From Robiginitomaculum sp. (GTDB lineage: Bacteria; Pseudomonadota; Alphaproteobacteria; Caulobacterales; Maricaulaceae): a DNA stretch of 64,000 nucleotides. Both the position numbers and the translations under genes were made by a program. Under the pieces are notes generated by a model, which was not told the origin of the DNA, did no database searches, and saw only the letters and a list, made by a program, of their open reading frames with translations. Position 1 is the stretch's first letter. Every line of letters starts with the position of its first letter. This document shows positions 1-64,000 of the stretch, piece after piece. The DNA lies in NCBI GenBank assembly GCA_002733495.1, contig NVVV01000007.1, positions 20,744 through 84,743 on the forward strand, in the 5' to 3' direction.

Positions 1-387
1 CGTCTGGATATTCGCCGTATTGGTGCGATTAAGCATCGTGATGAGGTGATCGGCAATCATACCCGTGTCAAGGTTGTCAAAAATAAAGTGGCACCACCGT
101 TTCGTATGGTGGAGTTTGATATTATTTTTGGCGAAGGCATTTCCAAAGTGGGCGAGATTATTGATTTGGGTGTCAAAGCCGAAATCATTGAAAAGTCTGG
201 CTCTTGGTATTCCTATAATTCTGAACGCATCGGCCAGGGCCGGGAAAATGTTCGCAGTTTTCTGGCTGAAAATCCAGAAATTCTCAAAAATATTGAAACA
301 CAGATCCGGGCCGAATCCGGCCTGATTGCCGAAGACATGCTGATAGGCAATCTGTCCAAGAATGAGGATGACGTCGTAAACGGATAA
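1..387 (+). CDS. recA: Recombinase RecA, C-terminal part (5' end outside window)
   Basis: RecA forms the ATP-dependent DNA strand-exchange filament used in homologous recombination and SOS induction. Frame 1 is open from the first base and holds the classical RecA C-terminal core: [11 protein letters not shown], then [31 protein letters not shown], then EKSGSWYSY and IGQGREN. The tail after [11 protein letters not shown] is poorly conserved and acidic, as in the family. About 128 residues are visible, so roughly the first two thirds of the protein lies upstream of the window. It is followed by a strong hairpin terminator and alaS, the usual alphaproteobacterial order. The start is missing only because of the window edge. 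Confidence 0.95.
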
Positions 388-416
388 ATCCATGATTATC
401 GCAGTTCAAACGCGAT

Positions 417-445
417 GGGCGCTTGGCTTGGCCAAGCGCCCTTTC
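417..445 (+). terminator. Rho-independent terminator after recA
   Basis: An 11-bp perfect stem (gggcgcttggc with gccaagcgccc, loop ttg) is followed by ttt. It lies about 30 bases after the recA stop codon and separates recA from alaS. Confidence 0.8.
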
Positions 446-494
446 TATATGATGGGGTCAAAGATTATCAGTATACGAGAAGCGGACAGCGACT

Positions 495-3152
495 ATGCAA
501 AATATGAATGATATACGCGGTGCCTTTTTGCAGTATTTCATCAACGGCAATGGCAAGGCAGATCATGAGCTTATCGCCTCCAGCCCGGTTGTTCCACAAA
601 ACGACCCGACCTTGCTGTTTACCAATGCAGGCATGGTCCAGTTCAAGGATGTTTTTATTGGCGAGGAAACGCGGCCCTATCAGCGGGCGGTAAGTTCGCA
701 AAAATGTATCCGCGCCGGTGGCAAGCATAATGATCTGGATAATGTCGGCTATACGGCTCGCCACCATACATTTTTTGAAATGCTGGGTAACTTTTCCTTT
801 GGCGACTATTTCAAGGAAGAGGCCATTTTTTATGCTTGGGATTTGTTGACAAGAGAGTTTGGCCTATCCAAGGAAAAACTGTTGGTTACCGTTTATGCTG
901 AAGATAAAGACGCGGCGGCGCTTTGGCAGAAAATCACCGGCTTTGACGAGCGCAAGATTATCCGAATTTCAACGTCTGATAATTTCTGGTCCATGGGTGA
1001 CACCGGGCCGTGTGGACCGTGTTCTGAAATATTTTATGACCATGGGGAACAAATCGCCGGTGGCCCGCCTGGCTCACCAGACGAAGACGGCGATCGTTTT
1101 GTCGAGATCTGGAATCTCGTCTTTATGCAGTACGATAAAAAGGCTGATGGCACACGTTTAGACCTGCCAAAGCCGTCTATTGATACAGGCATGGGCCTAG
1201 AGCGCATCGCGGCAGTATTACAAGGCGTGCATGATAATTATGAAACGGACCTCTTCAAAACGCTCATTGCTGCAGGTGAAGAGGCTTTGGGCGTTAAGGC
1301 AGAAGGTGCAGCGTGCGCTAGTCACCGCGTTATTGCAGACCATTTGCGCTCGATCTCCTTTTTGCTGGCTGATGGGGTTACGCCCGCTAATGAAGGCCGT
1401 GGTTATGTGTTGCGCCGCATTATGCGCCGCGCCATGCGTCATGCGCATTTATTGGGGGCCAAGGACCCGATTGTGCATACCTTGGTACCGACACTCATTG
1501 ATCAGATGGGCGAGGCCTATCCAGAACTGGTGCGGGCCAAGGCCTTAATTGAAACCAATGTGTTTCAGGAAGAAGAACGTTTTTTGCGCACTCTTGGCCG
1601 GGGCATGGGCCTGTTGGAAGAGGCCAGTAAAAATCTTGGAAAGGGTGATAAATTGCCCGGTGATGTGGCCTTTAAGCTCTATGATACATACGGTTTCCCA
1701 CTTGACCTGACCGAAGATGCGTTGCGGGCAAAAGAAATATCGGTCGATAAGGGCGGATTTGATGAAGCCATGGCGGCGCAAAAAGCCTCGGGACGCGCCA
1801 ATTGGAAAGGCTCTGGCGATGCCAGGCGGTCCGGCGTTTGGGAAGACCCCAAAAGTGCCGATCTGCCGACAACGCACTTTTTGGGATATGGTGATGAAAC
1901 GGCCTCTGGAAAACTGATTGCGCTTAGCAGTGGTGGGAGTTTGACAGAAGAGGTAGATGCGGGTCAGGACGTTGAACTGGTGTTTGACCAGACACCGTTT
2001 TATGCCGAATCCGGTGGCCAGGCTGGCGATACCGGCATCATTCAGTTTGATAATGGTGCCGTGGTGAATGTGCAGGACACCATCAAGACGGCGCGGGGCC
2101 TGTTCGTACATTTAGGCAAACTGGAAAGCGGCGCTATCAAGGCCGGAGACGCGGCACAGCTTCACGTTGACCATGAGCGCCGTACGGTCATTCGGGCCAA
2201 TCACTCGGCGACGCACCTTCTTCATGCAGCCTTGCGTCGTTATCTGGGGGATCATGTGGCGCAAAAAGGCTCGTTTGTCGGGCCGGACTATTTGCGCTTT
2301 GACTTTACTCATTCTGGGCCTGTGTCTGCCGAGGAAATGCGGACAATCGAGGCCGAAGTGAACGCCATTGTGCGCCAGAATATGGCAGTGCAAACACAGG
2401 AAACAACACCAGAGGCTGCAATGGAAGCCGGCGCTACGGCGCTCTTTGGTGAAAAATATGGTGACAAGGTTCGCGTGCTCAGCCTTGGGCAGGATTTAAA
2501 TGACAAGGATCGTCCTTATTCGATTGAGCTGTGCGGTGGTACCCATGTTGCGCGTACAGGCGATATTGCCCTGATTAAAATCACCGGCCAAAGCAGTGTG
2601 GCCGCCGGTATCCGCCGTATTGAGGCGGTAACCGGGGCGAAGGCGCTGGACTTTGTGTATGGCGAAGAAGAAGCGCTGCACAGTGCGGCGCAATTGCTAA
2701 AGGCTTTGCCAGCGGACCTGCCCAAGCGTTTGGGGCAGGTGTTGGAGGAGCGGCGTAAGTTGGAGCGTGAAGTTTCCGCCCTTCGCAAAGAGATCGCCAT
2801 GGGCGGTGGCAATGGCGGGTGTGAATACATAAACGGCATCGCCTTTGTTGGGCGTGCGGTGAGCGATGTACCCTCGCGCGATTTACGGACACTGGTTGAG
2901 GAAACCCGCAAAAAACTGGATGCTGCTGTGGTGGTTTTTGCCGCAAATAACGAGGGCAAAGCCGCCTTGGCCGTGGGTGTTAGCAAGGACGTGAGCGCGC
3001 GCTTTAGCGCTGTGGATCTGGTGCGGATTGGCTCAGTGGCATTGGGCGGCAAAGGCGGTGGTGGTCGTCCGGATTTTGCGCAGGCCGGTGGCCCGGATGG
3101 CCATAACGCTCAAGCAGCGATTGAGGCCATAAAGGCCGCTTTAGCTAAATAA
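495..3152 (+). CDS. alaS: Alanine--tRNA ligase (host-type copy)
   Basis: Charges tRNA-Ala with alanine in the cytosol and edits mischarged serine and glycine. It is 885 residues, full length for the family. The order is: N-terminal class II catalytic core ([20 protein letters not shown] near 75, [24 protein letters not shown]), tRNA-recognition region, editing domain with the zinc-site HSATH motif and ELCGGTH, then a C-Ala domain with a [16 protein letters not shown] end. The chosen ATG gives [15 protein letters not shown], the usual N-terminus. It lies between recA and icd (icd convergent). A second, clearly diverged alaS of the same length lies at 61027-63684, so one genome would carry two complete alaS genes if the contig were real. 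Confidence 0.97.
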
Positions 3153-3166
3153 AATTAACGGTAAGT

Positions 3167-3200
3167 ACGGGAGGTACGGTAAAACGGACCTCCCGTTATT
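3167..3200. terminator. Bidirectional terminator between alaS and icd
   Basis: A 9-bp stem, acgggaggt (3167-3175) with acctcccgt (3188-3196), is followed by tatttt. It sits between two convergent genes whose stop codons are less than 60 bases apart, so it probably serves both. Confidence 0.7.
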
Positions 3201-3209
3201 TTCATGTGA

Positions 3210-4430
3210 TCAGCCTTCGGCCATCTTGGCTTCAAGGTTTTCGGCAACTTTTTCCAAAAAGCCCGTGGTGGTCAGCCAGCCTTGTTTGTCGCCAACCAAT
3301 AGCGCCAGATCCTTGGTCATATGACCGCTTTCAACGGTCTGAATAACAACGCTTTCCATGGTTTCGGCAAATTCTACAACCTCAGGCGTGCCATCAAGAC
3401 GGCCACGGTGTGCCAGACCACGGGTCCAGGCAAAGATAGACGCGATAGAATTGGTCGAAGTGGCTTCGCCCTTTTGGTGCGCCCGATAATGGCGGGTCAC
3501 GGTGCCGTGGGCGGCTTCACTTTCCATGATTTTGCCATCGGGGGAAAGCAGCACAGAGCTCATAAGACCCAGTGAGCCAAAGCCTTGCGCTACGGTATCG
3601 GACTGCACATCGCCATCATAGTTTTTACAGGCCCAGACAAAGCCGCCAGCCCATTTCATCGCACAGGCCACCATGTCATCAATCAGGCGGTGCTCATACC
3701 AAATTTTGGCGGCTTCAAAACGGTCTTTGAATTCCTGCTCGTAGATTTCCATAAACAGGTCTTTGAAACGGCCATCATAGGCCTTCAAAATGGTGTTTTT
3801 GGTGGACAGATAAAGCGGCCATTTTCTTTGCAGGGCAAAGTTCATCGAGGAACGGGCAAAGTCACGAATTGAGGCATCAATATTATACATCCCCATGGCG
3901 ACGCCACCGCCTTCAAATTCAAAAACCTCTTCTTCGATAGATTTCTGGCCGTCGTCACTCTCCCATTTCATGGTCAATTTTCCTTTGCCGGGGACGACAA
4001 AGTTTGTGGCTCTGTATTGATCACCATAGGCATGGCGGCCAATCACAATCGGCTTGGTCCAGCCAGGGACCAGACGGGGTACATTGCGGCAAATAATAGG
4101 TTCGCGAAAAATCACGCCGCCCAGAATATTGCGGATGGTGCCGTTCGGCGATTTCCACATTTTTTTCAGGCCAAATTCTTCAACCCGGGCCTCATCAGGG
4201 GTGATGGTAGCGCATTTGATGCCAACGCCGTATTTTTTAATGGCCAATGCGGCATCAATGGTGATCTGGTCATCTGTGGCATCACGCGTTTCAATGCCAA
4301 GATCATAGTATTTCAGATTAACGTCCAGATAGGGCAGGACCAGTGTTTTTTTGATCATGTCCCACATGATGCGGGTCATTTCATCCCCATCAAGTTCCAC
4401 AACCGGGTTTTTAACTTTAATTTTTGCCAT
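3210..4430 (-). CDS. icd: Isocitrate dehydrogenase (NADP+), eukaryote-like homodimeric type
   Basis: Oxidises isocitrate to 2-oxoglutarate in the TCA cycle, producing NADPH. It is 406 residues starting [23 protein letters not shown], the signature N-terminus of the alphaproteobacterial/mitochondrial subfamily. Further signatures are [73 protein letters not shown] and [14 protein letters not shown]. The frame stays open for 31 residues further upstream, but the ATG at 4430 matches family starts. It is convergent with alaS and divergent from the methyltransferase gene, as in many alphaproteobacteria. Confidence 0.96.
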
Positions 4431-4584
4431 GAGTGTTTTCCCATTTGTATTGTCAGGGGGTGTGTTTTGCTCTCCCCTGTCACTGTATTCAGTGTAAATA
4501 ATGCTCTGGCGAAGCGATAGCACCCGTACTGCGTCGGGAAAAGGGGGTATCGCGTCACACTATGACAAATACGAGGATGTTTGC

Positions 4585-5340
4585 GTGGAAAAATCACAAA
4601 GCTATCAACCGGCTATCATTCTGGTTAAGCCACAAATGGGTGAAAATATTGGCGCTGCCGCGAGGGTAATGGCCAATTTTGCGTTGGATGATTTGCGTCT
4701 TGTGGCGCCGCGCGATGGCTGGCCCAACCCAAAGGCACAGGCCATGTCTGCGGGTGCCCTGCAGGATACAGGGCCTGCACGGGTCTATACGGATGTAGCT
4801 TCAGCCATTGCAGACTGCAGCACTATTTTTGCCGTCACTGCCAGATTGCGCGATATGGAAAAGGACGTTTATGGCCCCGTTGATGGCTGTGCGGCACTAC
4901 GGCAGCAGGCCCATAGGGGAGGGAAGGTGGCGCTGTTGTTTGGCGCAGAATCATCAGGTTTGAATAATGATGATGTGGCTGTTTGTGACGGCATTATTAC
5001 CTATCCTGTGAACCCCGGTTTTAGCTCGTTGAACCTCGCGCAGGCGGTGGCCGTATTTGCCTATGAATGGGGGGTAAACCGTGCGGGGGTGCAAAACGTC
5101 GGCATACAGATGGCACCCGTTGAAGGCCCGGCACCCAAACGGAACCAGATTGGTCTTTTTGAACATCTGGAAGAGGAACTGGTTGCTGCTGCGTTTTTCT
5201 TTCCACCTGAAAAGCAAACTATGATGATGCGTAATATCCGAAATGCCTTGACTAAGGCCCGGTTGACGGAACAAGAGGTGCGTACCTTTCGGGGTATTGT
5301 ACGGGCATTGGCAAACGGGCGCGGTAGTCAGGAGAAATAG
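4585..5340 (+). CDS. trmJ: tRNA/rRNA methyltransferase of the TrmH/SpoU family (TrmJ type)
   Basis: SPOUT-fold methyltransferase. The TrmJ subgroup 2'-O-methylates tRNA position 32. Motif 1 is ILVKPQMGENIGAAARVMANF near the start, with RLVAPRDGWPNPKAQAMSAGA next. Motif 2 is ALLFGAESSGLNNDDV and motif 3 is VNPGFSSLNLAQAVAVFAYEW, which together make the knotted SAM site. A C-terminal helical extension follows. The chosen GTG at 4585 gives a family-like N-terminus and has GAGG 8 bases upstream; the frame is open back to an ATG at 4501, which would add an atypical 28 residues. At 251 residues it fits the family. The exact target nucleotide is inferred from the family only. Confidence 0.85.
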   Translation: MEKSQSYQPAIILVKPQMGENIGAAARVMANFALDDLRLVAPRDGWPNPKAQAMSAGALQDTGPARVYTDVASAIADCSTIFAVTARLRDMEKDVYGPVDGCAALRQQAHRGGKVALLFGAESSGLNNDDVAVCDGIITYPVNPGFSSLNLAQAVAVFAYEWGVNRAGVQNVGIQMAPVEGPAPKRNQIGLFEHLEEELVAAAFFFPPEKQTMMMRNIRNALTKARLTEQEVRTFRGIVRALANGRGSQEK

Positions 5341-5366
5341 TTTCTTAATTCGAGTGAGGCATAAAA

Positions 5367-5395
5367 AAAGCCCCCGCCGAAAGGCGAGGGCTTTT
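5367..5395. terminator. Bidirectional terminator
   Basis: A hairpin with arms agcccccgcc and ggcgagggct around a gaaa tetraloop, flanked by an A-run on the left and tttt on the right. It lies between the convergent methyltransferase and lipoprotein genes. Confidence 0.8.
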
Positions 5396-5411
5396 ACTGG
5401 ATTACTTGTAA

Positions 5412-6575
5412 TCAGTGTGCAACGCTCAGGGCATCCATGGTTTCCATGGTCAACTGACCAACAATCAAACCATTGTCGTGCTGGAATTTTTCCATGGCAC
5501 GCAATGTTGACATACCAAACACACCATCGACACGGCCCGTGCTGTAACCACGGCTGCTCAGGGCAGTCTGAACTTCTGAGATCAGCTCAGGTGTTGAGTT
5601 GGTATCACAGATGACTTCACGCCATTCCAGATTGCCGCCACTGACAATTCTGATCTTCTCGATTGTTTTGTAGGTGGCAGGGATGGTGATGGTATCTGTA
5701 CGTGCCGGAGAAATTTCGCGGCGAACACGAATAGTTGTGTATTCGGCGGCAACAACTTCTTCTTCAACCCGTGGCGGGACAGCAATAACCTGTTTGGTGA
5801 TTGTTTCGTATTTGGCTTGCACAAGTGTTTCTTGGGTGTGTTCGGCCGAAACCAGGCGCTTGCGGGAAACGGTTTTGTATTTGGGTGGGACTTCCACTTT
5901 ACAAAGAATTTCACCAGTAGGCTGGATGATGGTTTGTACCAAAGAACCGTCCGGGCCATAAAGGCGACCGTCATTACCGCGACGATAACCGCCATCACCA
6001 ATCAGGCCAGCACCTGGTTTCCAAGTTGTAAAAGCCGGGCGAACCAGAACCTGCTCTTCATATTCTTCATAAACAGCGGCAATAACTTTGGAGATTGTCA
6101 TTTCCGGCTGAACCAGAACCTGTTCCGTAATAGTTTCATAGGTTGCAGGAATAACGTGGTAGCGCGTAGTAGCTTCCTTGACAAGAATTTGCTCTTGCTG
6201 GAATTCATATTCAGCAGCGATAATGCGTAATTCTGTTGAGACTGGCAGGTCAATAACCTGTTCAGCAATGGTTTCTGTGAGTTCAGGTATGAGAATACGT
6301 GAGAAACACTGACCCGGAAGGGCATTAGGCGGATAGCCAGCGGCAATAGCAATGGAATCGCCTGATGTGCTGCTAGATGACTGGTATGATGACACTTGTG
6401 ACGAAAGTGACGCATTTTGTGATTGTGCCGACAGCAATTGAGCTTGCAATTCAGCAATACGAGCCGATTCGCTGCTAGAATAGCCTGAGCCGGATGTCGT
6501 TTGTGTCGTTCCGCAAGCCGCAAGCAATAGGGCACTAGTCCCGGCTGCAGCCATAAGTGCGCGTTTATAAATCAT
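5412..6575 (-). CDS. Repeat-containing lipoprotein with C-terminal peptidoglycan-binding domain
   Basis: A predicted envelope lipoprotein of 387 residues. The N-terminus MIYKRALMAAAGTSALLLAACG is a lipoprotein signal with lipobox LAAC. A Ser/Gln-rich linker follows (about 30-85). Then come about seven degenerate repeats, each roughly an x-A-x-Y-E-T-I-x-x-Q-V-L-V-x-P unit (AAEYEFQQEQILV, PATYETITEQVLV, AAVYEEYEEQVLV, PPKYKTVSRKRLV, QAKYETITKQVIA, AAEYTTIRVRREI, PATYKTIEKIRIV). The last about 60 residues look like a PG_binding_1 domain (VQTALSSRGYSTGRVDGVFG...TLRAMEKFQ). The start was chosen at 6575, with GGGGAG upstream. It is likely periplasmic and cell-wall associated; what the repeats bind is unknown. 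Confidence 0.75.
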   Translation of the reverse strand: MIYKRALMAAAGTSALLLAACGTTQTTSGSGYSSSESARIAELQAQLLSAQSQNASLSSQVSSYQSSSSTSGDSIAIAAGYPPNALPGQCFSRILIPELTETIAEQVIDLPVSTELRIIAAEYEFQQEQILVKEATTRYHVIPATYETITEQVLVQPEMTISKVIAAVYEEYEEQVLVRPAFTTWKPGAGLIGDGGYRRGNDGRLYGPDGSLVQTIIQPTGEILCKVEVPPKYKTVSRKRLVSAEHTQETLVQAKYETITKQVIAVPPRVEEEVVAAEYTTIRVRREISPARTDTITIPATYKTIEKIRIVSGGNLEWREVICDTNSTPELISEVQTALSSRGYSTGRVDGVFGMSTLRAMEKFQHDNGLIVGQLTMETMDALSVAH

Positions 6576-7021
6576 TCTAAACTCCCCTTTACCCGTTTTC
6601 ACCTACTTAGGCTAAACGGCCAGCCCTCTATGGCTACGCAGCAATACGTTGCTGCAACTTACAGGTCCCTCTGTATTCACGATTTAACACTTTATCAATG
6701 TTTTCCACACTTGCCAGCGGTTACGCCAAAAAGTTGCGTAGACAGTCTGGGAAGTTGTTATTCAGGCGATTGTTTGCTGCCTGTTGACCCTGTTTGATAC
6801 AGTAATTTCAAAAATTTATGGTTAATGCTGGTTTTCTCAAACCCTTGGTCATGCTTTCATGAGTTCGTATTAGAGCATTTGCATGCAAGCATAGGTTTAT
6901 TATACGCGAATCTGCAAATGCCAAATTCCTAATTCGTCTGTATGGCGGGTTTGGCTCTTGAGCTGACATAGGATATGTGAGCGGCAATAACTCAAAGGTC
7001 GCTAATTTATGGGAGAAGCCA
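6576..7021. other. Divergent intergenic region (446 bp), no gene seen
   Basis: It separates the lipoprotein gene (minus) from purB (plus) and should hold both promoters. No reading frame with a plausible start and RBS and no tRNA-like fold was recognised. The part nearest purB is AT-rich and has the inverted repeat listed separately. Confidence 0.6.
6875..6921 (+). promoter_or_regulatory. Possible purB promoter/operator: inverted repeat around a -10-like box
   Basis: Perfect 9-bp inverted repeat gcatttgca (6875-6883) and tgcaaatgc (6913-6921), with a -10-like tattat at 6898-6903 between the arms. No convincing -35 box is seen. A repressor site at the purB promoter is an inference only. Confidence 0.3.
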
Positions 7022-8329
7022 GTGATACCTCGTTACGCCAGAGCAGAAATGGTTGCTCTATGGTCTGCGCAGACTAAGTATAAAATATGGTTTGAAATCG
7101 AAGCCTATGCCTGTGACTCCATGGCGGAGGCAGGGGTTATACCCAAAGAAGCTGCGGCTCAAATATGGGAACGTGGCAGTGTAGCCAATTTTGATGTGGA
7201 TCGCATCGATGAAATCGAGCGCGAAGTTAAACATGATGTCATCGCATTTTTGACCCATCTGGCGGAGTTTGTGGGTGAGCCATCGCGCTTTATACATCAA
7301 GGGCTGACGTCATCCGATGTGCTTGATACCTGTCTTTCCGTACAGTTAGACCGGGCCTCACAATTGCTGTTAGGGGGCATGGACAAGGTGCTGGCGGCAC
7401 TGAAAAAGCAAGCCTTTGCCCATATAAATGCCGTCTGCATAGGGCGCAGCCATGGCATACATGCAGAGCCAACGACCTTTGGTCTGAAAATGGCGCAGGC
7501 TTATGCCGAGTTTTCCCGAAATAAGAAGCGGCTTGAAACGGCACGTGAAGAGATTGCTATTTGCGCTATTTCAGGCGCGGTGGGCACATTTGCCAATATT
7601 GACCCGAATGTTGAGGCTCATGTTGCCAACAAAATGGGCTTGAAGGTAGAGCCAGTTTCAACGCAGATTATACCTCGCGACCGTCATGCCGCATTCTTTG
7701 CCACCTTGGGTGTAGTCGCGTCCTCTATAGAACGTATCGCCACTGAAATTCGCCATCTTCAGCGCACCGAAGTTGCCGAAGCCGAAGAGTTTTTTGCCAA
7801 GGGGCAAAAAGGCTCCTCGGCTATGCCGCACAAGCGCAACCCGGTGCTGACAGAAAACCTGACCGGACTGGCGCGCCTGATCCGCTCTTGTGTGATGCCG
7901 GCTATGGAGAATGTAGCTCTGTGGCACGAACGCGATATTTCACATTCCAGTGTCGAGCGCGGTATCGCGCCAGATGCCACCATACATCTGGACTTTGCCT
8001 TGCACCGTCTAGCCGACGTGCTGGACAATCTGGTGGTGCATGAAGATCAGATGTTGGCTAATTTGGAACGTCTTGGCGGATTGCACAATTCGCAACGGGT
8101 ATTACTGGCGCTGACGCAAAAAGGTGCTAGCCGCGAAGAGGCCTATAGCCTGGTTCAGAGTAATGCCATGGAAGCTTGGCAGAACCGGAGTAATTTTGCT
8201 GAACTTTTAGAAAACAACGAGGCGGTGCGAGCGTATCTGAACCCACAGGAATTGGCGGCGCTTTTTGATACGGCCTATCATTTGCGTCATGTGAACACGA
8301 TATTTGCGCGCGTTTTTGGCAGCTCTTAA
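7022..8329 (+). CDS. purB: Adenylosuccinate lyase
   Basis: Cleaves SAICAR to AICAR plus fumarate and adenylosuccinate to AMP plus fumarate, acting twice in purine synthesis. The fumarase/aspartase fold is marked by TSSDVLDTCLSVQLDRA, GRSHGIHAEPTTFGLKMAQAY (catalytic His region) and the signature GSSAMPHKRNPVLTENLTGLAR. The frame opens at a GTG at 6977, but the GTG at 7022 gives VIPRYARAEMVALWS, matching the usual MIPRYSRPEM start, and has GGGAG six bases upstream. That gives 435 residues, the normal length. It is the first of five pur genes in this region. Confidence 0.95.
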   Translation: MIPRYARAEMVALWSAQTKYKIWFEIEAYACDSMAEAGVIPKEAAAQIWERGSVANFDVDRIDEIEREVKHDVIAFLTHLAEFVGEPSRFIHQGLTSSDVLDTCLSVQLDRASQLLLGGMDKVLAALKKQAFAHINAVCIGRSHGIHAEPTTFGLKMAQAYAEFSRNKKRLETAREEIAICAISGAVGTFANIDPNVEAHVANKMGLKVEPVSTQIIPRDRHAAFFATLGVVASSIERIATEIRHLQRTEVAEAEEFFAKGQKGSSAMPHKRNPVLTENLTGLARLIRSCVMPAMENVALWHERDISHSSVERGIAPDATIHLDFALHRLADVLDNLVVHEDQMLANLERLGGLHNSQRVLLALTQKGASREEAYSLVQSNAMEAWQNRSNFAELLENNEAVRAYLNPQELAALFDTAYHLRHVNTIFARVFGSS

Positions 8330-8421
8330 CGCACCTCTCCGCAATGTGATTAGCATTTGAGCGATAATTCTGTGACAAACAGCAAGGTTTAATTAAAAAG
8401 CCATATCATTGGGAGGTTCAC

Positions 8422-8913
8422 GTGCGCAGTCTGTTGGGCATTATTGCTATTATGTGGGTCGGGGTTTTCTCTCTGCTGCCCACCTCTGGGCAAAGTGCAA
8501 CGGCGACCAGCGTACAGGCCCCGGTAGTGCGCGCCGTTCTCTTTCGTGCTGACTGGTGCGCCAATTGCCATGTGCTGGAGCCTGTTTTGGAAAAAGCCAT
8601 GAGCGACGCCGCAGGCGTTCCTGTGGAACTGGTCGTTTTGGATTTTACTAATCCGCAAAAATGGGACCAGTCGATCGAAGTGGCTTTGGACCATAATGTT
8701 GTGCAAGTTTATAACGCCTATGCAGGCATTACCGGACTCGTGGTGCTAACTGCCGCTGATACCGGCGAGCGGATTGATTGCTTTAACCGCACATTTTCCG
8801 CCCCTGCCATGGTCCACGCCATGAAGCAGGCGGTTTCCATTTCCCTTTCCGCGCCCAAGGGCAGCCGCGCGCGCGCATCCGCATTTTGCCCTGCCGGGCG
8901 AGCGCCTTTATAA
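8422..8913 (+). CDS. Exported thioredoxin-fold protein (WCANC), first of a tandem pair
   Basis: 163 residues. The N-terminus RSLLGIIAIMWVGVFSLL looks like a signal peptide. A thioredoxin-like segment follows (VVRAVLFRADWCANCHVLEP), with active-site CxxC of WCANC form, so it is probably a periplasmic dithiol/disulfide protein. The GTG start has GGGAGG six bases upstream. The paralogue-like neighbour at 8936 shares this architecture and is 22 bases away, so they are likely co-transcribed. The C-terminal about 25 residues are Ala/Arg/Ser rich and do not look like part of the fold. Redox substrate unknown. Confidence 0.7.
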   Translation: MRSLLGIIAIMWVGVFSLLPTSGQSATATSVQAPVVRAVLFRADWCANCHVLEPVLEKAMSDAAGVPVELVVLDFTNPQKWDQSIEVALDHNVVQVYNAYAGITGLVVLTAADTGERIDCFNRTFSAPAMVHAMKQAVSISLSAPKGSRARASAFCPAGRAPL

Positions 8914-8935
8914 TTGTGAACATCAGGAGACTTCT

Positions 8936-9445
8936 ATGTTCAAAAAATATGCTTTGCTTCTCGCCATCCCAGCTATTCTAATAGCGCTGCCGCTCGTTCG
9001 TTCACTCGGAGGAAGCGCAGAGGCCAGTGATGCGCCTGATGCTGCAACTGTCGCCGCAGAACAGCCCGTAATTGCCGCCATGTTTTATTCAAACTGGTGT
9101 GGCGCCTGCCAGATACTGGACCCAAAAATTGAGGCCGTGAAACCGAATTTTTCCGGGCATAAGGTCGATTTCGTGAAATTTGATTTTTCCTATGCCCTAG
9201 TTCGCGGCAAGGCGTTGAAGGATTTGGCCGCCGAAAAGGGCGTACCAAATATTTATGCCAAAAACAAAGGCCGGACAGGCTTTATGCTGTTGATCGACCC
9301 GGCAACCGAAACGGTGCTGGACATCATCACCATGCGTGACAACAAGGAGGCGATCGCCGCCAAGCTTGATCGTAGTCTGAATAGAGCTGCCCCGGACGCA
9401 GCCCCAGTCAGCGCTAGCGAACAGGTCGGCCAGTCTAAAGTGTAG
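8936..9445 (+). CDS. Exported thioredoxin-fold protein (WCGAC), second of a tandem pair
   Basis: 169 residues. Signal-anchor MFKKYALLLAIPAILIALPL, then a thioredoxin-like domain with IAAMFYSNWCGACQILDPK, so CxxC is of WCGAC form. An Ala-rich hydrophilic tail follows residue 150. RBS AGGAG lies upstream of the ATG. It follows the WCANC protein directly and faces the ATPase inhibitor gene. The pair looks like an old tandem duplication, since fold, export signal and spacing to the CxxC agree while sequences are well diverged. It is probably anchored to or secreted across the inner membrane. Confidence 0.7.
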   Translation: MFKKYALLLAIPAILIALPLVRSLGGSAEASDAPDAATVAAEQPVIAAMFYSNWCGACQILDPKIEAVKPNFSGHKVDFVKFDFSYALVRGKALKDLAAEKGVPNIYAKNKGRTGFMLLIDPATETVLDIITMRDNKEAIAAKLDRSLNRAAPDAAPVSASEQVGQSKV

Positions 9446-9451
9446 CCCAGA

Positions 9452-9775
9452 TCAGGACTCGCTACGCACCTGCGCGCGGGCTTCTTCGGTAAGCTCACCC
9501 ATTTTTTTACGAATCTGATGGTCGGTAATGTCCAGCTCTGCGGCATCGGCATCGGCGCGCAGTTTGCGAAATACATCCTCATCGCCGACTTCTTCAAAAT
9601 CAGCAATAATGACTTCCTTGGCATAGGCTGCGGCCTCTGCCTCTGATTTATTCATCAGGCCAGCCAGCCACAAACCCAGAAGTTTGTTCCGTCTGGCAGC
9701 GGCCTTGAATTCCAGATTTTCATCATGAGCAAACTTGGATTCGAACCCTTGTTCCCGTTTGTCAAAACCGCTCAT
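9452..9775 (-). CDS. ATPase inhibitor subunit zeta (DUF1476)
   Basis: A small alpha-helical protein that, in studied alphaproteobacteria such as Paracoccus, inhibits the F1-ATPase. The 107 residues start [20 protein letters not shown] and continue [19 protein letters not shown], both strong family signatures, with a conserved acidic helix later. The frame is open 45 residues further upstream, but the ATG at 9775 is the family start. It sits between the thioredoxin-like genes and purC on the opposite strand. Location next to purC is common in alphaproteobacteria. Confidence 0.9.
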
Positions 9776-9971
9776 GTGCTTCTCCTTCATTGCGAATGCG
9801 ACGACATGCGATGACCTAGCGCGCTGCGAAGCAGGAATCAATGACTTTGGCATTTCGTGCGCATTGCCGCCTGCGAAATGCTGGGGTATGGGTGCGGTGC
9901 ACCGGCGCACCGATTCTCTTTGCCGGATTTATCTTATTGGCCTTTGGTTTATAGGGAAGGATCAGGGCAAG

Positions 9972-10736
9972 ATGAGCCGACGCAAGATAATATATGAAGG
10001 CAAGGCAAAAATCCTTTATGAAGGACCGGAGCCAGGTACGCTGATCGCGCACTTCAAGGACGATGCCACCGCGTTTAACAATGAAAAACACGGCATACTT
10101 GAGGGTAAGGGCGTCCTGAACAACCGTATCAGTGAATTTCTGATGCAGAAGATTGCTGATATTGGCGTGCCGACGCATTTCATCAAGCGCCTGAATATGC
10201 GCGAACAATTGATCCGCGAAGTTGAAATTATCCCGCTGGAAATAGTCTGCCGCAATATTGCTGCTGGTTCAATCTGCAAGCGCTTGGGCCTAAAAGATGG
10301 CGAGAAACTCTCCCGGCCAATTGTCGAGTATTACTATAAAGATGATGATCTGGGTGATCCGCTGGTCGCCGAAGAGCACATAGCGGCCTTTAACTGGGCC
10401 GGGCCGCAAGAGGTCGAGGACATGGTGTCCATGGCCTTGCGGGTGAATGACTTTTTGTGCGGCCTGTTCGCGGCGGTGAATATCAAACTGGTAGACTTCA
10501 AACTGGAATTTGGCCGTCATTATGATGGCGATATGGTTCGCACTATTCTGGCGGATGAAATTAGCCCCGATTCCTGCCGTTTGTGGGATGCCGATACCGG
10601 CAAACGCCTGGACAAGGACCGCTTCAGGCAGGACCTGGGCAGTGTTACCGATGCCTATGCCGAAGTTGCCAAGCGTCTTGGTATTATAAAGGACCAGCCT
10701 AATCTGACGATTATTTCCAATGGGGATTCCGAGTGA
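9972..10736 (+). CDS. purC: Phosphoribosylaminoimidazole-succinocarboxamide synthase
   Basis: Joins CAIR and aspartate to make SAICAR using [25 protein letters not shown] is the family N-terminus; further motifs are [44 protein letters not shown] and [14 protein letters not shown] (substrate and Mg sites). 254 residues is full length. The frame is open to 9735 upstream, but the ATG at 9972 fits the family. Its stop overlaps the start of purS, which shows translational coupling. Confidence 0.97.
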
Positions 10737-10975
10737 AGGTGATTGTTCATATTCAGCCGCGTAGTGGCGTTTTGGATCCCCAAGGCAAGGCCGTTGCCGG
10801 TGCCTTGCAACATATGGGCTTTGATGATGTTCAAGAAGTCCGTCAGGGCAAAATCATTGAATTGGTCATTGATGAAACAGATGAGGAAAAGGCCCGCCAG
10901 CGCGTCACCAAAATGTGCGAGCAATTATTGGCCAATACCGTTATCGAAGACTATTCCATCAGCTTAGAAGCCTAA
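10733..10975 (+). CDS. purS: Phosphoribosylformylglycinamidine synthase subunit PurS
   Basis: The small subunit that bridges PurL and PurQ in the three-part FGAM synthase. The 80 residues show the PurS pattern: [20 protein letters not shown] near the start, then [21 protein letters not shown] and a C-terminal [10 protein letters not shown]. It starts at a GTG overlapping the purC stop (gtga). purQ follows 16 bases downstream. Confidence 0.95.
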
Positions 10976-10991
10976 CGGCAGGAGCATTATC

Positions 10992-11654
10992 GTGAGCGCA
11001 GCCGTTATCGTCTTTCCCGGCTCGAACTGCGACCGGGATGCGGTGTCCGCCTTAAGCAAGCATACAACAAAACAGGTACACCGCGTCTGGCATCGGGAAA
11101 CTGATTTGCCCAAAGTGGACCTTGTGCTTCTGCCGGGCGGCTTTTCCTATGGGGATTATTTGCGCTCTGGTGCGATAGCGGCCCGTTCCCCCATTATGAA
11201 AGCGGTAAGTAAGCATGCAATGCGAGGCGGTTTGGTTGTTGGCATTTGCAACGGCTTTCAGGTGCTAACGGAAACCCATTTGCTGCCAGGGGCATTGATG
11301 CGCAATGTCGGTTTGAAGTTTCTGTGCAAAACCGCGCCCTTGCGCGTTGAGAACACGCAAACCGCCTTTACCCGTGCCTATGCCGGGCAGGAAAGCACGT
11401 CCATCCTCATTGCCCATCATGATGGCAATTATTTTGCCGATGACGAGACGCTGGATCGTCTGGAAGGGGAGGGGCAAATTGCCTTTCGCTATGTGCAAAA
11501 CCCCAACGGATCCTCGCGCGATATTGCCGGCATTACCAATAAAGCGGGCAATGTATTGGGCATGATGCCACACCCCGAGCGGGCAGTGGATGCCCTGACC
11601 GGGCAAACCGGTGGTCTGGCCTTTTTTGAAAGCCTGGCGGGGGCGTTATCATGA
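10992..11654 (+). CDS. purQ: Phosphoribosylformylglycinamidine synthase subunit PurQ (glutaminase)
   Basis: Class I glutamine amidotransferase that supplies ammonia to Pur[18 protein letters not shown] opens the protein; [18 protein letters not shown] is the oxyanion region; [11 protein letters not shown] holds the nucleophile Cys; MMPHPERA holds the catalytic His. 220 residues is normal. The stop codon overlaps the purL ATG by four bases (atga), which suggests coupled, stoichiometric synthesis. Confidence 0.96.
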
Positions 11655-13855
11655 GCATAAAAACGCCAACAACGCTGGAACAGGCGCAAGCTTTGGGACT
11701 GAATGAGAGCGAGTGGGCGGTCATCTTAAAACGCCTTGGCCGCGCCCCCAACGAGACCGAACTTGGCATATTTTCGGTCATGTGGTCCGAACATTGTTCT
11801 TATAAATCCTCGCGTCGGCATTTGCGGAAACTTCCCACGAGCGGCGACTGCGTTATTTGCGGGCCGGGCGAAAATGCCGGGGTGATTGATATTGGCGATG
11901 GTCAGGCCTGTATCTTCAAGATGGAAAGCCATAACCACCCGTCTTTTATTGAGCCTTATCAAGGCGCAGCAACCGGCGTTGGCGGCATTATGCGCGATGT
12001 CTTCACCATGGGCGCGCGGCCTGTGGCATTGTTGAATGCCTTGCGTTTTGGTGCGCCAGAGCATCCAAAAACCCGCGCGCTGGTTTCGGGCGTGGTGGCG
12101 GGCATTGGCGGTTATGGCAATTGTGTCGGGGTGCCGACAGTTGGCGGGGAAACCAATTTTCACGCGGGCTATAACGGAAATATTCTGGTCAATGCCATGT
12201 GTGTTGGCATCGCCGATACAAAGAGCATTTTTTACTCTGCCGCCAAGGGCGCAGGCAATCCGGTTTTATATGTCGGGGCCAAAACGGGCCGCGACGGCAT
12301 TCACGGGGCCACCATGGCCTCGGCTGAATTTGATGATGAGACCGAGGCCAAGCGCCCCACGGTACAAGTTGGCGATCCGTTTACCGAAAAGCGCCTGATA
12401 GAAGCCTGTCTTGAGTTGATGCAAACCGATTGCATTGTCGCCATACAGGATATGGGCGCGGCGGGCCTGACCTCGTCCTCTATTGAAATGGCGGACAAGG
12501 GCGGCGTCGGTATTGACCTAAACCTGGACAAGGTACCGCAACGCGAAACCCATATGACGCCGGTCGAAATGATGCTGTCGGAAAGTCAGGAACGTATGCT
12601 GATCGTCTTGCAACCGGGCAAAGAAGCCCAAGCGCAGGAAATTTTCGAGCGTTGGGAATTGGATGTGGCGCTGATCGGCAAAACCACCGATACGGGCCAT
12701 ATGGTGCTGCATCATAAGGGGCAGGTGGTTTGCGACATTCCCATCGCGCCCTTGGGCGATGATGCGCCCAATTATGACCGCCCCTGGGTGGAAACGCCTT
12801 CTCAGCCCGCCATCGCGCACAGTGATGTGGCGGATGCGGACCTGACCAAAGCGTTGCAGACTCTTATGGGCTGCCCGGATATGGCCTCCAAGCGCTGGAT
12901 ATGGGAGCAATATGACCGCCATGTCATGGCCGATACCATTCGGGCGTCAGGCGGCGCGGCAGACGCAGCGGTGGTGCGTGTGCATGGCACGCAAAAGGCG
13001 CTGGCCATCGCATCAGATTGCACACCGCGTTACGTCCAGGCTGATCCCTATGAAGGGGGCAAGCAGGTGGTGGCCGAATGTTGGCGCAATATTATAGCCA
13101 CCGGGGCAAACCCGCTGGCGGTGACGGACTGTCTGAATTTTGGCAATCCGGAACGCCCGGAAATTATGGGGCAGTTTGTCCGCTCTATTGATGGCATGGC
13201 CGAGGCCTGCCGCGCGCTTAACTTTCCCGTAGTTTCGGGCAATGTTTCGCTCTATAATGAAACCGCAGGGGCGGCGATCCCGCCCACGCCGACCATTGGC
13301 GGTGTGGGGCTAATGGGTGATGTGCGCACCGCCATGGGGTTCGATGGTGCGCGCGCTGGCGATAGTTTGATCCTGATCGGCAAGACCGATGGATGGCTTG
13401 GCGCGTCTCTATATCTGCGCGAGATTGAAGGCCGCGAGGCGGGGGCACCGCCGCCGGTTGACCTTGAAGACGAGAAACGCAATGGCCTGTTTGTCAGCGA
13501 TCTCATCTTAAAAGGCGATCTGAACGCTGTGCATGACCTTAGCGATGGTGGTCTGGCCTGCGCCGCCGCAGACATGGCACTGGCTAGCAAATGTGGCGTT
13601 GAGCTTTGTGCCCATAACGCCCTGCCAGCGGCAGCGTGGTTCTTTGGCGAGGATCAGGGGCGCTACCTTCTGGCTGTGACCGCAGAGCAGACGGACAGCA
13701 TTCTGGCTCTTGCAAAAGGTGCAGGGATGACCGCCATGCCCGTAGGGCGTATGCAAGGCACAGCAGTTACACTTGGAGATTGTGCACCATTGGTGCTTGA
13801 TCTTCTGGCACAAACCTATGAAAACTGGATGCCAGACTTTATGGAGGATGCCTGA
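11651..13855 (+). CDS. purL: Phosphoribosylformylglycinamidine synthase subunit PurL
   Basis: The ATP-dependent synthase that turns FGAR into FGAM with ammonia from PurQ. 734 residues, the small PurL type. Motifs include [71 protein letters not shown] and a second half with [20 protein letters not shown] and [12 protein letters not shown], consistent with the duplicated AIRS-like fold. Overlaps purQ at its start and the BolA-like gene by one base at its stop, so purC to purL and the BolA-like gene look like one operon. Confidence 0.97.
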
Positions 13856-14085
13856 TGGCAATGCGTGCAGAAGATATTGAAGCCATGATTATCGAGGCTA
13901 TTCCTGATGCCCGTGTCGAAATTGTTGATCTGGCTGGTGATGGCGATCACTATAAGGCGCGCATTGTGTCCGCTGCTTTTGAAGGGCTGAACCGGGTGCG
14001 CCAGCACCAGATGGTCTATGCGGCCCTGAAGGGTAAAATGGGCGGTGAATTGCATGCGTTGGCACTGGAAACCGCAGCCAGCTAA
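13855..14085 (+). CDS. BolA family protein
   Basis: A 76-residue protein with the BolA-type fold: RAEDIEAMIIEAIPDARVEI, DLAGDGDHYKARIVSAAFEG, then RVRQHQMVYAALKGKMGGELHAL, where the conserved His of the family is present (QHQMVY). BolA proteins bind monothiol glutaredoxins through a shared Fe-S cluster and take part in iron regulation and cluster trafficking. A monothiol glutaredoxin lies 855 bases downstream, separated by an aldo/keto reductase. The start overlaps the purL stop by one base. Confidence 0.9.
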   Translation: MAMRAEDIEAMIIEAIPDARVEIVDLAGDGDHYKARIVSAAFEGLNRVRQHQMVYAALKGKMGGELHALALETAAS

Positions 14086-14903
14086 TGCCGGTGCGCTGGC
14101 TGGCCCCAAATAACCTTAGCCGCATGGCCTTTGGCGTTGCCGGGCCGCTGGCGACGCCGCTGGTGTCGTCTCAAACGACGCAAGACCTGATATTGGCCGC
14201 ATTTGCCGGGGGCATAACGGCCTTTGATACCGGGCCGGCCTATGGGGCCGGAGAGGCCGAGCGCCGCCTTGGGGCCGCCTTAACGCCTGTCCCTCGTGAT
14301 TCAGTTTTTATCTCGACCAAAGCCGGTGTTCTGGAAAATAAAACCCGTGACTTTTCTGCCAAGGCAATCAGTGCGTCTTTGGACAGGTCACTGGAGCGTC
14401 TTGGCTGTGATTATGTGGATGCGCTTTTTATGCACGGCCCGGGCGCGGCAGAGTTGAATGATGAGCTGGCGGCCGTTTTGCAAAAAGAAAAACAACGTGG
14501 CCGCGTGCGTATGCTCGGCATGGCAGGACGAGGCGCGGAAATCGATGCGGCAATTAAGCTAGGGGTGTTTGACGTGCTTATGGCCCCGGTCCATGGGGGA
14601 TTATCGGCGACTGAGGAACAGCGCCTAAGGGATGCACAGCGCGCCGGGATGGGGGTTTTTGGCATTGAGGTTTTGACCGGGGCCAGTGCGGGGCTTCGCT
14701 GGCCATGCAATATCGCTGATTTTTGGTACAGCGCGCGGGCCATACGTCATGGCAAATTTGCTGCGCCGCACTTATCAGCTACCAGGGTTTTGCAAACCGC
14801 TCTGCAATCGGATCTGGCGGATGTGGTGATGGTGTCAACGACACGGCAAAAGCATCTGCAAGACGCACTGCGCATCCTTGACGAAGCGCAACAGAATACC
14901 TAG
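14085..14903 (+). CDS. Aldo/keto reductase family protein
   Basis: A 272-residue TIM-barrel NAD(P)H oxidoreductase of the AKR family. Visible motifs are AFDTGPAYGAGEAERRLG (conserved Asp and Tyr), FISTKAG (active-site Lys), LDRSLERLGCDYVDALFMHGP (active-site His) and a C-terminal stretch near VVMVSTTRQKHLQDAL. The end of the barrel seems shorter than the usual about 300 residues. It overlaps the BolA-like stop by one base and lies just before the glutaredoxin. Substrate cannot be deduced. Confidence 0.8.
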   Translation: MPVRWLAPNNLSRMAFGVAGPLATPLVSSQTTQDLILAAFAGGITAFDTGPAYGAGEAERRLGAALTPVPRDSVFISTKAGVLENKTRDFSAKAISASLDRSLERLGCDYVDALFMHGPGAAELNDELAAVLQKEKQRGRVRMLGMAGRGAEIDAAIKLGVFDVLMAPVHGGLSATEEQRLRDAQRAGMGVFGIEVLTGASAGLRWPCNIADFWYSARAIRHGKFAAPHLSATRVLQTALQSDLADVVMVSTTRQKHLQDALRILDEAQQNT

Positions 14904-14940
14904 GTCTAGCGTGGGTTTATTCTTCGCAAAGGACGACACC

Positions 14941-15279
14941 ATGACCGATCAAGCTGTAATTGATCACATCAAAGAGACCGTAGAGAGCAACGATGTTGTC
15001 TTATATATGAAAGGCACGCCGGTTTTTCCGCAATGCGGATTTTCCTCAATGGCAACCAAAATACTGGAAGTTACCGGGGTTGAATATAAGGACGTGAATG
15101 TCCTTGAAGATATGGCCGTTCGTGAAGGCATTAAAGAATTTGCCCAATGGCCCACCGTTCCACAGCTTTATATCAAAGGTGAGTTTGTTGGCGGCAGCGA
15201 TATTATGCGCGAAATGTTTGAAAGCGGCGAGCTTAAAACCCTGATGCGTGAAAAAGGCGTTCTGCAAGACGCGGCCTGA
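14941..15279 (+). CDS. grxD: Monothiol glutaredoxin (Grx4/GrxD type)
   Basis: A 112-residue monothiol glutaredoxin with the CGFS active site (TPVFPQCGFSSMATKIL), QWPTVPQLYIKGEFVGGSDI and the GELKTLM end. These proteins carry and transfer [2Fe-2S] clusters and partner with BolA. It starts at ATG 14941, with AAAGGACG just upstream. A strong hairpin terminator follows. The BolA-like protein encoded upstream is its probable partner. Confidence 0.95.
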   Translation: MTDQAVIDHIKETVESNDVVLYMKGTPVFPQCGFSSMATKILEVTGVEYKDVNVLEDMAVREGIKEFAQWPTVPQLYIKGEFVGGSDIMREMFESGELKTLMREKGVLQDAA

Positions 15280-15299
15280 TTTTCCTAAATTCAGACAAT

Positions 15300-15330
15300 A
15301 AAAAAGGGGACCCGGCGGGTCCCCTTTTTC
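15300..15330. terminator. Bidirectional terminator between grxD and rpsD
   Basis: A perfect palindrome with arms aaaaaggggaccc and gggtcccctttttc-like ending, loop ggc. The A-run and T-run make it work in both directions for the convergent genes. Confidence 0.85.
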
Positions 15331-15345
15331 GTGCATGATACACAA

Positions 15346-15963
15346 TCAGGATGTGTAAAATTCGACGACCAGGTTTGGTTCCATTTTCACAGGATATGGC
15401 ACATCGGCCAATTCCGGAATACGAAGATAGGTGGCGGTCATGTTCTTGCCTTCAACTTCGATATAGTCAGGCAGATCACGTTCCGGGCTATCCAGGGCTT
15501 CGAGCACTAGCGCCATCGAGCGTGATTTTTCACGAATCTGGATAACGTCGCCGGGCAGGCAACGATAGCTGGGGATGTTGACCTTGCGGCCATTGACCAT
15601 GACATGGCCGTGATTGACGAACTGGCGGGCTGCAAAAACGGTTGGTACAAACTTGGCGCGGTACACAACGGCGTCCAGACGGGATTCCAGCAGGCCAATC
15701 AGGTTTTCAGCCGTATTGCCTTTGCGGCTCTGGGCAACACCATAGATGTTGCGGAACTGTTTTTCAGAGATGTTGCCGTAATAGCCTTTGAGCTTTTGCT
15801 TGGCCATCAATTGCAGACCAAAGTCTGACATTTTGCCCTTGCGGCGCTGACCATGTTGGCCTGGGCCATAGGAGCGCTTGTTGACTGGGCTTTTGGGGCG
15901 ACCCCAAATATTCTCGCCCATACGGCGATCAATTTTGTATTTCTGAGTATGACGCTTGGACAT
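15346..15963 (-). CDS. rpsD: 30S ribosomal protein S4
   Basis: A primary 16S rRNA-binding assembly protein, and in many bacteria a translational repressor. 205 residues. [27 protein letters not shown] is the N-terminus. The S4 RNA-binding domain is visible as [20 protein letters not shown]...[22 protein letters not shown]. It stands alone and reads toward grxD with its own promoter (16085-16112). Confidence 0.97.
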
Positions 15964-16084
15964 AACTGTCCCTTTTACTTATCGCGGTCCGGCAGCTCTT
16001 CAGAGAAAGCTGCGATTGCAACGGCGGACTTGGCGGATACCCGTCATGGATATGTCTTTCCACGCATAACATGAAAGGCGGCGC

Positions 16085-16112
16085 AATCTAACGTGAGGGA
16101 TGCGCTTGTCAA
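16085..16112 (-). promoter_or_regulatory. rpsD: Probable sigma-70 promoter for rpsD
   Basis: Read on the minus strand: -35 TTGACA (perfect, 16107-16112), 16-base spacer, -10 TAGATT (16085-16090). It lies about 120 bases upstream of the rpsD start, in the gap between rpsD and the DUF2336 gene. Confidence 0.55.
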
Positions 16113-16141
16113 TGCAGATTGGCACAATGAAAACGGGGGGA

Positions 16142-17239
16142 TCAGGCGGCTTCTGTAGCTTGCGCATGCTGGCGCATTTTCCAGAAGCGTAAGGTGCGTT
16201 CTGCGGTGCTTTTAGGAACGCTTTCATAAACCTCGCCAAGTACTTTAATGGCGGAGAGATCTTTGGATTTATCTGTACCCATCAGTACTACGAGGGTGGC
16301 AAATAACTCTTTTGGAATGTCGCTGGCCTTACAGGCAATGGCCACTGCTTCGGTCTTGTCCGGCTCCCACACGCGCTGGGCTGTTTCAAAGTCCAGGCCG
16401 GTCAGTTCAGAAAATACCATGAAAAATTTCGTTTCTTCACCATTGCGCGCCAGCTCTGCCAACAAAATGGGGGTAACCCGCTTGCGCAGCTTTTGCGCCT
16501 CCAGATACCGCTGCGCCTCTTTATAATCTGCGGGCAAAGGCGTGGCCCCACAAATCCGGGTTCGGGCTATTTTCATTGCCCGTTCCAGCTCTTCGGGTGG
16601 GGTGTTGTCATTGCGTTTTATGATGCGTTCGCGCAGGCGCTCCTCGACAAAGAAATACATGTCATTCAACATGTCAGGGGGAACCGCCTTGTGACTGATC
16701 AATGGCGATTGTAATTCTGTTACGGTTTCTGACTTGTTGACCAGAACTTCCATGGTGTTGCGGGAAAACTCGGCCCCCTGATTTTGGGTCAGTGTCACCA
16801 GTGTTTCCGTGTTCCCCTGGGCGACGATGGCACCTGTTACTTGCTTGCTGACTGTCGGGCGCGCGGAGATGGCACGCATATGCGCTTGCCTTTGATCACC
16901 AACGATTTTCGTCAAATCCAGATCGCTAAGGACCGGGGAGTGGAGCAAGACAGGTTCTGCTACCGCAATATCATCCTCGGCCAATTGCTGGACCAGACCC
17001 GCCGGCGCGCGTTCAGTTTTGGCAAAACGGTTGGCGATTTCTTTACGGATTTCTATATCCATTTCGGTAGTAATGCTTGAGAGGACATCGTCAAAATGGC
17101 TGCCAAGCGGGCCTTCTTGAGGTTGGTCAGCCTCAAAAAAAAGGTCCGTGACTTCCCGCAAAAGCTCGCGTCTGCGGGTACTGGATTTTTCCTGAGCCAG
17201 GACCATCAGCCGGGATAGTGGGTTAGAAGTTTGCGTCAT
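16142..17239 (-). CDS. DUF2336 domain-containing protein
   Basis: 365 residues, almost all alpha-helical, without signal peptide or membrane segments, so cytosolic. It fits the alphaproteobacterial DUF2336 family: an N-terminal helical repeat region (EIRKEIANRFAKTERAPAGLVQQLAEDDIAVAEPVL...HSPVLSDLDL) and a helical C-terminus. The repeated pattern resembles HEAT-like units. No enzymatic motif is visible. It lies between rpsD and the penicillin-binding protein gene, all on the minus strand. Function unknown. Confidence 0.75.
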   Translation of the reverse strand: MTQTSNPLSRLMVLAQEKSSTRRRELLREVTDLFFEADQPQEGPLGSHFDDVLSSITTEMDIEIRKEIANRFAKTERAPAGLVQQLAEDDIAVAEPVLLHSPVLSDLDLTKIVGDQRQAHMRAISARPTVSKQVTGAIVAQGNTETLVTLTQNQGAEFSRNTMEVLVNKSETVTELQSPLISHKAVPPDMLNDMYFFVEERLRERIIKRNDNTPPEELERAMKIARTRICGATPLPADYKEAQRYLEAQKLRKRVTPILLAELARNGEETKFFMVFSELTGLDFETAQRVWEPDKTEAVAIACKASDIPKELFATLVVLMGTDKSKDLSAIKVLGEVYESVPKSTAERTLRFWKMRQHAQATEAA

Positions 17240-17309
17240 GGCTTTTACCTTGGGGCGCAGGGGCAGCGTCAGTTAGGAAGAGAGTAAAGCAGATTGTCTT
17301 TAAAAACCT

Positions 17310-19268
17310 TCAACGCAGAGGTTCAATTTCGCCTGATATATTGGCCTGCGCTGCAAAGGCTTCGGTCAGGCTGGTATAGAATGCCGCCAGTTTTTCATCA
17401 TTCTCAGTGCGCAAATGTGGCGGCGGCGCGTTTAGCGCCCGCTTTGGCTTTCCTTTGGAAGACTGGCTGAGGACCGTGCTCCATATCCTGGCAGGCAAGC
17501 CACCGCCAGTCACCCGTTTCATAGGGCTGCTGTCATCATTGCCGACCCAGACGCCAACAACATAATCGGCGGTATAGCCAACAAACCAGGCATCGCGCCA
17601 GTTCTGGCTGGTGCCGGTTTTCCCCGCCGCCGGACGTTTGTCCGCGAGCGCCGCCTTGCGCCCGGTACCGTCCAGAATAACCTCTTGCATCAGGGCGGTC
17701 ATCTTACGTGCCAGTGCCGGGTCAAAAACCTGTGTCGGTGCCATATTGGGCCGCGTGTAAAGTATTTTTCCACGGCTGGTTTCGATATTCTTGATAAGAA
17801 AAGAGGGATGAAGCATACCGTCATTGGCAAAAACGCTATAGGCGCGGGTTAGGGCCAGCAGATTAACCTCTTGCGCGCCCAAAGCGATGGAAGGTAAAGG
17901 CCGCAAGGTATCGCGAATGCCAAAGCGTTGCGCCAGTGCGGTAACGCTGGCGGGGCCAACCTCTTCGGTGAGTTGGACCGCCACGGTATTGATCGAGCGT
18001 TTGAACGCGTTTCGTAAAGTCACGCGGCCTCGAAATTTGCCACCATAGTTTTGCGGGGACCAGCCTTCAATTTCGATGGGTTCATCATAACGCACGGCGT
18101 CCAGGTCAATGCCGGCTTCAAAGGCAGCGGCATAGACAAAAGGCTTAAAAGAAGACCCCGGCTGTCTTTGCGCTTGTGTTGCCCGATTGAATTTACTTTG
18201 CGCATAGGACCGCCCGCCAACCAGGGCACGGACCGCACCCTTCATATCCAGAATAACGATGGCCCCCTGATCCACATGCAGAGCCTTTTTATTCTTATTC
18301 AGCGCCGCCTTTAGGGTTTCCTGGGCCAGTTTTTGCAATTTTGGATTTATTGTCGAGGTGATGATCAAATCCTTGGCCTGACCACCGACCAGGGCCTGTG
18401 CATCCTTGCTGATCAGATCAAACACATAGCCAAAATTATCTGTTCGCATCCGCACTTTCAAAACTGGCGGAGCCGCAAGTGCAGCCTGTGCCTGGGGTTT
18501 GGAAATAAAACCCGCGTTTTGCATTTCTCGTAGGACCAGATCAGCGCGCCTTTGGGCCGCAGCCCGGTTTTGATCCGGGGCCAGCCGGCTTGGCGCTTTG
18601 GGTAGGGCCGCCAGTAATGCCGCTTCGGGCAGGGTCAAATCGGTTGCGGGTTTGGAGAAATAGCGGTTAGACGCGGCGTCCAGTCCATAGGCACCACCGC
18701 CGAAATATACCCGGTTCAGATACAGCTCCAGGATTTCAGCCTTGCGCAGGCGTTTATCCAGCGCCATGGCTAGCCACATTTCCTGCACTTTGCGCTTCAG
18801 CGTCTGTTTGGGGGTCAGCAGCAACATTTTGACAAGTTGCTGGGTGATGGTCGATCCGCCCTGCACAGTTCGCCCTGCTCGCATATTGACTAGAGCGGCC
18901 CGACCGATGGCGCGTATATCAACGCCATTATGCGCAAAAAAGCGTTGATCCTCTATGGCCAGAAATGCCTGTGGCACAAAGGGGGGTAAATCATGCAGAA
19001 TGATGGCACGGCCATAACGCGGACCGCGCGAGGCCAGTGTGGCCCCGTCTTTGTCTTGCAAAACATAAGAAGGAGCGCGCTCCAGCGTCCAAAGCTGCTC
19101 CAGATCATCGGGTAGCGCCGGTATATCTGCAAAAAAGTACCGCCAGCCCATAAAGCTGCTGATTGCTACAATAAGTAGCGTGCCAAGGGCAATGCCGCCC
19201 AGCCATCGCCGCCATAAACGGCGGCTGCTGTCCTGATCTGCTAAAATGTCGGCACGAAACACTGGCAT
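17310..19268 (-). CDS. Class A penicillin-binding protein (transglycosylase/transpeptidase)
   Basis: Polymerises and cross-links peptidoglycan at the periplasmic face. 652 residues. A cytoplasmic tail and one TM helix (about 25-47, GGIALGTLLIVAISSFMGW) come first. The GT51 domain has EDQRFFAHNGVDIRAIGRA, GGSTITQQLVKMLL and the RKVQEMWLAMALDKRL stretch. The transpeptidase has the nucleophile motif SSFK (RQPGSSFKPFVYAAAFE), SIN (SINTVAVQ) and KTGTS. It is shorter than E. coli PBP1A and lacks the OB insertion, like the PBP1A-family proteins common in alphaproteobacteria. Confidence 0.92.
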   Translation of the reverse strand: MPVFRADILADQDSSRRLWRRWLGGIALGTLLIVAISSFMGWRYFFADIPALPDDLEQLWTLERAPSYVLQDKDGATLASRGPRYGRAIILHDLPPFVPQAFLAIEDQRFFAHNGVDIRAIGRAALVNMRAGRTVQGGSTITQQLVKMLLLTPKQTLKRKVQEMWLAMALDKRLRKAEILELYLNRVYFGGGAYGLDAASNRYFSKPATDLTLPEAALLAALPKAPSRLAPDQNRAAAQRRADLVLREMQNAGFISKPQAQAALAAPPVLKVRMRTDNFGYVFDLISKDAQALVGGQAKDLIITSTINPKLQKLAQETLKAALNKNKKALHVDQGAIVILDMKGAVRALVGGRSYAQSKFNRATQAQRQPGSSFKPFVYAAAFEAGIDLDAVRYDEPIEIEGWSPQNYGGKFRGRVTLRNAFKRSINTVAVQLTEEVGPASVTALAQRFGIRDTLRPLPSIALGAQEVNLLALTRAYSVFANDGMLHPSFLIKNIETSRGKILYTRPNMAPTQVFDPALARKMTALMQEVILDGTGRKAALADKRPAAGKTGTSQNWRDAWFVGYTADYVVGVWVGNDDSSPMKRVTGGGLPARIWSTVLSQSSKGKPKRALNAPPPHLRTENDEKLAAFYTSLTEAFAAQANISGEIEPLR

Positions 19269-19329
19269 GATTCATCAACACCATCTAAAAGCGGCAAGAA
19301 TTTGATCAGAAGCGATTTGTCTTAACACC

Positions 19330-19788
19330 ATGCCCACAAAACTCACTAACCCGTTCTGGCGCACCAAAGCCCTTGATGACATGACTCAGGAAGAATGGGA
19401 ATCATTATGCGATGGATGTGGTAAATGTTGTATGATCCGGCTGGAAGACGAAGACACCGGCATGATTGCGGATACCAATATCGCCTGCAAGCTTTTTGAT
19501 CGCACGCAATGCGTTTGTACACGTTACAAGGAACGGTGCACATTGGTCCCTGATTGTGTGAGCCTGACGCCGGACAATCTCGGGTCTTTGGACTGGATGC
19601 CAAGGACATGCGCGTATCGCCTTGTCTTTGAAGGCTATGACTTGCCGCCATGGCATCATTTGATCACAGGCGACAAAGAAAGCATTCATAAAGCTGGCAT
19701 GTCTGTGCGAGACAGAACGGTGAGCGAAAACGACATAGACCCGGATGATGCAGAAGATTATGTGGTTCAATGGCCGGGCGAGAGCTGA
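19330..19788 (+). CDS. YcgN/UPF0260 family cysteine-cluster protein
   Basis: 152 residues, with a dense Cys pattern: CDGCGKCC near residue 28, then CKLFD...CVCTRY, CTLVPDCV and TCAYRL. This matches the UPF0260 (YcgN) family and suggests metal or cluster binding. It starts FWRTKALDDMTQEEWESLCDGCGKCC, a typical opening. It lies 61 bases from the divergent penicillin-binding protein gene and upstream of the GTA cluster. Molecular role unknown. Confidence 0.88.
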   Translation: MPTKLTNPFWRTKALDDMTQEEWESLCDGCGKCCMIRLEDEDTGMIADTNIACKLFDRTQCVCTRYKERCTLVPDCVSLTPDNLGSLDWMPRTCAYRLVFEGYDLPPWHHLITGDKESIHKAGMSVRDRTVSENDIDPDDAEDYVVQWPGES

Positions 19789-19982
19789 TTTTGCCCTGCT
19801 TTGCGGGGATAAGTTTTTGCTCCTCAATGCCCTGTGAACGCGTAATATTCTGAAACTATGGTCTTAAAACCTCTTCCTTGGAAATGTATGCGACCGGCGC
19901 GCCGATCGGGTAGAGTTCAGCCATGGTCGAGACGTGCGCAAGAGCACTGATGACAAGCCATTTAAAACAAGTTTGATGAGAG

Positions 19983-21353
19983 ATGGCGGGCTCTCTTGGG
20001 AGTGCGCCTTTGACCAAAGCCGTTCCGGTGCTTCGCGCCGAAGCAATTGCACGCCTTGGGGCAAAAAAGATAAGAGTTTTTTCGGATGGCCTGACGCCGG
20101 CCCAATTGCGCTATCTGACCTGGCACTGGCCTTTTTGGGCGCGGAATAATCAATTGCCGCCGTCCGGGGTTTGGAAAACCTGGTTGTTGATGGGGGGGCG
20201 CGGCAGCGGCAAGACCCGTGCCGGTGCTGAATGGATCAGGGCGCAGGTCGAAGGGCGTAGCCCGTTATCCGGGCGGGGCTGTCGGCGGATTGCGCTGGTT
20301 GCACCGACCCTGCTGGATGCGCGCGAGGTGATGATTGAGGGCGAATCCGGTTTGCGCCGGTGTAGCCCTGCGTATAACCGGCCCGCCTTTTCGCCATCTA
20401 GGCGCCGTCTGGAATGGCCAAATGGGGCTGTGGCTTACATTTTTTCGTCAGAAGATCCGGATTCCCTGCGTGGGCCGCAATTTGACTGTGCCTGGTGTGA
20501 TGAGTTTTGCAGCTGGACCCATGTGGAGCGAACCAGAGATATGTTGCGCTTTGCGCTGCGTCTGGGGCTGTTGCCACGTATGGTCGTGACAACGACGCCC
20601 CGGCCAATTGCGCCCTTGCGCCAGATGCTAACCGATCCGCTGACCGTGACCAGTCGGGCCAGAACAATGGAAAACCGGCTCTTGCCGGATAGTTTTCTAA
20701 GCGAAATTGAGGCGCGCTATGGCGGTACATTTTTGGGGCGTCAGGAATTGGATGGCGAAGTCATCGAAGATCACGCAGGGGCTTTATGGAGTCGTGATTG
20801 TCTTGCCGAGATAATAACGGGTCAGCCACCATCGCTGGAGCGCATTGTTGTTGCCGTAGACCCACCCGCCAGCAGCGGTGAAAAGGCGGCTGAGTGCGGG
20901 ATTATTGTTGCAGGCATGGCGAAAAGAGAAGGGCAGGCACAGGCCTGGGTTCTGGCGGACCGCACCGTTCAGGGGATGAAGCCCGAAGCCTGGGCACGGG
21001 CCGTTATGACCGCGTATGAGGATTTCAATGCCGACCAGATTGTTGCTGAAGCCAATCAGGGCGGGGAAATGGTGCGCACTGTCTTGGGGCTGGCCAACCC
21101 TGATGCACCGATCAAGCTAGTGCATGCCAGCCGGGGCAAGCATGTGCGTGCCACGCCTATCGCCGCGCTTTACGAGCAAAAGCGGGTTCATCATTGCGGG
21201 CGTTTTGCCGCGCTGGAAGATCAAATGTGCACTTTTGGTACGGTTGAATTTACCGCGACAAACAGCCCGGACAGGGTGGATGCTCTTGTCTGGGCCATTA
21301 CGTCGCTTGTGCTGGATTTAAAACGGGGGCCGCGTTTGCGCCCCCTGATATGA
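19983..21353 (+). CDS. GTA terminase large subunit (gp2, TerL)
   Basis: The DNA-packaging motor and nuclease of a gene transfer agent. 456 residues. The ATPase has Walker A GGRGSGKT (71-78) and a DE Walker B in QFDCAWCDEFC (about 172). TTTPRPIAPLRQM follows as the motif III region. The C-terminal RNase H-like nuclease begins at VVAVDPPASSGEKAAECG. This is the DNA-packaging ATPase of the Rhodobacter capsulatus-type GTA, where gp2 packages random host DNA. It is the first gene of the uninterrupted cluster; no g1 (small terminase) is recognisable in the 194 bases upstream. Confidence 0.93.
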   Translation: MAGSLGSAPLTKAVPVLRAEAIARLGAKKIRVFSDGLTPAQLRYLTWHWPFWARNNQLPPSGVWKTWLLMGGRGSGKTRAGAEWIRAQVEGRSPLSGRGCRRIALVAPTLLDAREVMIEGESGLRRCSPAYNRPAFSPSRRRLEWPNGAVAYIFSSEDPDSLRGPQFDCAWCDEFCSWTHVERTRDMLRFALRLGLLPRMVVTTTPRPIAPLRQMLTDPLTVTSRARTMENRLLPDSFLSEIEARYGGTFLGRQELDGEVIEDHAGALWSRDCLAEIITGQPPSLERIVVAVDPPASSGEKAAECGIIVAGMAKREGQAQAWVLADRTVQGMKPEAWARAVMTAYEDFNADQIVAEANQGGEMVRTVLGLANPDAPIKLVHASRGKHVRATPIAALYEQKRVHHCGRFAALEDQMCTFGTVEFTATNSPDRVDALVWAITSLVLDLKRGPRLRPLI

Positions 21354-21361
21354 GGACATGA

Positions 21362-22522
21362 ATGTTTAAATTCCTAAACCGCTATTTGGCCCGTCCATTG
21401 GAAGAGAAAACCAGTGAAACGCGCAAGCTGATCGCCATGAACATACAAGGGCAACCAAGTTGGACGCCGCGCAATTATCTGGCGCTGGCCCAAGAGGGTT
21501 TTGCACAAAATGCTATTGTGTACAGGTGTGTACGCATGATTGCCGAGGCGGCGGCCTCTGTGCAGATGAAATCAGATCACAAGGCAGCAAACGCCTTATT
21601 GCGCAAACCCAATGCCGAGCAGGATTATGCAGAGCTGTTGGAGGCGCACTTTGGCTATCTGCTGCTCTCTGGCAATGGGTATATAGAGGCGGTTATTCTG
21701 GATGGGGAGCCCAGAGAGCTTCATGCCCTGCGCCCTGACCGCATGAAAGTTGTTCCAGGCCATGGGGGGCGGCCAGGGGGCTGGGAATATGGCGCCGGGG
21801 GGCGGACCTTGCGTTTTACACGCTCTGCCGGGTTGGAGCTTAGCCCAATCCTGCATATGCGCTTGTTTAATCCAACCAATGATTATTATGGCCAAAGCCC
21901 TTTGGAGGCAGCGGCCTATGCCGTGGATATCCATAATGCCGGGGCAAAATGGAACAAGGCCTTGCTGGATAACGCGGCCCGGCCATCGGGGGCGCTGGTC
22001 CTGTCGACAAGTCATGCAGATCGCTTGTCAGATGAACAGTTTGACCGCTTAAAAGCAGAACTGGCAAATGTGCACCAGGGCACCCAAAATGCCGGTAGGC
22101 CGATGTTGCTGGAAGGCGGGTTGGACTGGAAACCCATGTCCCATGCCCCCGCGGATATGGAGTTTTTGCAATCGCGCCACGCCGCCGCCCGAGAAATTGC
22201 GCTGGCCTTTGGTGTGCCGCCAATGTTGCTAGGTATTCCCGGAGATAATACATATGCTAACTATCGGGAGGCCAACCTTGCCTTTTGGCGGCAAACGGTG
22301 CTGCCATTAGTGCGAAAAACAGCAACGGCTTTAGAAACCTGGCTCAATCCCTGGTTTGAAGCTGCCGTATCTATCAATGTGGATGAAGATAATATTCCAG
22401 CGCTTTGCGAGGACGTGGGTGCGCGTTGGGATCGCTTGTCCAAAGCAGATTTTCTGACCGATGAGGAAAAACGAAATCTGGCGGGCATTGATCGCATAAA
22501 TGGCAGTAAAAACAATGAGTAA
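21362..22522 (+). CDS. GTA portal protein (gp3, HK97 family)
   Basis: The dodecameric ring through which DNA enters the head. 386 residues. Starts MFKFLNRYLARP; typical HK97-portal stretches are NAIVYRCVRMIAEAAASV, GYIEAVILDGEPRELHALRPDRM, YYGQSPLEAAAYAVDIHNAG and FGVPPMLLGIPGDNTYANYREA. Eight bases after TerL, so co-transcribed. g3.5 begins inside its 3' end. Confidence 0.93.
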   Translation: MFKFLNRYLARPLEEKTSETRKLIAMNIQGQPSWTPRNYLALAQEGFAQNAIVYRCVRMIAEAAASVQMKSDHKAANALLRKPNAEQDYAELLEAHFGYLLLSGNGYIEAVILDGEPRELHALRPDRMKVVPGHGGRPGGWEYGAGGRTLRFTRSAGLELSPILHMRLFNPTNDYYGQSPLEAAAYAVDIHNAGAKWNKALLDNAARPSGALVLSTSHADRLSDEQFDRLKAELANVHQGTQNAGRPMLLEGGLDWKPMSHAPADMEFLQSRHAAAREIALAFGVPPMLLGIPGDNTYANYREANLAFWRQTVLPLVRKTATALETWLNPWFEAAVSINVDEDNIPALCEDVGARWDRLSKADFLTDEEKRNLAGIDRINGSKNNE

Positions 22523-22769
22523 TGTAGAGGTTGCACCGCCACAGCAAAGCGGTATGGGGGGGCATATCAGCCTCGCACTCATCCTCACCATCGTTTTGCA
22601 AAGTGCGGCGGCTTTGTTGTGGGCTGGTGCTGCGGCAGAGCGCATAAACCAGTTGGAGCGCCGTACAGCCGATCAGGATGGTGTGTCGGAACGATTAGCC
22701 CGTCTTGAAGAGCAGGTTGGTCAGGCGCGGGCTTCACTCAATCGTATAGAAAAACGCCTGGAACGTTAG
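22515..22769 (+). CDS. GTA gp3.5, small membrane/coiled-coil protein
   Basis: 84 residues using the ATG at 22515, which overlaps the portal stop by 8 bases; an in-frame ATG at 22500 would add five residues. There is one TM segment (SLALILTIVLQSAAALLWAGA), then a predicted coiled coil (ERINQLERRTADQDGVSERLARLEEQV...LNRIEKRLE). Position between portal and protease matches g3.5 in GTA clusters. Function in the particle is unknown. Confidence 0.7.
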   Translation: MSNVEVAPPQQSGMGGHISLALILTIVLQSAAALLWAGAAAERINQLERRTADQDGVSERLARLEEQVGQARASLNRIEKRLER

Positions 22770-22807
22770 AAACAGGCATTGAATACGGGCATCTGCAAGA
22801 AAGTATT

Positions 22808-23284
22808 ATGGATATGAAGCAAAATGAAAATATTATTCACATCGCCGGATATGCATCCTTGTTTGATCGTGAGGATCTGGCCTCTGATCTGGTTCGAAAA
22901 GGCGCATTTAGTGCATCATTAATTAGCCGTAGCGCGCGTGATGTCCGCATGTTGTTCCAACATGACGCCGCTGAGCCCATCGGCGTGTGGGATTCCATGC
23001 GCGAGGACCATAAAGGCCTTTTCGTTCAGGGGCGCGTGTTCACTGATGGCCCTCTTGGGCGCACCGCATCGGCCCTGATCCGGCGCCAGGCTATTGATGG
23101 TTTATCCATTGGTTTTCGGACGCGCCGGGCCAGAAAGAGAGCCAAAGTCCGTGAATTATTGGAAATTGAATTGTGGGAAGTGTCCATCGTGACCTTTCCC
23201 ATGCTGCCACAGGCCCGATTGCGCGTAGTCAATAACGTCAGTGGCCTAGTGGCAAACCCCGTGGCCGTGTCCTTGGCCAGTTAA
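22808..23284 (+). CDS. GTA prohead protease (gp4, peptidase U35)
   Basis: Processes the capsid precursor during head maturation. 158 residues. The HK97 prohead-protease signature is visible: YASLFDREDLASDLVRKGAF, then MLFQHDAAEPIG (catalytic His), then IDGLSIGFRTRRA (catalytic Ser) and EIELWEVSIVTFPMLPQA. It is about the usual GTA length. The major capsid protein follows 9 bases later. Confidence 0.9.
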   Translation: MDMKQNENIIHIAGYASLFDREDLASDLVRKGAFSASLISRSARDVRMLFQHDAAEPIGVWDSMREDHKGLFVQGRVFTDGPLGRTASALIRRQAIDGLSIGFRTRRARKRAKVRELLEIELWEVSIVTFPMLPQARLRVVNNVSGLVANPVAVSLAS

Positions 23285-23293
23285 CTTAAACCC

Positions 23294-24532
23294 ATGAGGA
23301 AAATCGTGAAAAAAGAAACTAAGATGGCCACGATGCCGTCTTCGATCGGCTATGAAATTGATGAATTTAGAAGTGCTTTTGAGGCCTTCAAAGACGCCAA
23401 TGATCAACGTCTGGCCGAGATCGAAAAGAAACAAACCGCTGATGTGCTCAGCCTTGAAAAAGTTGACCGGATTGATCGCTCATTGACGGAGCAAAAGGCG
23501 GCCATGGACCGGCTGAGCCTTAGCCAGCAGCGCCCGGTTCTGGAAACGCCCATGTCCGGTATGGTGAGCGAGAGCAAACAGGCATGGGGCCAGTATATGC
23601 GCCATGGTGATGTTGGAAAATTGCTTGAATCTAAACAGCTTTCTGCTGGCTCTAACCCTGATGGTGGCTTTGTGGCCCCTGATGAGACGGCCCAGCACAT
23701 CACGCGATTATTGCAGGATGCATCCCCTATGCGCCAGATTGCCGAAGTGCGTCAGGTAGGCTCATCCAATTTTAAAAAACCGATCAGCCGTGGCGGTGCT
23801 TCGGCTGGATGGACCAGTGAAACAGCCGCTCGCCCGGAAACGCAGACGCCAACTTTGGATCTGATTGCCTTTCCTGCGGCGGAATTATACGCCATGCCAG
23901 CGGCTACGCAGGCTCTTTTAGATGATAGTTTTGCCGATATTGACCAATGGCTGGCGTCCGAAGTGCAGGACGTCTTTGCGGCCCAGGAAACCACGGCCTT
24001 TGTAAATGGTGATGGCCTTGGTAAACCCAAAGGCTTTTTGAGCTATACCAATACTGCGGATGCCACCCAGCAATGGGGCGAAATGGGCTATGTGGCCACA
24101 GGTGTTTCCGGGGCCTTTGCCGGAACAGACCCAATCGATTCCCTGATTGATCTGGTTTATGCGCCCAAGGCCATTTACCGCCCGGGTGCCCGGTTTGTCA
24201 TGAACCGCAGCACGGTTTCTGCCGTGCGCAAATTCAAGGACATTGATGGCAATTATATCTGGCAACCCGGAACGCAAGCGGGCCAGCCTTCAACGTTGCT
24301 TGGTTATGAAGTGACCGAGATTGAAGAAATGCCAGATATTGCTGCAAACAGCTTCGCCATTGCCTTTGGCGACTTTAAGCGCGGCTATCTGATTGTTGAT
24401 CGTGCGGGCGTGCGTGTTGTGCGCGACCCTTATTCTTCAAAACCGTTTGTACTTTTTTATACCACTAAAAAAATTGGCGGTGGCGTGCAGGACTTTAACG
24501 CCGTCAAACTTCTGAAATTCGCCATTAGCTAA
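23294..24532 (+). CDS. GTA major capsid protein (gp5, HK97 fold)
   Basis: 412 residues. The N-terminal about 110 residues form a coiled-coil scaffold-like delta domain (FKDANDQRLAEIEKKQTADV) normally removed by gp4. The HK97 core follows: GGFVAPDETAQHITRLLQDASPMRQIAEV, ETQTPTLDLIAFPAAELYAMPAATQALLDDS, KPKGFLSYTN and FKRGYLIVDRAGVRVVRDPYS. A GTG at 23309 is an alternative start, but the ATG at 23294 gives the longer form. The capsid forms the small GTA head. Confidence 0.94.
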   Translation: MRKIVKKETKMATMPSSIGYEIDEFRSAFEAFKDANDQRLAEIEKKQTADVLSLEKVDRIDRSLTEQKAAMDRLSLSQQRPVLETPMSGMVSESKQAWGQYMRHGDVGKLLESKQLSAGSNPDGGFVAPDETAQHITRLLQDASPMRQIAEVRQVGSSNFKKPISRGGASAGWTSETAARPETQTPTLDLIAFPAAELYAMPAATQALLDDSFADIDQWLASEVQDVFAAQETTAFVNGDGLGKPKGFLSYTNTADATQQWGEMGYVATGVSGAFAGTDPIDSLIDLVYAPKAIYRPGARFVMNRSTVSAVRKFKDIDGNYIWQPGTQAGQPSTLLGYEVTEIEEMPDIAANSFAIAFGDFKRGYLIVDRAGVRVVRDPYSSKPFVLFYTTKKIGGGVQDFNAVKLLKFAIS

Positions 24533-24617
24533 CCCCCCTAAGGCTTTTGGCGATACGCGGGCGGGCAGCTTGTCTGTGTCCGCCCGCACCTTTCTTTTCT
24601 TTTTTGTGGAGCTTGCC

Positions 24618-25175
24618 ATGTCTGTGCAGGTCTTAACGTCTCCGGCTTTGGAGCCCGTAACGCTGGCTGAAACCAAAGCGTTCTTGCAACTGGATTCCGA
24701 TCATGAAGATGATCTGGTTGCCGGTCTTATTCAGAGCGCCAGGGAAATTGCCGAGAATAAAACGGGCATTGTCCTAATAACGCGTACCTTGCGCCAAACA
24801 TTTCGGCGTACCCCGGCGCGCGGGGTTTTTACGCTGGCGAAAAGCCCATTGGTGCAAATCACCCAGGTGCAGTATATTAATGCCGAGAGCGTCGCCACAC
24901 TGGTTGATAACAGCACGTATTATGTGGATTTGGGCCAGTCTCGCCTAATCACATTAGCCGGGTTTCCAGAGCCTGCATTTGTGCACCCCGCTGAGGCTTT
25001 GTGGATTGATTACACAGCCGGGTTTGGCCCGGCGACGACCTCCGTTCCGGCTTCTTTACGCATGGCCATCCTGTTGATTGTCAGGGAGCTGTTTGAGCAC
25101 AGGGGGGAGGGCGAAAGTGCTCTGCCTTTACGAGCCCAATCGCTTTTGGCGCCCTTTGCGGCGGTGCGGTTGTGA
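24618..25175 (+). CDS. GTA head-tail connector/adaptor protein (gp6)
   Basis: 185 residues when started at the ATG 24618, which has GGAG 7 bases upstream; the open frame begins at 24570 and would add an odd FLFFF stretch. The protein opens with LTSPALEPVTLAETKAFLQL and is helical, like the gp6 connector family. It sits between capsid and gp7 and overlaps the gp7 start by four bases (gtga). Confidence 0.82.
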   Translation: MSVQVLTSPALEPVTLAETKAFLQLDSDHEDDLVAGLIQSAREIAENKTGIVLITRTLRQTFRRTPARGVFTLAKSPLVQITQVQYINAESVATLVDNSTYYVDLGQSRLITLAGFPEPAFVHPAEALWIDYTAGFGPATTSVPASLRMAILLIVRELFEHRGEGESALPLRAQSLLAPFAAVRL

Positions 25176-25495
25176 GCACCCGGGTAAAACTGACGCAACG
25201 CGCCATGGTTCAACATTTGGTTGTGACCCCTGATGCTGGTGGCGGCGAAGCCCGCAACTGGGCCGACTTTCGTTATGTCTGGGCCGATGTGCGGTGGGGC
25301 GGCGTTGGCCGGGATGCGGAAAATGGCGGGGTTGGTTTGCGCCAGCGCGCGTCGGTGACCGTACGTTGGGCACCGGATTTTCCAGATCCCATGCGCCTGA
25401 TCCTGGCAGGAAAATCACTCAGGGTTTTGGCCGTCATGCGCGAGAAAATTGATGCTGGCGATTATCTTGAACTTGAGTGCGAGGACACATTCTGA
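25172..25495 (+). CDS. GTA head-tail adaptor (gp7, head closure)
   Basis: 107 residues starting at a GTG that overlaps the gp6 stop. The sequence GGGEARNWADFRYVWADVRW...RASVTVRWAPDF...RLILAGKSLRVLAV resembles the phage head closure/SPP1 gp16-like fold. It closes the neck between connector and tail. Adjacent to gp8 with overlapping stop and start. Confidence 0.8.
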   Translation: MSTRVKLTQRAMVQHLVVTPDAGGGEARNWADFRYVWADVRWGGVGRDAENGGVGLRQRASVTVRWAPDFPDPMRLILAGKSLRVLAVMREKIDAGDYLELECEDTF

Positions 25496-25914
25496 TGGTG
25501 ACAAATGCGCAATGGGCAATGCAAAAGGCGCTGTTGGCGGCGCTGAATGTCGACCCGAACATGGCCGCCATTTTTGGGGCGCCCTTACGCCTTTATGATG
25601 AAATCCCGGTGCAGCCGGTATTCCCCTTTGCGGTTTTCGATCGTTCCAGCCTGCGGCCAGTTAATGCGGATCATGAGGGGGCGCTGGAGCATCAAATGAC
25701 CATAAAAATATGGTCGCGCTATGGCGGGCGGCGTGAGGCGCTTGATGGGTTACAGGCTTTGCGCCTGGCCATTGATACGCTTTCCGTCCCGCTGGATGGG
25801 CATTATCTGGTGAATGTGCGCACCACGTTTGCCGATATTTTTCGCATTCGCAGCAGCCGTCTTTATGAGGCGGTTTTAAGACTGCGCGCGGTCACAGAAC
25901 CCTTAAGTTCATAA
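25495..25914 (+). CDS. GTA tail completion protein (gp8, DUF3168)
   Basis: 139 residues from the ATG at 25495 (the open frame starts at 25477, with an ATG in tgatg overlap with gp7). DUF3168-like patterns: MQKALLAALNVDPNMAAIFG, RLYDEIPVQPVFPFAVFDRS, RREALDGLQALRLAIDTL. It caps the tail tube at the neck. It is followed after a 16-base gap by the major tail protein. Confidence 0.82.
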   Translation: MVTNAQWAMQKALLAALNVDPNMAAIFGAPLRLYDEIPVQPVFPFAVFDRSSLRPVNADHEGALEHQMTIKIWSRYGGRREALDGLQALRLAIDTLSVPLDGHYLVNVRTTFADIFRIRSSRLYEAVLRLRAVTEPLSS

Positions 25915-25930
25915 CAAAAAGGATGATTGC

Positions 25931-26347
25931 ATGACTATGCAACGTGGCAAGGACATCTTGCTCAAACTGGAGGATCCGGCAGGCTCTTCTATATTCGTAA
26001 CCATGGCCGGTTTGCGGGCGCGGACCATCTCACTGAACGCCAAAACCGTTGATACAACCAATGCCGACAGCATCGGGGCCTGGCGTGAATTGCTGCCGGG
26101 GGCGGGGGTGAAGTCGCTCTCTGTTTCTGGCTCGGGTGTTTTTACCGACACGGCGGCTGATGAGGCTGTACGCGCCGCTTTTTTTGGTCAGGAAGCGCGC
26201 CGCTGGCAATTGATAATTCCGGGCTTTGGCACGCTGGATGGCCTGATGCAGATCGCGGCCCTTGACTATGCCGGTGATTTTGATGGCGAAGCCGTCTACA
26301 GTCTGACTTTGGCTTCTGCAGGCGCCATCAGTTTTACGCCATTATGA
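25931..26347 (+). CDS. GTA major tail protein (gp9, TP901-1 family)
   Basis: 138 residues. Signature MTMQRGKDILLKLEDPAGSS, TISLNAKTVDTTNADSIGAWRELLPGAGVKSLSVSGSGVFTDT, and a beta-rich C-terminus. This protein polymerises into the tail tube. It overlaps gp10 by four bases. Confidence 0.9.
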   Translation: MTMQRGKDILLKLEDPAGSSIFVTMAGLRARTISLNAKTVDTTNADSIGAWRELLPGAGVKSLSVSGSGVFTDTAADEAVRAAFFGQEARRWQLIIPGFGTLDGLMQIAALDYAGDFDGEAVYSLTLASAGAISFTPL

Positions 26348-26649
26348 GCGTTATAAACCGTGCGCGCGGCGAAACAGATTTACTGATCAATGGCAAATCC
26401 TATGCCTTATGCTTGACCATGGGGGCGTTGGCACAGATTGAAACGGCGTTGGAAACCACCAGTCTTGAGGATTTATCGACACGGCTTGGCCGCCTTCGGG
26501 CTGCCGATGTGTTGATCGTGCTGGAGGCCCTGTTGATGGGCGGTGGCAATGCCCTTGGGGCAGAGGATTTGCACGCGGCCCGCATTGACCCTGCGAAAAC
26601 CGCAACAGCCATAGCGCAGGCATTTTCTCTGGCCCTGCAGGACTTTTGA
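26344..26649 (+). CDS. GTA gp10, tail tube assembly chaperone
   Basis: 101 residues, helical, with INRARGETDLLINGKSYALCLTMGALAQIETALETTSLEDL, typical of the GTA gp10 family (gam-like tail chaperone in siphoviruses). It overlaps gp9 at the start and lies just before g10.1, as in the R. capsulatus order. Confidence 0.85.
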   Translation: MSVINRARGETDLLINGKSYALCLTMGALAQIETALETTSLEDLSTRLGRLRAADVLIVLEALLMGGGNALGAEDLHAARIDPAKTATAIAQAFSLALQDF

Positions 26650-26650
26650 C

Positions 26651-26818
26651 ATGATGCCCTGGCGGCATTTGTTATTCACAGCCCAGCATGGGTTTGGCCT
26701 AACGCCCGCGCAATTTTGGGCCTTGTCAGTGCTGGAATGGCGCTGCCTGCAAAGCGCAAGCGCCGGGCACGCCGATCAGGCCTGTCTGCGCACGCTGATG
26801 ACGCAATATCCAGACTAA
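26651..26818 (+). CDS. GTA gp10.1, small tail assembly chaperone (rcc01693-like)
   Basis: A 55-residue ORF, MMPWRHLLFTAQHGFGLTPAQFWALSVLEW..., ending MTQYPD. The pattern of a Trp-rich opening, LxPxxFWxLSxxEW and short length is that of the phage tail assembly chaperone family found between gp10 and gp11 in GTAs. It begins two bases after gp10 ends. It is short enough to be missed by size cut-offs. In the family it is proposed to guide tape-measure folding. Confidence 0.8.
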   Translation: MMPWRHLLFTAQHGFGLTPAQFWALSVLEWRCLQSASAGHADQACLRTLMTQYPD

Positions 26819-26836
26819 TCACAAAAAGGAAAACAA

Positions 26837-27370
26837 ATGGACAGTTCTAAATCCGCCCCGGCGGCTGACATTATTGGCGACGCGGGCGATGCCCTACAGG
26901 CCTTTACCGACGGCCCGGCCAAACAGGCGGCAGATGCCATTGGCGAAGGCTTTGAACGCGCCGGGCAGCGTATATCTTCGGCCCTGGAACGGGCTGCACG
27001 CACGGGCGAGTTTTCGTTTCGCCGTATGGTTCAGTCAATTTTAAACGACCTGGCCCGCGTCGCCATTAACAAAGTCATCGGCGGAGCCATTGGCAGTGTT
27101 CTGGGCCAGGCCACAAGCCGCTTTTCCGGTGCGCGTGCTGATGGGGGCCCGGTTCTGCCGGGGGGCGCTTATCTGGTTGGCGAGCGCGGCCCTGAGGTTT
27201 TTCGCCCTGCCAGTGCCGGCAGTATTGAGAGCACCGTTGGTGGGGGCGCGCGCGTCGTGGTGAATTTTAACCTGGGTGAGGGGGCCAATATCGACACATT
27301 TCGGCGCTCGCAGGGGCAGATCATGGCTGTTCTGGCCCGCGCAGTTGAAAATGGACAGCGCCGGTTATGA
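26837..27370 (+). CDS. GTA tape measure protein (gp11), short form
   Basis: 177 residues. The N-terminal amphipathic and Ala/Gly-rich helices (IGEGFERAGQRISSALERAARTGEFSFRRMVQSILNDLARVAINKVIGGAIG) and the C-terminal stretch GGPVLPGGAYLVGERGPEVF match the GTA gp11 tail tape measure/minor tail protein. The PGGAYLVGERGPE motif is typical of phage tape-measure C-termini. A short tape measure fits the short GTA tail. It overlaps gp12 by four bases. Confidence 0.85.
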   Translation: MDSSKSAPAADIIGDAGDALQAFTDGPAKQAADAIGEGFERAGQRISSALERAARTGEFSFRRMVQSILNDLARVAINKVIGGAIGSVLGQATSRFSGARADGGPVLPGGAYLVGERGPEVFRPASAGSIESTVGGGARVVVNFNLGEGANIDTFRRSQGQIMAVLARAVENGQRRL

Positions 27371-28005
27371 GTAATTTTCACGATATACGCTTTCCCCTTG
27401 GTGTTTCTTTTGCCTCCTCTGGTGGACCGGAACGGCGTACAGAAATTGTAAATCTGGTCTCCGGCGCGGAAGAGCGAAACACGCCCTGGCAACATGCGCG
27501 CCGGCGCTATGATGCGGGCCTTGGGGTTCGCTCGCTAGATGATTTGCACGATGTAATTTCCTTCTTTGAGGCGCGTAGAGGGCAGCTCTATGGATTTCGC
27601 TGGAAGGATTTTTCAGATCATTCTTCGAGCTTGCCCATGGCATCCCCAACGGTTAGCGACCAGAGTCTTGGCGTCGGTGATGGCTCCAATATGCAGTTTG
27701 CCATTACAAAAACCTACGAGACCGGGCCTTACGCCTATACGCGCCCGATCACAAAGCCCGTGCAGGACACAATCTTGTTGGCTTTGGGCGGGGTTTTGCA
27801 ACAAGAAGGTGTCGATTATGCGGTTGATTACACAACAGGCTGGGTCACGTTTTTGAGTGCGGCCCCAGCAAACGGCGTGCAAATTACCGTCGGCTATGAA
27901 TTTGATGTTCCGGTTCGCTTTGATACGTCATTTATGAATATCACGCTGGATGCATTTCAGGCCGGTGCCGTGCCCTCAATTCCTGTTGTCGAGGTGCGTG
28001 TCTGA
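27367..28005 (+). CDS. GTA gp12, distal tail protein (DUF2460)
   Basis: 212 residues. DUF2460 signatures: FHDIRFPLGVSFASSGGPERRTEIV, WQHARRRYDAGLGVRSLDDLHDVISFFEARRGQLYGFRWKDFSDH and VPVRFDTSFMNITLDAF. In the GTA particle the distal tail protein joins the tube to the baseplate. It overlaps gp13 by one base. Confidence 0.9.
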   Translation: MSNFHDIRFPLGVSFASSGGPERRTEIVNLVSGAEERNTPWQHARRRYDAGLGVRSLDDLHDVISFFEARRGQLYGFRWKDFSDHSSSLPMASPTVSDQSLGVGDGSNMQFAITKTYETGPYAYTRPITKPVQDTILLALGGVLQQEGVDYAVDYTTGWVTFLSAAPANGVQITVGYEFDVPVRFDTSFMNITLDAFQAGAVPSIPVVEVRV

Positions 28006-28865
28006 TGCGTGTTATCCCCCAAGCCTTTCAGGATGAGCTGGATAGCGGCGCATCAACATTGTGCTGGTGCTGGAAAATCATCCGCAAGGATGGCGTTATT
28101 CTTGGGTTCACCGAACATGATTCTGATCTTATTTTTGACGGTCTGACCTGGAGCGCTGGCGCGGGCCTCATCCCTGGGGCCATTGAGAGCGCTATTGGGT
28201 TTGCTGCCGATACGACGATGGCCGCAGGGGCCTTGCTACAATCGGGCCTGTCAGCTGATGATATAGATCGTGGGGTGTATAATCAGGCTGCCATAGAAAT
28301 CTGGCGGGTAGATTGGCAAGAGACGGCCTTAAGAATTGGCATCTGGTCTGGGGAAATCGGTGATATAAAACGGGGCGAGCATGATTTTGAAGCTGAAATT
28401 GCCGGGCCAGCCCGCAAGCTGAACCGTACTTTTGGTCGTGTATTCTCCAAAAGATGCGATGCCGAACTGGCGGATAAACGGTGCACCAAGGATGTCTCAT
28501 CCGCGCCGTTTTTACGGACCGCTTTGGTAACAGCAATATCGGGCCAGACCCAGTTTAGCGTTGCGCCATTGAACGCCCCGGAGACGGACTGGTTTGCGGA
28601 TGGGACGTTAAAATGGTTAAGCGGCCAAAATGTCGGACAGAGACACCGTATTGCGCAATATTATCAGGAAATTGGCGAGGATACATTCACCCTTGAGGGT
28701 GCACCTTTAAAGCCTGTCGCAATTGGTGATGATCTGGAAATTATCGCCGGGTGCAACAAGTCTGTGGATCATTGTGTTGGTAAATTTTCCAATATTTTGA
28801 ACTTTCGCGGCTGCCCCTTCATGCCCGGAAATGATGCGCTGATAGCCGGGCCAGCACAAGGGTGA
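28005..28865 (+). CDS. GTA gp13, baseplate hub protein (DUF2163)
   Basis: 286 residues. DUF2163/phage_BR0599 pattern: FQDELDSGASTLCWCWKIIRKDGVILGFTEHD, then the Cys-bearing FSKRCDAELADKRCT and CNKSVDHCVGKF...FRGCPFMPG. The conserved C-terminal cysteines resemble the Fe-S cluster-binding region of related phage hub proteins such as lambda gpL; cluster binding here is an inference. It overlaps gp12 and gp14 at its two ends. Confidence 0.88.
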   Translation: MRVIPQAFQDELDSGASTLCWCWKIIRKDGVILGFTEHDSDLIFDGLTWSAGAGLIPGAIESAIGFAADTTMAAGALLQSGLSADDIDRGVYNQAAIEIWRVDWQETALRIGIWSGEIGDIKRGEHDFEAEIAGPARKLNRTFGRVFSKRCDAELADKRCTKDVSSAPFLRTALVTAISGQTQFSVAPLNAPETDWFADGTLKWLSGQNVGQRHRIAQYYQEIGEDTFTLEGAPLKPVAIGDDLEIIAGCNKSVDHCVGKFSNILNFRGCPFMPGNDALIAGPAQG

Positions 28866-29305
28866 AAACGCCCCATGTGCGCTCTACACAACTGGCTGTG
28901 GTGAGCGAGGCCAGAAAATGGATTGGCACGCCGTATCAGCATCAGGCAAGCCTTTATCAGGTGGGGTGTGACTGCCTGGGTCTGGTGCGCGGGGTCTGGC
29001 GCCATCTTTATGGACAAGAGCCCTGTGCCATTCCTGCCTATAGCGTTGATTGGGCAGAGCGTGGACATGGAGAAACGCTGTTTGTCGCGGCGCAGAAGTA
29101 TTTAGATGAAATCTCGCCTGATATGGCCGAAACTGGTGATGTTTTATTGTTTCGCTTTTCCACCCGTCACATCATCAAACACTGTGCCATCCTGACAACC
29201 CCGCACCGTATAACGCACGCGTATTGGGGAAAATGCATCAGCGAAACCGCGCTTACCCCCTGGTGGCAGAACCGCATTGCTGCCGCTTTCAAATTCCCAG
29301 ATTAA
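28862..29305 (+). CDS. GTA gp14, NlpC/P60 cell-wall peptidase
   Basis: 147 residues from a GTG start overlapping gp13. NlpC/P60-like: SEARKWIGTPYQHQASLYQVGCDCLGLVRGVW, with the catalytic Cys in GCDCLGL and a His later in IIKHCAILTTPHRITHAYWG. In GTA and phage particles, gp14 cleaves recipient peptidoglycan during DNA entry. 147 residues is the normal size. Confidence 0.88.
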   Translation: MKTPHVRSTQLAVVSEARKWIGTPYQHQASLYQVGCDCLGLVRGVWRHLYGQEPCAIPAYSVDWAERGHGETLFVAAQKYLDEISPDMAETGDVLLFRFSTRHIIKHCAILTTPHRITHAYWGKCISETALTPWWQNRIAAAFKFPD

Positions 29306-29316
29306 ATGGATAATTC

Positions 29317-32300
29317 ATGGCTCAACTTGCGCTGACTTTTGCCCAAAATGCTGCCACCAGTGCCGCGCAGGGTTTTGCAACCCGGGCAATTTCCTCTTTA
29401 CTCTCTAAACGCCGTGATATCGGCCCCAGTCTTGAAGAATTGCATATTCTGTCCTCAACAGATGGGACGCCTATGCCAATTGTGTATGGGCGTGTGCGTC
29501 TGGGCGGGCAGGTGATTTGGACCGACCAACCCATAGAGCACCAGATAAACCGCCGCGCTGGCGGAAAAGGTGGCCCGCGTATCAGAGAGCGTAAATACAC
29601 GCTCAGCCTAGCTATTGGCTTGTGCGAGGGGGAAATCGACGGCATTGGCCGGATTTGGGCCGATGGGGCGCTATTTGATAGCGCCTTGATCAATATGCGC
29701 GTCTATATGGGGAGCGAAACGCAGGCCCCGGACCCGCTTGTTGAAATCAAAGAAGGCAATGGCGCAACGCCGGCCTTTCGCGGCCTTGCTTATGTGGTGT
29801 TGGAGGATTTGCCTCTGGAAACCTTTGGCAACCGTGTGCCGCAGTTCTCGTTCGAGGTGTTTCGCACCCCCAAATCTTCGGGGGATGTAAATCTGGAAGA
29901 CAAGATCAGGGGGGTGTCGTTGATCCCTGGCTCTGGCGAGTTTACTTATGCCACCGAGCCGGTCATTACCGACCTTGGACCCGGACAGTCACGATCGGAA
30001 AATGTGCATGCGCGCCGTGGCCGCGCCGACGTTGATGTCGCTCTGGATAGCCTTGAAACTCATCTGCCCAATTGTGATACGGTCTCTTTGGTCATTAGCT
30101 GGTTTGGTGATGATCTGCGCTGTGGAGAGATCACGTTTCAGCCCAAGGCCGAGGATGACAACAAGCTCACTTTGCCGCTGGAATGGGATGTGCAGGGGCT
30201 AAATCGGGCACAGGTGGCGCTGGTTTCAAAAGATGACAAACAGCGCCCGGTTTTTGGTGGCACGCCTGCGGACGAGGCAGTGTTGCAGAGCATTGCCTCG
30301 CTTAAACAGCGCAATAAATCGGTGGTGTTTTACCCCTTTATCCTGATGGATATACCCGCAGGCAACGCCTTGCCTGACCCTTATGGGAATGTGGAGCAAA
30401 GTCCCTTTCCCTGGCGGGGTAGAATTACCTGTTTTCCGGCGCCGGGGCAAAGCGGCACGGTGGATAAAACCAATGCTGTTTTGGGGCAAATTGATGCCTG
30501 CTTTGGGACTGCCAGTGCCAGTGATTTTTCGATAAATGGCCAGTCTGTTGCCTATACCGGGCCAAATGAATGGTCATATCGGCGTTTTATTTTGCACTAT
30601 GCCAGTCTTTGCGCCATCGCCGGTGGGGTCGATGCATTTATTATCGGATCAGAGCTGCGGGCCCTGACGTCCTTACGAGATGGGGCTGGCAATTTTCCAG
30701 CCGTTGATCAGCTAAAGTTGCTGGCTGCTGAGGTCCGATCCATCCTACCCGCAACCAAAATTTCCTATGCTGCGGATTGGTCGGAGTATTTTGGCTATCA
30801 GCCGCAAGATGGCTCGAATGATGTCTACTTCAATCTGGACCCGTTATGGGCTGATCAAAATATCGATTTCATTGGCATTGACTGGTACGTGCCGCTATCA
30901 GACTGGCGGGATGGCACCCAGCATCTTGATGCTTCTGTTTCCCGTTCAATTTACGACAAAGCCTATCTGTCCGTTAATATCGAAGGCGGGGAAGGGTTTG
31001 ACTGGTTTTATGCTTCACAAAATGATCGTAAAAACCAGAACCGTACCCCGATAACCGATGGCGGCTATGCCAAGGATTGGGTGTTCCGGTACAAGGATTT
31101 ACGGTCTTGGTGGTCCAATTTTCATTACAACCGCCCCGGCGGCGTCGAAGACAGTGCAGCCACCGCGTGGGTCCCACAATCCAAGCCGATCTGGTTTACC
31201 GAAATGGGCTGCCCCGCCGTCGATAAAGGGGCAAACCAGCCTAATGTGTTTGTCGATGCCAAAAGCTCTGAGAGCGCGCTTCCATATTTTTCACGCGGAC
31301 AACGCGATGATTTCATGCAACGCGCTTATCTGGATGCGATAACGTCATACTGGGATCCGACGCAAGGCAATAACCCCCAATCCAACGTCTATAACGGGCC
31401 TATGGTCCAAAATAATAAAATCCTGGCCTGGACCTGGGATGCCCGGCCTTTTCCGCATTTCCCAGCCTTGCAGGACGTCTGGTCAGATGGTGTGAACTGG
31501 GAAAAAGGGCACTGGCTGAACGGGCGCATGGGTTTGTCTTCACTGGCGGCCCTGATCTATGATGTGTGCGTGAAATCAGGCATTAGCCCCATTGATGTTA
31601 GTCGGGTCGAAGGGATGGTGCCGGGTTATGTTGTTAACGGACCAACGACCGCCAGGGCATCGCTGGAGCGGTTGCTGGCGGTATATGGTGTGGAGGTCGT
31701 TGAAACTTTCTCAGGTTTAAAGTTTCAAAACATCAGCCAGGATGAAGCGCTTGTCACGATTACGCCAGACCAGTTCATCGCGGATCAATTGGCACAAAAA
31801 CCCAGCCTTAATCTTCCAGATAAGGACGCTTTGCCAATTGAAGTACAGATTCAGTTTGCCCACGAAGCCACTGACTATCAGCCAGCTTCTGCCAGTGCGC
31901 ACGGTGTGGAAACGCAAAAACAAAGAACAATCAATTTCTCGCTTCCTTTGGTAAGCGACGATGTTTTTATGCGGTCAGCGGCGCGCACAGTGCTGTCACA
32001 GGCCATTGCCACAGAAAATACGGCCAGCCTGACCCTTCCCCCCTCATTTCTGTCACTGGAACCAGGCGACACCGTTCGTGTTAACGCGTTGGACGCGAAC
32101 AAAATTTGGCGCGTGGACAAGATTGATGATGCCTTGCATCGAGGCCTGTCCCTAAAGTTGCAGGCAGATACCAGCACCCTTGGTGTGGCCGGGGCGGTGC
32201 CGGGGGTGGGCAATGTGCCCATAGCCAATCCCGGCCCGCCGGTTGTCGCGGCCATGGACTTGCCGCTCTTGCCCGCAGAGCAGGAACGGAGCGGCCCAAG

Positions 32301-33165
32301 AGTTGTGGCCTTTGCCCGGCCCTGGACGTCTGATGTGCTGATTTTGGATCCGTCCACAGGAGCGGAACGCGCCCGACTTTCATCACCAGCTGTGATGGGG
32401 GAGGTGGTTAGTGTGACAGGGCAAAGCGTTGTTCTTGGGCGCTGGGATAATGGGACGGTGATAACGGTCAGGCTTTATGCGGGGGTTTTATCATCGCTGC
32501 CTGGGCAAAGTGTTCTGGCGGGAGAAAATGTGCTGGCCATAGAGCATGTCGGTGGGGCCTGGGAAGTGTTGCAGTTCCAAAATGCTGTGCTGACCGCAGA
32601 AAACACATATGATCTGTCTAGCCTATTGCGCGGGGTCTCTGGCTCTGACGATGCATTGGCCACGGCCATAGCCCCTAATGCGCGGTGTGTGTTGATGAAT
32701 GGGGCCAGTCAGGTTTTGCCCATGCAGGACTTTGAAACCGGGATTTCTGTTTCCTTTCCCGTCAGGGCTGAGGCATCGCCACCGGATGGTTTGGCTGAAG
32801 CCAGTCTTGTCATGACGTATAATGATCGCGTGTCGAAATTGCCGTCGCCGGTGCATATACGTTCAACTCTTATTGTTTCGGGTGTTGCCCTCACGTGGGT
32901 ACGGCGCACCCGTACGGGCGGTGACTTTTGGGGCAGTGGTGAGGTGCCGCTTTTGGCTGTGCCAGAGCAATACCGGGTGAGACTTTATGGGGGAGGCAGC
33001 ATCCTAAGCGAAACGATTTTGGCGGCCCCTAATTTCACGATCACGGATGCAGAAATTGACCTTTTATTCCCCAATGGCCGCCCCTTAACGCTGGATGTCG
33101 GGATTGCTCAAATCTCCCAAATCAGCGGGGTTGGGGGTGAGGGTAGGGAAATTCTATACATTTAA
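29317..33165 (+). CDS. GTA gp15, baseplate 'megatron' with TIM-barrel-like domain
   Basis: 1282 residues, the largest protein of the cluster and its last gene. N-terminus AQLALTFAQNAATSAAQGFA...LLSKRRDIGPSLEEL is the gp15 start; PIVYGRVRLGGQVIW and LCEGEIDGIGRIW follow. The central GTA_TIM domain is visible as GGVDAFIIGSELRALTSLR, KISYAADWSEYFGYQPQDGS, NIDFIGIDWYVPLSDWRDG, WFTEMGCPAVDKGANQPNVF and WTWDARPFPHFPAL. The C-terminal part is a phage-tail/rcc01698-like domain. It forms the baseplate tip that contacts the recipient. Confidence 0.94.
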   Translation: MAQLALTFAQNAATSAAQGFATRAISSLLSKRRDIGPSLEELHILSSTDGTPMPIVYGRVRLGGQVIWTDQPIEHQINRRAGGKGGPRIRERKYTLSLAIGLCEGEIDGIGRIWADGALFDSALINMRVYMGSETQAPDPLVEIKEGNGATPAFRGLAYVVLEDLPLETFGNRVPQFSFEVFRTPKSSGDVNLEDKIRGVSLIPGSGEFTYATEPVITDLGPGQSRSENVHARRGRADVDVALDSLETHLPNCDTVSLVISWFGDDLRCGEITFQPKAEDDNKLTLPLEWDVQGLNRAQVALVSKDDKQRPVFGGTPADEAVLQSIASLKQRNKSVVFYPFILMDIPAGNALPDPYGNVEQSPFPWRGRITCFPAPGQSGTVDKTNAVLGQIDACFGTASASDFSINGQSVAYTGPNEWSYRRFILHYASLCAIAGGVDAFIIGSELRALTSLRDGAGNFPAVDQLKLLAAEVRSILPATKISYAADWSEYFGYQPQDGSNDVYFNLDPLWADQNIDFIGIDWYVPLSDWRDGTQHLDASVSRSIYDKAYLSVNIEGGEGFDWFYASQNDRKNQNRTPITDGGYAKDWVFRYKDLRSWWSNFHYNRPGGVEDSAATAWVPQSKPIWFTEMGCPAVDKGANQPNVFVDAKSSESALPYFSRGQRDDFMQRAYLDAITSYWDPTQGNNPQSNVYNGPMVQNNKILAWTWDARPFPHFPALQDVWSDGVNWEKGHWLNGRMGLSSLAALIYDVCVKSGISPIDVSRVEGMVPGYVVNGPTTARASLERLLAVYGVEVVETFSGLKFQNISQDEALVTITPDQFIADQLAQKPSLNLPDKDALPIEVQIQFAHEATDYQPASASAHGVETQKQRTINFSLPLVSDDVFMRSAARTVLSQAIATENTASLTLPPSFLSLEPGDTVRVNALDANKIWRVDKIDDALHRGLSLKLQADTSTLGVAGAVPGVGNVPIANPGPPVVAAMDLPLLPAEQERSGPRVVAFARPWTSDVLILDPSTGAERARLSSPAVMGEVVSVTGQSVVLGRWDNGTVITVRLYAGVLSSLPGQSVLAGENVLAIEHVGGAWEVLQFQNAVLTAENTYDLSSLLRGVSGSDDALATAIAPNARCVLMNGASQVLPMQDFETGISVSFPVRAEASPPDGLAEASLVMTYNDRVSKLPSPVHIRSTLIVSGVALTWVRRTRTGGDFWGSGEVPLLAVPEQYRVRLYGGGSILSETILAAPNFTITDAEIDLLFPNGRPLTLDVGIAQISQISGVGGEGREILYI

Positions 33166-33216
33166 CCTCTTTTTTCTTGCGGCGACTGCGCATAAGTGTG
33201 GAGTCGGAGGAATAAA

Positions 33217-34119
33217 ATGGCAAACGACCCATACAAGGTTCTCGGTGTAGCAAAAACGGCCAATAAGGATGAAATCCGTAAGGCCTATAGAACGCTGGCC
33301 AAGAAGTATCACCCGGATGTCTGCCCGGATGATGCGAAGGCGGAGGCCACCTTTAAGGAAGCCAGCGCGGCTTTCGCATTGCTGAACAATGAAGAAGAGC
33401 GCGCCCGCTATGATCGGGGCGAAATTGACTCAGAAGGTAATCCCAAGGGACCACAGGGTTTTCCTGGGCAGGGGCATGGTTTTCCGGGCGGTTATGCCCC
33501 CGGCGGATTTGAGGATATTTCCGATATTCTGTCTGATTTATTCGGATCGCAAGCCCGTGGTGGGCGGCGGCAGAACTTTGCTTTTCGGGGTGAGGATATT
33601 CGCTATACCTTACCCGTAGAGTTTCTGGATGCGGTCACTGGAACCTCAAAACAGGTGCGCATGAGTGATGGAAAGCAGCTAAAAATTTCTATCCCGCCAG
33701 GCTCCAAAGATAGTGACCTTCTGCGTCTTCGTGGCCAGGGGAATGCAGGTTCAGGAGGCGGCCCACCCGGGGATGCCATTGTAGAGCTTAAGGTTAGATC
33801 GCACAAATATTTCAAACGTGAAGGGAGCACCATACATCTTGACTTGCCCATATCGTTAAAAGAGGCTGTTGAAGGTGGCAAGGTTTCTGTGCCGACACCC
33901 AGTGGGACAGTCAGTTTGACTTTGCCGCCCAATACCTCTTCCGGCAAAGTCCTGCGTCTAAAGGGCAAAGGTGTACCTTCGCGCAAGGGGCGGGCAGGGG
34001 ATATGCTGGTTCGGTTAATGATTGTGCTACCAGAAAAACCAGATGCAGGCTTGAAGAAATGTATTGCCAATTGGGAGCCGGAGGAGAAAGATAACCCAAG
34101 GAAAGGTTTGGGTGTATAA
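33217..34119 (+). CDS. DnaJ-type co-chaperone (CbpA-like, no zinc finger)
   Basis: 300 residues starting at the ATG 33217, with GGAGG upstream. J domain DPYKVLGVAKTANKDEIRKAYRTLAKKYHPDVCPDDAKAE with the HPD tripeptide; then a Gly/Phe-rich linker (FPGQGHGFPGGYAPGGFEDISDI) and a C-terminal substrate domain (IPPGSKDSDLLRLRGQGN, KVSVPTPSGTVSLTLPPNTSSGKVLRLKGKGVPSRKGRAGDM). There is no CxxCxGxG zinc finger, so it is CbpA/DnaJ type II. It acts with DnaK on unfolded proteins. It lies just after gp15, but there is no sign that it belongs to the particle. Confidence 0.93.
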   Translation: MANDPYKVLGVAKTANKDEIRKAYRTLAKKYHPDVCPDDAKAEATFKEASAAFALLNNEEERARYDRGEIDSEGNPKGPQGFPGQGHGFPGGYAPGGFEDISDILSDLFGSQARGGRRQNFAFRGEDIRYTLPVEFLDAVTGTSKQVRMSDGKQLKISIPPGSKDSDLLRLRGQGNAGSGGGPPGDAIVELKVRSHKYFKREGSTIHLDLPISLKEAVEGGKVSVPTPSGTVSLTLPPNTSSGKVLRLKGKGVPSRKGRAGDMLVRLMIVLPEKPDAGLKKCIANWEPEEKDNPRKGLGV

Positions 34120-34163
34120 CACGTTCACATGTAGTTCAGAACGCTTGGGGCATTAAGGCGGCT

Positions 34164-34502
34164 ATGAGGATGCAGAACATCATAATCATGTCGGTCTTGT
34201 TGGCCGTGAGCATGTTACAGGCAAAGCCTGCCGCTGCCGACAACACTTCTGTCTTCGCTCAGCGTTTGACGGGTGAACAAGCGCGTCATGCGTGCAAAAG
34301 CGGCGATGTGATGTGTGCAAAGAAAGCTTTGCGTATCGTCAAGAAACGTTATCCGAACTTGCGCCACAGTACGACATACCTGAAACGTGGTGCGGGCGGG
34401 CAGCGCGAATACGTTGTAAAAATGATGAGCCATGATGGTCGGATGGTTGAGGTGCGTGTTGACGCGCGCACTGGCCGGGTCCTTGGCTCCAGAGGATATT
34501 GA
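34164..34502 (+). CDS. PepSY-like small exported protein
   Basis: 112 residues with a signal peptide (NIIIMSVLLAVSMLQAKPAAAD). The mature part (AKKALRIVKKRYPNLRHSTTYLKRGAGGQREYVVKMMSHDGRMVEVRVDARTGRVLG) ends with the VRVDARTGRVL motif typical of PepSY proteins. It lies one base before the response regulator, so they are probably co-transcribed and the protein could feed the two-component system. Confidence 0.7.
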   Translation: MRMQNIIIMSVLLAVSMLQAKPAAADNTSVFAQRLTGEQARHACKSGDVMCAKKALRIVKKRYPNLRHSTTYLKRGAGGQREYVVKMMSHDGRMVEVRVDARTGRVLGSRGY

Positions 34503-34503
34503 A

Positions 34504-35184
34504 ATGCGTTTGCTTGTTGTTGAAGATGACCCTGATTTGAACCGCCAACTGGTTTTGGCACTCGAAGATTCAGGGTATGTCGTTGATAAGGCCTTTGACG
34601 GTGAAGAGGGACTGTTTCTAGGCGAAACAGAGCCATATGACGCCATCGTACTTGATCTGGGACTTCCCGAAATTGATGGCGTAACGGTTCTCGAGCGTTG
34701 GCGTCGGGCTGGGCTGACCTTTCCTGTGCTCATTCTGACGGCTCGTGATCGGTGGAGCGAAAAAGTAGCTGGTTTCGATGCCGGCGCAGATGACTATCTG
34801 ACAAAGCCTTTCCACACCGAAGAATTGCTGGCCCGGCTTCGCGCCTTGGTTCGCCGTGCCGCAGGGCATGTTACGTCAACGATTGAAATCGGTGACTTGT
34901 CTGTCGATACGCGTGGCGCGCGGGTATTCCTTGAGGGCACACCTATTAAGCTGACATCACATGAGTTTCGTTTGCTCAGTTATCTTTCCCACCATACGAA
35001 CCGGGTGATTTCTCGCTCTGAGTTGACTGAGCATATTTATGATCAGGATTTCGACCGGGATTCCAATACCATTGAGGTCTTTATCGGGCGGCTAAGAAAA
35101 AAAATAGGTATAGACCGAATTCTGACGGTCCGGGGCCTTGGCTACCGGCTAGTGGACCCGGCTGCGGCTGACCGTGAGGCTTAG
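34504..35184 (+). CDS. OmpR-family response regulator
   Basis: 226 residues from the ATG at 34504 (the frame is open upstream to 34432). Receiver domain MRLLVVEDDPDLNRQLVLALEDSGYVV with the acidic pocket (EDD), the phospho-acceptor Asp in YDAIVLDLGLPEIDG and the Lys in DDYLTKPF. The winged-helix effector has LTSHEFRLLSYLSHHTNRVISRSELTEHIYD and VFIGRLRKKI...VRGLGYRL. It overlaps the kinase gene by 11 bases, so the two form a cognate pair. Confidence 0.92.
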   Translation: MRLLVVEDDPDLNRQLVLALEDSGYVVDKAFDGEEGLFLGETEPYDAIVLDLGLPEIDGVTVLERWRRAGLTFPVLILTARDRWSEKVAGFDAGADDYLTKPFHTEELLARLRALVRRAAGHVTSTIEIGDLSVDTRGARVFLEGTPIKLTSHEFRLLSYLSHHTNRVISRSELTEHIYDQDFDRDSNTIEVFIGRLRKKIGIDRILTVRGLGYRLVDPAAADREA

Positions 35185-36559
35185 GAATTCTCTTGCCGGG
35201 CGCCTGATCGCAGGGGCAGCACTTTGGACTGTAGCCTTGCTAATTGCAGGCGCATTTGTTCTGACTACGCAGTATCAACGCTCTGTGCACCGTGTCGACG
35301 ATGAGCGTTTGGATGCTGTGATTGAGTCTTTGGCAGCTTTCTCCGAAATTTCACCTGATGGAAAATTTTATCTGACTAAAACACCGGGAGATGCCCGATT
35401 TGAACGGGCATTTTCCGGACATTACTGGCAGGTTGCCAGAATTTCAAAACACGGCGCTGTCGAGCAAGTGGCGCAGTCAGAATCCCTATTTGACAGCGAT
35501 TTGAATATTCCAAAAACGATAATCAGTGATGCAAAAACCAAGGCTGGTATGAATGTTAAGGCTGATTTTCTTGGGCCTGATAGTGAACCATTACGTTCCA
35601 TTACACGCGTTGTCCGTCTGCCAGATCAGGTGAGTGTCTTGGCGATAACAGCGGCTGCGGACCGGCGTCCTGGAGATAAGGAAATCGCCCGCTTTCGCGC
35701 AATTGTTGCCTGGACGTTGGGGTTGTTTGCAACAGGTTTGGTTGTGGCGGTAATTCTTCAGGTTCGTATTGGTTTGGCCCCTCTTTATAAAATCAGCAGC
35801 GCCATTGCGCAGGTGCGCGAGGGGGGCGCAGAAAAAGTTGAAGGGGATTATCCGGCAGAATTGATGCCCCTAGCCGAAGAATTAAACAATTTACTCAGCC
35901 ATAATAAAGAGGTGGTTGAGCGCGCCCGGACGCATGTCGGCAATCTTGCTCATGCGCTGAAGACGCCAATTTCTGTTCTGCTTAATGAGACCGCCCAAAA
36001 TAAGACCAAGCTGGAACGGCTGGTTCAAAGGCAGGCTTCGACCATGGCTCGTCAGGTCGACCATCATTTGCGTAGGGCCAGTATGGCCGCTCGTGCGCAG
36101 GTGATAGGTTCACGTACGTCGGTAATTGATGCTGCAAATGATATGCAAAGAACGCTTGAGCGATTATTTAAGACGCAACACATGCTCATCGATGTTGATG
36201 TGCCTGAACTTCTAATTTTCCGTGGTGAGCGGCAGGACCTAGACGAACTTTTGGGAAATCTAATGGAGAATGCCTGTAAATGGTCCAGGGGGCACGTTCG
36301 CGTTGGTGCCCGCCAGTTTTCCAAGACGATGATGGAAATATATGTCGAGGATGACGGCAATGGCTTACCAGCTGAAAAGCGCAAGACCGTTTTGGCCAGG
36401 GGCGAGCGGCTTGATGAAAATGCTCCCGGATCTGGTCTGGGCTTGTCTATCGTGAGTGACCTTGTTGGGGCTTATGGCGGCAAGATTTGGCTCGAAAGCA
36501 GTAGTCTTGGTGGTCTAAGGGTTGTTCTTCATCTGCCATCGTCGTCACGCTCTGAGTAA
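35174..36559 (+). CDS. Sensor histidine kinase (HAMP, HisKA, HATPase)
   Basis: 461 residues. Two membrane segments (about 12-33, RLIAGAALWTVALLIAGAF; about 175-197, IVAWTLGLFATGLVVAVILQV) bound a periplasmic sensor region. HisKA follows with THVGNLAHALKTPISVLLNE, whose H is the phosphorylation site. The HATPase has NLMENACKWSRG, VEDDGNGLPAEKRKTVLARG and SGLGLSIVSDLVGAYGG. GTG start inside the response regulator 3' end. Signal unknown; the adjacent PepSY protein is a candidate partner. Confidence 0.9.
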   Translation: MRLRNSLAGRLIAGAALWTVALLIAGAFVLTTQYQRSVHRVDDERLDAVIESLAAFSEISPDGKFYLTKTPGDARFERAFSGHYWQVARISKHGAVEQVAQSESLFDSDLNIPKTIISDAKTKAGMNVKADFLGPDSEPLRSITRVVRLPDQVSVLAITAAADRRPGDKEIARFRAIVAWTLGLFATGLVVAVILQVRIGLAPLYKISSAIAQVREGGAEKVEGDYPAELMPLAEELNNLLSHNKEVVERARTHVGNLAHALKTPISVLLNETAQNKTKLERLVQRQASTMARQVDHHLRRASMAARAQVIGSRTSVIDAANDMQRTLERLFKTQHMLIDVDVPELLIFRGERQDLDELLGNLMENACKWSRGHVRVGARQFSKTMMEIYVEDDGNGLPAEKRKTVLARGERLDENAPGSGLGLSIVSDLVGAYGGKIWLESSSLGGLRVVLHLPSSSRSE

Positions 36560-36627
36560 ATATAAAGCCAGCGTTAATACACTGTATTCCATAATCGTTT
36601 GTATTTTCGGGGTATCAGGTGACCACA

Positions 36628-37947
36628 ATGTCCATTCCTGCTAGCAAAACTAGGCAGCTTCAGGCGCTTTTTTCTACTCTATCCGAACAACACCGACAGA
36701 TGCTGGTGATGACTGTCATGGCTGAAAAAGCGGATGGCGAGATAAAGCTTCCCTATGATGAGTTGTTGATAATGCTGGGCGTAGATGTGGAGCAGGATGC
36801 CCGTTGGGAAGATATTTTCACTGTTGCACAACCATTATTTGCGGAAAATGCAATGCGTTGCGACCAGATTGAGCGCGGCCTTCTGGAAGTGGTCTGGGAC
36901 TTCTATTTACGTGATCTTGATCCTGTAAAGGCGTCTTTATGGCTCTCGGGAAATCTGGAATTGTCGGAAATCCGTGCGGCCATCATTGCGGCCTATATGC
37001 AGATGATGGGGTCAAAGAAAAGAGAGCGAAAATTAATTAAACGCTTTGGTGAAGATAAGCAGTATCAATTGAATATATTAATGTCTTTGCTGCCGCGCTC
37101 AGAAGAGCTGGAAGATTTTTTTGCTGGCTGGCCTCAAAATATCAAAACCCTCGATGAAGAGCACCTGGATCCTCTTCGGGAGTTTAATGAGCATCTGATT
37201 GTCGAAAGTCCGGAAATTACACCACATCTTTTGTTTTTGGTAGCTGCTCATCTTGAACATCCTTTTCAGGTGTTCAGAGCCGTAGAAAAGGTTACGGGGC
37301 ACTCAAATGACCGGGTCATGATCAAGACAGAGCTAAAAGTCGTTGGAGATGCCTTGCTGGACCAGAATGATATTTGGCTGGACGCCTTTAATTGGGAACG
37401 AAACAAGAAATGTGACCCTGAGGCTTATGTACAGGCCTTGAAAGGATTTGTTGACCTGACCTCAGGCTGGCTAAGTGAATTTGATGTTGATCCGGATGGG
37501 GCATGGGGCAAGCGCCTTTCATCACAACGCTCACGGTGTGGAAAATCCTGGGATGAACATATGGGCCGCGTTAAAAAGTGTATTGAGCAGGTGTTTCCCA
37601 GAAAACGAGGCAGCGTTACTGGGCGTCAAACCATGTCAGACATAAGAAAGGATGTAATAGAACAAGAGATTGCTATGGCCGAAAATGCAATAAGCCTGCT
37701 TGTCGCGGCACAGCCTTTTGCAGCGCAGGGGGGCTTTCAATCCTCAAAAGACAAGGTTGTACAGTTGTTGGAAAGCAGGCTGCAACAGCAGAGCGATGAT
37801 TTGCTGGCTTTGCTGGCAAAAGAGCATGATGATTATAACCAGATTAGTGCGCACTTTGCCGTTCTTGTGCGTATGATGCGCGTCTACTCAGGTGATCAGG
37901 ATGCTAATGTTCTGGCGCGCCGTAGCGTAGCAGCGATGGCGGCTTAA
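36628..37947 (+). CDS. Unrecognised 439-residue cytosolic protein
   Basis: I do not recognise this family. 439 residues starting at ATG 36628, with AGGTGA as RBS; a GTG nine bases upstream is in frame. There is no signal peptide and no TM helix. It is mostly alpha-helical and acidic, and long charged helices occupy the C-terminal third (DIRKDVIEQEIAMAENAISLL, SSKDKVVQLLESRLQQQSDDLL). No Walker, metal or catalytic motif stands out. It sits between a histidine kinase and an EAL protein, all on the plus strand, so a role in signalling is possible but unproven. Confidence 0.6.
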   Translation: MSIPASKTRQLQALFSTLSEQHRQMLVMTVMAEKADGEIKLPYDELLIMLGVDVEQDARWEDIFTVAQPLFAENAMRCDQIERGLLEVVWDFYLRDLDPVKASLWLSGNLELSEIRAAIIAAYMQMMGSKKRERKLIKRFGEDKQYQLNILMSLLPRSEELEDFFAGWPQNIKTLDEEHLDPLREFNEHLIVESPEITPHLLFLVAAHLEHPFQVFRAVEKVTGHSNDRVMIKTELKVVGDALLDQNDIWLDAFNWERNKKCDPEAYVQALKGFVDLTSGWLSEFDVDPDGAWGKRLSSQRSRCGKSWDEHMGRVKKCIEQVFPRKRGSVTGRQTMSDIRKDVIEQEIAMAENAISLLVAAQPFAAQGGFQSSKDKVVQLLESRLQQQSDDLLALLAKEHDDYNQISAHFAVLVRMMRVYSGDQDANVLARRSVAAMAA

Positions 37948-38027
37948 GGTGGCGCTTTGTTTATCCATATTTCACAAGTCTGTCTGTATTGTGATGCGGG
38001 TAACCGTTTTTCCCTGAAGGACTCACC

Positions 38028-39641
38028 ATGCGCGTAGCTGATCAACGCAACCGTTTTATCGCTTTTGCCTTTGCAAGCGCTGACTTGCTGATGGAGGTTG
38101 ACGATCATGCTATAATTACGTTTGCACTTGGTGCTGCTCATCCACTTGGAATAAAAAATATTGATAGCCTGACAGGGACATCTATCATGGATTTGATTGC
38201 TCCGTGTGACGCGGGACTGATCCATCACATGATCGCTACAGTTGCTACGGGGCAGCGCTTTGGCCCCATGTGTATTGGGTGCGCAATAGAGGACGGCCCT
38301 GAACAAATCATGCTCAGTGGTTGCCGGTTTCCGGGCTATGAAAGCGTGATCTGCTTTACCCTGTCTTATGAGGTCAGCAGCGGCCCCGCCGTCGCCACTG
38401 TGGAGCGTGACAATCATACGGGATTGATTGAATCCGGAAAATTCGAGGATGTGGCGCTAGAGGCGATACAAAACGCCAAGAAGGCCGGGCAGGATATCAA
38501 GCTCAGCCTTTTCTCTCTTGATGGGCAGGAGGCGTTTGCATCCCGAGTGGACAGCGATTCGGCAGAGGCATTTCTTGGTCAGGCCGGCGCAATTTTACGG
38601 GCAAAATCATACGGAGATGCCGCTGGACTTCAGGGTGATGGCAAGTACGCTATACTGCATACCACCGATGTTGAACCGAACAGCATTACAGAGCAATTGA
38701 GCGATGCGTCCAGGGCGCTGGATCCCAAAAATGAAGGCCTGTACGTTGAAAGTGGCTCTATTGAAATAAAGTCAGACATGAGCGCCAAGGATGCCGCCAG
38801 TGCGCTGGCGTTTGCTTTAAAGCAATTTGCAGCTGATGACAGTGTGTTGAAGGCTGAAGGGTTAAGCCAGTCTCTGGAGACCCTGATGAAGGAAACCGGT
38901 ACCAAAATGTCCAGTTTTCGCTCGGCGATTTCAAAGGACAAGCTTGGGTTTATGCAACAACCGATTATCGATCTGAAAACCAAAGCCTTGCACCATTATG
39001 AAGTGCTCGTGCGCTTTGAAGAAAACCGTTCGCCATTTCAGATGATCCGCTTTGCCGAGGAAACCGGCCTGATCATGGAGCTGGACGAAATTATACTGAA
39101 GCAAGCCATTGGCTATCTTTCGCATGCGGATACAGATCCTGATGTCAGGCTGGCCGTCAACGTGTCTGGACGATCTCTATCCTCGCCAAAATTTATTTCT
39201 AACCTCTACTGCGCGATGACAAGTTTGCACTTCCCGCGATCAAATCTGATGCTGGAAATAACAGAATCTTCCATTATTGAGGATCTGGATCAGGCCGATC
39301 GTGTCATCCAAAAAATTAGAAAACTCGGGCACCAGGTGTGTCTTGATGACTTTGGAGCGGGCGCGGCATCTTTTCAGTATATGCGTGCCCTGACGGTGGA
39401 TTTTATAAAAATTGACGGAGCCTATGTGCGCACCGCTTTGAAGCGTCAGCGCGAAGCCATGCTCTTGAAAGCCATGGCAGGGCTGGCACACGATCTTAAC
39501 ATTGGCACTATTGCAGAAAGTATTGAGACCGAAGAGCAAAGCGCCATGTTACTGAAGTTGGGGATTGATCAGGGCCAGGGGTATTTGTTTGGCCGTCCGC
39601 AGACGCTGCACATGGTGCAGAAGAGCGGACAAGCAGCTTAA
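38028..39641 (+). CDS. Cyclic di-GMP phosphodiesterase (PAS-like, degenerate GGDEF, EAL)
   Basis: 537 residues. The N-terminal about 120 residues look PAS-like. The middle (AGAILRAKSYGDAAGLQGDGKYAILHTTD) resembles a GGDEF domain whose signature has decayed, so it should not make c-di-GMP. The C-terminal EAL domain carries HYEVLVRF (EVL in place of EAL), NVSGRSL, LEITES, DDFGAGAASFQYM, DFIKIDGAYV, AESIETEEQ and GQGYLFGRP. The Glu, Asn, Asp-Asp, Lys and Glu residues needed for hydrolysis are present, so c-di-GMP hydrolysis is likely. It is followed by a response regulator 9 bases later. Confidence 0.85.
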   Translation: MRVADQRNRFIAFAFASADLLMEVDDHAIITFALGAAHPLGIKNIDSLTGTSIMDLIAPCDAGLIHHMIATVATGQRFGPMCIGCAIEDGPEQIMLSGCRFPGYESVICFTLSYEVSSGPAVATVERDNHTGLIESGKFEDVALEAIQNAKKAGQDIKLSLFSLDGQEAFASRVDSDSAEAFLGQAGAILRAKSYGDAAGLQGDGKYAILHTTDVEPNSITEQLSDASRALDPKNEGLYVESGSIEIKSDMSAKDAASALAFALKQFAADDSVLKAEGLSQSLETLMKETGTKMSSFRSAISKDKLGFMQQPIIDLKTKALHHYEVLVRFEENRSPFQMIRFAEETGLIMELDEIILKQAIGYLSHADTDPDVRLAVNVSGRSLSSPKFISNLYCAMTSLHFPRSNLMLEITESSIIEDLDQADRVIQKIRKLGHQVCLDDFGAGAASFQYMRALTVDFIKIDGAYVRTALKRQREAMLLKAMAGLAHDLNIGTIAESIETEEQSAMLLKLGIDQGQGYLFGRPQTLHMVQKSGQAA

Positions 39642-39650
39642 GAGAGTGAT

Positions 39651-40208
39651 ATGAGCGCTAAACTTGAAAAAGTGAGTGTCCTCATCATTGATGACAATAC
39701 CCACATGATCCACATCGTGAAAACGATTTTGCGTGGGTTTGGTATAAAGAGCTTTTTTGAAGCAACAGACGCTGCCGAGGCGTTTGATGTTGTACGATCC
39801 GATGGACCGGATGTCATCATTGTCGACTACCAGATGGACCTGCTTGACGGAGCAGATTTCGCCCGGCTGGTCCGTACTGGCGATGATATCAGCAATCCTT
39901 ATGTGCCGATCATCATGCTTAGCGCTCATTCAGAAAGGAAACGCGTTATTGCAGCAAGAGAGGCTGGCATTACGGAATTTTGTTGCAAGCCGGTGACCGC
40001 AGAAGACCTCTATAAAAAATTCTGTGCAATCATTAATTCACCGCGCCAATTTGTAAAAACCTCAAGTTATTTTGGGCCTGACCGCCGTCGGCATTCGGAT
40101 GAAGCTTACAAAGGCCCGTTTCGCCGTAAAACCGACGAGGGTCGTGAAAGCGTTGACGGGTATGTCAATGAAGAAAACCAGGCTATAAAAACAGTGGATT
40201 TCACATAA
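39651..40208 (+). CDS. Single-domain response regulator with C-terminal tail
   Basis: 185 residues. CheY-like receiver: VSVLIIDDNTHMIHIVKTILRG, Asp in DVIIVDYQMDLLDG, SAHSERK, Lys in FCCKPVTAEDLY. There is no DNA-binding domain; instead a basic tail of about 55 residues with YFGPDRRRHSDEAYKGPFRR, a motif seen after receiver domains in many alphaproteobacteria. It is immediately downstream of the EAL gene and could control its activity or act in a phosphorelay with the PleC-like kinase next to it. Confidence 0.85.
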   Translation: MSAKLEKVSVLIIDDNTHMIHIVKTILRGFGIKSFFEATDAAEAFDVVRSDGPDVIIVDYQMDLLDGADFARLVRTGDDISNPYVPIIMLSAHSERKRVIAAREAGITEFCCKPVTAEDLYKKFCAIINSPRQFVKTSSYFGPDRRRHSDEAYKGPFRRKTDEGRESVDGYVNEENQAIKTVDFT

Positions 40209-40331
40209 ACTCGCGAGTGAATTTACCTCTTTTCTCCCTAATGCTCTTCGTCCGTTAACTCTTTTTATCTCGACAGCGTTGACTCTGACAGATTATCTTC
40301 TCCTGAGAAGCGAATCACCAAAGGGCGGGTT

Positions 40332-43013
40332 ATGGCCAAGCCATACACAAATGCCAATATGGCACCGACATTAAGGCACCACCCGCGTGGGGGTGGTGGC
40401 AATGGTACTGTGAAGGCTTCATTGGGTAAGCATGCCAAAGCCGCAAGGCACAAGAGCAACAGCTTCTTCGACCCAGAGGATACTTTACCGAATACGGGGG
40501 CAGAGGCGCGACTGGCCATAGGGATCGTCGTCTTCTTTGTGATTGCCTTTATTCTGGTTGTTGGCATGAAGTTGTTGCAGGAGCGCCGCGATGCTTTAGC
40601 TGACGCCGTGCTTACACAGGCATTCTCAGCAACGACAATGGCTGAACAGTTACGCACTCGTCTAACAGATATAAAAAGCTATACAGAGGCAGCAGCTTTA
40701 TCATTTTCTGGCGTTAATATCCGTCAGAGGCGTGCGCTTAGTGATGATTTACTGACTCGGTTGGCAGACCGACCCGCTGTGAAGGGGGCGGTGTTTTTCG
40801 CAGCCTCTGGCGACGTTCTGAAGCTTAAGGGGGCTGTCATGAGCCCGAAAATTCTGTGGGCTGATTTGCCATCATGGGCGAAGACAGAGAAGAACGCTGG
40901 CCTATGGGTGCGCCATGCAGATGGTGTACCGCAAATTTATGTTCTGGCCCCTGTTGGCAAAGGGAAAACCATGGGCGTGCTCGCCGTTCCCATATCCGCT
41001 ATTACTTTGATGCCCTCCAGCCAAGAGGGCCAGGTTCAAAGCCTTCTGGTTGACCGACAAGGGAGGGTGATTGCCTCCAGCGCAACGATGCTTTCGTCTG
41101 TGCTTTTGGCAAGGGTAAAAGAGGAAACGCGAAGCGCTATGCGCGATAGTACCCAACGCGTTATCAGCGGGTTTGAATTAAGGAGTGCCGATGATACACG
41201 CCTGGTTGTCGGGGCCTCCAGCGTGTATGGTGGCATGTTCACTGCCTATCGGATAAAGCCGTTGAATCTTAACAATGCTGCATGGAAGCGCACCCTGACA
41301 TTCTTTGTCCTGATGACGGTTGCACCCTTGCTGGTTGCAACCGTGTTGTGCGTCATTTTACTTGTCCAGATGGATACGCTGAAAGTCGCCAGGCAAGCCT
41401 TGGCAGATAGTGAAAAGCGTTTTCGCCTTGCCATTGAAGGGGCAAATACCGGGGTTTGGGATTGGGACCTGGATTCAGACCAGGTGCTGGTCACCGATTC
41501 TCTGGCCCGTATTTTCAAATGGCCAAAAGGCAAGATTGTGCCGGTTTCCGAATTTATGAAGCAGGTGCATGTGGAAGATCGGCAAAAACTGTTGAAGGCC
41601 ATGAAAAACGCACTTGAAACCGGCGAGGTGGATGTCGAATTTCGTGCGTCTCATTTGGCCATATGGCTGCATGCGCGTGGTCGCCCGTGGCGCTCGGGCG
41701 GGTCGGTTTCCTCTGCCCGCGTGGTGGGCGTTGCCATTGATGTAACCAGTCAAAAGGGAGCGCAGGCACAATTAAATGCCGCTGAGATAAGACTGCGTGC
41801 GGCTCTGGAATCCATGTCAGAATCTTTTGCCGTGTGGGATGTTAAGCGTTGTCTGGTGATGAGTAACAGTAAATTTGGCGATTTTTTTAAGATTGATGCG
41901 GCGCTTTTGCGGACCAATACCTCTTATGATGTACTTGAGCAGGCGGCGGACAAGGCCATTAAATCGGTCCATGAAGGGGCTGGGGAAAATGCGATTGAGC
42001 TGGAACTGGAAGATGGCCGGTGGATTCACCTTTCCGAACGGGCAACCCGTGATGGCGGGCTTGTCAGCATCGGTACAGATATTACGGCCTTAAAAGAGCA
42101 GGAAAAGCTGCTTTTGCGTAAAGAGAAAGACCTGCGGGAAAGTGTTGAAGACCTTGAATTAAGCAAAAAACGAATTTCAGAACTTGCCGAAAGCTATCAG
42201 CAGGAAAAAATACGCGCCATTGAGGCCAATCGCTCGAAGAGCGAGTTTCTGGCCAATATGTCTCATGAATTACGCACGCCTCTAAATGCCATTAACGGCT
42301 TTTCAGAGATTATGCAGAAGGAAATGTATGGGCCTCTTGGTGATCCGCGATACGTCGAATATGTCAGTGATATTTTGAGCAGTGGACAGCATTTGCTGAA
42401 TCTCATTAATGATATTCTGGATATGTCAAAGATCGAGGCGGGCAAATTGTCCTTGCAGACAGAGTTTCTTCACCTAGATGAGCTGATAGAACAATGCGTC
42501 CGTATTGTACGGGGCCGCGCGGTGGAAAGTAGCTTGAATCTGGAAACAGAAATAGGCGATCTACCTGAGATTGAGGCCGATCCTCGCGCAGTCAAACAGG
42601 TCTTGATTAATCTGGCCTCCAACGGCATCAAATTTACCCCCGAAGGCGGGACCGTAACTATAAAAGCCTGCGAAGAGCGCGGCGGCGTGCGTATTGACGT
42701 TATTGATACGGGCATTGGCATTCCAGAAGAGCATCTGCCCCTGATCTGCAAACCCTTTGTGCAGGTTGAGAATCAGCACTCCAAGTCACACAAGGGCTCA
42801 GGCCTCGGGCTGGCGCTGTCTCAATCACTGGTGCATTTGCATGGGGGAGAATTTATCTTGAGCAGCGAGCTGGGTGTGGGCACCACAGTAACCGTCTGGT
42901 TGCCACCCAAGCCTGAAAAAGTCGATGCTGATGCTTCCTCAATCTGGTCAGTGAGGGACGAGACTACCCCATCAGGCGATAAAAAACACAACATTGATGT
43001 TAGTGCAGCCTGA
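40332..43013 (+). CDS. PleC/DivJ-like hybrid-less sensor histidine kinase with PAS domains
   Basis: 893 residues. A basic N-terminal tail is followed by TM1 (about 55-77, LAIGIVVFFVIAFILVVGMKLL), an extracytoplasmic sensor region and TM2 (about 318-344, LTFFVLMTVAPLLVATVLCVILLV). Two PAS-like segments follow (RFRLAIEGANTGVWDWDL; RAALESMSESFAVWD), then a coiled coil. HisKA has KSEFLANMSHELRTPLNAING, and HATPase has NLASNGIKFTPEGG and DTGIGIPEE...GSGLGLALSQSL. There is no receiver domain. The H-box context, with MYGPLGDPRYVEYVSDIL, resembles the PleC/DivJ cell-cycle class. It could phosphorylate the response regulator at 39651. Confidence 0.85.
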   Translation: MAKPYTNANMAPTLRHHPRGGGGNGTVKASLGKHAKAARHKSNSFFDPEDTLPNTGAEARLAIGIVVFFVIAFILVVGMKLLQERRDALADAVLTQAFSATTMAEQLRTRLTDIKSYTEAAALSFSGVNIRQRRALSDDLLTRLADRPAVKGAVFFAASGDVLKLKGAVMSPKILWADLPSWAKTEKNAGLWVRHADGVPQIYVLAPVGKGKTMGVLAVPISAITLMPSSQEGQVQSLLVDRQGRVIASSATMLSSVLLARVKEETRSAMRDSTQRVISGFELRSADDTRLVVGASSVYGGMFTAYRIKPLNLNNAAWKRTLTFFVLMTVAPLLVATVLCVILLVQMDTLKVARQALADSEKRFRLAIEGANTGVWDWDLDSDQVLVTDSLARIFKWPKGKIVPVSEFMKQVHVEDRQKLLKAMKNALETGEVDVEFRASHLAIWLHARGRPWRSGGSVSSARVVGVAIDVTSQKGAQAQLNAAEIRLRAALESMSESFAVWDVKRCLVMSNSKFGDFFKIDAALLRTNTSYDVLEQAADKAIKSVHEGAGENAIELELEDGRWIHLSERATRDGGLVSIGTDITALKEQEKLLLRKEKDLRESVEDLELSKKRISELAESYQQEKIRAIEANRSKSEFLANMSHELRTPLNAINGFSEIMQKEMYGPLGDPRYVEYVSDILSSGQHLLNLINDILDMSKIEAGKLSLQTEFLHLDELIEQCVRIVRGRAVESSLNLETEIGDLPEIEADPRAVKQVLINLASNGIKFTPEGGTVTIKACEERGGVRIDVIDTGIGIPEEHLPLICKPFVQVENQHSKSHKGSGLGLALSQSLVHLHGGEFILSSELGVGTTVTVWLPPKPEKVDADASSIWSVRDETTPSGDKKHNIDVSAA

Positions 43014-43022
43014 TCTGCCGGC

Positions 43023-43559
43023 TTAATTTTTGCCGTTCTGGCCGCGTGCATTTTCATGCCGTTTGTTTCTATTGCCCGGGGGCTGTCTGCGGCTAGCCGC
43101 CCTAATAATGCGCCGACGTGTTTGCGGGTCCAAATCTTGCACGACTGTTAATATGATGGACTGGCCAAGGGCTTGGGCCTCTATCTCCAGTTCGCGCAGG
43201 TGATCAAAGCCAGCTTGAATTTTTGCCTTGTCCAATGTGTCAGCCATCAATAATGTGGCGATTCTCCTATTGGTCTTATGAATGTTCTGGAATATTTTTT
43301 TATGTTCCGGTGCGGCACGCCTTAAAACCCGAATGGCTTTTTGCCTCTCGTGTTTGGGCAGGGCCCGCACAAAGCGTTTGGGATCAAAACTGAACTGTTG
43401 CTGCGTGGGGGGCGTGCGGGTCATTTGCGGGACAGACAGGGAATGACGAAGCCCGGCAACAACATAGCCGCCAATGGCTCCCAAAATCAAAATGTTTATG
43501 GCGAGTGAGGCCAGTAAAGCCGTGCCAAGCGCCGTTCTGGAAAGGGCCATTTTATGCAT
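43023..43559 (-). CDS. Periplasmic metal-sensor/CpxP-like protein
   Basis: 178 residues from the ATG at 43559 (or a Met three codons later); the open frame runs to 43592. One N-terminal TM helix (TALGTALLASLAINILILGAIGG) anchors a helical periplasmic domain: RFVRALPKHERQKAIRVLRRAAPEHKKIFQNIHKTNRRIATLLMADTLDKAKIQAGFDHLRELEIEAQALGQS. This is the pattern of CnrX/Spy/CpxP-type sensors. It overlaps the upstream gene, and the triad sigma factor, one-TM protein, sensor suggests a CnrYXH-like arrangement. Confidence 0.7.
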   Translation of the reverse strand: MHKMALSRTALGTALLASLAINILILGAIGGYVVAGLRHSLSVPQMTRTPPTQQQFSFDPKRFVRALPKHERQKAIRVLRRAAPEHKKIFQNIHKTNRRIATLLMADTLDKAKIQAGFDHLRELEIEAQALGQSIILTVVQDLDPQTRRRIIRAASRRQPPGNRNKRHENARGQNGKN

Positions 43560-44040
43560 CCTCCGCAAAGAAATTTTCATTCTGTACCCCAAAGGCCGGG
43601 CTCATAATCTCTGCGACGCTGGGGCCATCCAGGGTATAGGTTCGTCCAGAATACCCACCAATAAACCCAAAGACCATGATAAGTGCCAGGGCCACGCCCC
43701 AGGCAAGCTGGGTATTTTGGGCAGGTAATAAGGCTTCGATAAATGCCTGTGTACGAAGCCGGTAACCCGGGGCGTTTTTTTGAATGTCCGTAGTCTGGAA
43801 TGTGTGTAAAATCTGCTCCCCCAGATGGTGCGAAGGGCGTTGACGCGGCGCATGGTCAAGAGCCTTGTCCAGCCAGTTTTCAGCGCCAAGAATGCGTATT
43901 GCATCCTTTGGGTGTTGCACCTGAAAGGCCTCTGCCTCTTCGCGGACATCCTCGGGCCAGCGTTTGAAAACGCCGCCATAAATGCGGGACATCTGTTCAA
44001 AAGTTTCTTGAGACATGGGATTGCTCATTATCTTACTCAC
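43552..44040 (-). CDS. Probable membrane anti-sigma factor
   Basis: 162 residues with one TM helix near 115-138 (AWGVALALIMVFGFIGGY). The N-terminal about 85 residues are hydrophilic and helical (FEQMSRIYGGVFKRWPEDVREEAEAFQ). It overlaps the ECF sigma factor gene by four bases. Order and topology match an anti-sigma protein whose cytosolic part holds the sigma factor; no family signature such as a zinc HxxxCxxC is present, so this rests on context. Confidence 0.6.
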   Translation of the reverse strand: MSKIMSNPMSQETFEQMSRIYGGVFKRWPEDVREEAEAFQVQHPKDAIRILGAENWLDKALDHAPRQRPSHHLGEQILHTFQTTDIQKNAPGYRLRTQAFIEALLPAQNTQLAWGVALALIMVFGFIGGYSGRTYTLDGPSVAEIMSPAFGVQNENFFAEDA

Positions 44041-44630
44041 CTTTCCAACAGGATTGGGGCAAACTCTGCCATGTGCTTGCGTAGGCCTCTGCGGCCACGG
44101 GCCAGCAAGGATTCAAGGGCTTCCACACTGATCTGCAAGGTATGGGCGGCCTCGGTATTACTCATGTCTTGTAAATGGCACAGGCTCAGGGCGGCCCGCT
44201 GGCGGGGCGGCAATTGCATCATGGCCGTTTCTACCTGCTCGCTCAATTGCGCGTCCATAATCGACTGATCGGGGCCGGGGCTGTCCTCGTCCGCACGTTC
44301 GGGCATCTGGTCCGTATAAATTTCGCGGCGGCGGCGCAACCGATCATAGCACAAATTAATGGCGACCCGGTGCATCCAGGTTTCAAACTTGGCTTTGCCG
44401 GGTTGCCAGCGCCCGGCATTCTGCCAGACTTTCATGAACACCTCCTGAGCCACATCTTCTGCCTCACTAGCATCGCCAAGCATATGGCGGGCAAGGGCGA
44501 CCATTTTTGATAAATGGCGGCGCACAATCTCTGCTGCGGCCACCTGGTCGCCTTGCCCTATGCGGTGCACCAGGGCTGTGTCCGGGTCTTCAATGGCCCG
44601 GGTATTGGTTTGCCTGGCACGTTCGTGCAT
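44037..44630 (-). CDS. ECF RNA polymerase sigma factor
   Basis: 197 residues. Region 2 is visible as HLSKMVALARHMLGDASEAEDVAQEVFMKVWQNAGRWQPGKAKFETWMHRVAINLCYDRLRRRR, and region 4 as AMMQLPPRQRAALSLCHLQDMSNTEAAHTLQISVEALESLLARGRRGLRKHM. Size and motifs fit ECF sigma factors. It lies first in a three-gene minus-strand set with the probable anti-sigma and the sensor-like protein, which suggests signal-controlled release. Confidence 0.92.
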   Translation of the reverse strand: MHERARQTNTRAIEDPDTALVHRIGQGDQVAAAEIVRRHLSKMVALARHMLGDASEAEDVAQEVFMKVWQNAGRWQPGKAKFETWMHRVAINLCYDRLRRRREIYTDQMPERADEDSPGPDQSIMDAQLSEQVETAMMQLPPRQRAALSLCHLQDMSNTEAAHTLQISVEALESLLARGRRGLRKHMAEFAPILLER

Positions 44631-44684
44631 TTATGCTCCTGCCACTTTGGCAATCAGATCATTATGCCATGAGTCTAAGCTGAC

Positions 44685-45374
44685 CTAGTGTCTGCCGTGC
44701 ATTGCTTTTCCAGGTTTAGGGGCCTTTTCCATTTCCTCGCGGGTGATTTTGCCATCCTTGTTTTGGTCAAGACGGGCGAAAAAAGGTGGCTCGGCTTTGA
44801 TAAACTCATCACGCGAAATGCGGCCATCATTATCCGCATCAAGGGCCGCGATATGGTTGTTCATTTTGCCCTGGCGCCGTTCATGGCGCTGTTTCTTGTC
44901 CGCAGACGTCAGGAAGCCATCACTATTGGTATCCATTTGCGCAAAAACCGTGCGTATGGATTTCTTATGCTCTTTTGGCGTTATTGTGCCATCGCCATTG
45001 CTGTCCATTTTTTCGAACATGGGCGCAGGCCTTGCCTCAAATTCTGCCAAAGAGATTTTACCATCCTTGTCTGTATCCAGTGCCAGGCGGCGATCGGCAT
45101 GGCGCTCGGCTTTGCGCATTTTCATCTTTTCGCGATGCTTATAGCGGCTAAGGTGCTGTTCAGCCTTTTCCAGAAAAGCATCATCATTGCGGTCCATCTT
45201 GTCGAACACTTTGGCGCGATGCGCGCGGGCTTCATCCTGCGTCACAACACCATCGCTATTGGTATCCATTTTCTCAAACATGGCTTCGGGGCCACGGCGA
45301 TGATCTGGACTGGCAAGGGCCATAGTGCTGCCAAAAGCGGTCACGGCCAATGTTGTCATAAATAAGCGTTTCAT
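44685..45374 (-). CDS. Exported seven-EF-hand calcium-binding protein
   Basis: 229 residues with signal peptide MKRLFMTTLAVTAFGSTMALA. Seven EF-hand loops: DTNSDGVVTQDE, DRNDDAFLEKAE (variant), DTDKDGKISLAE, DSNGDGTITPKE, DTNSDGFLTSAD, DADNDGRISRDE and DQNKDGKITREE. Five or six of them keep the classic Ca2+ ligands. The linkers are very basic and His-rich (HREKMKMRKAERHADRR), and the protein ends GRH. It lies 54 bases from the ECF set, transcribed in the same direction, and may be periplasmic or surface calcium binding. Confidence 0.85.
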   Translation of the reverse strand: MKRLFMTTLAVTAFGSTMALASPDHRRGPEAMFEKMDTNSDGVVTQDEARAHRAKVFDKMDRNDDAFLEKAEQHLSRYKHREKMKMRKAERHADRRLALDTDKDGKISLAEFEARPAPMFEKMDSNGDGTITPKEHKKSIRTVFAQMDTNSDGFLTSADKKQRHERRQGKMNNHIAALDADNDGRISRDEFIKAEPPFFARLDQNKDGKITREEMEKAPKPGKAMHGRH

Positions 45375-45444
45375 TGTCTGTTCCTTTGTTGCGCCATACC
45401 CAGCACCAGATCAAACGCAAAGCGCATGCAAAGCAGTCGCCCGC

Positions 45445-48291
45445 TTAGATTAAAGTTTGTTTAGCTAGCCGGTGGACTGTGGTTTGTAGTTCTAGAAGTT
45501 CAATCTCCAGAGCCCCAAAGTCTCCCATGCCTAGCCGACGGGCCAGCAGTTTTTGTACGCTTGGTGGGAATGGCGGCGTGAACGCAGTGGCAGGTAAACA
45601 TAGGCGCAGGGTTTGCAATAGGCCCGATTGCAGCGCATGGGCCTGATCAAGAATGGCCAGATTGTCTTGTGTCGCTTGCCTGTCGCCTGACAGGCGCAGA
45701 TACCGGCTTAACAGTTCCGTTTCGATCAAACCGCCGGGCGCGTGTTTCAAATCCCATGGTGTTGCCTGTGCAAACTCATTACGAAGGTGATCCAGCATAT
45801 CAGCCACATCGCTGGCCATGCTCTTTGCATCGCGATTCTTGTGCAGCACACCTTCTATGAAGGCTGTCACATCCCACGCAAAGCCTCGCGAAGAGGAGGC
45901 TATGACCCGGGCGCGGCAAAGGGCCAAAATCTCCCATGTCCAGGCTTTGTCCTGATAATAGGCGGCAAAAGCCGGCCAGTTCACGGCCACCGGGCCAGCC
46001 TTGCCAGTGGGGCGCAATTTCATATCAATCTCATAGAGCACCCCCTCTGGGGTTTGTGCACTAAGGGCGCTAATCAGGCGCTGGGTGAAGCGTGAAAAAT
46101 AACGCGCGGGTTGCCCATGGTCTGGATTTTCTTTTTGCTGTCGATAGAGGGTAAAAAGGTCAAGGTCCGAGCCTTCATGCATCTGCATGGCCCCCAGTGA
46201 CCCCATACCCAGAACTACCCAGTCCCCAGGCATAGGTCCAAAGCGTTCATGCATTTGTACTTCACAGGCTTTGGCCAGCGTAGTTATGGCCGCGTCAGCA
46301 AGAGCGCTATAGCCATAAGCAGCCTCTTCAATGCTGGCTTTATCAGTCAGGATTTGTACGCCAATGCGCAGGCGCTCCTCCAGTGCCGTGCGGCATGTGG
46401 TATTCAGAAGGGCCTCAAAGGCCGGGTTCTCCCTGGCACAGTCAAGAAGGCGCTGTGCACCGGCCTTGGGGGCGTCTCTTAAGGGGGTGGCAAAGCCGGG
46501 GTCCAGCATGGCGTCTAAAACGCTAACCCGGCTAGAAAAGGATTGTGCCAGCCGGGGGGCCGTGTTCAGCACAGACACCAGTAAATCAAGCACGGCAGGG
46601 CGATTGCAAAAAAGAGACAGAGGTTGCACGCCGCCATTCAGGTTTTCAAAAAAACGTGTGAAAACCGCAAAGGCATGATCCGGGTCGCCGGTGGAGGAGA
46701 GCGCCTCGACCAAAGCGGGACCCAGCCGTGTTAATAGTGTTCTGGCTTGATCAGAGCGGGTGGCGCGCACTTGGCCCCCATGCCAGTCCCGCATGCGTTT
46801 TAGGAAGATATGCGGCTCTTTGAACCCCTTGGCTTCTAATGTGGAGAGTGTCGCCGGGTCATCCTCAACGCCGGTAAAGACCAGACTGCCCGTTTGGGCG
46901 GCCAAAGGCTCGCTTTGCGGGAAAAGCGCTGAATATGCTGTGTGCACCTGCTCAAAAATTCGCTGCATTTGCGTATCAAATTCGCCAAGTCCTGTGGCAC
47001 CACACAGGGCCGCAATGGCAGCACGTTTTTGCGGGTCTTCGGGCAGGGTGTGGGTTTGCTGGTCACCTAACATTTGCGCGCCATGTTCGGCGTGTCGTAA
47101 GTCCCGGTAACAGGATTTCAGTGTTGTGGACGTATTGGGCGTGATGTGACCGACTTGAGCCAAGGCATCAAGGGCGTGACAGGTTTGTGCATTGCGCAGG
47201 CTTTTATCACGACCGCCAAGGATCAGTTGCTGGGTCTGGGTAAAAAACTCAATCTCGCGAATGCCGCCCCGGCCCAGCTTGACGTCATGACCTGCCGCTT
47301 CAAAACCGCTATGGGCAAGGGAAACATGGATCTGGCGCTTCATGGCATGGATGTCTTCAATGGCCGCAAAGTCTAGTGAGCGGCGCCAGACAAAGGGGTG
47401 CAGTTCAGATAGAAAAGCCTGCCCGGCAACGGTGTCACCTGCACAGATGCGCGCCTTGATCAGGGCGGCACGTTCCCAGTTCTGGCCAATGCTTTCATAA
47501 TAAATCAGGGCACCGGGCGTGGAAACCACAGGGTTTGTGGATCCCGGGTCTGGACGCAGGCGCATATCAGTCCTGAACACATAGCCATCTTGGGTAATGG
47601 CCTCCATGCTTTGCACCAATCGTCGCACCAGACGGGATGTCATGCGAGATGGGGCCTTACCTAGCCAGCCCTGCGCTGTGTCCGGATCAAAAAAAATGGT
47701 AAAATCCACGTCCGACGAATAATTCAGCTCGCCCGCCCCGTATTTTCCCATGGCGATGATGAAAAGCCCCGGTAGAAAGGGTAGATCTGTCCCTTGGTTT
47801 GGAGCCAAGCCTTCCGGGCATGTCTCGCGCGCCGCACCATAAAGGGCGGCCTGCATGGCCTTATCGGCAAAGCGTGTGAGGGTTCCTGTGACCTCTTCAA
47901 GGTCCCAGACACCGCCAATATCGGATAGGGCACAAATCAGGTGAATATCGGACTTGGCCAAGCGCAGGGCCTTGTCCAGCTCTTGGGGCGCAAGTTTGCG
48001 GGCGTCGCGCCGAAGGTTATGGATAATTTCTTCACAAAAAAGTTCTGGGGCGATGCTCTCCAGTCTGGCGAGCGCCGTTGCCCGGCGCTGCATTAGGGTC
48101 CGCAAATAGGGGGCATGCTCTGCCGTGAACTGGCATAGCCGATCATAGGGCTGATCAAGGCGCGCGCTGAAGGTTTGATGACTCACCGCGTCAGGGTGCC
48201 CGAACGGGCAAGAAAGGGGAAGACCTGATGCAAAAATCAAGCGGTGGTTTAGGACGCGTTTTTTATCGCCCACGTATAACAGGGAAGACAA
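45445..48291 (-). CDS. glnE: Bifunctional glutamine synthetase adenylyltransferase/deadenylase
   Basis: 948 residues. It adenylylates and deadenylylates glutamine synthetase in response to nitrogen status through PII. Both nucleotidyltransferase domains are visible: FIIAMGKYGAGELNYSSDVDFTIFFD (deadenylase half) and VVLGMGSLGAMQMHEGSDLDLFTLY (adenylase half), with GRGGIREIEFFTQTQQL after the first. It overlaps the upstream kinase gene by 29 bases, so it is the last gene of the degP-regulator-kinase operon. The precise start is uncertain within the first 40 residues. Confidence 0.93.
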   Translation of the reverse strand: MSSLLYVGDKKRVLNHRLIFASGLPLSCPFGHPDAVSHQTFSARLDQPYDRLCQFTAEHAPYLRTLMQRRATALARLESIAPELFCEEIIHNLRRDARKLAPQELDKALRLAKSDIHLICALSDIGGVWDLEEVTGTLTRFADKAMQAALYGAARETCPEGLAPNQGTDLPFLPGLFIIAMGKYGAGELNYSSDVDFTIFFDPDTAQGWLGKAPSRMTSRLVRRLVQSMEAITQDGYVFRTDMRLRPDPGSTNPVVSTPGALIYYESIGQNWERAALIKARICAGDTVAGQAFLSELHPFVWRRSLDFAAIEDIHAMKRQIHVSLAHSGFEAAGHDVKLGRGGIREIEFFTQTQQLILGGRDKSLRNAQTCHALDALAQVGHITPNTSTTLKSCYRDLRHAEHGAQMLGDQQTHTLPEDPQKRAAIAALCGATGLGEFDTQMQRIFEQVHTAYSALFPQSEPLAAQTGSLVFTGVEDDPATLSTLEAKGFKEPHIFLKRMRDWHGGQVRATRSDQARTLLTRLGPALVEALSSTGDPDHAFAVFTRFFENLNGGVQPLSLFCNRPAVLDLLVSVLNTAPRLAQSFSSRVSVLDAMLDPGFATPLRDAPKAGAQRLLDCARENPAFEALLNTTCRTALEERLRIGVQILTDKASIEEAAYGYSALADAAITTLAKACEVQMHERFGPMPGDWVVLGMGSLGAMQMHEGSDLDLFTLYRQQKENPDHGQPARYFSRFTQRLISALSAQTPEGVLYEIDMKLRPTGKAGPVAVNWPAFAAYYQDKAWTWEILALCRARVIASSSRGFAWDVTAFIEGVLHKNRDAKSMASDVADMLDHLRNEFAQATPWDLKHAPGGLIETELLSRYLRLSGDRQATQDNLAILDQAHALQSGLLQTLRLCLPATAFTPPFPPSVQKLLARRLGMGDFGALEIELLELQTTVHRLAKQTLI

Positions 48292-49678
48292 GGGCTATAT
48301 GCAGGCCCGGTTGGCCATTTTTATGATCGCCTGCCCCATCAGTGATAAGCAAATCTGCGCCATGGGCCTTGGCCACAGCAGAAACAAGCGACAAACCCAG
48401 ACCACTGCCAGATTGCGTACGGCTTTTTTCCAGCCTGACAAATCGTTTCAAAATATCCTCGCGTTTATCCACGGGAACACCAGGCCCCGTATCGGTGACC
48501 GAGATGACCACCCGGCCATCGCTTTGTTTACGCAAGCGTAAAGCCACGGCCCCGCCATTGGGGGTGTATTTCAGGGCGTTATCGATAATATTGGAAAGGG
48601 CCTGGGCCAACAACCCTTGGTCGGCGCGGATGGTCATGCCGTCTTCGATTTCGGATTCAAATGCCAAACCTGTATCTTCTGCCACAGGTTCGAACATTTC
48701 TGCCAGATCATGCAAAAGCGGTGCCGGGTCCATTTTATTATAGGATTCGCGCTGCTCACCGGCCTCTAGCCGGGCAATACGGAGCACCGAGTTGAAAGTT
48801 TGTAACAATTCGTCTGCATCGTCCATGGTCTTGTTAAGGGCGGCTTCTGCTTCTTTAGGGCTCAAGTTTTCCCCTGTGCGTAATTGCGCTTCCAAACGGT
48901 TTCGCATGCGAGTTAAAGGCGAGCGTAAATCATGGGCGATAGAATCGCCCGCATGGCGGGTGGCCGCCATCAATTGTTCAATCTGGCTGAGCATGGCATT
49001 TAGATTTGCAGCCAGTTCGTCCAGTTCGTCGCCCGTGTGATTACGGGGGGCCCGGCGTTTTAAATCACCGGCCATAACATCACGCGCCACATCATTTAAG
49101 TCATCCAGACGCGCCGCAAAGCGACGGCTGATTAAGGCCCCTGAAATGAGGCCTAGCGCCAGCACAAGACCCGCGGCGATCCACACCGCACGTGATATGC
49201 GGTCAATCAGGGCCGATTCTTCCTCGGTATCGCGCGCAACCAGGAGTTTGTAATCACCCGGAAAGCGTATCAGAATGCCTCTGGCTCTGTGGGTCTCCTT
49301 TTGCCGCGTCTCCGGGTTATAGAATTTATAGATGAAGCGGCGATTGTTACCGGGTTTGAAGGCATCACGGGGCAGGGCGCTAAGATTGCCAGAAACAAAT
49401 TTTCCGTCAGGCCGTGTAAAGACATAGAGGAAAGGGTCGCGCCCTGTGCTGTGCTCAACAACGATCTTGTTAACGGCGTTAATGCCGCCCCGGTTGAACG
49501 CAACTTTAAAGTCAGCGGCTTGTTGTGCCAGCAAGGCATCGGTCTGGCGCGAAAATACACCCGCAGTGCTTTCATAAACAAAGACCAGCAAGGCAAATGC
49601 AGACAAGGCAAACAGGGCTGCCGCTAGGATTGTAAAGCGAAAAGTAGAGGTTCGTAGAAACGCTGGAAGCCTTATCAT
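48263..49678 (-). CDS. Sensor histidine kinase of the DegP-linked two-component system
   Basis: 471 residues. TM1 (about 12-31, FTILAAALFALSAFALLVFV), a periplasmic sensor region, TM2 (about 166-188, AVWIAAGLVLALGLISGALI), a HAMP linker, HisKA (ATRHAGDSIAHDLRSPLTRMRNRL) and HATPase (NIIDNALKYTPNGG, VTDTGPGVPVDKREDILKRF, SGSGLGLSLVSAVAKAHG). It overlaps its response regulator by four bases. The probable signal is envelope stress, from the association with degP. Confidence 0.9.
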   Translation of the reverse strand: MIRLPAFLRTSTFRFTILAAALFALSAFALLVFVYESTAGVFSRQTDALLAQQAADFKVAFNRGGINAVNKIVVEHSTGRDPFLYVFTRPDGKFVSGNLSALPRDAFKPGNNRRFIYKFYNPETRQKETHRARGILIRFPGDYKLLVARDTEEESALIDRISRAVWIAAGLVLALGLISGALISRRFAARLDDLNDVARDVMAGDLKRRAPRNHTGDELDELAANLNAMLSQIEQLMAATRHAGDSIAHDLRSPLTRMRNRLEAQLRTGENLSPKEAEAALNKTMDDADELLQTFNSVLRIARLEAGEQRESYNKMDPAPLLHDLAEMFEPVAEDTGLAFESEIEDGMTIRADQGLLAQALSNIIDNALKYTPNGGAVALRLRKQSDGRVVISVTDTGPGVPVDKREDILKRFVRLEKSRTQSGSGLGLSLVSAVAKAHGADLLITDGAGDHKNGQPGLHIALVFPVIRGR

Positions 49679-50346
49679 GCCTGCAGGCGATAACCGGCAC
49701 CGCGGACTGTGTGCAAAAGAGGTCGATCAAATTCCTTGTCTATTTTGCTACGCAGGCGCGAGACGTGCACATCAATGACATTGGTCTGGGGGTCAAAATG
49801 ATAATCCCAGACTTTTTCCAGCAACATGGTCCGCGTGACCACCTGGCCTGCGTGCTTCATCAGGAATTCCAGAAGACGAAATTCACGCGGTTGCAGAAGG
49901 ATGTTCTGGCCCGCACGTTTCACAGTGCGCGCCAGAAGGTCCATTTCCATATCGCCAACTTTCAAATGCGTTTGCACTGCATCGGGGTCGCGGCGACGTG
50001 CCTGTGCCTCGACGCGGGCCAACAGTTCGGCAAACGCATAGGGCTTGGTCAGATAGTCATCGCCACCAGCCTTCAGGCCTTCGATACGGTGGTCAACTTC
50101 GCCCAGTGCCGAGAGAAACACAACGGGGACTTTCTCGCCTTCACTGCGCAGGGTCTGCACCAGGGTTAGGCCATCCATGCGGGGCAGCATGCGATCCACT
50201 ACTAGAACGTCATACCCGGCTGTGCGGGCCATTTCTAGGCCCATTTCGCCATCCGAGGCGTGGTCTGCAACATGGCCGGATTCGCTCAGGCCCTTGCGCA
50301 GATAATGCGCCGCTTCCAGATCGTCTTCGATAATGAGAATACGCAT
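49675..50346 (-). CDS. OmpR-family response regulator (DegP-linked)
   Basis: 223 residues. Receiver: MRILIIEDDLEAAHYLRKGLSESG with EDD, Asp in YDVLVVDRMLPRMDG, Lys in DDYLTKPYAFAELLAR. Winged helix: LLQPREFRLLEFLMKHAGQVVTRTMLLEKVWDYHFDPQTNVIDVHVSRLRSKI...VRGAGYRL. It is 17 bases after degP and overlaps the kinase. It may bind the 11-bp-spaced direct repeat upstream of degP (51950-51967). Confidence 0.93.
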   Translation of the reverse strand: MRILIIEDDLEAAHYLRKGLSESGHVADHASDGEMGLEMARTAGYDVLVVDRMLPRMDGLTLVQTLRSEGEKVPVVFLSALGEVDHRIEGLKAGGDDYLTKPYAFAELLARVEAQARRRDPDAVQTHLKVGDMEMDLLARTVKRAGQNILLQPREFRLLEFLMKHAGQVVTRTMLLEKVWDYHFDPQTNVIDVHVSRLRSKIDKEFDRPLLHTVRGAGYRLQA

Positions 50347-50363
50347 GCTGTCTCGCCTTTTTT

Positions 50364-51881
50364 CTAGTCCTTGTCGGACTTGTTTTCATCCAGGCGCAGG
50401 GCCGTGAACAATTGCCCGTTACGGTTTTGCACCAGAATGCGAATGGCCTTGCGACCGGCTTTGCGGGCTTCATTGACGGCGCGTTCGAAATCAGCTGGAG
50501 AATTCAGGTCTGTTGACCCGGCTGCCAGCAGGGCATTGCCCGCGCGAATGCCTTTTTTGAAGGCCGTCTTGCCATTTTCAACACGCTCGACCAGAATGCC
50601 ACGATCTGTCTCAAGGTCCAGTCTTTCGCGGTCTTCTGGCGTTAACTTGCCAAGTTCCATACCAAATTCATCAAGCTTGGATGTGGTGGCTTCAGGTGTT
50701 CCCGCCTCGCCAAGATTGTTGGGGCGTTTGCCAATAGTAACATTCAGTGTTTTGCGTTTGCCATTACGCAGGACCAGAAATTTGGCCTTATGACCGACAA
50801 ACAATTCACCGACTTTGCGGGTCAGATCACGGCTGTCTTCCACCGACTTGCCATCCAGTTTCAACACAATATCGCCGGTTTTAAAGCCAGCTTTTTTGGC
50901 CGGGCTGTCATCAACGACCTTGGCCACCAATGCCCCTTCGCGGGCTTTCAGGCCTTCGCTGTCGGCAAGGTCTTGATCAATGCTTTGGATGTTGACGCCC
51001 AGATAACCACGGGTAACCGAGCCTTTATCGATCAGCTCTTTGGTGACCTTGGCGGCTACGCGCGCCGGAATGGCAAAGCCAATACCGATATTCCCACCTG
51101 TGGGGGAGAGGATTTGCGAGTTTACGCCCACAACATTGCCATAAAGGTCAAAGGCCGGACCACCGGAATTACCCCGGTTGATTGAGGCATCAATCTGGAT
51201 GAAGTCATAAGCTCCGCGTCCAATTTCGCGCCCAGTTGCCGAGACAATGCCAGCCGTTGCCGTGCCGCCAAGACCAAACGGATTACCCACGGCCACGACC
51301 CAGTCACCAACGCGGAGATTGATATTTTCAGCAAAGGAGACAAATGGGAAAGCCTTGTCATCCTTGATTTTCAGGACAGCAAGGTCCGTCAGCTTATCCT
51401 TGCCAACCAGTTCGGCTTCAAACTCGCGCCCATCCTGCATGGAAACAGTGATTTTTGTGGCATTCTCGACGACATGGTTGTTGGTGACCACATGGCCTTC
51501 TTTGGAAATGAGGAAGCCAGAGCCAAGGGCGCGGCCTTCGCGGGCGCGTGGTTTGCCGTTGCGACCAGGCTGCTGCCGGCGAAAGAAATCACGAAATTGC
51601 TCGGGCAACTGATCCAGCCCTTCTGGCAGTTGCACATCGGGGGCTTCTTCGTGGATTACCACATTAATGCTGACGACAGCGGGGCTGATCTCTTCGATCA
51701 GGTCCGCAAAAGAGACCGGGGCCCCGGGGGCCAGAGCCGCCGCGAAGGGAACCGCCTTTTGCCCAGCCAATGCCGAGGGGGCTGGGCCAGCAAAGGCCAA
51801 CATGCTTGCCACACCAAGTGCCAGTGTAAGTTTTGAAAGTGCCGGACGCAGCGCTGTGCTGCTGTTAAGTCTGAATTTCAT
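50364..51881 (-). CDS. degP: DegP/HtrA family periplasmic serine protease
   Basis: 505 residues. A signal peptide is followed by a trypsin-like protease with triad H136 (TNNHVV), D166 (LTDLAVL) and S239 (GNSGGP); two PDZ domains follow (LGVNIQSIDQDLADSEGLKAREGALVAKVVDDSPAKKAGFKTGDIVLKLDG; then one with GILVERVENGKTAFKKGIRAGNALLAAG). It degrades or refolds misfolded envelope proteins. First gene of an operon with a response regulator, kinase and glnE. An inverted-strand CpxR-like repeat lies upstream, so self-regulation through the pair is likely. Confidence 0.94.
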   Translation of the reverse strand: MKFRLNSSTALRPALSKLTLALGVASMLAFAGPAPSALAGQKAVPFAAALAPGAPVSFADLIEEISPAVVSINVVIHEEAPDVQLPEGLDQLPEQFRDFFRRQQPGRNGKPRAREGRALGSGFLISKEGHVVTNNHVVENATKITVSMQDGREFEAELVGKDKLTDLAVLKIKDDKAFPFVSFAENINLRVGDWVVAVGNPFGLGGTATAGIVSATGREIGRGAYDFIQIDASINRGNSGGPAFDLYGNVVGVNSQILSPTGGNIGIGFAIPARVAAKVTKELIDKGSVTRGYLGVNIQSIDQDLADSEGLKAREGALVAKVVDDSPAKKAGFKTGDIVLKLDGKSVEDSRDLTRKVGELFVGHKAKFLVLRNGKRKTLNVTIGKRPNNLGEAGTPEATTSKLDEFGMELGKLTPEDRERLDLETDRGILVERVENGKTAFKKGIRAGNALLAAGSTDLNSPADFERAVNEARKAGRKAIRILVQNRNGQLFTALRLDENKSDKD

Positions 51882-51949
51882 CTATACAATCCTTCAATTT
51901 GCCCAGCCGCCTAGACCAGTGACAACATCACCCCCGACGGCTTGCGCGT

Positions 51950-51967
51950 TTCTTACCAAATTCTTAC
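51950..51967 (-). promoter_or_regulatory. CpxR-like direct repeat upstream of degP
   Basis: On the minus strand GTAAGAA occurs twice with an 11-base period (plus-strand ttcttac at 51950-51956 and 51961-51967), about 70 bases before the degP ATG. Two tandem half-sites one helical turn apart are the usual binding pattern of OmpR-family regulators, and GTAA(A/G)-N-GTAA(A/G) resembles the CpxR box. Binding by the downstream response regulator is an inference. Confidence 0.45.
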
Positions 51968-51987
51968 AGATCAGCAATGCTTTGCTG

Positions 51988-52443
51988 TTATGCGCCTGTC
52001 AGTGTGCGGACGCAAGAAGAGCCCGTCAGGGCTTTGTGAACCGGGCACTTGTTGGCGATCTGCATCAGACGCTCGCGCTGATCCGGGCTTAATGGCCCTT
52101 CCAGGGTGATGGTGCGGGTGAAGATGTCAATCAACCCCAGTTTATGTTCTGTCTCTTCATCGTTGGGCGCGCATACCTCGCATGGGCCTTTCTTGTGCGT
52201 CACATCCGCGCTGATACTCTCCAGTGGCCAGCCCTTTCGATTGGCATACATGCGTAAGGTAATGGCGGTGCAGGCCCCAAGTGCCGCGCCAGCCATTTCC
52301 ATCGGAGTTGGGCCGCTATCATCACCGCCCAGTGCTTCCGGTTCGCCAGCGATCAGGCGGTGTTTACCGATTGTGATTTCATTTTGGTAAAGGCCTTCCC
52401 CTGTTTCCTGTATGGAAATTGTATTCTGCGGTTGATTGCTCAT
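51988..52443 (-). CDS. OsmC-family peroxiredoxin-like protein
   Basis: 151 residues from ATG 52443 (the frame is open to 52494). The OsmC pattern is visible: GKHRLIAGEPEALGGDDSGPTPMEMAGAALGACTAITLRMYANRKGWPLESISADVTHKK, where the catalytic Cys is in GACTAIT, and a second Cys lies in NKCPVHKALTG. OsmC/Ohr proteins reduce organic hydroperoxides or act in redox buffering. The start codons of this gene and degP lie on the same strand; pepN is 16 bases upstream, so pepN and this gene are probably co-transcribed. Confidence 0.88.
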   Translation of the reverse strand: MSNQPQNTISIQETGEGLYQNEITIGKHRLIAGEPEALGGDDSGPTPMEMAGAALGACTAITLRMYANRKGWPLESISADVTHKKGPCEVCAPNDEETEHKLGLIDIFTRTITLEGPLSPDQRERLMQIANKCPVHKALTGSSCVRTLTGA

Positions 52444-52459
52444 GACTGTATTCCTTGTC

Positions 52460-55081
52460 TTATCCCAACTGGCGACTGATGATTTCATATGCATTTGGGG
52501 ACAGGTCAGGGCTCTTCAAGAGACCTTCCAGGGTTTTTTTGGCAAGCACTGAGCGTTTCGGCTCCAGTTGACGCCAGCTCTCAAATACCCCCAGCAGGCG
52601 CGCGGCCAAAGCCGGGTTTTTCGGATCAATGATCTTGATTTGCCGCGCCAGCAAGGCATAGCCGCTGCCATCCTCAGCATGGAATGCCGCCGGATTTGCC
52701 ATAATAAAAGCGCCGATCAGGCTACGTACCCGATTGGGGTTGTCATAGGTGAAATCCGGGTGTTTGAGTAATCTCTCAACGCGTTCCAGCGCATCCGGAC
52801 AGCTTGGTCCAACCTGAATGGAAAACCATTTATCAATCACCAGCGGATTGGCTTTCCAGTTTTGATAAAACTCATCCAGAGCCGGATTGACCTTTTCACT
52901 GCCTGACTGGCCAAGGGCGATAAGGGCGGCCAGAGAGTCGGTCATATTATCGGCGGCAGTATGGGCTGCTTGCGCCAATGCTCCGCCTTCCTTCGGGCCA
53001 AGACGGGCCAGAATACCAAGTGCTGTGCCATGCAAAGCGCGCCGTCCGGCCCCTTTGGCATCGGGACAGAACTGGCCGTGTTCGCTTGTGCGTTCAACCG
53101 CGTTCATCAAAGCGGCCTTTTGATCATGGGCAAAGGCGGAAAGAATGGCCTCACGAGCGGTATGAATACGCCCGGGATCTGCCGGGGTCATGTGCTGAAA
53201 AGTATCCGATTCCGAGGGGGGCAAGATCGCCAGCGCGGCAAAGGCGGGGTCAATTTTTGCATCAACCGCCAGCGTGCCAAGTGCATCCAAATATGCGGCG
53301 GGGATTTCTGCATGGGGGTTTCCCGCCAGGGCAAGCAGGACGCCCATGCCATAGGCCTGTGCCTCTTCCCAACGGCGCAACAGGTCCGCATCTGTGGTCA
53401 TCAGGCGTGCGCGCTCTTCTGGTGTACGCACCTGTTTAAGAACAACTGGCGCAGAAAATCCGCGCAACACAGACACCAATGGGCGCTCGGTAAGGCCAGT
53501 AAAGCACCAGCTTTGTTCGTCCCTGTCCAGCACCAGAATGCACTCGTCTGGCCCGGCTTCGTTATCATCGTCCAGGGTCATGGGCAGCGGCCCGTTTTTG
53601 CCAACCAAACCTGTGCGGATGGGCATGGGCAAGGACTTTTTATCCGGCTGACCCGGTGTTGGGGGCGTGTGCTGGCGCAAGGTGAGTGTCAGTTCACCCT
53701 TATTCGCATCCCAGTTTTCTTCTACGTGAAGATGCGGCGTACCCGCCTGCCCATACCAGTTTTGGAAATTCGATAAATCCACCCCGGCGGCAGTTTCAAA
53801 GGCACCTAGAAACTGCTCGATCGTGGCGGCGGTACCATCCAGCGTCTCGAAATAATGATCCATACCCTTTTTAAAATTTTCATCCCCAATCAGGGTTTTC
53901 AGCATGCGGACCAGCTCGGCACCTTTTTCATAAATGGTGGCGGTATAGAAATTGTCGATCTTCAGATATTCTTTTGGTCGTACCGGGTGCGCCAGAGGGC
54001 CGGCATCTTCAGGGAACTGGCGCGCACGCAGAGAGATTACATCCTTGATGCGTGAAATGGCCGCCCCGCGCATGGTGGCGGAAAATTCCTGATCGCGAAA
54101 CACGGTCAGGCCTTCCTTCAGGCACAATTGGAACCAGTCGCGACAGGTGATGCGGTTGCCAGTCCAGTTGTGAAAATACTCGTGGGCTACAACGGATTCG
54201 ATCCGTTCAAAATTCATGTCCGTGGCAGTGTCGGCATCGGCCAGCAAAACCGAGGAGTTAAAGACGTTCAGGCCTTTGTTTTCCATGGCTCCGAAATTGA
54301 AATCACGCACGGCGACGATCATGAAAAGGTCCAGATCATATTCACGGCCAAAAACGTCCTCATCCCATTTCATTGATCGTTTCAGGGCGTCCATGGCGTA
54401 AATCGCACGTGGCGCATCGCCCGGGTCCACATAAATGCGTAAGGGAATAACGCGGTCTGACATGGTGGTGAAGCTGTCTTCAATCATGTCAAAGCCCCCG
54501 GCGATCAGGGCAAAAAGATAAGCTGGTTTGGAGAAGGGGTCTTCCCAGCAGGCATAATGGCGATTATTGTCCAGTGTGCCGGACTTAACCAGATTACCAT
54601 TGGACAAAAGCGTTGGAAAATCAGCCACCGGGGCCTCTATACGGGTGGTAAAACGGCTCATCACGTCGGGGCGATCGGGATAAAAAGTAATGCGGCGAAA
54701 GCCCTCGGCTTCGCATTGTGTACAATAGCGCCCGGCAGACATATAAAGCCCGCTCAGCGCGCGATTGTCTCTGGGGGAAAACTGCGTCTCGATCACCAGC
54801 TTAAAATCATCAGGCAGAGCACTCAGGGTCAGGGTATCCTTGCCCAGCACATAGTCTGTCTCAGCCAGCCTCTGGCCATTCACGGCGACACTGATCAGGT
54901 CCAGGTTTTCACCATTCAACACCATGGGGGCCTTTGCATCGCCGGTCCGGCGAGCGTTCATGGTCGAGCGAACCTTTGTGGCCACTGGGTCCAGATTGAA
55001 CTGCAGATCGGTTGTGTCGATGGTGAAAGGGAAGGGGGTGTAATCAGACAGCCGTACAGGCTGTGGGGTATCTGTGCGCAT
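52460..55081 (-). CDS. pepN: Aminopeptidase N (M1 family)
   Basis: 873 residues, near the size of E. coli PepN (870). Cytosolic zinc exopeptidase that removes N-terminal residues. The exopeptidase motif FGAMENKG is at 263-270, the zinc motif HEYFHNWTGNR at 300-310 with Glu of LCLKEGLTV as the third ligand near 323. A C-terminal helical ARM-like region follows. It starts MRTDTPQPVRLSDY. Its stop is 16 bases from the OsmC-like gene, so these may be one operon. Confidence 0.94.
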   Translation of the reverse strand: MRTDTPQPVRLSDYTPFPFTIDTTDLQFNLDPVATKVRSTMNARRTGDAKAPMVLNGENLDLISVAVNGQRLAETDYVLGKDTLTLSALPDDFKLVIETQFSPRDNRALSGLYMSAGRYCTQCEAEGFRRITFYPDRPDVMSRFTTRIEAPVADFPTLLSNGNLVKSGTLDNNRHYACWEDPFSKPAYLFALIAGGFDMIEDSFTTMSDRVIPLRIYVDPGDAPRAIYAMDALKRSMKWDEDVFGREYDLDLFMIVAVRDFNFGAMENKGLNVFNSSVLLADADTATDMNFERIESVVAHEYFHNWTGNRITCRDWFQLCLKEGLTVFRDQEFSATMRGAAISRIKDVISLRARQFPEDAGPLAHPVRPKEYLKIDNFYTATIYEKGAELVRMLKTLIGDENFKKGMDHYFETLDGTAATIEQFLGAFETAAGVDLSNFQNWYGQAGTPHLHVEENWDANKGELTLTLRQHTPPTPGQPDKKSLPMPIRTGLVGKNGPLPMTLDDDNEAGPDECILVLDRDEQSWCFTGLTERPLVSVLRGFSAPVVLKQVRTPEERARLMTTDADLLRRWEEAQAYGMGVLLALAGNPHAEIPAAYLDALGTLAVDAKIDPAFAALAILPPSESDTFQHMTPADPGRIHTAREAILSAFAHDQKAALMNAVERTSEHGQFCPDAKGAGRRALHGTALGILARLGPKEGGALAQAAHTAADNMTDSLAALIALGQSGSEKVNPALDEFYQNWKANPLVIDKWFSIQVGPSCPDALERVERLLKHPDFTYDNPNRVRSLIGAFIMANPAAFHAEDGSGYALLARQIKIIDPKNPALAARLLGVFESWRQLEPKRSVLAKKTLEGLLKSPDLSPNAYEIISRQLG

Positions 55082-55184
55082 GAAAAGAGTCCTGATCAGA
55101 GAGTATGTGATGTTTATGTAAGCACTCTTATTGTCGTCGTCACCCCGCAGGGATAAAGACGAAACAGAAATGCTATGAGAAAGG

Positions 55185-55214
55185 AAAACGGCGGCTCGGT
55201 CGAGCCGCCGTTTT
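55185..55214 (-). terminator. Rho-independent terminator after the M2 peptidase gene
   Basis: A 14-bp perfect palindrome, aaaacggcggctcg with cgagccgccgtttt, about 20 bases beyond the peptidase stop codon on the minus strand. It may also act on transcripts from the other direction. Confidence 0.8.
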
Positions 55215-55234
55215 ACATGTAGTGATAAGAAGGT

Positions 55235-57064
55235 TTACCAGCCGCAGGTGCGGCCTTTGTTTTCTTCTTTCAGATAGTCCATCAGCGGGGCGAAGTATTC
55301 GACAATGGCAGAGCCATCAATTTGCCGGGTGCCAGTAAAAGCTTCCAGCGCATCTGGCCAGGGCTTGGAGGCCCCCATTTCTAGCATGGCGTTAAAGCGT
55401 TTGCCGACTTCCTTATTGCCATAAATCGAGCAACGGTGCAGCGGTCCGGTCCATCCGGCTTGCTCACAGGCGGCCTTTTGAAACTGGAACTGCATGATAA
55501 AGGAGAGGAAATAGCGCAAATATGGCGTGTTGCCGGGAATATGATATTTTGCCCCCGGATCAAACGCATTCATAGGCCGATCCCCCGGCGGCACAATACC
55601 TTGATATTGCTTACGCAATTCCCACCAGGCAGTGTTGTAATCTTCCGGAGCAACCTCGCCGGAGAAGACTTTCCAGCGCCATTTATCCATCAACAGGCCG
55701 AAGGGCAAAAACGCCACTTTATCAAGCGCGCGCTCCATAAGAAGGCCAATATCCTTGCTTTCATCGGGGATCTGGCTTTCGTCCAGCAGGCCGATCTGCA
55801 CCAGATAACGCGGCGTGATGGATAGCGCTATAAAATCGCCAATGGCTTCGTGAAAGCCATCATTAGCACCGTTCTGGAACAAGACCGGCTGGTTCTTATA
55901 GGCCCGCTGGTAATAGTTGTGCCCCAGCTCGTGGTGGATGGTGTTAAAGTCTTCGCCATTCACTTTGGTGCACATTTTAATGCGAATATCGTCCGCACCA
56001 TCAATATCCCAGGCCGAGGCATGACAAACCACGGTGCGGTCTTGTGGCTTGGTAATCAAGGAGCGTTTCCAAAAAGTATCGGGCAAGGGATCAAGCCCCA
56101 AAGACGTGTAAAACCCTTCGCCGGTTTGCACCATTTTCTTTGGAGTATAATTAGCTTCTTTGAGCAATTCCGTCAGGTTATAATCAATGCTGGCACCTTC
56201 GGGTTTGGCAATGTCATACACATTACCCCAGGTTTGTGCCCACATATTGCCCAGAATATCGGCGCGGATCGGCCCTGTTGCCGGTTGCACTTCGTCGCCA
56301 TAATTTTCATTCAGTTTGGCACGAACATAACAATGCAATTGGTCGTAAAGCGGCTCTACCTGACCCCACAGGCGATCAACTTCCTTGGCCATGTCTTCGG
56401 GGGGCATGTCATAGCCAGATAGCCATAATTCGCCCACGTCCTTAAAGCCCAGCTCGCGTGCGCCCTCATTGGCAATCTCAACCATGCGCGCATATTTGTC
56501 GTGCATGGAGGGGGCCGAAGCCATACGCCATTTTTCCCAGATTTCCTTTAGGCGCTCTGGGTCCTTTTCCGTCCCCATCATGACTTCCAGATCATCCAGA
56601 GCCATCTCTTTGCCATCCAGATCAATGGTAGCAGAGGAATAGGCGCTGTCTAAAAAGGTTGTGATGTTGGCCAGCTCCTTGGCCGCTCCGTCTTTGGAGG
56701 GGGCTGGCAGGGTTAGCCCTTGGCTGATGATTTTCATCTTGCGGGCCAGATCATCTTCCAGCGTCAAATCCTTAAAGCGCTTGGTGCCATTGGCATAGCG
56801 AACACCCAGCTCAGTGGATTCCGCGCCTACCCGGGCGGCTAGCCAATTGGTGTCATGATTGATGAAGTTGGCCTGCATCCAGAACACATGGCTGGCATAT
56901 TCATTCATGTCCTTTAAATCGGCCTCGGCCATTTTCACAAAGGCGGCAGCATCATCGGCAGTTGCCGGTGCGGCGTCATCCTTTGCTTTGACCGTGCCCA
57001 TGCCTTGTCCGGAACAGGCGGTAATCAGCACTAGTGCACTGGCGCTAAAGAAAATTTTTTTCAT
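55235..57064 (-). CDS. M2-family peptidyl-dipeptidase (ACE-like) lipoprotein
   Basis: 609 residues from ATG 57064; the frame is open to 57190 but the ATG gives a clean lipoprotein signal (MKKIFFSASALVLITACSG, lipobox ITAC). It is related to angiotensin-converting enzyme: DKYARMVEIANEGARELGFKDVGELWLSGYDM, the zinc motif HHELGHNYYQ (H378, E379, H382) and GFHEAIGD (third ligand near 406). Family members release dipeptides from peptide C-termini. Lipid-anchored in the envelope, so it probably acts on imported peptides. Downstream it has a strong terminator. Confidence 0.9.
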   Translation of the reverse strand: MKKIFFSASALVLITACSGQGMGTVKAKDDAAPATADDAAAFVKMAEADLKDMNEYASHVFWMQANFINHDTNWLAARVGAESTELGVRYANGTKRFKDLTLEDDLARKMKIISQGLTLPAPSKDGAAKELANITTFLDSAYSSATIDLDGKEMALDDLEVMMGTEKDPERLKEIWEKWRMASAPSMHDKYARMVEIANEGARELGFKDVGELWLSGYDMPPEDMAKEVDRLWGQVEPLYDQLHCYVRAKLNENYGDEVQPATGPIRADILGNMWAQTWGNVYDIAKPEGASIDYNLTELLKEANYTPKKMVQTGEGFYTSLGLDPLPDTFWKRSLITKPQDRTVVCHASAWDIDGADDIRIKMCTKVNGEDFNTIHHELGHNYYQRAYKNQPVLFQNGANDGFHEAIGDFIALSITPRYLVQIGLLDESQIPDESKDIGLLMERALDKVAFLPFGLLMDKWRWKVFSGEVAPEDYNTAWWELRKQYQGIVPPGDRPMNAFDPGAKYHIPGNTPYLRYFLSFIMQFQFQKAACEQAGWTGPLHRCSIYGNKEVGKRFNAMLEMGASKPWPDALEAFTGTRQIDGSAIVEYFAPLMDYLKEENKGRTCGW

Positions 57065-57222
57065 GGCTCGTCTCCCCAGTTTCAAGGCCCGTCTGACCCT
57101 GATTTTGGCGAAGTGTAGTCCCATGAGAAGTGACGTCAATGCTGGGATGGATACCATTCCCTGCTTGACGGAACCGCCCGTGCAGCGCACAAGGCGCGAC
57201 TGATCATTCAGGAGTTGAAAAC

Positions 57223-58554
57223 ATGTCCGTCAAGGTCCGTTTTGCCCCCAGCCCTACCGGGAAATTGCACGTTGGGAATATCCGCCCGGCATTGATGAAC
57301 TGGCTGTTTGCCGCGCAATCAGGCGGCGTCTTTATGCTGCGCATTGATGATACGGATTTGGCGCGCTCAACGGTCGCGTTCGAGCAGGGCATTTTTGACG
57401 ATATGAAATGGCTGGGCTTGACCCATGGCGAGACGGCAAAACAGTCCGAACGGTTTGACCGTTATGCGGCGGTTTCCGAAGATTTGAAAGCCCGTGGTTT
57501 TCTCTACCCCTGTTATGAGACGGCTGAGGAATTGGATCGTCAGCGTAAAATTCAACGCAGTCAAAACAAGCCGCCTGTCTATAATCGCGCCGCCCTAAGC
57601 CTAAGCGATGCAGAGCGTACCGCGCTGGAAGCCGAGGGGCGTAAAGCCCATTGGCGCTTCAAACTTTCTGGCGGTTCGGTGCAATGGGACGACGTTATTC
57701 GCGGCGAGCAGAATATTGATACCGCTTCGCTGTCTGATCCGATCCTGATCCGGGGCGATGGCTCTTATCTCTACACTCTGCCCAGCGTGGTCGACGATGC
57801 GGATTTTGGCATATCGCACATTATTCGCGGCGAAGACCATGTGACCAATTCTGCGGCACAGATTGAAATTTTCAATGCCATCGGTGCCAAGGCCCCAGCC
57901 ATGGGCCATCACCCGTTGTTGGTAGGTGCAGACGGGGACAAGCTGTCCAAGCGCCTGGGGAGGCTCTCCATTGCGGGGCTGCGCGATGAAGAAGGCATAG
58001 AGCCGCAGGCGATTTTGTCGCTTTTGGCCAAAATCGGCACATCTGATCCGGTGGAAATTCGCCGTGATCTGGCGCAATTGATTGAAGAGTTTTCTTTTGA
58101 GAAAATTGGCCGCGCCCCGGCGCGCTTCGATCTGACAGAATTGAAGACTTTGAACGCCAAGCTGTTGCATGAAACGCCCTTTGCCGAGGTAAAGGGCAGG
58201 CTGGCTGATCTGCAAATTGACGAGGTCCTGTGGAAGGCCATTCGTGGCAATATCGAAACGCTGGCCGATGTGGCGCACTGGGTGAATGTAGTGCATGGCG
58301 ATATTGCGCCAGTGATTGCTGATGAAGATGTGGATTATATTGCCAAGGCGGCGGCTTTGCTGCCAGACGGTAACCTTGATGAAAACACATGGTCCAACTG
58401 GACAGGCGTTTTGAAAGAAAAGACCGGGCGCAAGGGGCGTGGGCTGTTCCTGCCGCTACGTCTCGCGCTTACTGGCCAAAAACATGGCCCGGATGTTGGT
58501 GGTTTGCTGGCCCTGATGGACCGGGACCGGGTGATAAAACGGTTAAATGGTTAA
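57223..58554 (+). CDS. gltX: Glutamate--tRNA ligase (short GluRS2-like form)
   Basis: 443 residues. Class I synthetase: RFAPSPTGKLHVGNIRPALMNWLFA (HIGH motif as HVGN), RIDDTDLARS, VDDADFGISHIIRGEDHVTNSAAQ and the DKLSKRLGRLS lysine motif. The C-terminal anticodon-binding domain follows. Alphaproteobacteria often carry two GluRS enzymes; this length and HVGN resemble the GluRS2 type that may charge tRNA-Gln, but I cannot separate the two by eye. Start at ATG 57223. Confidence 0.9.
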   Translation: MSVKVRFAPSPTGKLHVGNIRPALMNWLFAAQSGGVFMLRIDDTDLARSTVAFEQGIFDDMKWLGLTHGETAKQSERFDRYAAVSEDLKARGFLYPCYETAEELDRQRKIQRSQNKPPVYNRAALSLSDAERTALEAEGRKAHWRFKLSGGSVQWDDVIRGEQNIDTASLSDPILIRGDGSYLYTLPSVVDDADFGISHIIRGEDHVTNSAAQIEIFNAIGAKAPAMGHHPLLVGADGDKLSKRLGRLSIAGLRDEEGIEPQAILSLLAKIGTSDPVEIRRDLAQLIEEFSFEKIGRAPARFDLTELKTLNAKLLHETPFAEVKGRLADLQIDEVLWKAIRGNIETLADVAHWVNVVHGDIAPVIADEDVDYIAKAAALLPDGNLDENTWSNWTGVLKEKTGRKGRGLFLPLRLALTGQKHGPDVGGLLALMDRDRVIKRLNG

Positions 58555-58559
58555 GCCCC

Positions 58560-58767
58560 TTATGCCGCTTTACCTTTTTGTTTTGGGGTAGCCTTTTTGG
58601 CTCTTGTTTTTCGCCCCTCTGCAGCGGCACGGGCAATTGTGGTGTATAGCTGCCGGACATCAATAGGCTTGCACATAGCCGGTCATGCCGGCCTGGATAT
58701 AATTTTCCTTGTCGCCAGCCATGGCATTGGCCGTCATGGCAATGATGGGAATGTTCTGGTTTGGCCC
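58560..58767 (-). pseudogene. Frameshifted remnant of a response-regulator receiver domain
   Basis: Minus strand translation gives a receiver-domain tail: [30 protein letters not shown], then the frame shifts by one base at about 58671-58674 to [22 protein letters not shown] followed by a Lys-rich end. The two frames together form the end of a hybrid kinase/CheY domain (TANAM...GM..Y..KPI). A TAG stop in the first frame lies just upstream, so the 5' part of the gene is missing. It faces gltX, whose stop codon is only 5 bases away. Confidence 0.6.
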
Positions 58768-58958
58768 CTAGTAATTCGATATGCTCTTGATTGGCTTTCT
58801 TGCGATGCCAACTCCTTATTGCTTTCAGCGATATTGTTGGCACGGTATGCGACCCAAAATAGTGCAATACCAATAAACAGTCCAAGCACTACATCAATTG
58901 CACTCAAGAGAGGTGTGTAACCTTCCTCGTCGCCCTCCGGCTTGACCGGAGGGGCCAT
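58734..58958 (-). CDS. Small hypothetical membrane ORF
   Basis: A 74-residue ORF from ATG 58958 ([18 protein letters not shown]), with one TM segment ([20 protein letters not shown]) and a polar end. Its start lies inside a palindromic repeat (58933-58953), and its end overlaps the receiver remnant in another frame, so it may be truncated or spurious. No family recognised. Confidence 0.3.
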
Positions 58959-59015
58959 TTTGAAGCGCAAAGTGCGTTGGGTTTTCTAATGGGTTCTCCG
59001 GTCAAGCCGGAGAAC
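58933..59015. repeat. Inverted pair of REP-like palindromes
   Basis: Hairpin 1 (58933-58953) is ccctccgg-cttga-ccggaggg; hairpin 2 (58993-59015) is gttctccgg-tcaag-ccggagaac. The cores CCGGCTTGACCGG and CCGGTCAAGCCGG are reverse complements, so the two units are inverted relative to each other. Typical of short intergenic palindromic repeats. Confidence 0.6.
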
Positions 59016-59033
59016 AACGGCTGTAAAGGGTTA

Positions 59034-59252
59034 AAGCCCCTCACCCTAACCCTCTCCCCAAGGAGAGGGGATAAAACTACGGTGTGTTGAGCGGTACTTC
59101 CTCTCCTATAGGGAGAGGAATGAGGTGAGGGGATCGGGCTTTGAAATAGACCCCAATCAAAATTTCATCTTTGGCTTCATAAGCCCCTCACCCTAACCCT
59201 CTCCCCAAGGAGAGGGGATAAAACTACAGTGTGTTGAGCGGTATTTCCTCTT
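59034..59252. repeat. Two direct copies of a ~71-bp palindromic intergenic repeat
   Basis: Copy 1 begins at 59034 and copy 2 at 59181; both start aagcccctcaccctaaccct, continue with a hairpin ctctccccaaggagaggg and end in a gtgttgagcggta-ttcctct stretch. They differ by only a few bases over about 71 positions. Copy 1 is followed by a near-inverse tail (gtgaggggatcgggctt at about 59125-59141), making a large stem-loop. No gene lies between 58971 and 59286 apart from these elements. This resembles the CCCTCACCCTAACCCTCTCCCC-type repeat seen in many proteobacteria. Confidence 0.65.
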
Positions 59253-59286
59253 CCCAAGGGAGAAGGAATAAGACTCGCTTTTTTCC

Positions 59287-60006
59287 CTAAAGCCAGACGC
59301 GATGGTGTTCGCCGTTTTTCATAAAATAAAACGGGATGGGGCGGTTTGGCTCGCCCAGGCGTTTCTGGACTTCATCCAAGACAATGCTGGTGATGATCGG
59401 CAGGTCCAGCACCTGCGCTTCTTTCAGGGTGTACCAGTCCAGCCCCTCCAGCTCGCTGCTGGCGACGCATTCAGGCAGGTCGATCAGATCATCGGCGCGG
59501 GCGGTAAAAAACCAGGTGTCAAAACGCTTTGGGTGATAAGGCGGGGTGATGGCGCGGGCGGTCAGGCGCAAGGCCCCCAGATCAGCACCCAGACCCCGTG
59601 TGGTAAAGCCTTCCCACCCCTTGGGGGCTTTGGTTTTGCGAGGGGCATCAAGCGGGCGCGCCAGCAACAGGCCGGTTTCTTCAAAGGTTTCGCGGATGGC
59701 GGCGGCGCTGGCCGCAAGGGCGCGGCCCGGGGGTAAATGCCGTTCCAGCACAGCCTGTGTCTCGGGCAATAATGGCGCGGCGCTGGGGGCAAAGGTATCG
59801 CTGCGTTCAGCCTTGCCGCCCGGAAAAACCGTCTTTGAGGGCATAAAGCCATGCCCTGCGGCGCGTTTGCCCATAAGGATTTGCGGGTTTTTCGGATCGC
59901 CGCGCAGCAAGATCAGCGTTGCCGACAGTTTGGGGCGCGCGGCCCGGCCCTTGCGGGGGTTGTCGGCGGGATCGGTGTCGCGTTTATGTTTCGTTGCGCG
60001 TGTCAT
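59287..60006 (-). CDS. NUDIX hydrolase
   Basis: 239 residues. A NUDIX hydrolase: KLSATLILLRGDPKNPQILMGKRAAGHGFMPSKTVFPGGKAERSD, an insertion, then REtfEEtG (AIRETFEETGLLLARPL). The Nudix box is intact but split by a roughly 40-residue insertion between GG and REx2EExGx. N-terminus is basic (MTRATKHKRD). It overlaps the RNase R C-terminal stop by four bases; in alphaproteobacteria an rnr-NUDIX pair is common. Substrate unknown. Confidence 0.85.
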   Translation of the reverse strand: MTRATKHKRDTDPADNPRKGRAARPKLSATLILLRGDPKNPQILMGKRAAGHGFMPSKTVFPGGKAERSDTFAPSAAPLLPETQAVLERHLPPGRALAASAAAIRETFEETGLLLARPLDAPRKTKAPKGWEGFTTRGLGADLGALRLTARAITPPYHPKRFDTWFFTARADDLIDLPECVASSELEGLDWYTLKEAQVLDLPIITSIVLDEVQKRLGEPNRPIPFYFMKNGEHHRVWL

Positions 60007-61025
60007 TTCTGTCTCTTGCGCCTGTGCTTGGCGGCTTTTGCTTTGCCGTGTTTTGCCCCAGGCGGGCCACGACGGGGGCCGCTGCCCCGTGCAGGGCGCG
60101 TGCCAGGGGCGGGCGGGGTTAGCATTTCAAACAGCAGACCGCCGGTCAAAGGCGTGGCCTCCATCAGCTCGGCCTTGACCGCCTGTCCCAGTGTATAGCG
60201 TCCGCCGCTCTCGCGGCCCACAAGGGCGTGGGCTTTTTCATCATGGACAAAATATTCAGCACCCAATTGGCGGATCGGCACAAAGCCATCAGCGCCGGTT
60301 TCGTCCAGCCGTAAAAACAGGCCAAAGCGGGTCACGCCGGAAATGCGCGCGCTAAATGTATTGCCCACATGCTCTGACAGATAACTGGCGATATAGCGCC
60401 CGGTGGCTTCGCGCTCGGCGGCCATGGCGCGTCGCTCAAACCCGGTAATATCTTGCGCAATGGCTTTGAGCTGGCTTTGCTCACTATCCGAGGCCCCATC
60501 ATGGCCCAGCGCGCAGGCGCGGATCAGGGCGCGGTGCACAATCAGATCGGCATAGCGGCGGATGGGCGAGGTAAAGTGGGCATAATGGTTTAAATTGAGG
60601 CCAAAATGGCCAATATTCTGGGTGTCATAAATGGCCTGCATTTGCGTGCGCAGCACCATTTCATTGACAATCTCGGCGTATTTTCCGTCTCTGGTCTTGC
60701 TGATCAGGGTGTTAAAGCGCTTGGTGGTGGCGCGCTCGCCCTTGGCCCATTTAATGTCGATGGTGCGCAAAAAATCTGAAAGCGCATGCAGACTAAGCGC
60801 TTCTTGGTAAACATCTGAATTGTAACATTCTTCCGCGGCCTCAACCGATGGAAATCGCGCCACGACATTGCGGGGCCGTTCGCGCCCTTCAAGCTGAACA
60901 AAACGCCCACCGCGCGCGATGAATACACCGCCATGCGCGGCAATCGCTTCGGTTGCCAATTTGGCGTATTTTCCATACGCCACATCATCCGTCACCGTCA
61001 CATGTGCAATCCAAAGTGCGCCCAT
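60003..61025 (-). CDS. rnr: Chimeric ORF: RNase R C-terminal part joined to a DUF1330-like N-terminus
   Basis: 340 residues that no single family explains. Residues 1 to about 78 (IAHVTVTDDVAYGKYAKLATEAIAAHGGVFIARGGRFVQLEG...FPSVEAAEECYNSDVYQEALS) are the start of a DUF1330-like protein of about 95 residues, which follows alaS in Rhodobacterales. From about 80 (LHALSDFLRTIDIKWAKGE) the protein is RNase R: NEMVLRTQMQAIYDTQNIGHFGLNLNHYAHFTSPIRRYADLIVHRAL (RNB core), an S1 domain (ISGVTRFGLFLRLDETGADGFVPI) and a basic tail. The RNase R catalytic Asp residues lie in the missing N-terminal part, so this piece is not an active nuclease. Both parts are cut off mid-domain. The gene start is shared with the alaS stop on the minus strand. 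Confidence 0.85.
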   Translation of the reverse strand: MGALWIAHVTVTDDVAYGKYAKLATEAIAAHGGVFIARGGRFVQLEGRERPRNVVARFPSVEAAEECYNSDVYQEALSLHALSDFLRTIDIKWAKGERATTKRFNTLISKTRDGKYAEIVNEMVLRTQMQAIYDTQNIGHFGLNLNHYAHFTSPIRRYADLIVHRALIRACALGHDGASDSEQSQLKAIAQDITGFERRAMAAEREATGRYIASYLSEHVGNTFSARISGVTRFGLFLRLDETGADGFVPIRQLGAEYFVHDEKAHALVGRESGGRYTLGQAVKAELMEATPLTGGLLFEMLTPPAPGTRPARGSGPRRGPPGAKHGKAKAAKHRRKRQK

Positions 61026-61026
61026 C

Positions 61027-63684
61027 TTAATTCTCCAATACTGCTTCTGCGGCCTTGATGGCTGCGTCTGAATTTGTCACATCTCGACCACCGCCCTGCG
61101 CCATGTCAGGACGTCCGCCGCCACCTTTGCCGCCCAATTCGGCAACCGCAGCGCGTACCAAATCAACGGCCGAAATCTTGTCTTTCAAGTCATCCGTCAC
61201 GCCAGCAGCGACGGCAGCCTTACCACCAGTGTCCGCTATCAACAGCACAACACCGCTGCCAATCCGTGCTTTATGTTCGTCAATCAGCGACGGCAAATCT
61301 TTGCCCGTGACCCCGGTAAGAACTTGAGAAACGATTTCAATGCCGTTGATTTCGCGCTTTTCCTGTGTGGCTTGATCGCCACCAGACATCGCCAGTTCAC
61401 GCCTTAGCTGTGCCACTTCGTTGCTCAGTTCGCGCACCTTGCTTTGTTCCGCCTTGATCCGGGCAACCAATTGATCCGGCGTGGTTTTGAACTCGGATAA
61501 CGCAGAATTCAGAACAACTTGCATTTCGCGCCCGTGCCGCGTTGCCGCAACACCTGTCAGCGCCTCAATTCGGCGCACGCCAGAACTGCTTGCACTGTCG
61601 CCCAGCAAGATAAACTCACCAATATCGCCAGTCCGTTCAACATGTGTGCCACCGCAAAGTTCAAGCGAATAGGTTTTGCCGCTGGCGCCTTTGCCGGAAC
61701 CCGGTTGGAGCCCCATAGACACAACCCGCACTTCGTCACCGTATTTTTCGCCAAACAAAGCCTGTGCACCCATGCCGCGTGCATCATCCGGCGTCATCAC
61801 CCGGGTTTCAACCGGCGCGTTCTGGCGGATGAATGTGTTCACTTCGCCCTCAACTCTGTCCAATTCTTCAGCGGTCAACGGCCTGCTATGGCTGAAATCA
61901 AACCGCAACCTGTCCTGTGCATTCAGCGATCCACGCTGTGCCACATGATCCCCCAAAGCCCGCCGCAACGCTTCGTTCAACAAATGTGTTGCAGAGTGGT
62001 TGGCCTGAATGCCCCTACGTCGCTCGTGATCTACCGCCAGCGTCGCCGCTTCTCCGCTACGAATTTCACCTTCGGTTACTTCAGCAATATGGACGAACAC
62101 ACCTGCGTTTTTTCGCGTATCCGTCACCCGGGCAACGCCGTTGTCGGTGCGAATAATGCCGTTGTCGCCAACCTGCCCGCCGCTTTCCGCATAAAACGGT
62201 GTCTGGTTCAGCGCAATTTGGATCGTTTCCCCGGCCTTAGCCACGTCAACACTGGCCCCATCCCGCACCAAGGCAACAATCTGTCCCTCAGCGTTTTCAG
62301 TATCATAGCCCAGAAAATCCGTCGCTCCATGCGCATCGGCGACATCAAACCAGATCGTCGCATCCGCAGATTCGCCGGTCCCGGACCAAGCGGCACGGGC
62401 CTTGGCCTTTTGTTCGGCCATTGCTGAATCAAACCCATCGGTGTCAACCGTCCGGCCCTTTTCGCGCAACGCATCCTGCGTCAAATCAAGCGGGAAACCG
62501 TATGTATCATATAACTTAAACGCCGTTTTCCCGGGCAAGGCGGCCCCGTCTTCCAGATCAGCCAATTCATCGTCCAAAAGCCGCAAACCCCGATCAAGGG
62601 TTTGTTTAAACCGAATTTCTTCTTGCTTTAGGGTGTCTTCGATCAACGCCTGAGCCTGTCCCAGTTCGGGATAAGCCGCGCCCATTTGTTGCACCAAAGC
62701 CGGCACCAAACGGTGCATCAAGGGGTCTTTAGTGCCCAATAAATGCGCATGACGCATCGCGCGCCGCATAATCCGACGCAGCACATAGCCACGCCCGTCA
62801 TTAGACGGCATCACGCCGTCGGCCAATAAAAATGAGGTCGAGCGTAAATGGTCGGCAATCACCCGGTGATGCGTGCGTCCCGGCCCATCCGGATCGGTGC
62901 TGGTCGCCTCGGCACTTGCCTCAATCAGGCTGCGCATCAGGTCTGTTGCGTAATTATCGTTGGTGCCCTGCAACAACGCGGCAACGCGCTCAATGCCCAT
63001 GCCCGTATCAATCGACTGATTTGGCAGTTCTTTGCGGGTTCCGTCCTCAAATTGTTCATATTGCATGAACACGAGGTTCCAAATTTCCACAAACCGATCG
63101 CCGTCCTCATCTGGGCTGCCCGGAGGGCCACCCCAAATATGGTCGCCGTGGTCAAAGAAAATTTCGGAACACGGCCCGCATGGCCCGGTTGGCCCCATCA
63201 TCCAAAAATTGTCGTTGGTTGGGATACGAATAATGCGATCATCGCCAATCCCTGCAACCTTTTTCCAGATGTCCGCAGCTTCATCATCGGTATGGTAAAC
63301 TGTGATAATCAGCCGTTCTTTCGGGATATCGAGCTCTTTTGTCAACATTTCCCACGCAAAGAGAATCGCGTCCTCTTTGAAGTAATCGCCAAAACTGAAA
63401 TTACCCAACATTTCAAAGAAGGTATGATGGCGTGCAGTATAGCCAACATTGTCCAGATCATTGTGCTTGCCCCCGGCCCGCACACATTTTTGCGACGTCG
63501 TTGCGCGCTTATAATCCCGTGTCTCAAGCCCGGTAAACAGATTCTTGAACTGCACCATGCCCGAATTTGCAAACATAAGCGTCGGATCATTGCGTGGGAC
63601 CAGCGGACTTGAATCCACCACCTCATGCCCATGCTTTGAGTAGTAGGACAAAAACGTCGATCGGATATCATTCAGCGTTGGCAT
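61027..63684 (-). CDS. alaS: Alanine--tRNA ligase, second copy (Rhodobacterales type)
   Basis: 885 residues. Full set of motifs as in the first copy: [55 protein letters not shown] (editing His ligands), [13 protein letters not shown], and the C-Ala end [16 protein letters not shown]. It begins [30 protein letters not shown], typical of Rhodobacterales AlaS. It differs widely from the copy at 495-3152. It is preceded by a recA tail plus terminator (63830-64000) and followed by a DUF1330-like start, the local order of Rhodobacterales, but both flanks are broken by hybrid frames. Confidence 0.95.
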
Positions 63685-63766
63685 TTGGGAACTCTTCGCA
63701 GGCAGAATTTACAGGTTTCGAAGGTTTAGCGGCCTGCTTGCCGACTGTCCACAGTGCGATAAAGCA

Positions 63767-63795
63767 AACAAGACGCACCATTGATGCGTCTTGTT
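63767..63795 (-). terminator. Rho-independent terminator after the RecA-like tail
   Basis: An 11-bp perfect stem, aacaagacgca with tgcgtcttgtt, loop of 7 bases, between the stop codon at 63830 and alaS. On the minus strand it is followed by tttgcttt. It has the position of a recA terminator, as at 417-445 in the left locus. Confidence 0.75.
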
Positions 63796-63829
63796 CCGTG
63801 TTCGTTAGTTGAAACAACAACTGGGTTGA

Positions 63830-64000
63830 TTAAGCCTCAAGAATGTCATCGTTGGCTTTGTCCTTGAAATTCGGCGGTGCCGAAAACTCAAGCCCGTGCG
63901 CAGCTCGGATTTTGTCTTCAATCTCATGCCTGAAATGCCGGATCAGGCCCTGCACCGGCCACGCCGCCGCATCGCCAAGGGCGCAAATGGTGTGGCCCTC
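63830..64000 (-). CDS. Hybrid C-terminus: NuoF-like segment joined to a RecA-like tail (partial)
   Basis: The open frame covers 56 residues to the window edge. Its first part [29 protein letters not shown] is the conserved end of NADH-quinone oxidoreductase subunit F (NuoF), the FMN subunit of complex I. The last part, [13 protein letters not shown] and a short acidic end DDILEA, does not match NuoF; it lines up with the tail of the RecA encoded at 1-387 ([11 protein letters not shown]). Because alaS follows it, as it follows recA at the left end, a RecA tail is expected here. The switch is near 63905-63925. Confidence 0.7.

Follow-up and report, generated by a model that had tools for sequence, protein, structure and literature searches.

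Chimeric contigs that arise by misassembly are a known type of error in metagenome-assembled genomes, and misassemblies are described as relatively rare in the GUNC paper's account of them (PMC8201837). In the chimeric contigs of that account, fragments of several source genomes stand together in one contig, and the contig studied here (C76) resembles them in this respect: it carries two alaS genes, a duplicated housekeeping gene, and its lineage changes along its length. As far as that account goes (PMC8201837), we see no essential difference between the two; in the present case, both the branch node and the missing partner contig can be identified. Another described system that bears on the locus is RNase R (rnr, TIGR02063), whose C-terminal third is fitted by residues 78-302 of the ORF analysed here; the ORF differs in lacking the N-terminal two thirds, which are found on another contig, C10.

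The window, that is, the whole stretch of 64,000 nucleotides that was analysed, comprises positions 20744-84743 of C76 (84752 bases) in a draft genome of 3.19 Mb and 82 contigs, with a listed completeness of 87.89 and contamination of 5.15. Within it, an ORF joins DUF1330 to part of RNase R in one frame. We conclude that this fusion ORF is almost certainly a chimeric join from metagenome library preparation or assembly and not a real gene. The observations that carry this conclusion are an rnr split between two contigs, an exact overlap of these contigs up to the join, the assembler's k of 99, the different lineage of the sequence beyond the join, and a second join at the far end of that sequence. 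The features concerned are as follows.

495..3152, plus strand: resident host alaS on the same contig (TIGR00344; 77-78% to the two best full-length same-genus AlaS)
59287..60006, minus strand: NUDIX gene, which follows rnr in the host genus (Pfam NUDIX, no NCBIfam match; seven of seven same-genus stretches)
60003..60791, minus strand: 3' part of the host rnr (RNase R, from LHALSDFL to the stop), read as falsely headed by DUF1330 (TIGR02063 481-710; rnr of relatives)
60693..60791, minus strand: stretch of 99 bases equal to the terminal 99 bases of C10, read as an assembly-graph branch node with k=99 (identity to C10)
60791..60792, no strand: junction 1, assigned as chimeric, between host rnr and Rhodobacteraceae-like DUF1330 (identity to C10 stops exactly there)
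60792..61025, minus strand: 5' part of a Rhodobacteraceae-like DUF1330 gene, 78 codons, without the last ~17 codons (PF07045 2-79 of 94)
61027..63684, minus strand: foreign alaS of Rhodobacteraceae type, the second copy on the contig (TIGR00344; identity comparisons)
63830..63925, minus strand: recA tail of Rhodobacteraceae type, last ~31 codons, upstream neighbour of alaS (Rhodobacteraceae alaS loci)
63908..63925, no strand: junction 2, assigned as chimeric, between the recA tail and a nuoF fragment, somewhere within the EIEDKI stretch
63908..64000, minus strand: nuoF fragment at the contig end, the contig extending 9 bases beyond the window (Pfam PF10589)

Architecture of the fusion ORF

On the minus strand, positions 60003-61025 form a single ORF of 340 codons, in which DUF1330 comes first and the C-terminal third of RNase R second. 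Its DUF1330 portion matches Pfam PF07045 at residues 3-79 (profile positions 2-79 of 94, E 9e-28), with a score of 96.9 bits against a gathering threshold of 23, yet the match stops at position 79 of 94. Pfam RNB and S1 domains follow at residues 87-169 and 220-285, and TIGR02063 (RNase_R) aligns residues 78-302 to its positions 481-710 of 711, at 259.4 bits, below the curated cut-off of 597.85 for a full-length RNase R. Both families are truncated within the one frame, as a previous reading of the same DNA, made from the sequence only, had described, and the join, which that sequence-only reading had placed within 60786-60803, sits at 60791/60792, the point where identity to C10 ends.

The two parts of rnr and the contig overlaps

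A profile search of the draft genome for RNase R returned two main pieces, covering profile positions 2-515 on C10 and 481-710 on C76, and seven further matches that were weak, short and confined to positions 617-709. On C10 (8840 bases), a GTG-started rnr ORF of 521 codons lies directly after topA and is open at the contig end. Over its final 99 bases, C10 shows full identity to window positions 60791-60693, and at the next base the two contigs diverge, C10 leading into rnr and C76 into DUF1330; the two profile ranges overlap by about the 33 codons that are common to both contigs. This identity over 99 bases, together with the divergence at the join, indicates that rnr is split between the two contigs and that C76 took a wrong turn. 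The suggested search for an intact rnr and an intact DUF1330 gene elsewhere in the assembly yielded neither: rnr is divided between C10 and C76, and the draft genome holds no other DUF1330 gene at E 0.001.

Contig ends were compared over the first 400 bases of every contig except C82 (81 of 82), along with the far ends of C10 and C76. Identical starts of at least 18 bases in the same direction were found in C2/C36, C12/C37, C18/C45, C21/C61 and C53/C54, and the identity extended over exactly 99 bases in all five pairs; C15 and C81 also have 97-98 bases of the C2/C36 stretch, offset by one or two bases. Four end-to-end contig matches reach only 18-31 bases, one of them being of a contig with itself. 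Because five pairs of starts each share exactly 99 bases, the k of the assembler is taken to be 99 and the join to lie on a branch of the graph. In this assembly, we therefore take an overlap of 99 bases to mark a graph node, and the DUF1330/rnr join coincides exactly with the edge of one.

Two of these pairs, C18/C45 and C53/C54 (L032/L170 and L178/L179), remain 92-93% alike over 275-400 bases beyond the exact 99 bases, and may be strain variants that were binned together.

The rnr neighbourhood in the host genus

In all seven same-genus stretches compared (G012, G006, G010, G017, G007, G003 and G004), topA, an uncut rnr that matches both C10 and C76, and the NUDIX gene are adjacent, which agrees with the earlier assignment of the rnr-NUDIX pair to the host. 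Neither DUF1330 nor the foreign alaS was found in these seven topA-rnr-NUDIX stretches at E 1e-10. The 3' part of rnr is 79-87% identical to the rnr of six same-genus genomes and less so to others. When the fusion protein was searched against 30 relatives, 28 gave a match (G002 and G009 gave none), and each best match begins at residue 68 or later; a separate weak match to DUF1330, at 28-36% identity, was present in 5 of the 30. The occurrence of the same fusion in related genomes had been named among the findings that would speak for a genuine gene, and it was found in none of the 30 relatives.

No tRNA genes were found in window positions 55000-64000. Between the NUDIX gene and gltX, an 83-nt intergenic repeat is present in two direct copies (window 59034-59263), which are 93% alike and 147 nt apart, with an inverted copy of a 22-nt arm between them.

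Lineage of the alaS-DUF1330 piece

The foreign AlaS reaches 78% identity to Rhodobacteraceae proteins (among the at least 585 alaS loci listed). Its identity to full-length same-genus AlaS is 55-59%, with 67-70% for N-terminal fragments from G002 and G016, and it is 58% identical to the resident copy (495-3152) on the same contig. By these AlaS identities, the two sides of the join come from different lineages.

A search with the foreign AlaS gave at least 585 loci, and gene order was compared in the best 80 of them. In this sample, 45 of the closest 50 loci (all except L087, L091, L098, L099 and L102) have DUF1330 after alaS, no more than ~400 bases from where the alaS match ends, and none of the 30 more distant ones does. 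The titles of the closest 50 are mostly those of Rhodobacteraceae or Rhodobacterales genera, and the earlier attribution of the DUF1330-after-alaS arrangement to Rhodobacterales thus holds in this sample. None of these 80 loci contains a match to the rnr part. Whole DUF1330 genes after alaS are mostly 93-98 aa long; the 78 residues encoded here are 39-84% identical to their counterparts in the 45 loci, and at least 63% identical in 39 of them, the difference being that the C-terminal ~17 residues are lost at the join.

At the DNA level, a class sample of 385 genomes and a sample of the best-hit family (313 scored of 394) contained no genome with an identical foreign piece; the best matches, at 78% identity, were to G653 (2887 of 2893 bases, extending up to the join) and to the congeneric G801. 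The named AlaS matches suggest that the family of these best-hit genomes is Rhodobacteraceae. Since no identical piece occurs in the sampled genomes, the donor is placed to family only. A comparison of composition across the join, which had also been proposed, points only weakly to a change: GC and GC3 do not distinguish the two sides, and the tetranucleotide distance of the foreign piece is only moderately extreme, with 4 of the 115 host windows at the same or a greater distance.

The second join at the contig end

The foreign piece is ~3.1 kb long, from 60792 to about 63910, and is flanked by two unrelated joins. At its far end, a RecA tail is preceded in frame by a NuoF fragment at the contig end. 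The position of recA upstream of alaS is that found in Rhodobacteraceae loci, e.g., L055, L062, L092 and L095, the gene in L055 being RecA by TIGR02012. The nuoF fragment (~102 bases) is 91% identical to the assembly's own nuoF on C62 and 96% identical to that of two same-genus genomes, G012 and G006. Junction 2 lies within an 18-nt stretch that codes for EIEDKI in both genes and agrees with the C62 copy at 15 of 18 positions. On C76, rnr and nuoF have the same orientation, whereas in G010 and G007 a distance of 53-58 kb separates the two genes, which are encoded on opposite strands. A piece with unrelated joins at its two ends is not accounted for by insertion into a single locus.

Origin of the join

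The chimeric join that the sequence-only reading had considered likely is supported by the 99-base overlap with C10, the k of 99, the uncut rnr of relatives, the Rhodobacteraceae-like alaS and DUF1330, and the presence of two alaS genes. On this explanation, the host has the usual order of topA, rnr and NUDIX, and its rnr is divided into a 5' part on C10 and a 3' part on C76. At the k=99 node, the assembler would have run C76 into ~3.1 kb of Rhodobacteraceae-like DNA (DUF1330, alaS and the recA tail) instead of C10; the far end of this piece is itself joined to a nuoF fragment that resembles those of the host genus. That the frame stays open across junction 1 is attributed to chance (one in three), and no fused protein is expected to exist.

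A real rearrangement, in which ~3 kb of Rhodobacteraceae DNA entered rnr by illegitimate recombination and left a DUF1330-headed, truncated RNase R in a minority strain of the host, would also account for an ORF that is open across the join and for a break with hardly any shared sequence, as in end joining, and the intact rnr obtained via C10 could then belong to the unrearranged strain. However, the foreign piece runs into the nuoF fragment and never back to rnr or topA, and the order of rnr and nuoF on C76, compared with G010 and G007, is not produced by a simple insertion or deletion. The nuoF piece is also closer to two sibling genomes (96%) than to the assembly's own nuoF (91%), the fusion is absent from all 30 relatives, and the exact 28-base junction word was not found in viral contigs; we regard such a rearrangement as very improbable. 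Still less credible, and close to dismissal, is a conserved family of DUF1330-RNase R fusion genes, which the genomes examined do not support. The single ORF itself is what speaks for it; against it stand the same 30 relatives, the whole rnr in all seven same-genus stretches, the absence of the rnr part from the 80 best alaS loci (of at least 585), including the 45 with DUF1330 next to alaS, and an open-access full-text search in which no paper mentioned DUF1330 and RNase R together.

If the join is chimeric, as we conclude, the false link would derive either from chimeric reads, by ligation or template switch, or from a wrong choice of path, which are indistinguishable from contigs alone. C76 passes through the branch node, unlike a plain unitig, so the assembler had some support for this path, and the near-absence of shared sequence at junction 1 is not easily explained by pure k-mer confusion; both count against the chimeric explanation, as do the slight contrast in composition and the lack of an identical donor piece in the sampled genomes. 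In the three closest DUF1330 relatives fetched (G653, G550 and G669), the Ser codon is directly followed by CATGCG, compared with CTGCATGCG in the host rnr. From these relatives, ~1 base is predicted to be common to donor and host at the break, and, 3 bases past the junction, a similar word begins that is at most 9 bases long (CATGCGCTT in G550). The earlier proposal that the join lies at a short shared sequence is accordingly not supported at the break itself. With ~1 base predicted in common, a chimeric read or a wrong path is likelier than pure k-mer confusion, and low-k confusion at a shared word is an unlikely source of junction 1.

Consequences for the draft genome

Recognition of the chimera prevents a false fusion protein from entering databases, and the final ~3.2 kb of the contig, which includes the second alaS, should be treated separately. 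Such chimeras can be tested for without reads, by means of a partner contig whose overlap at the join is exactly k bases long and a k obtained from other contig ends. Duplication of a single-copy gene such as alaS can raise contamination estimates and mislead marker-gene trees; in this genome, the marker-based contamination estimate could be raised by the two full-length alaS genes that C76 carries, which differ in lineage.
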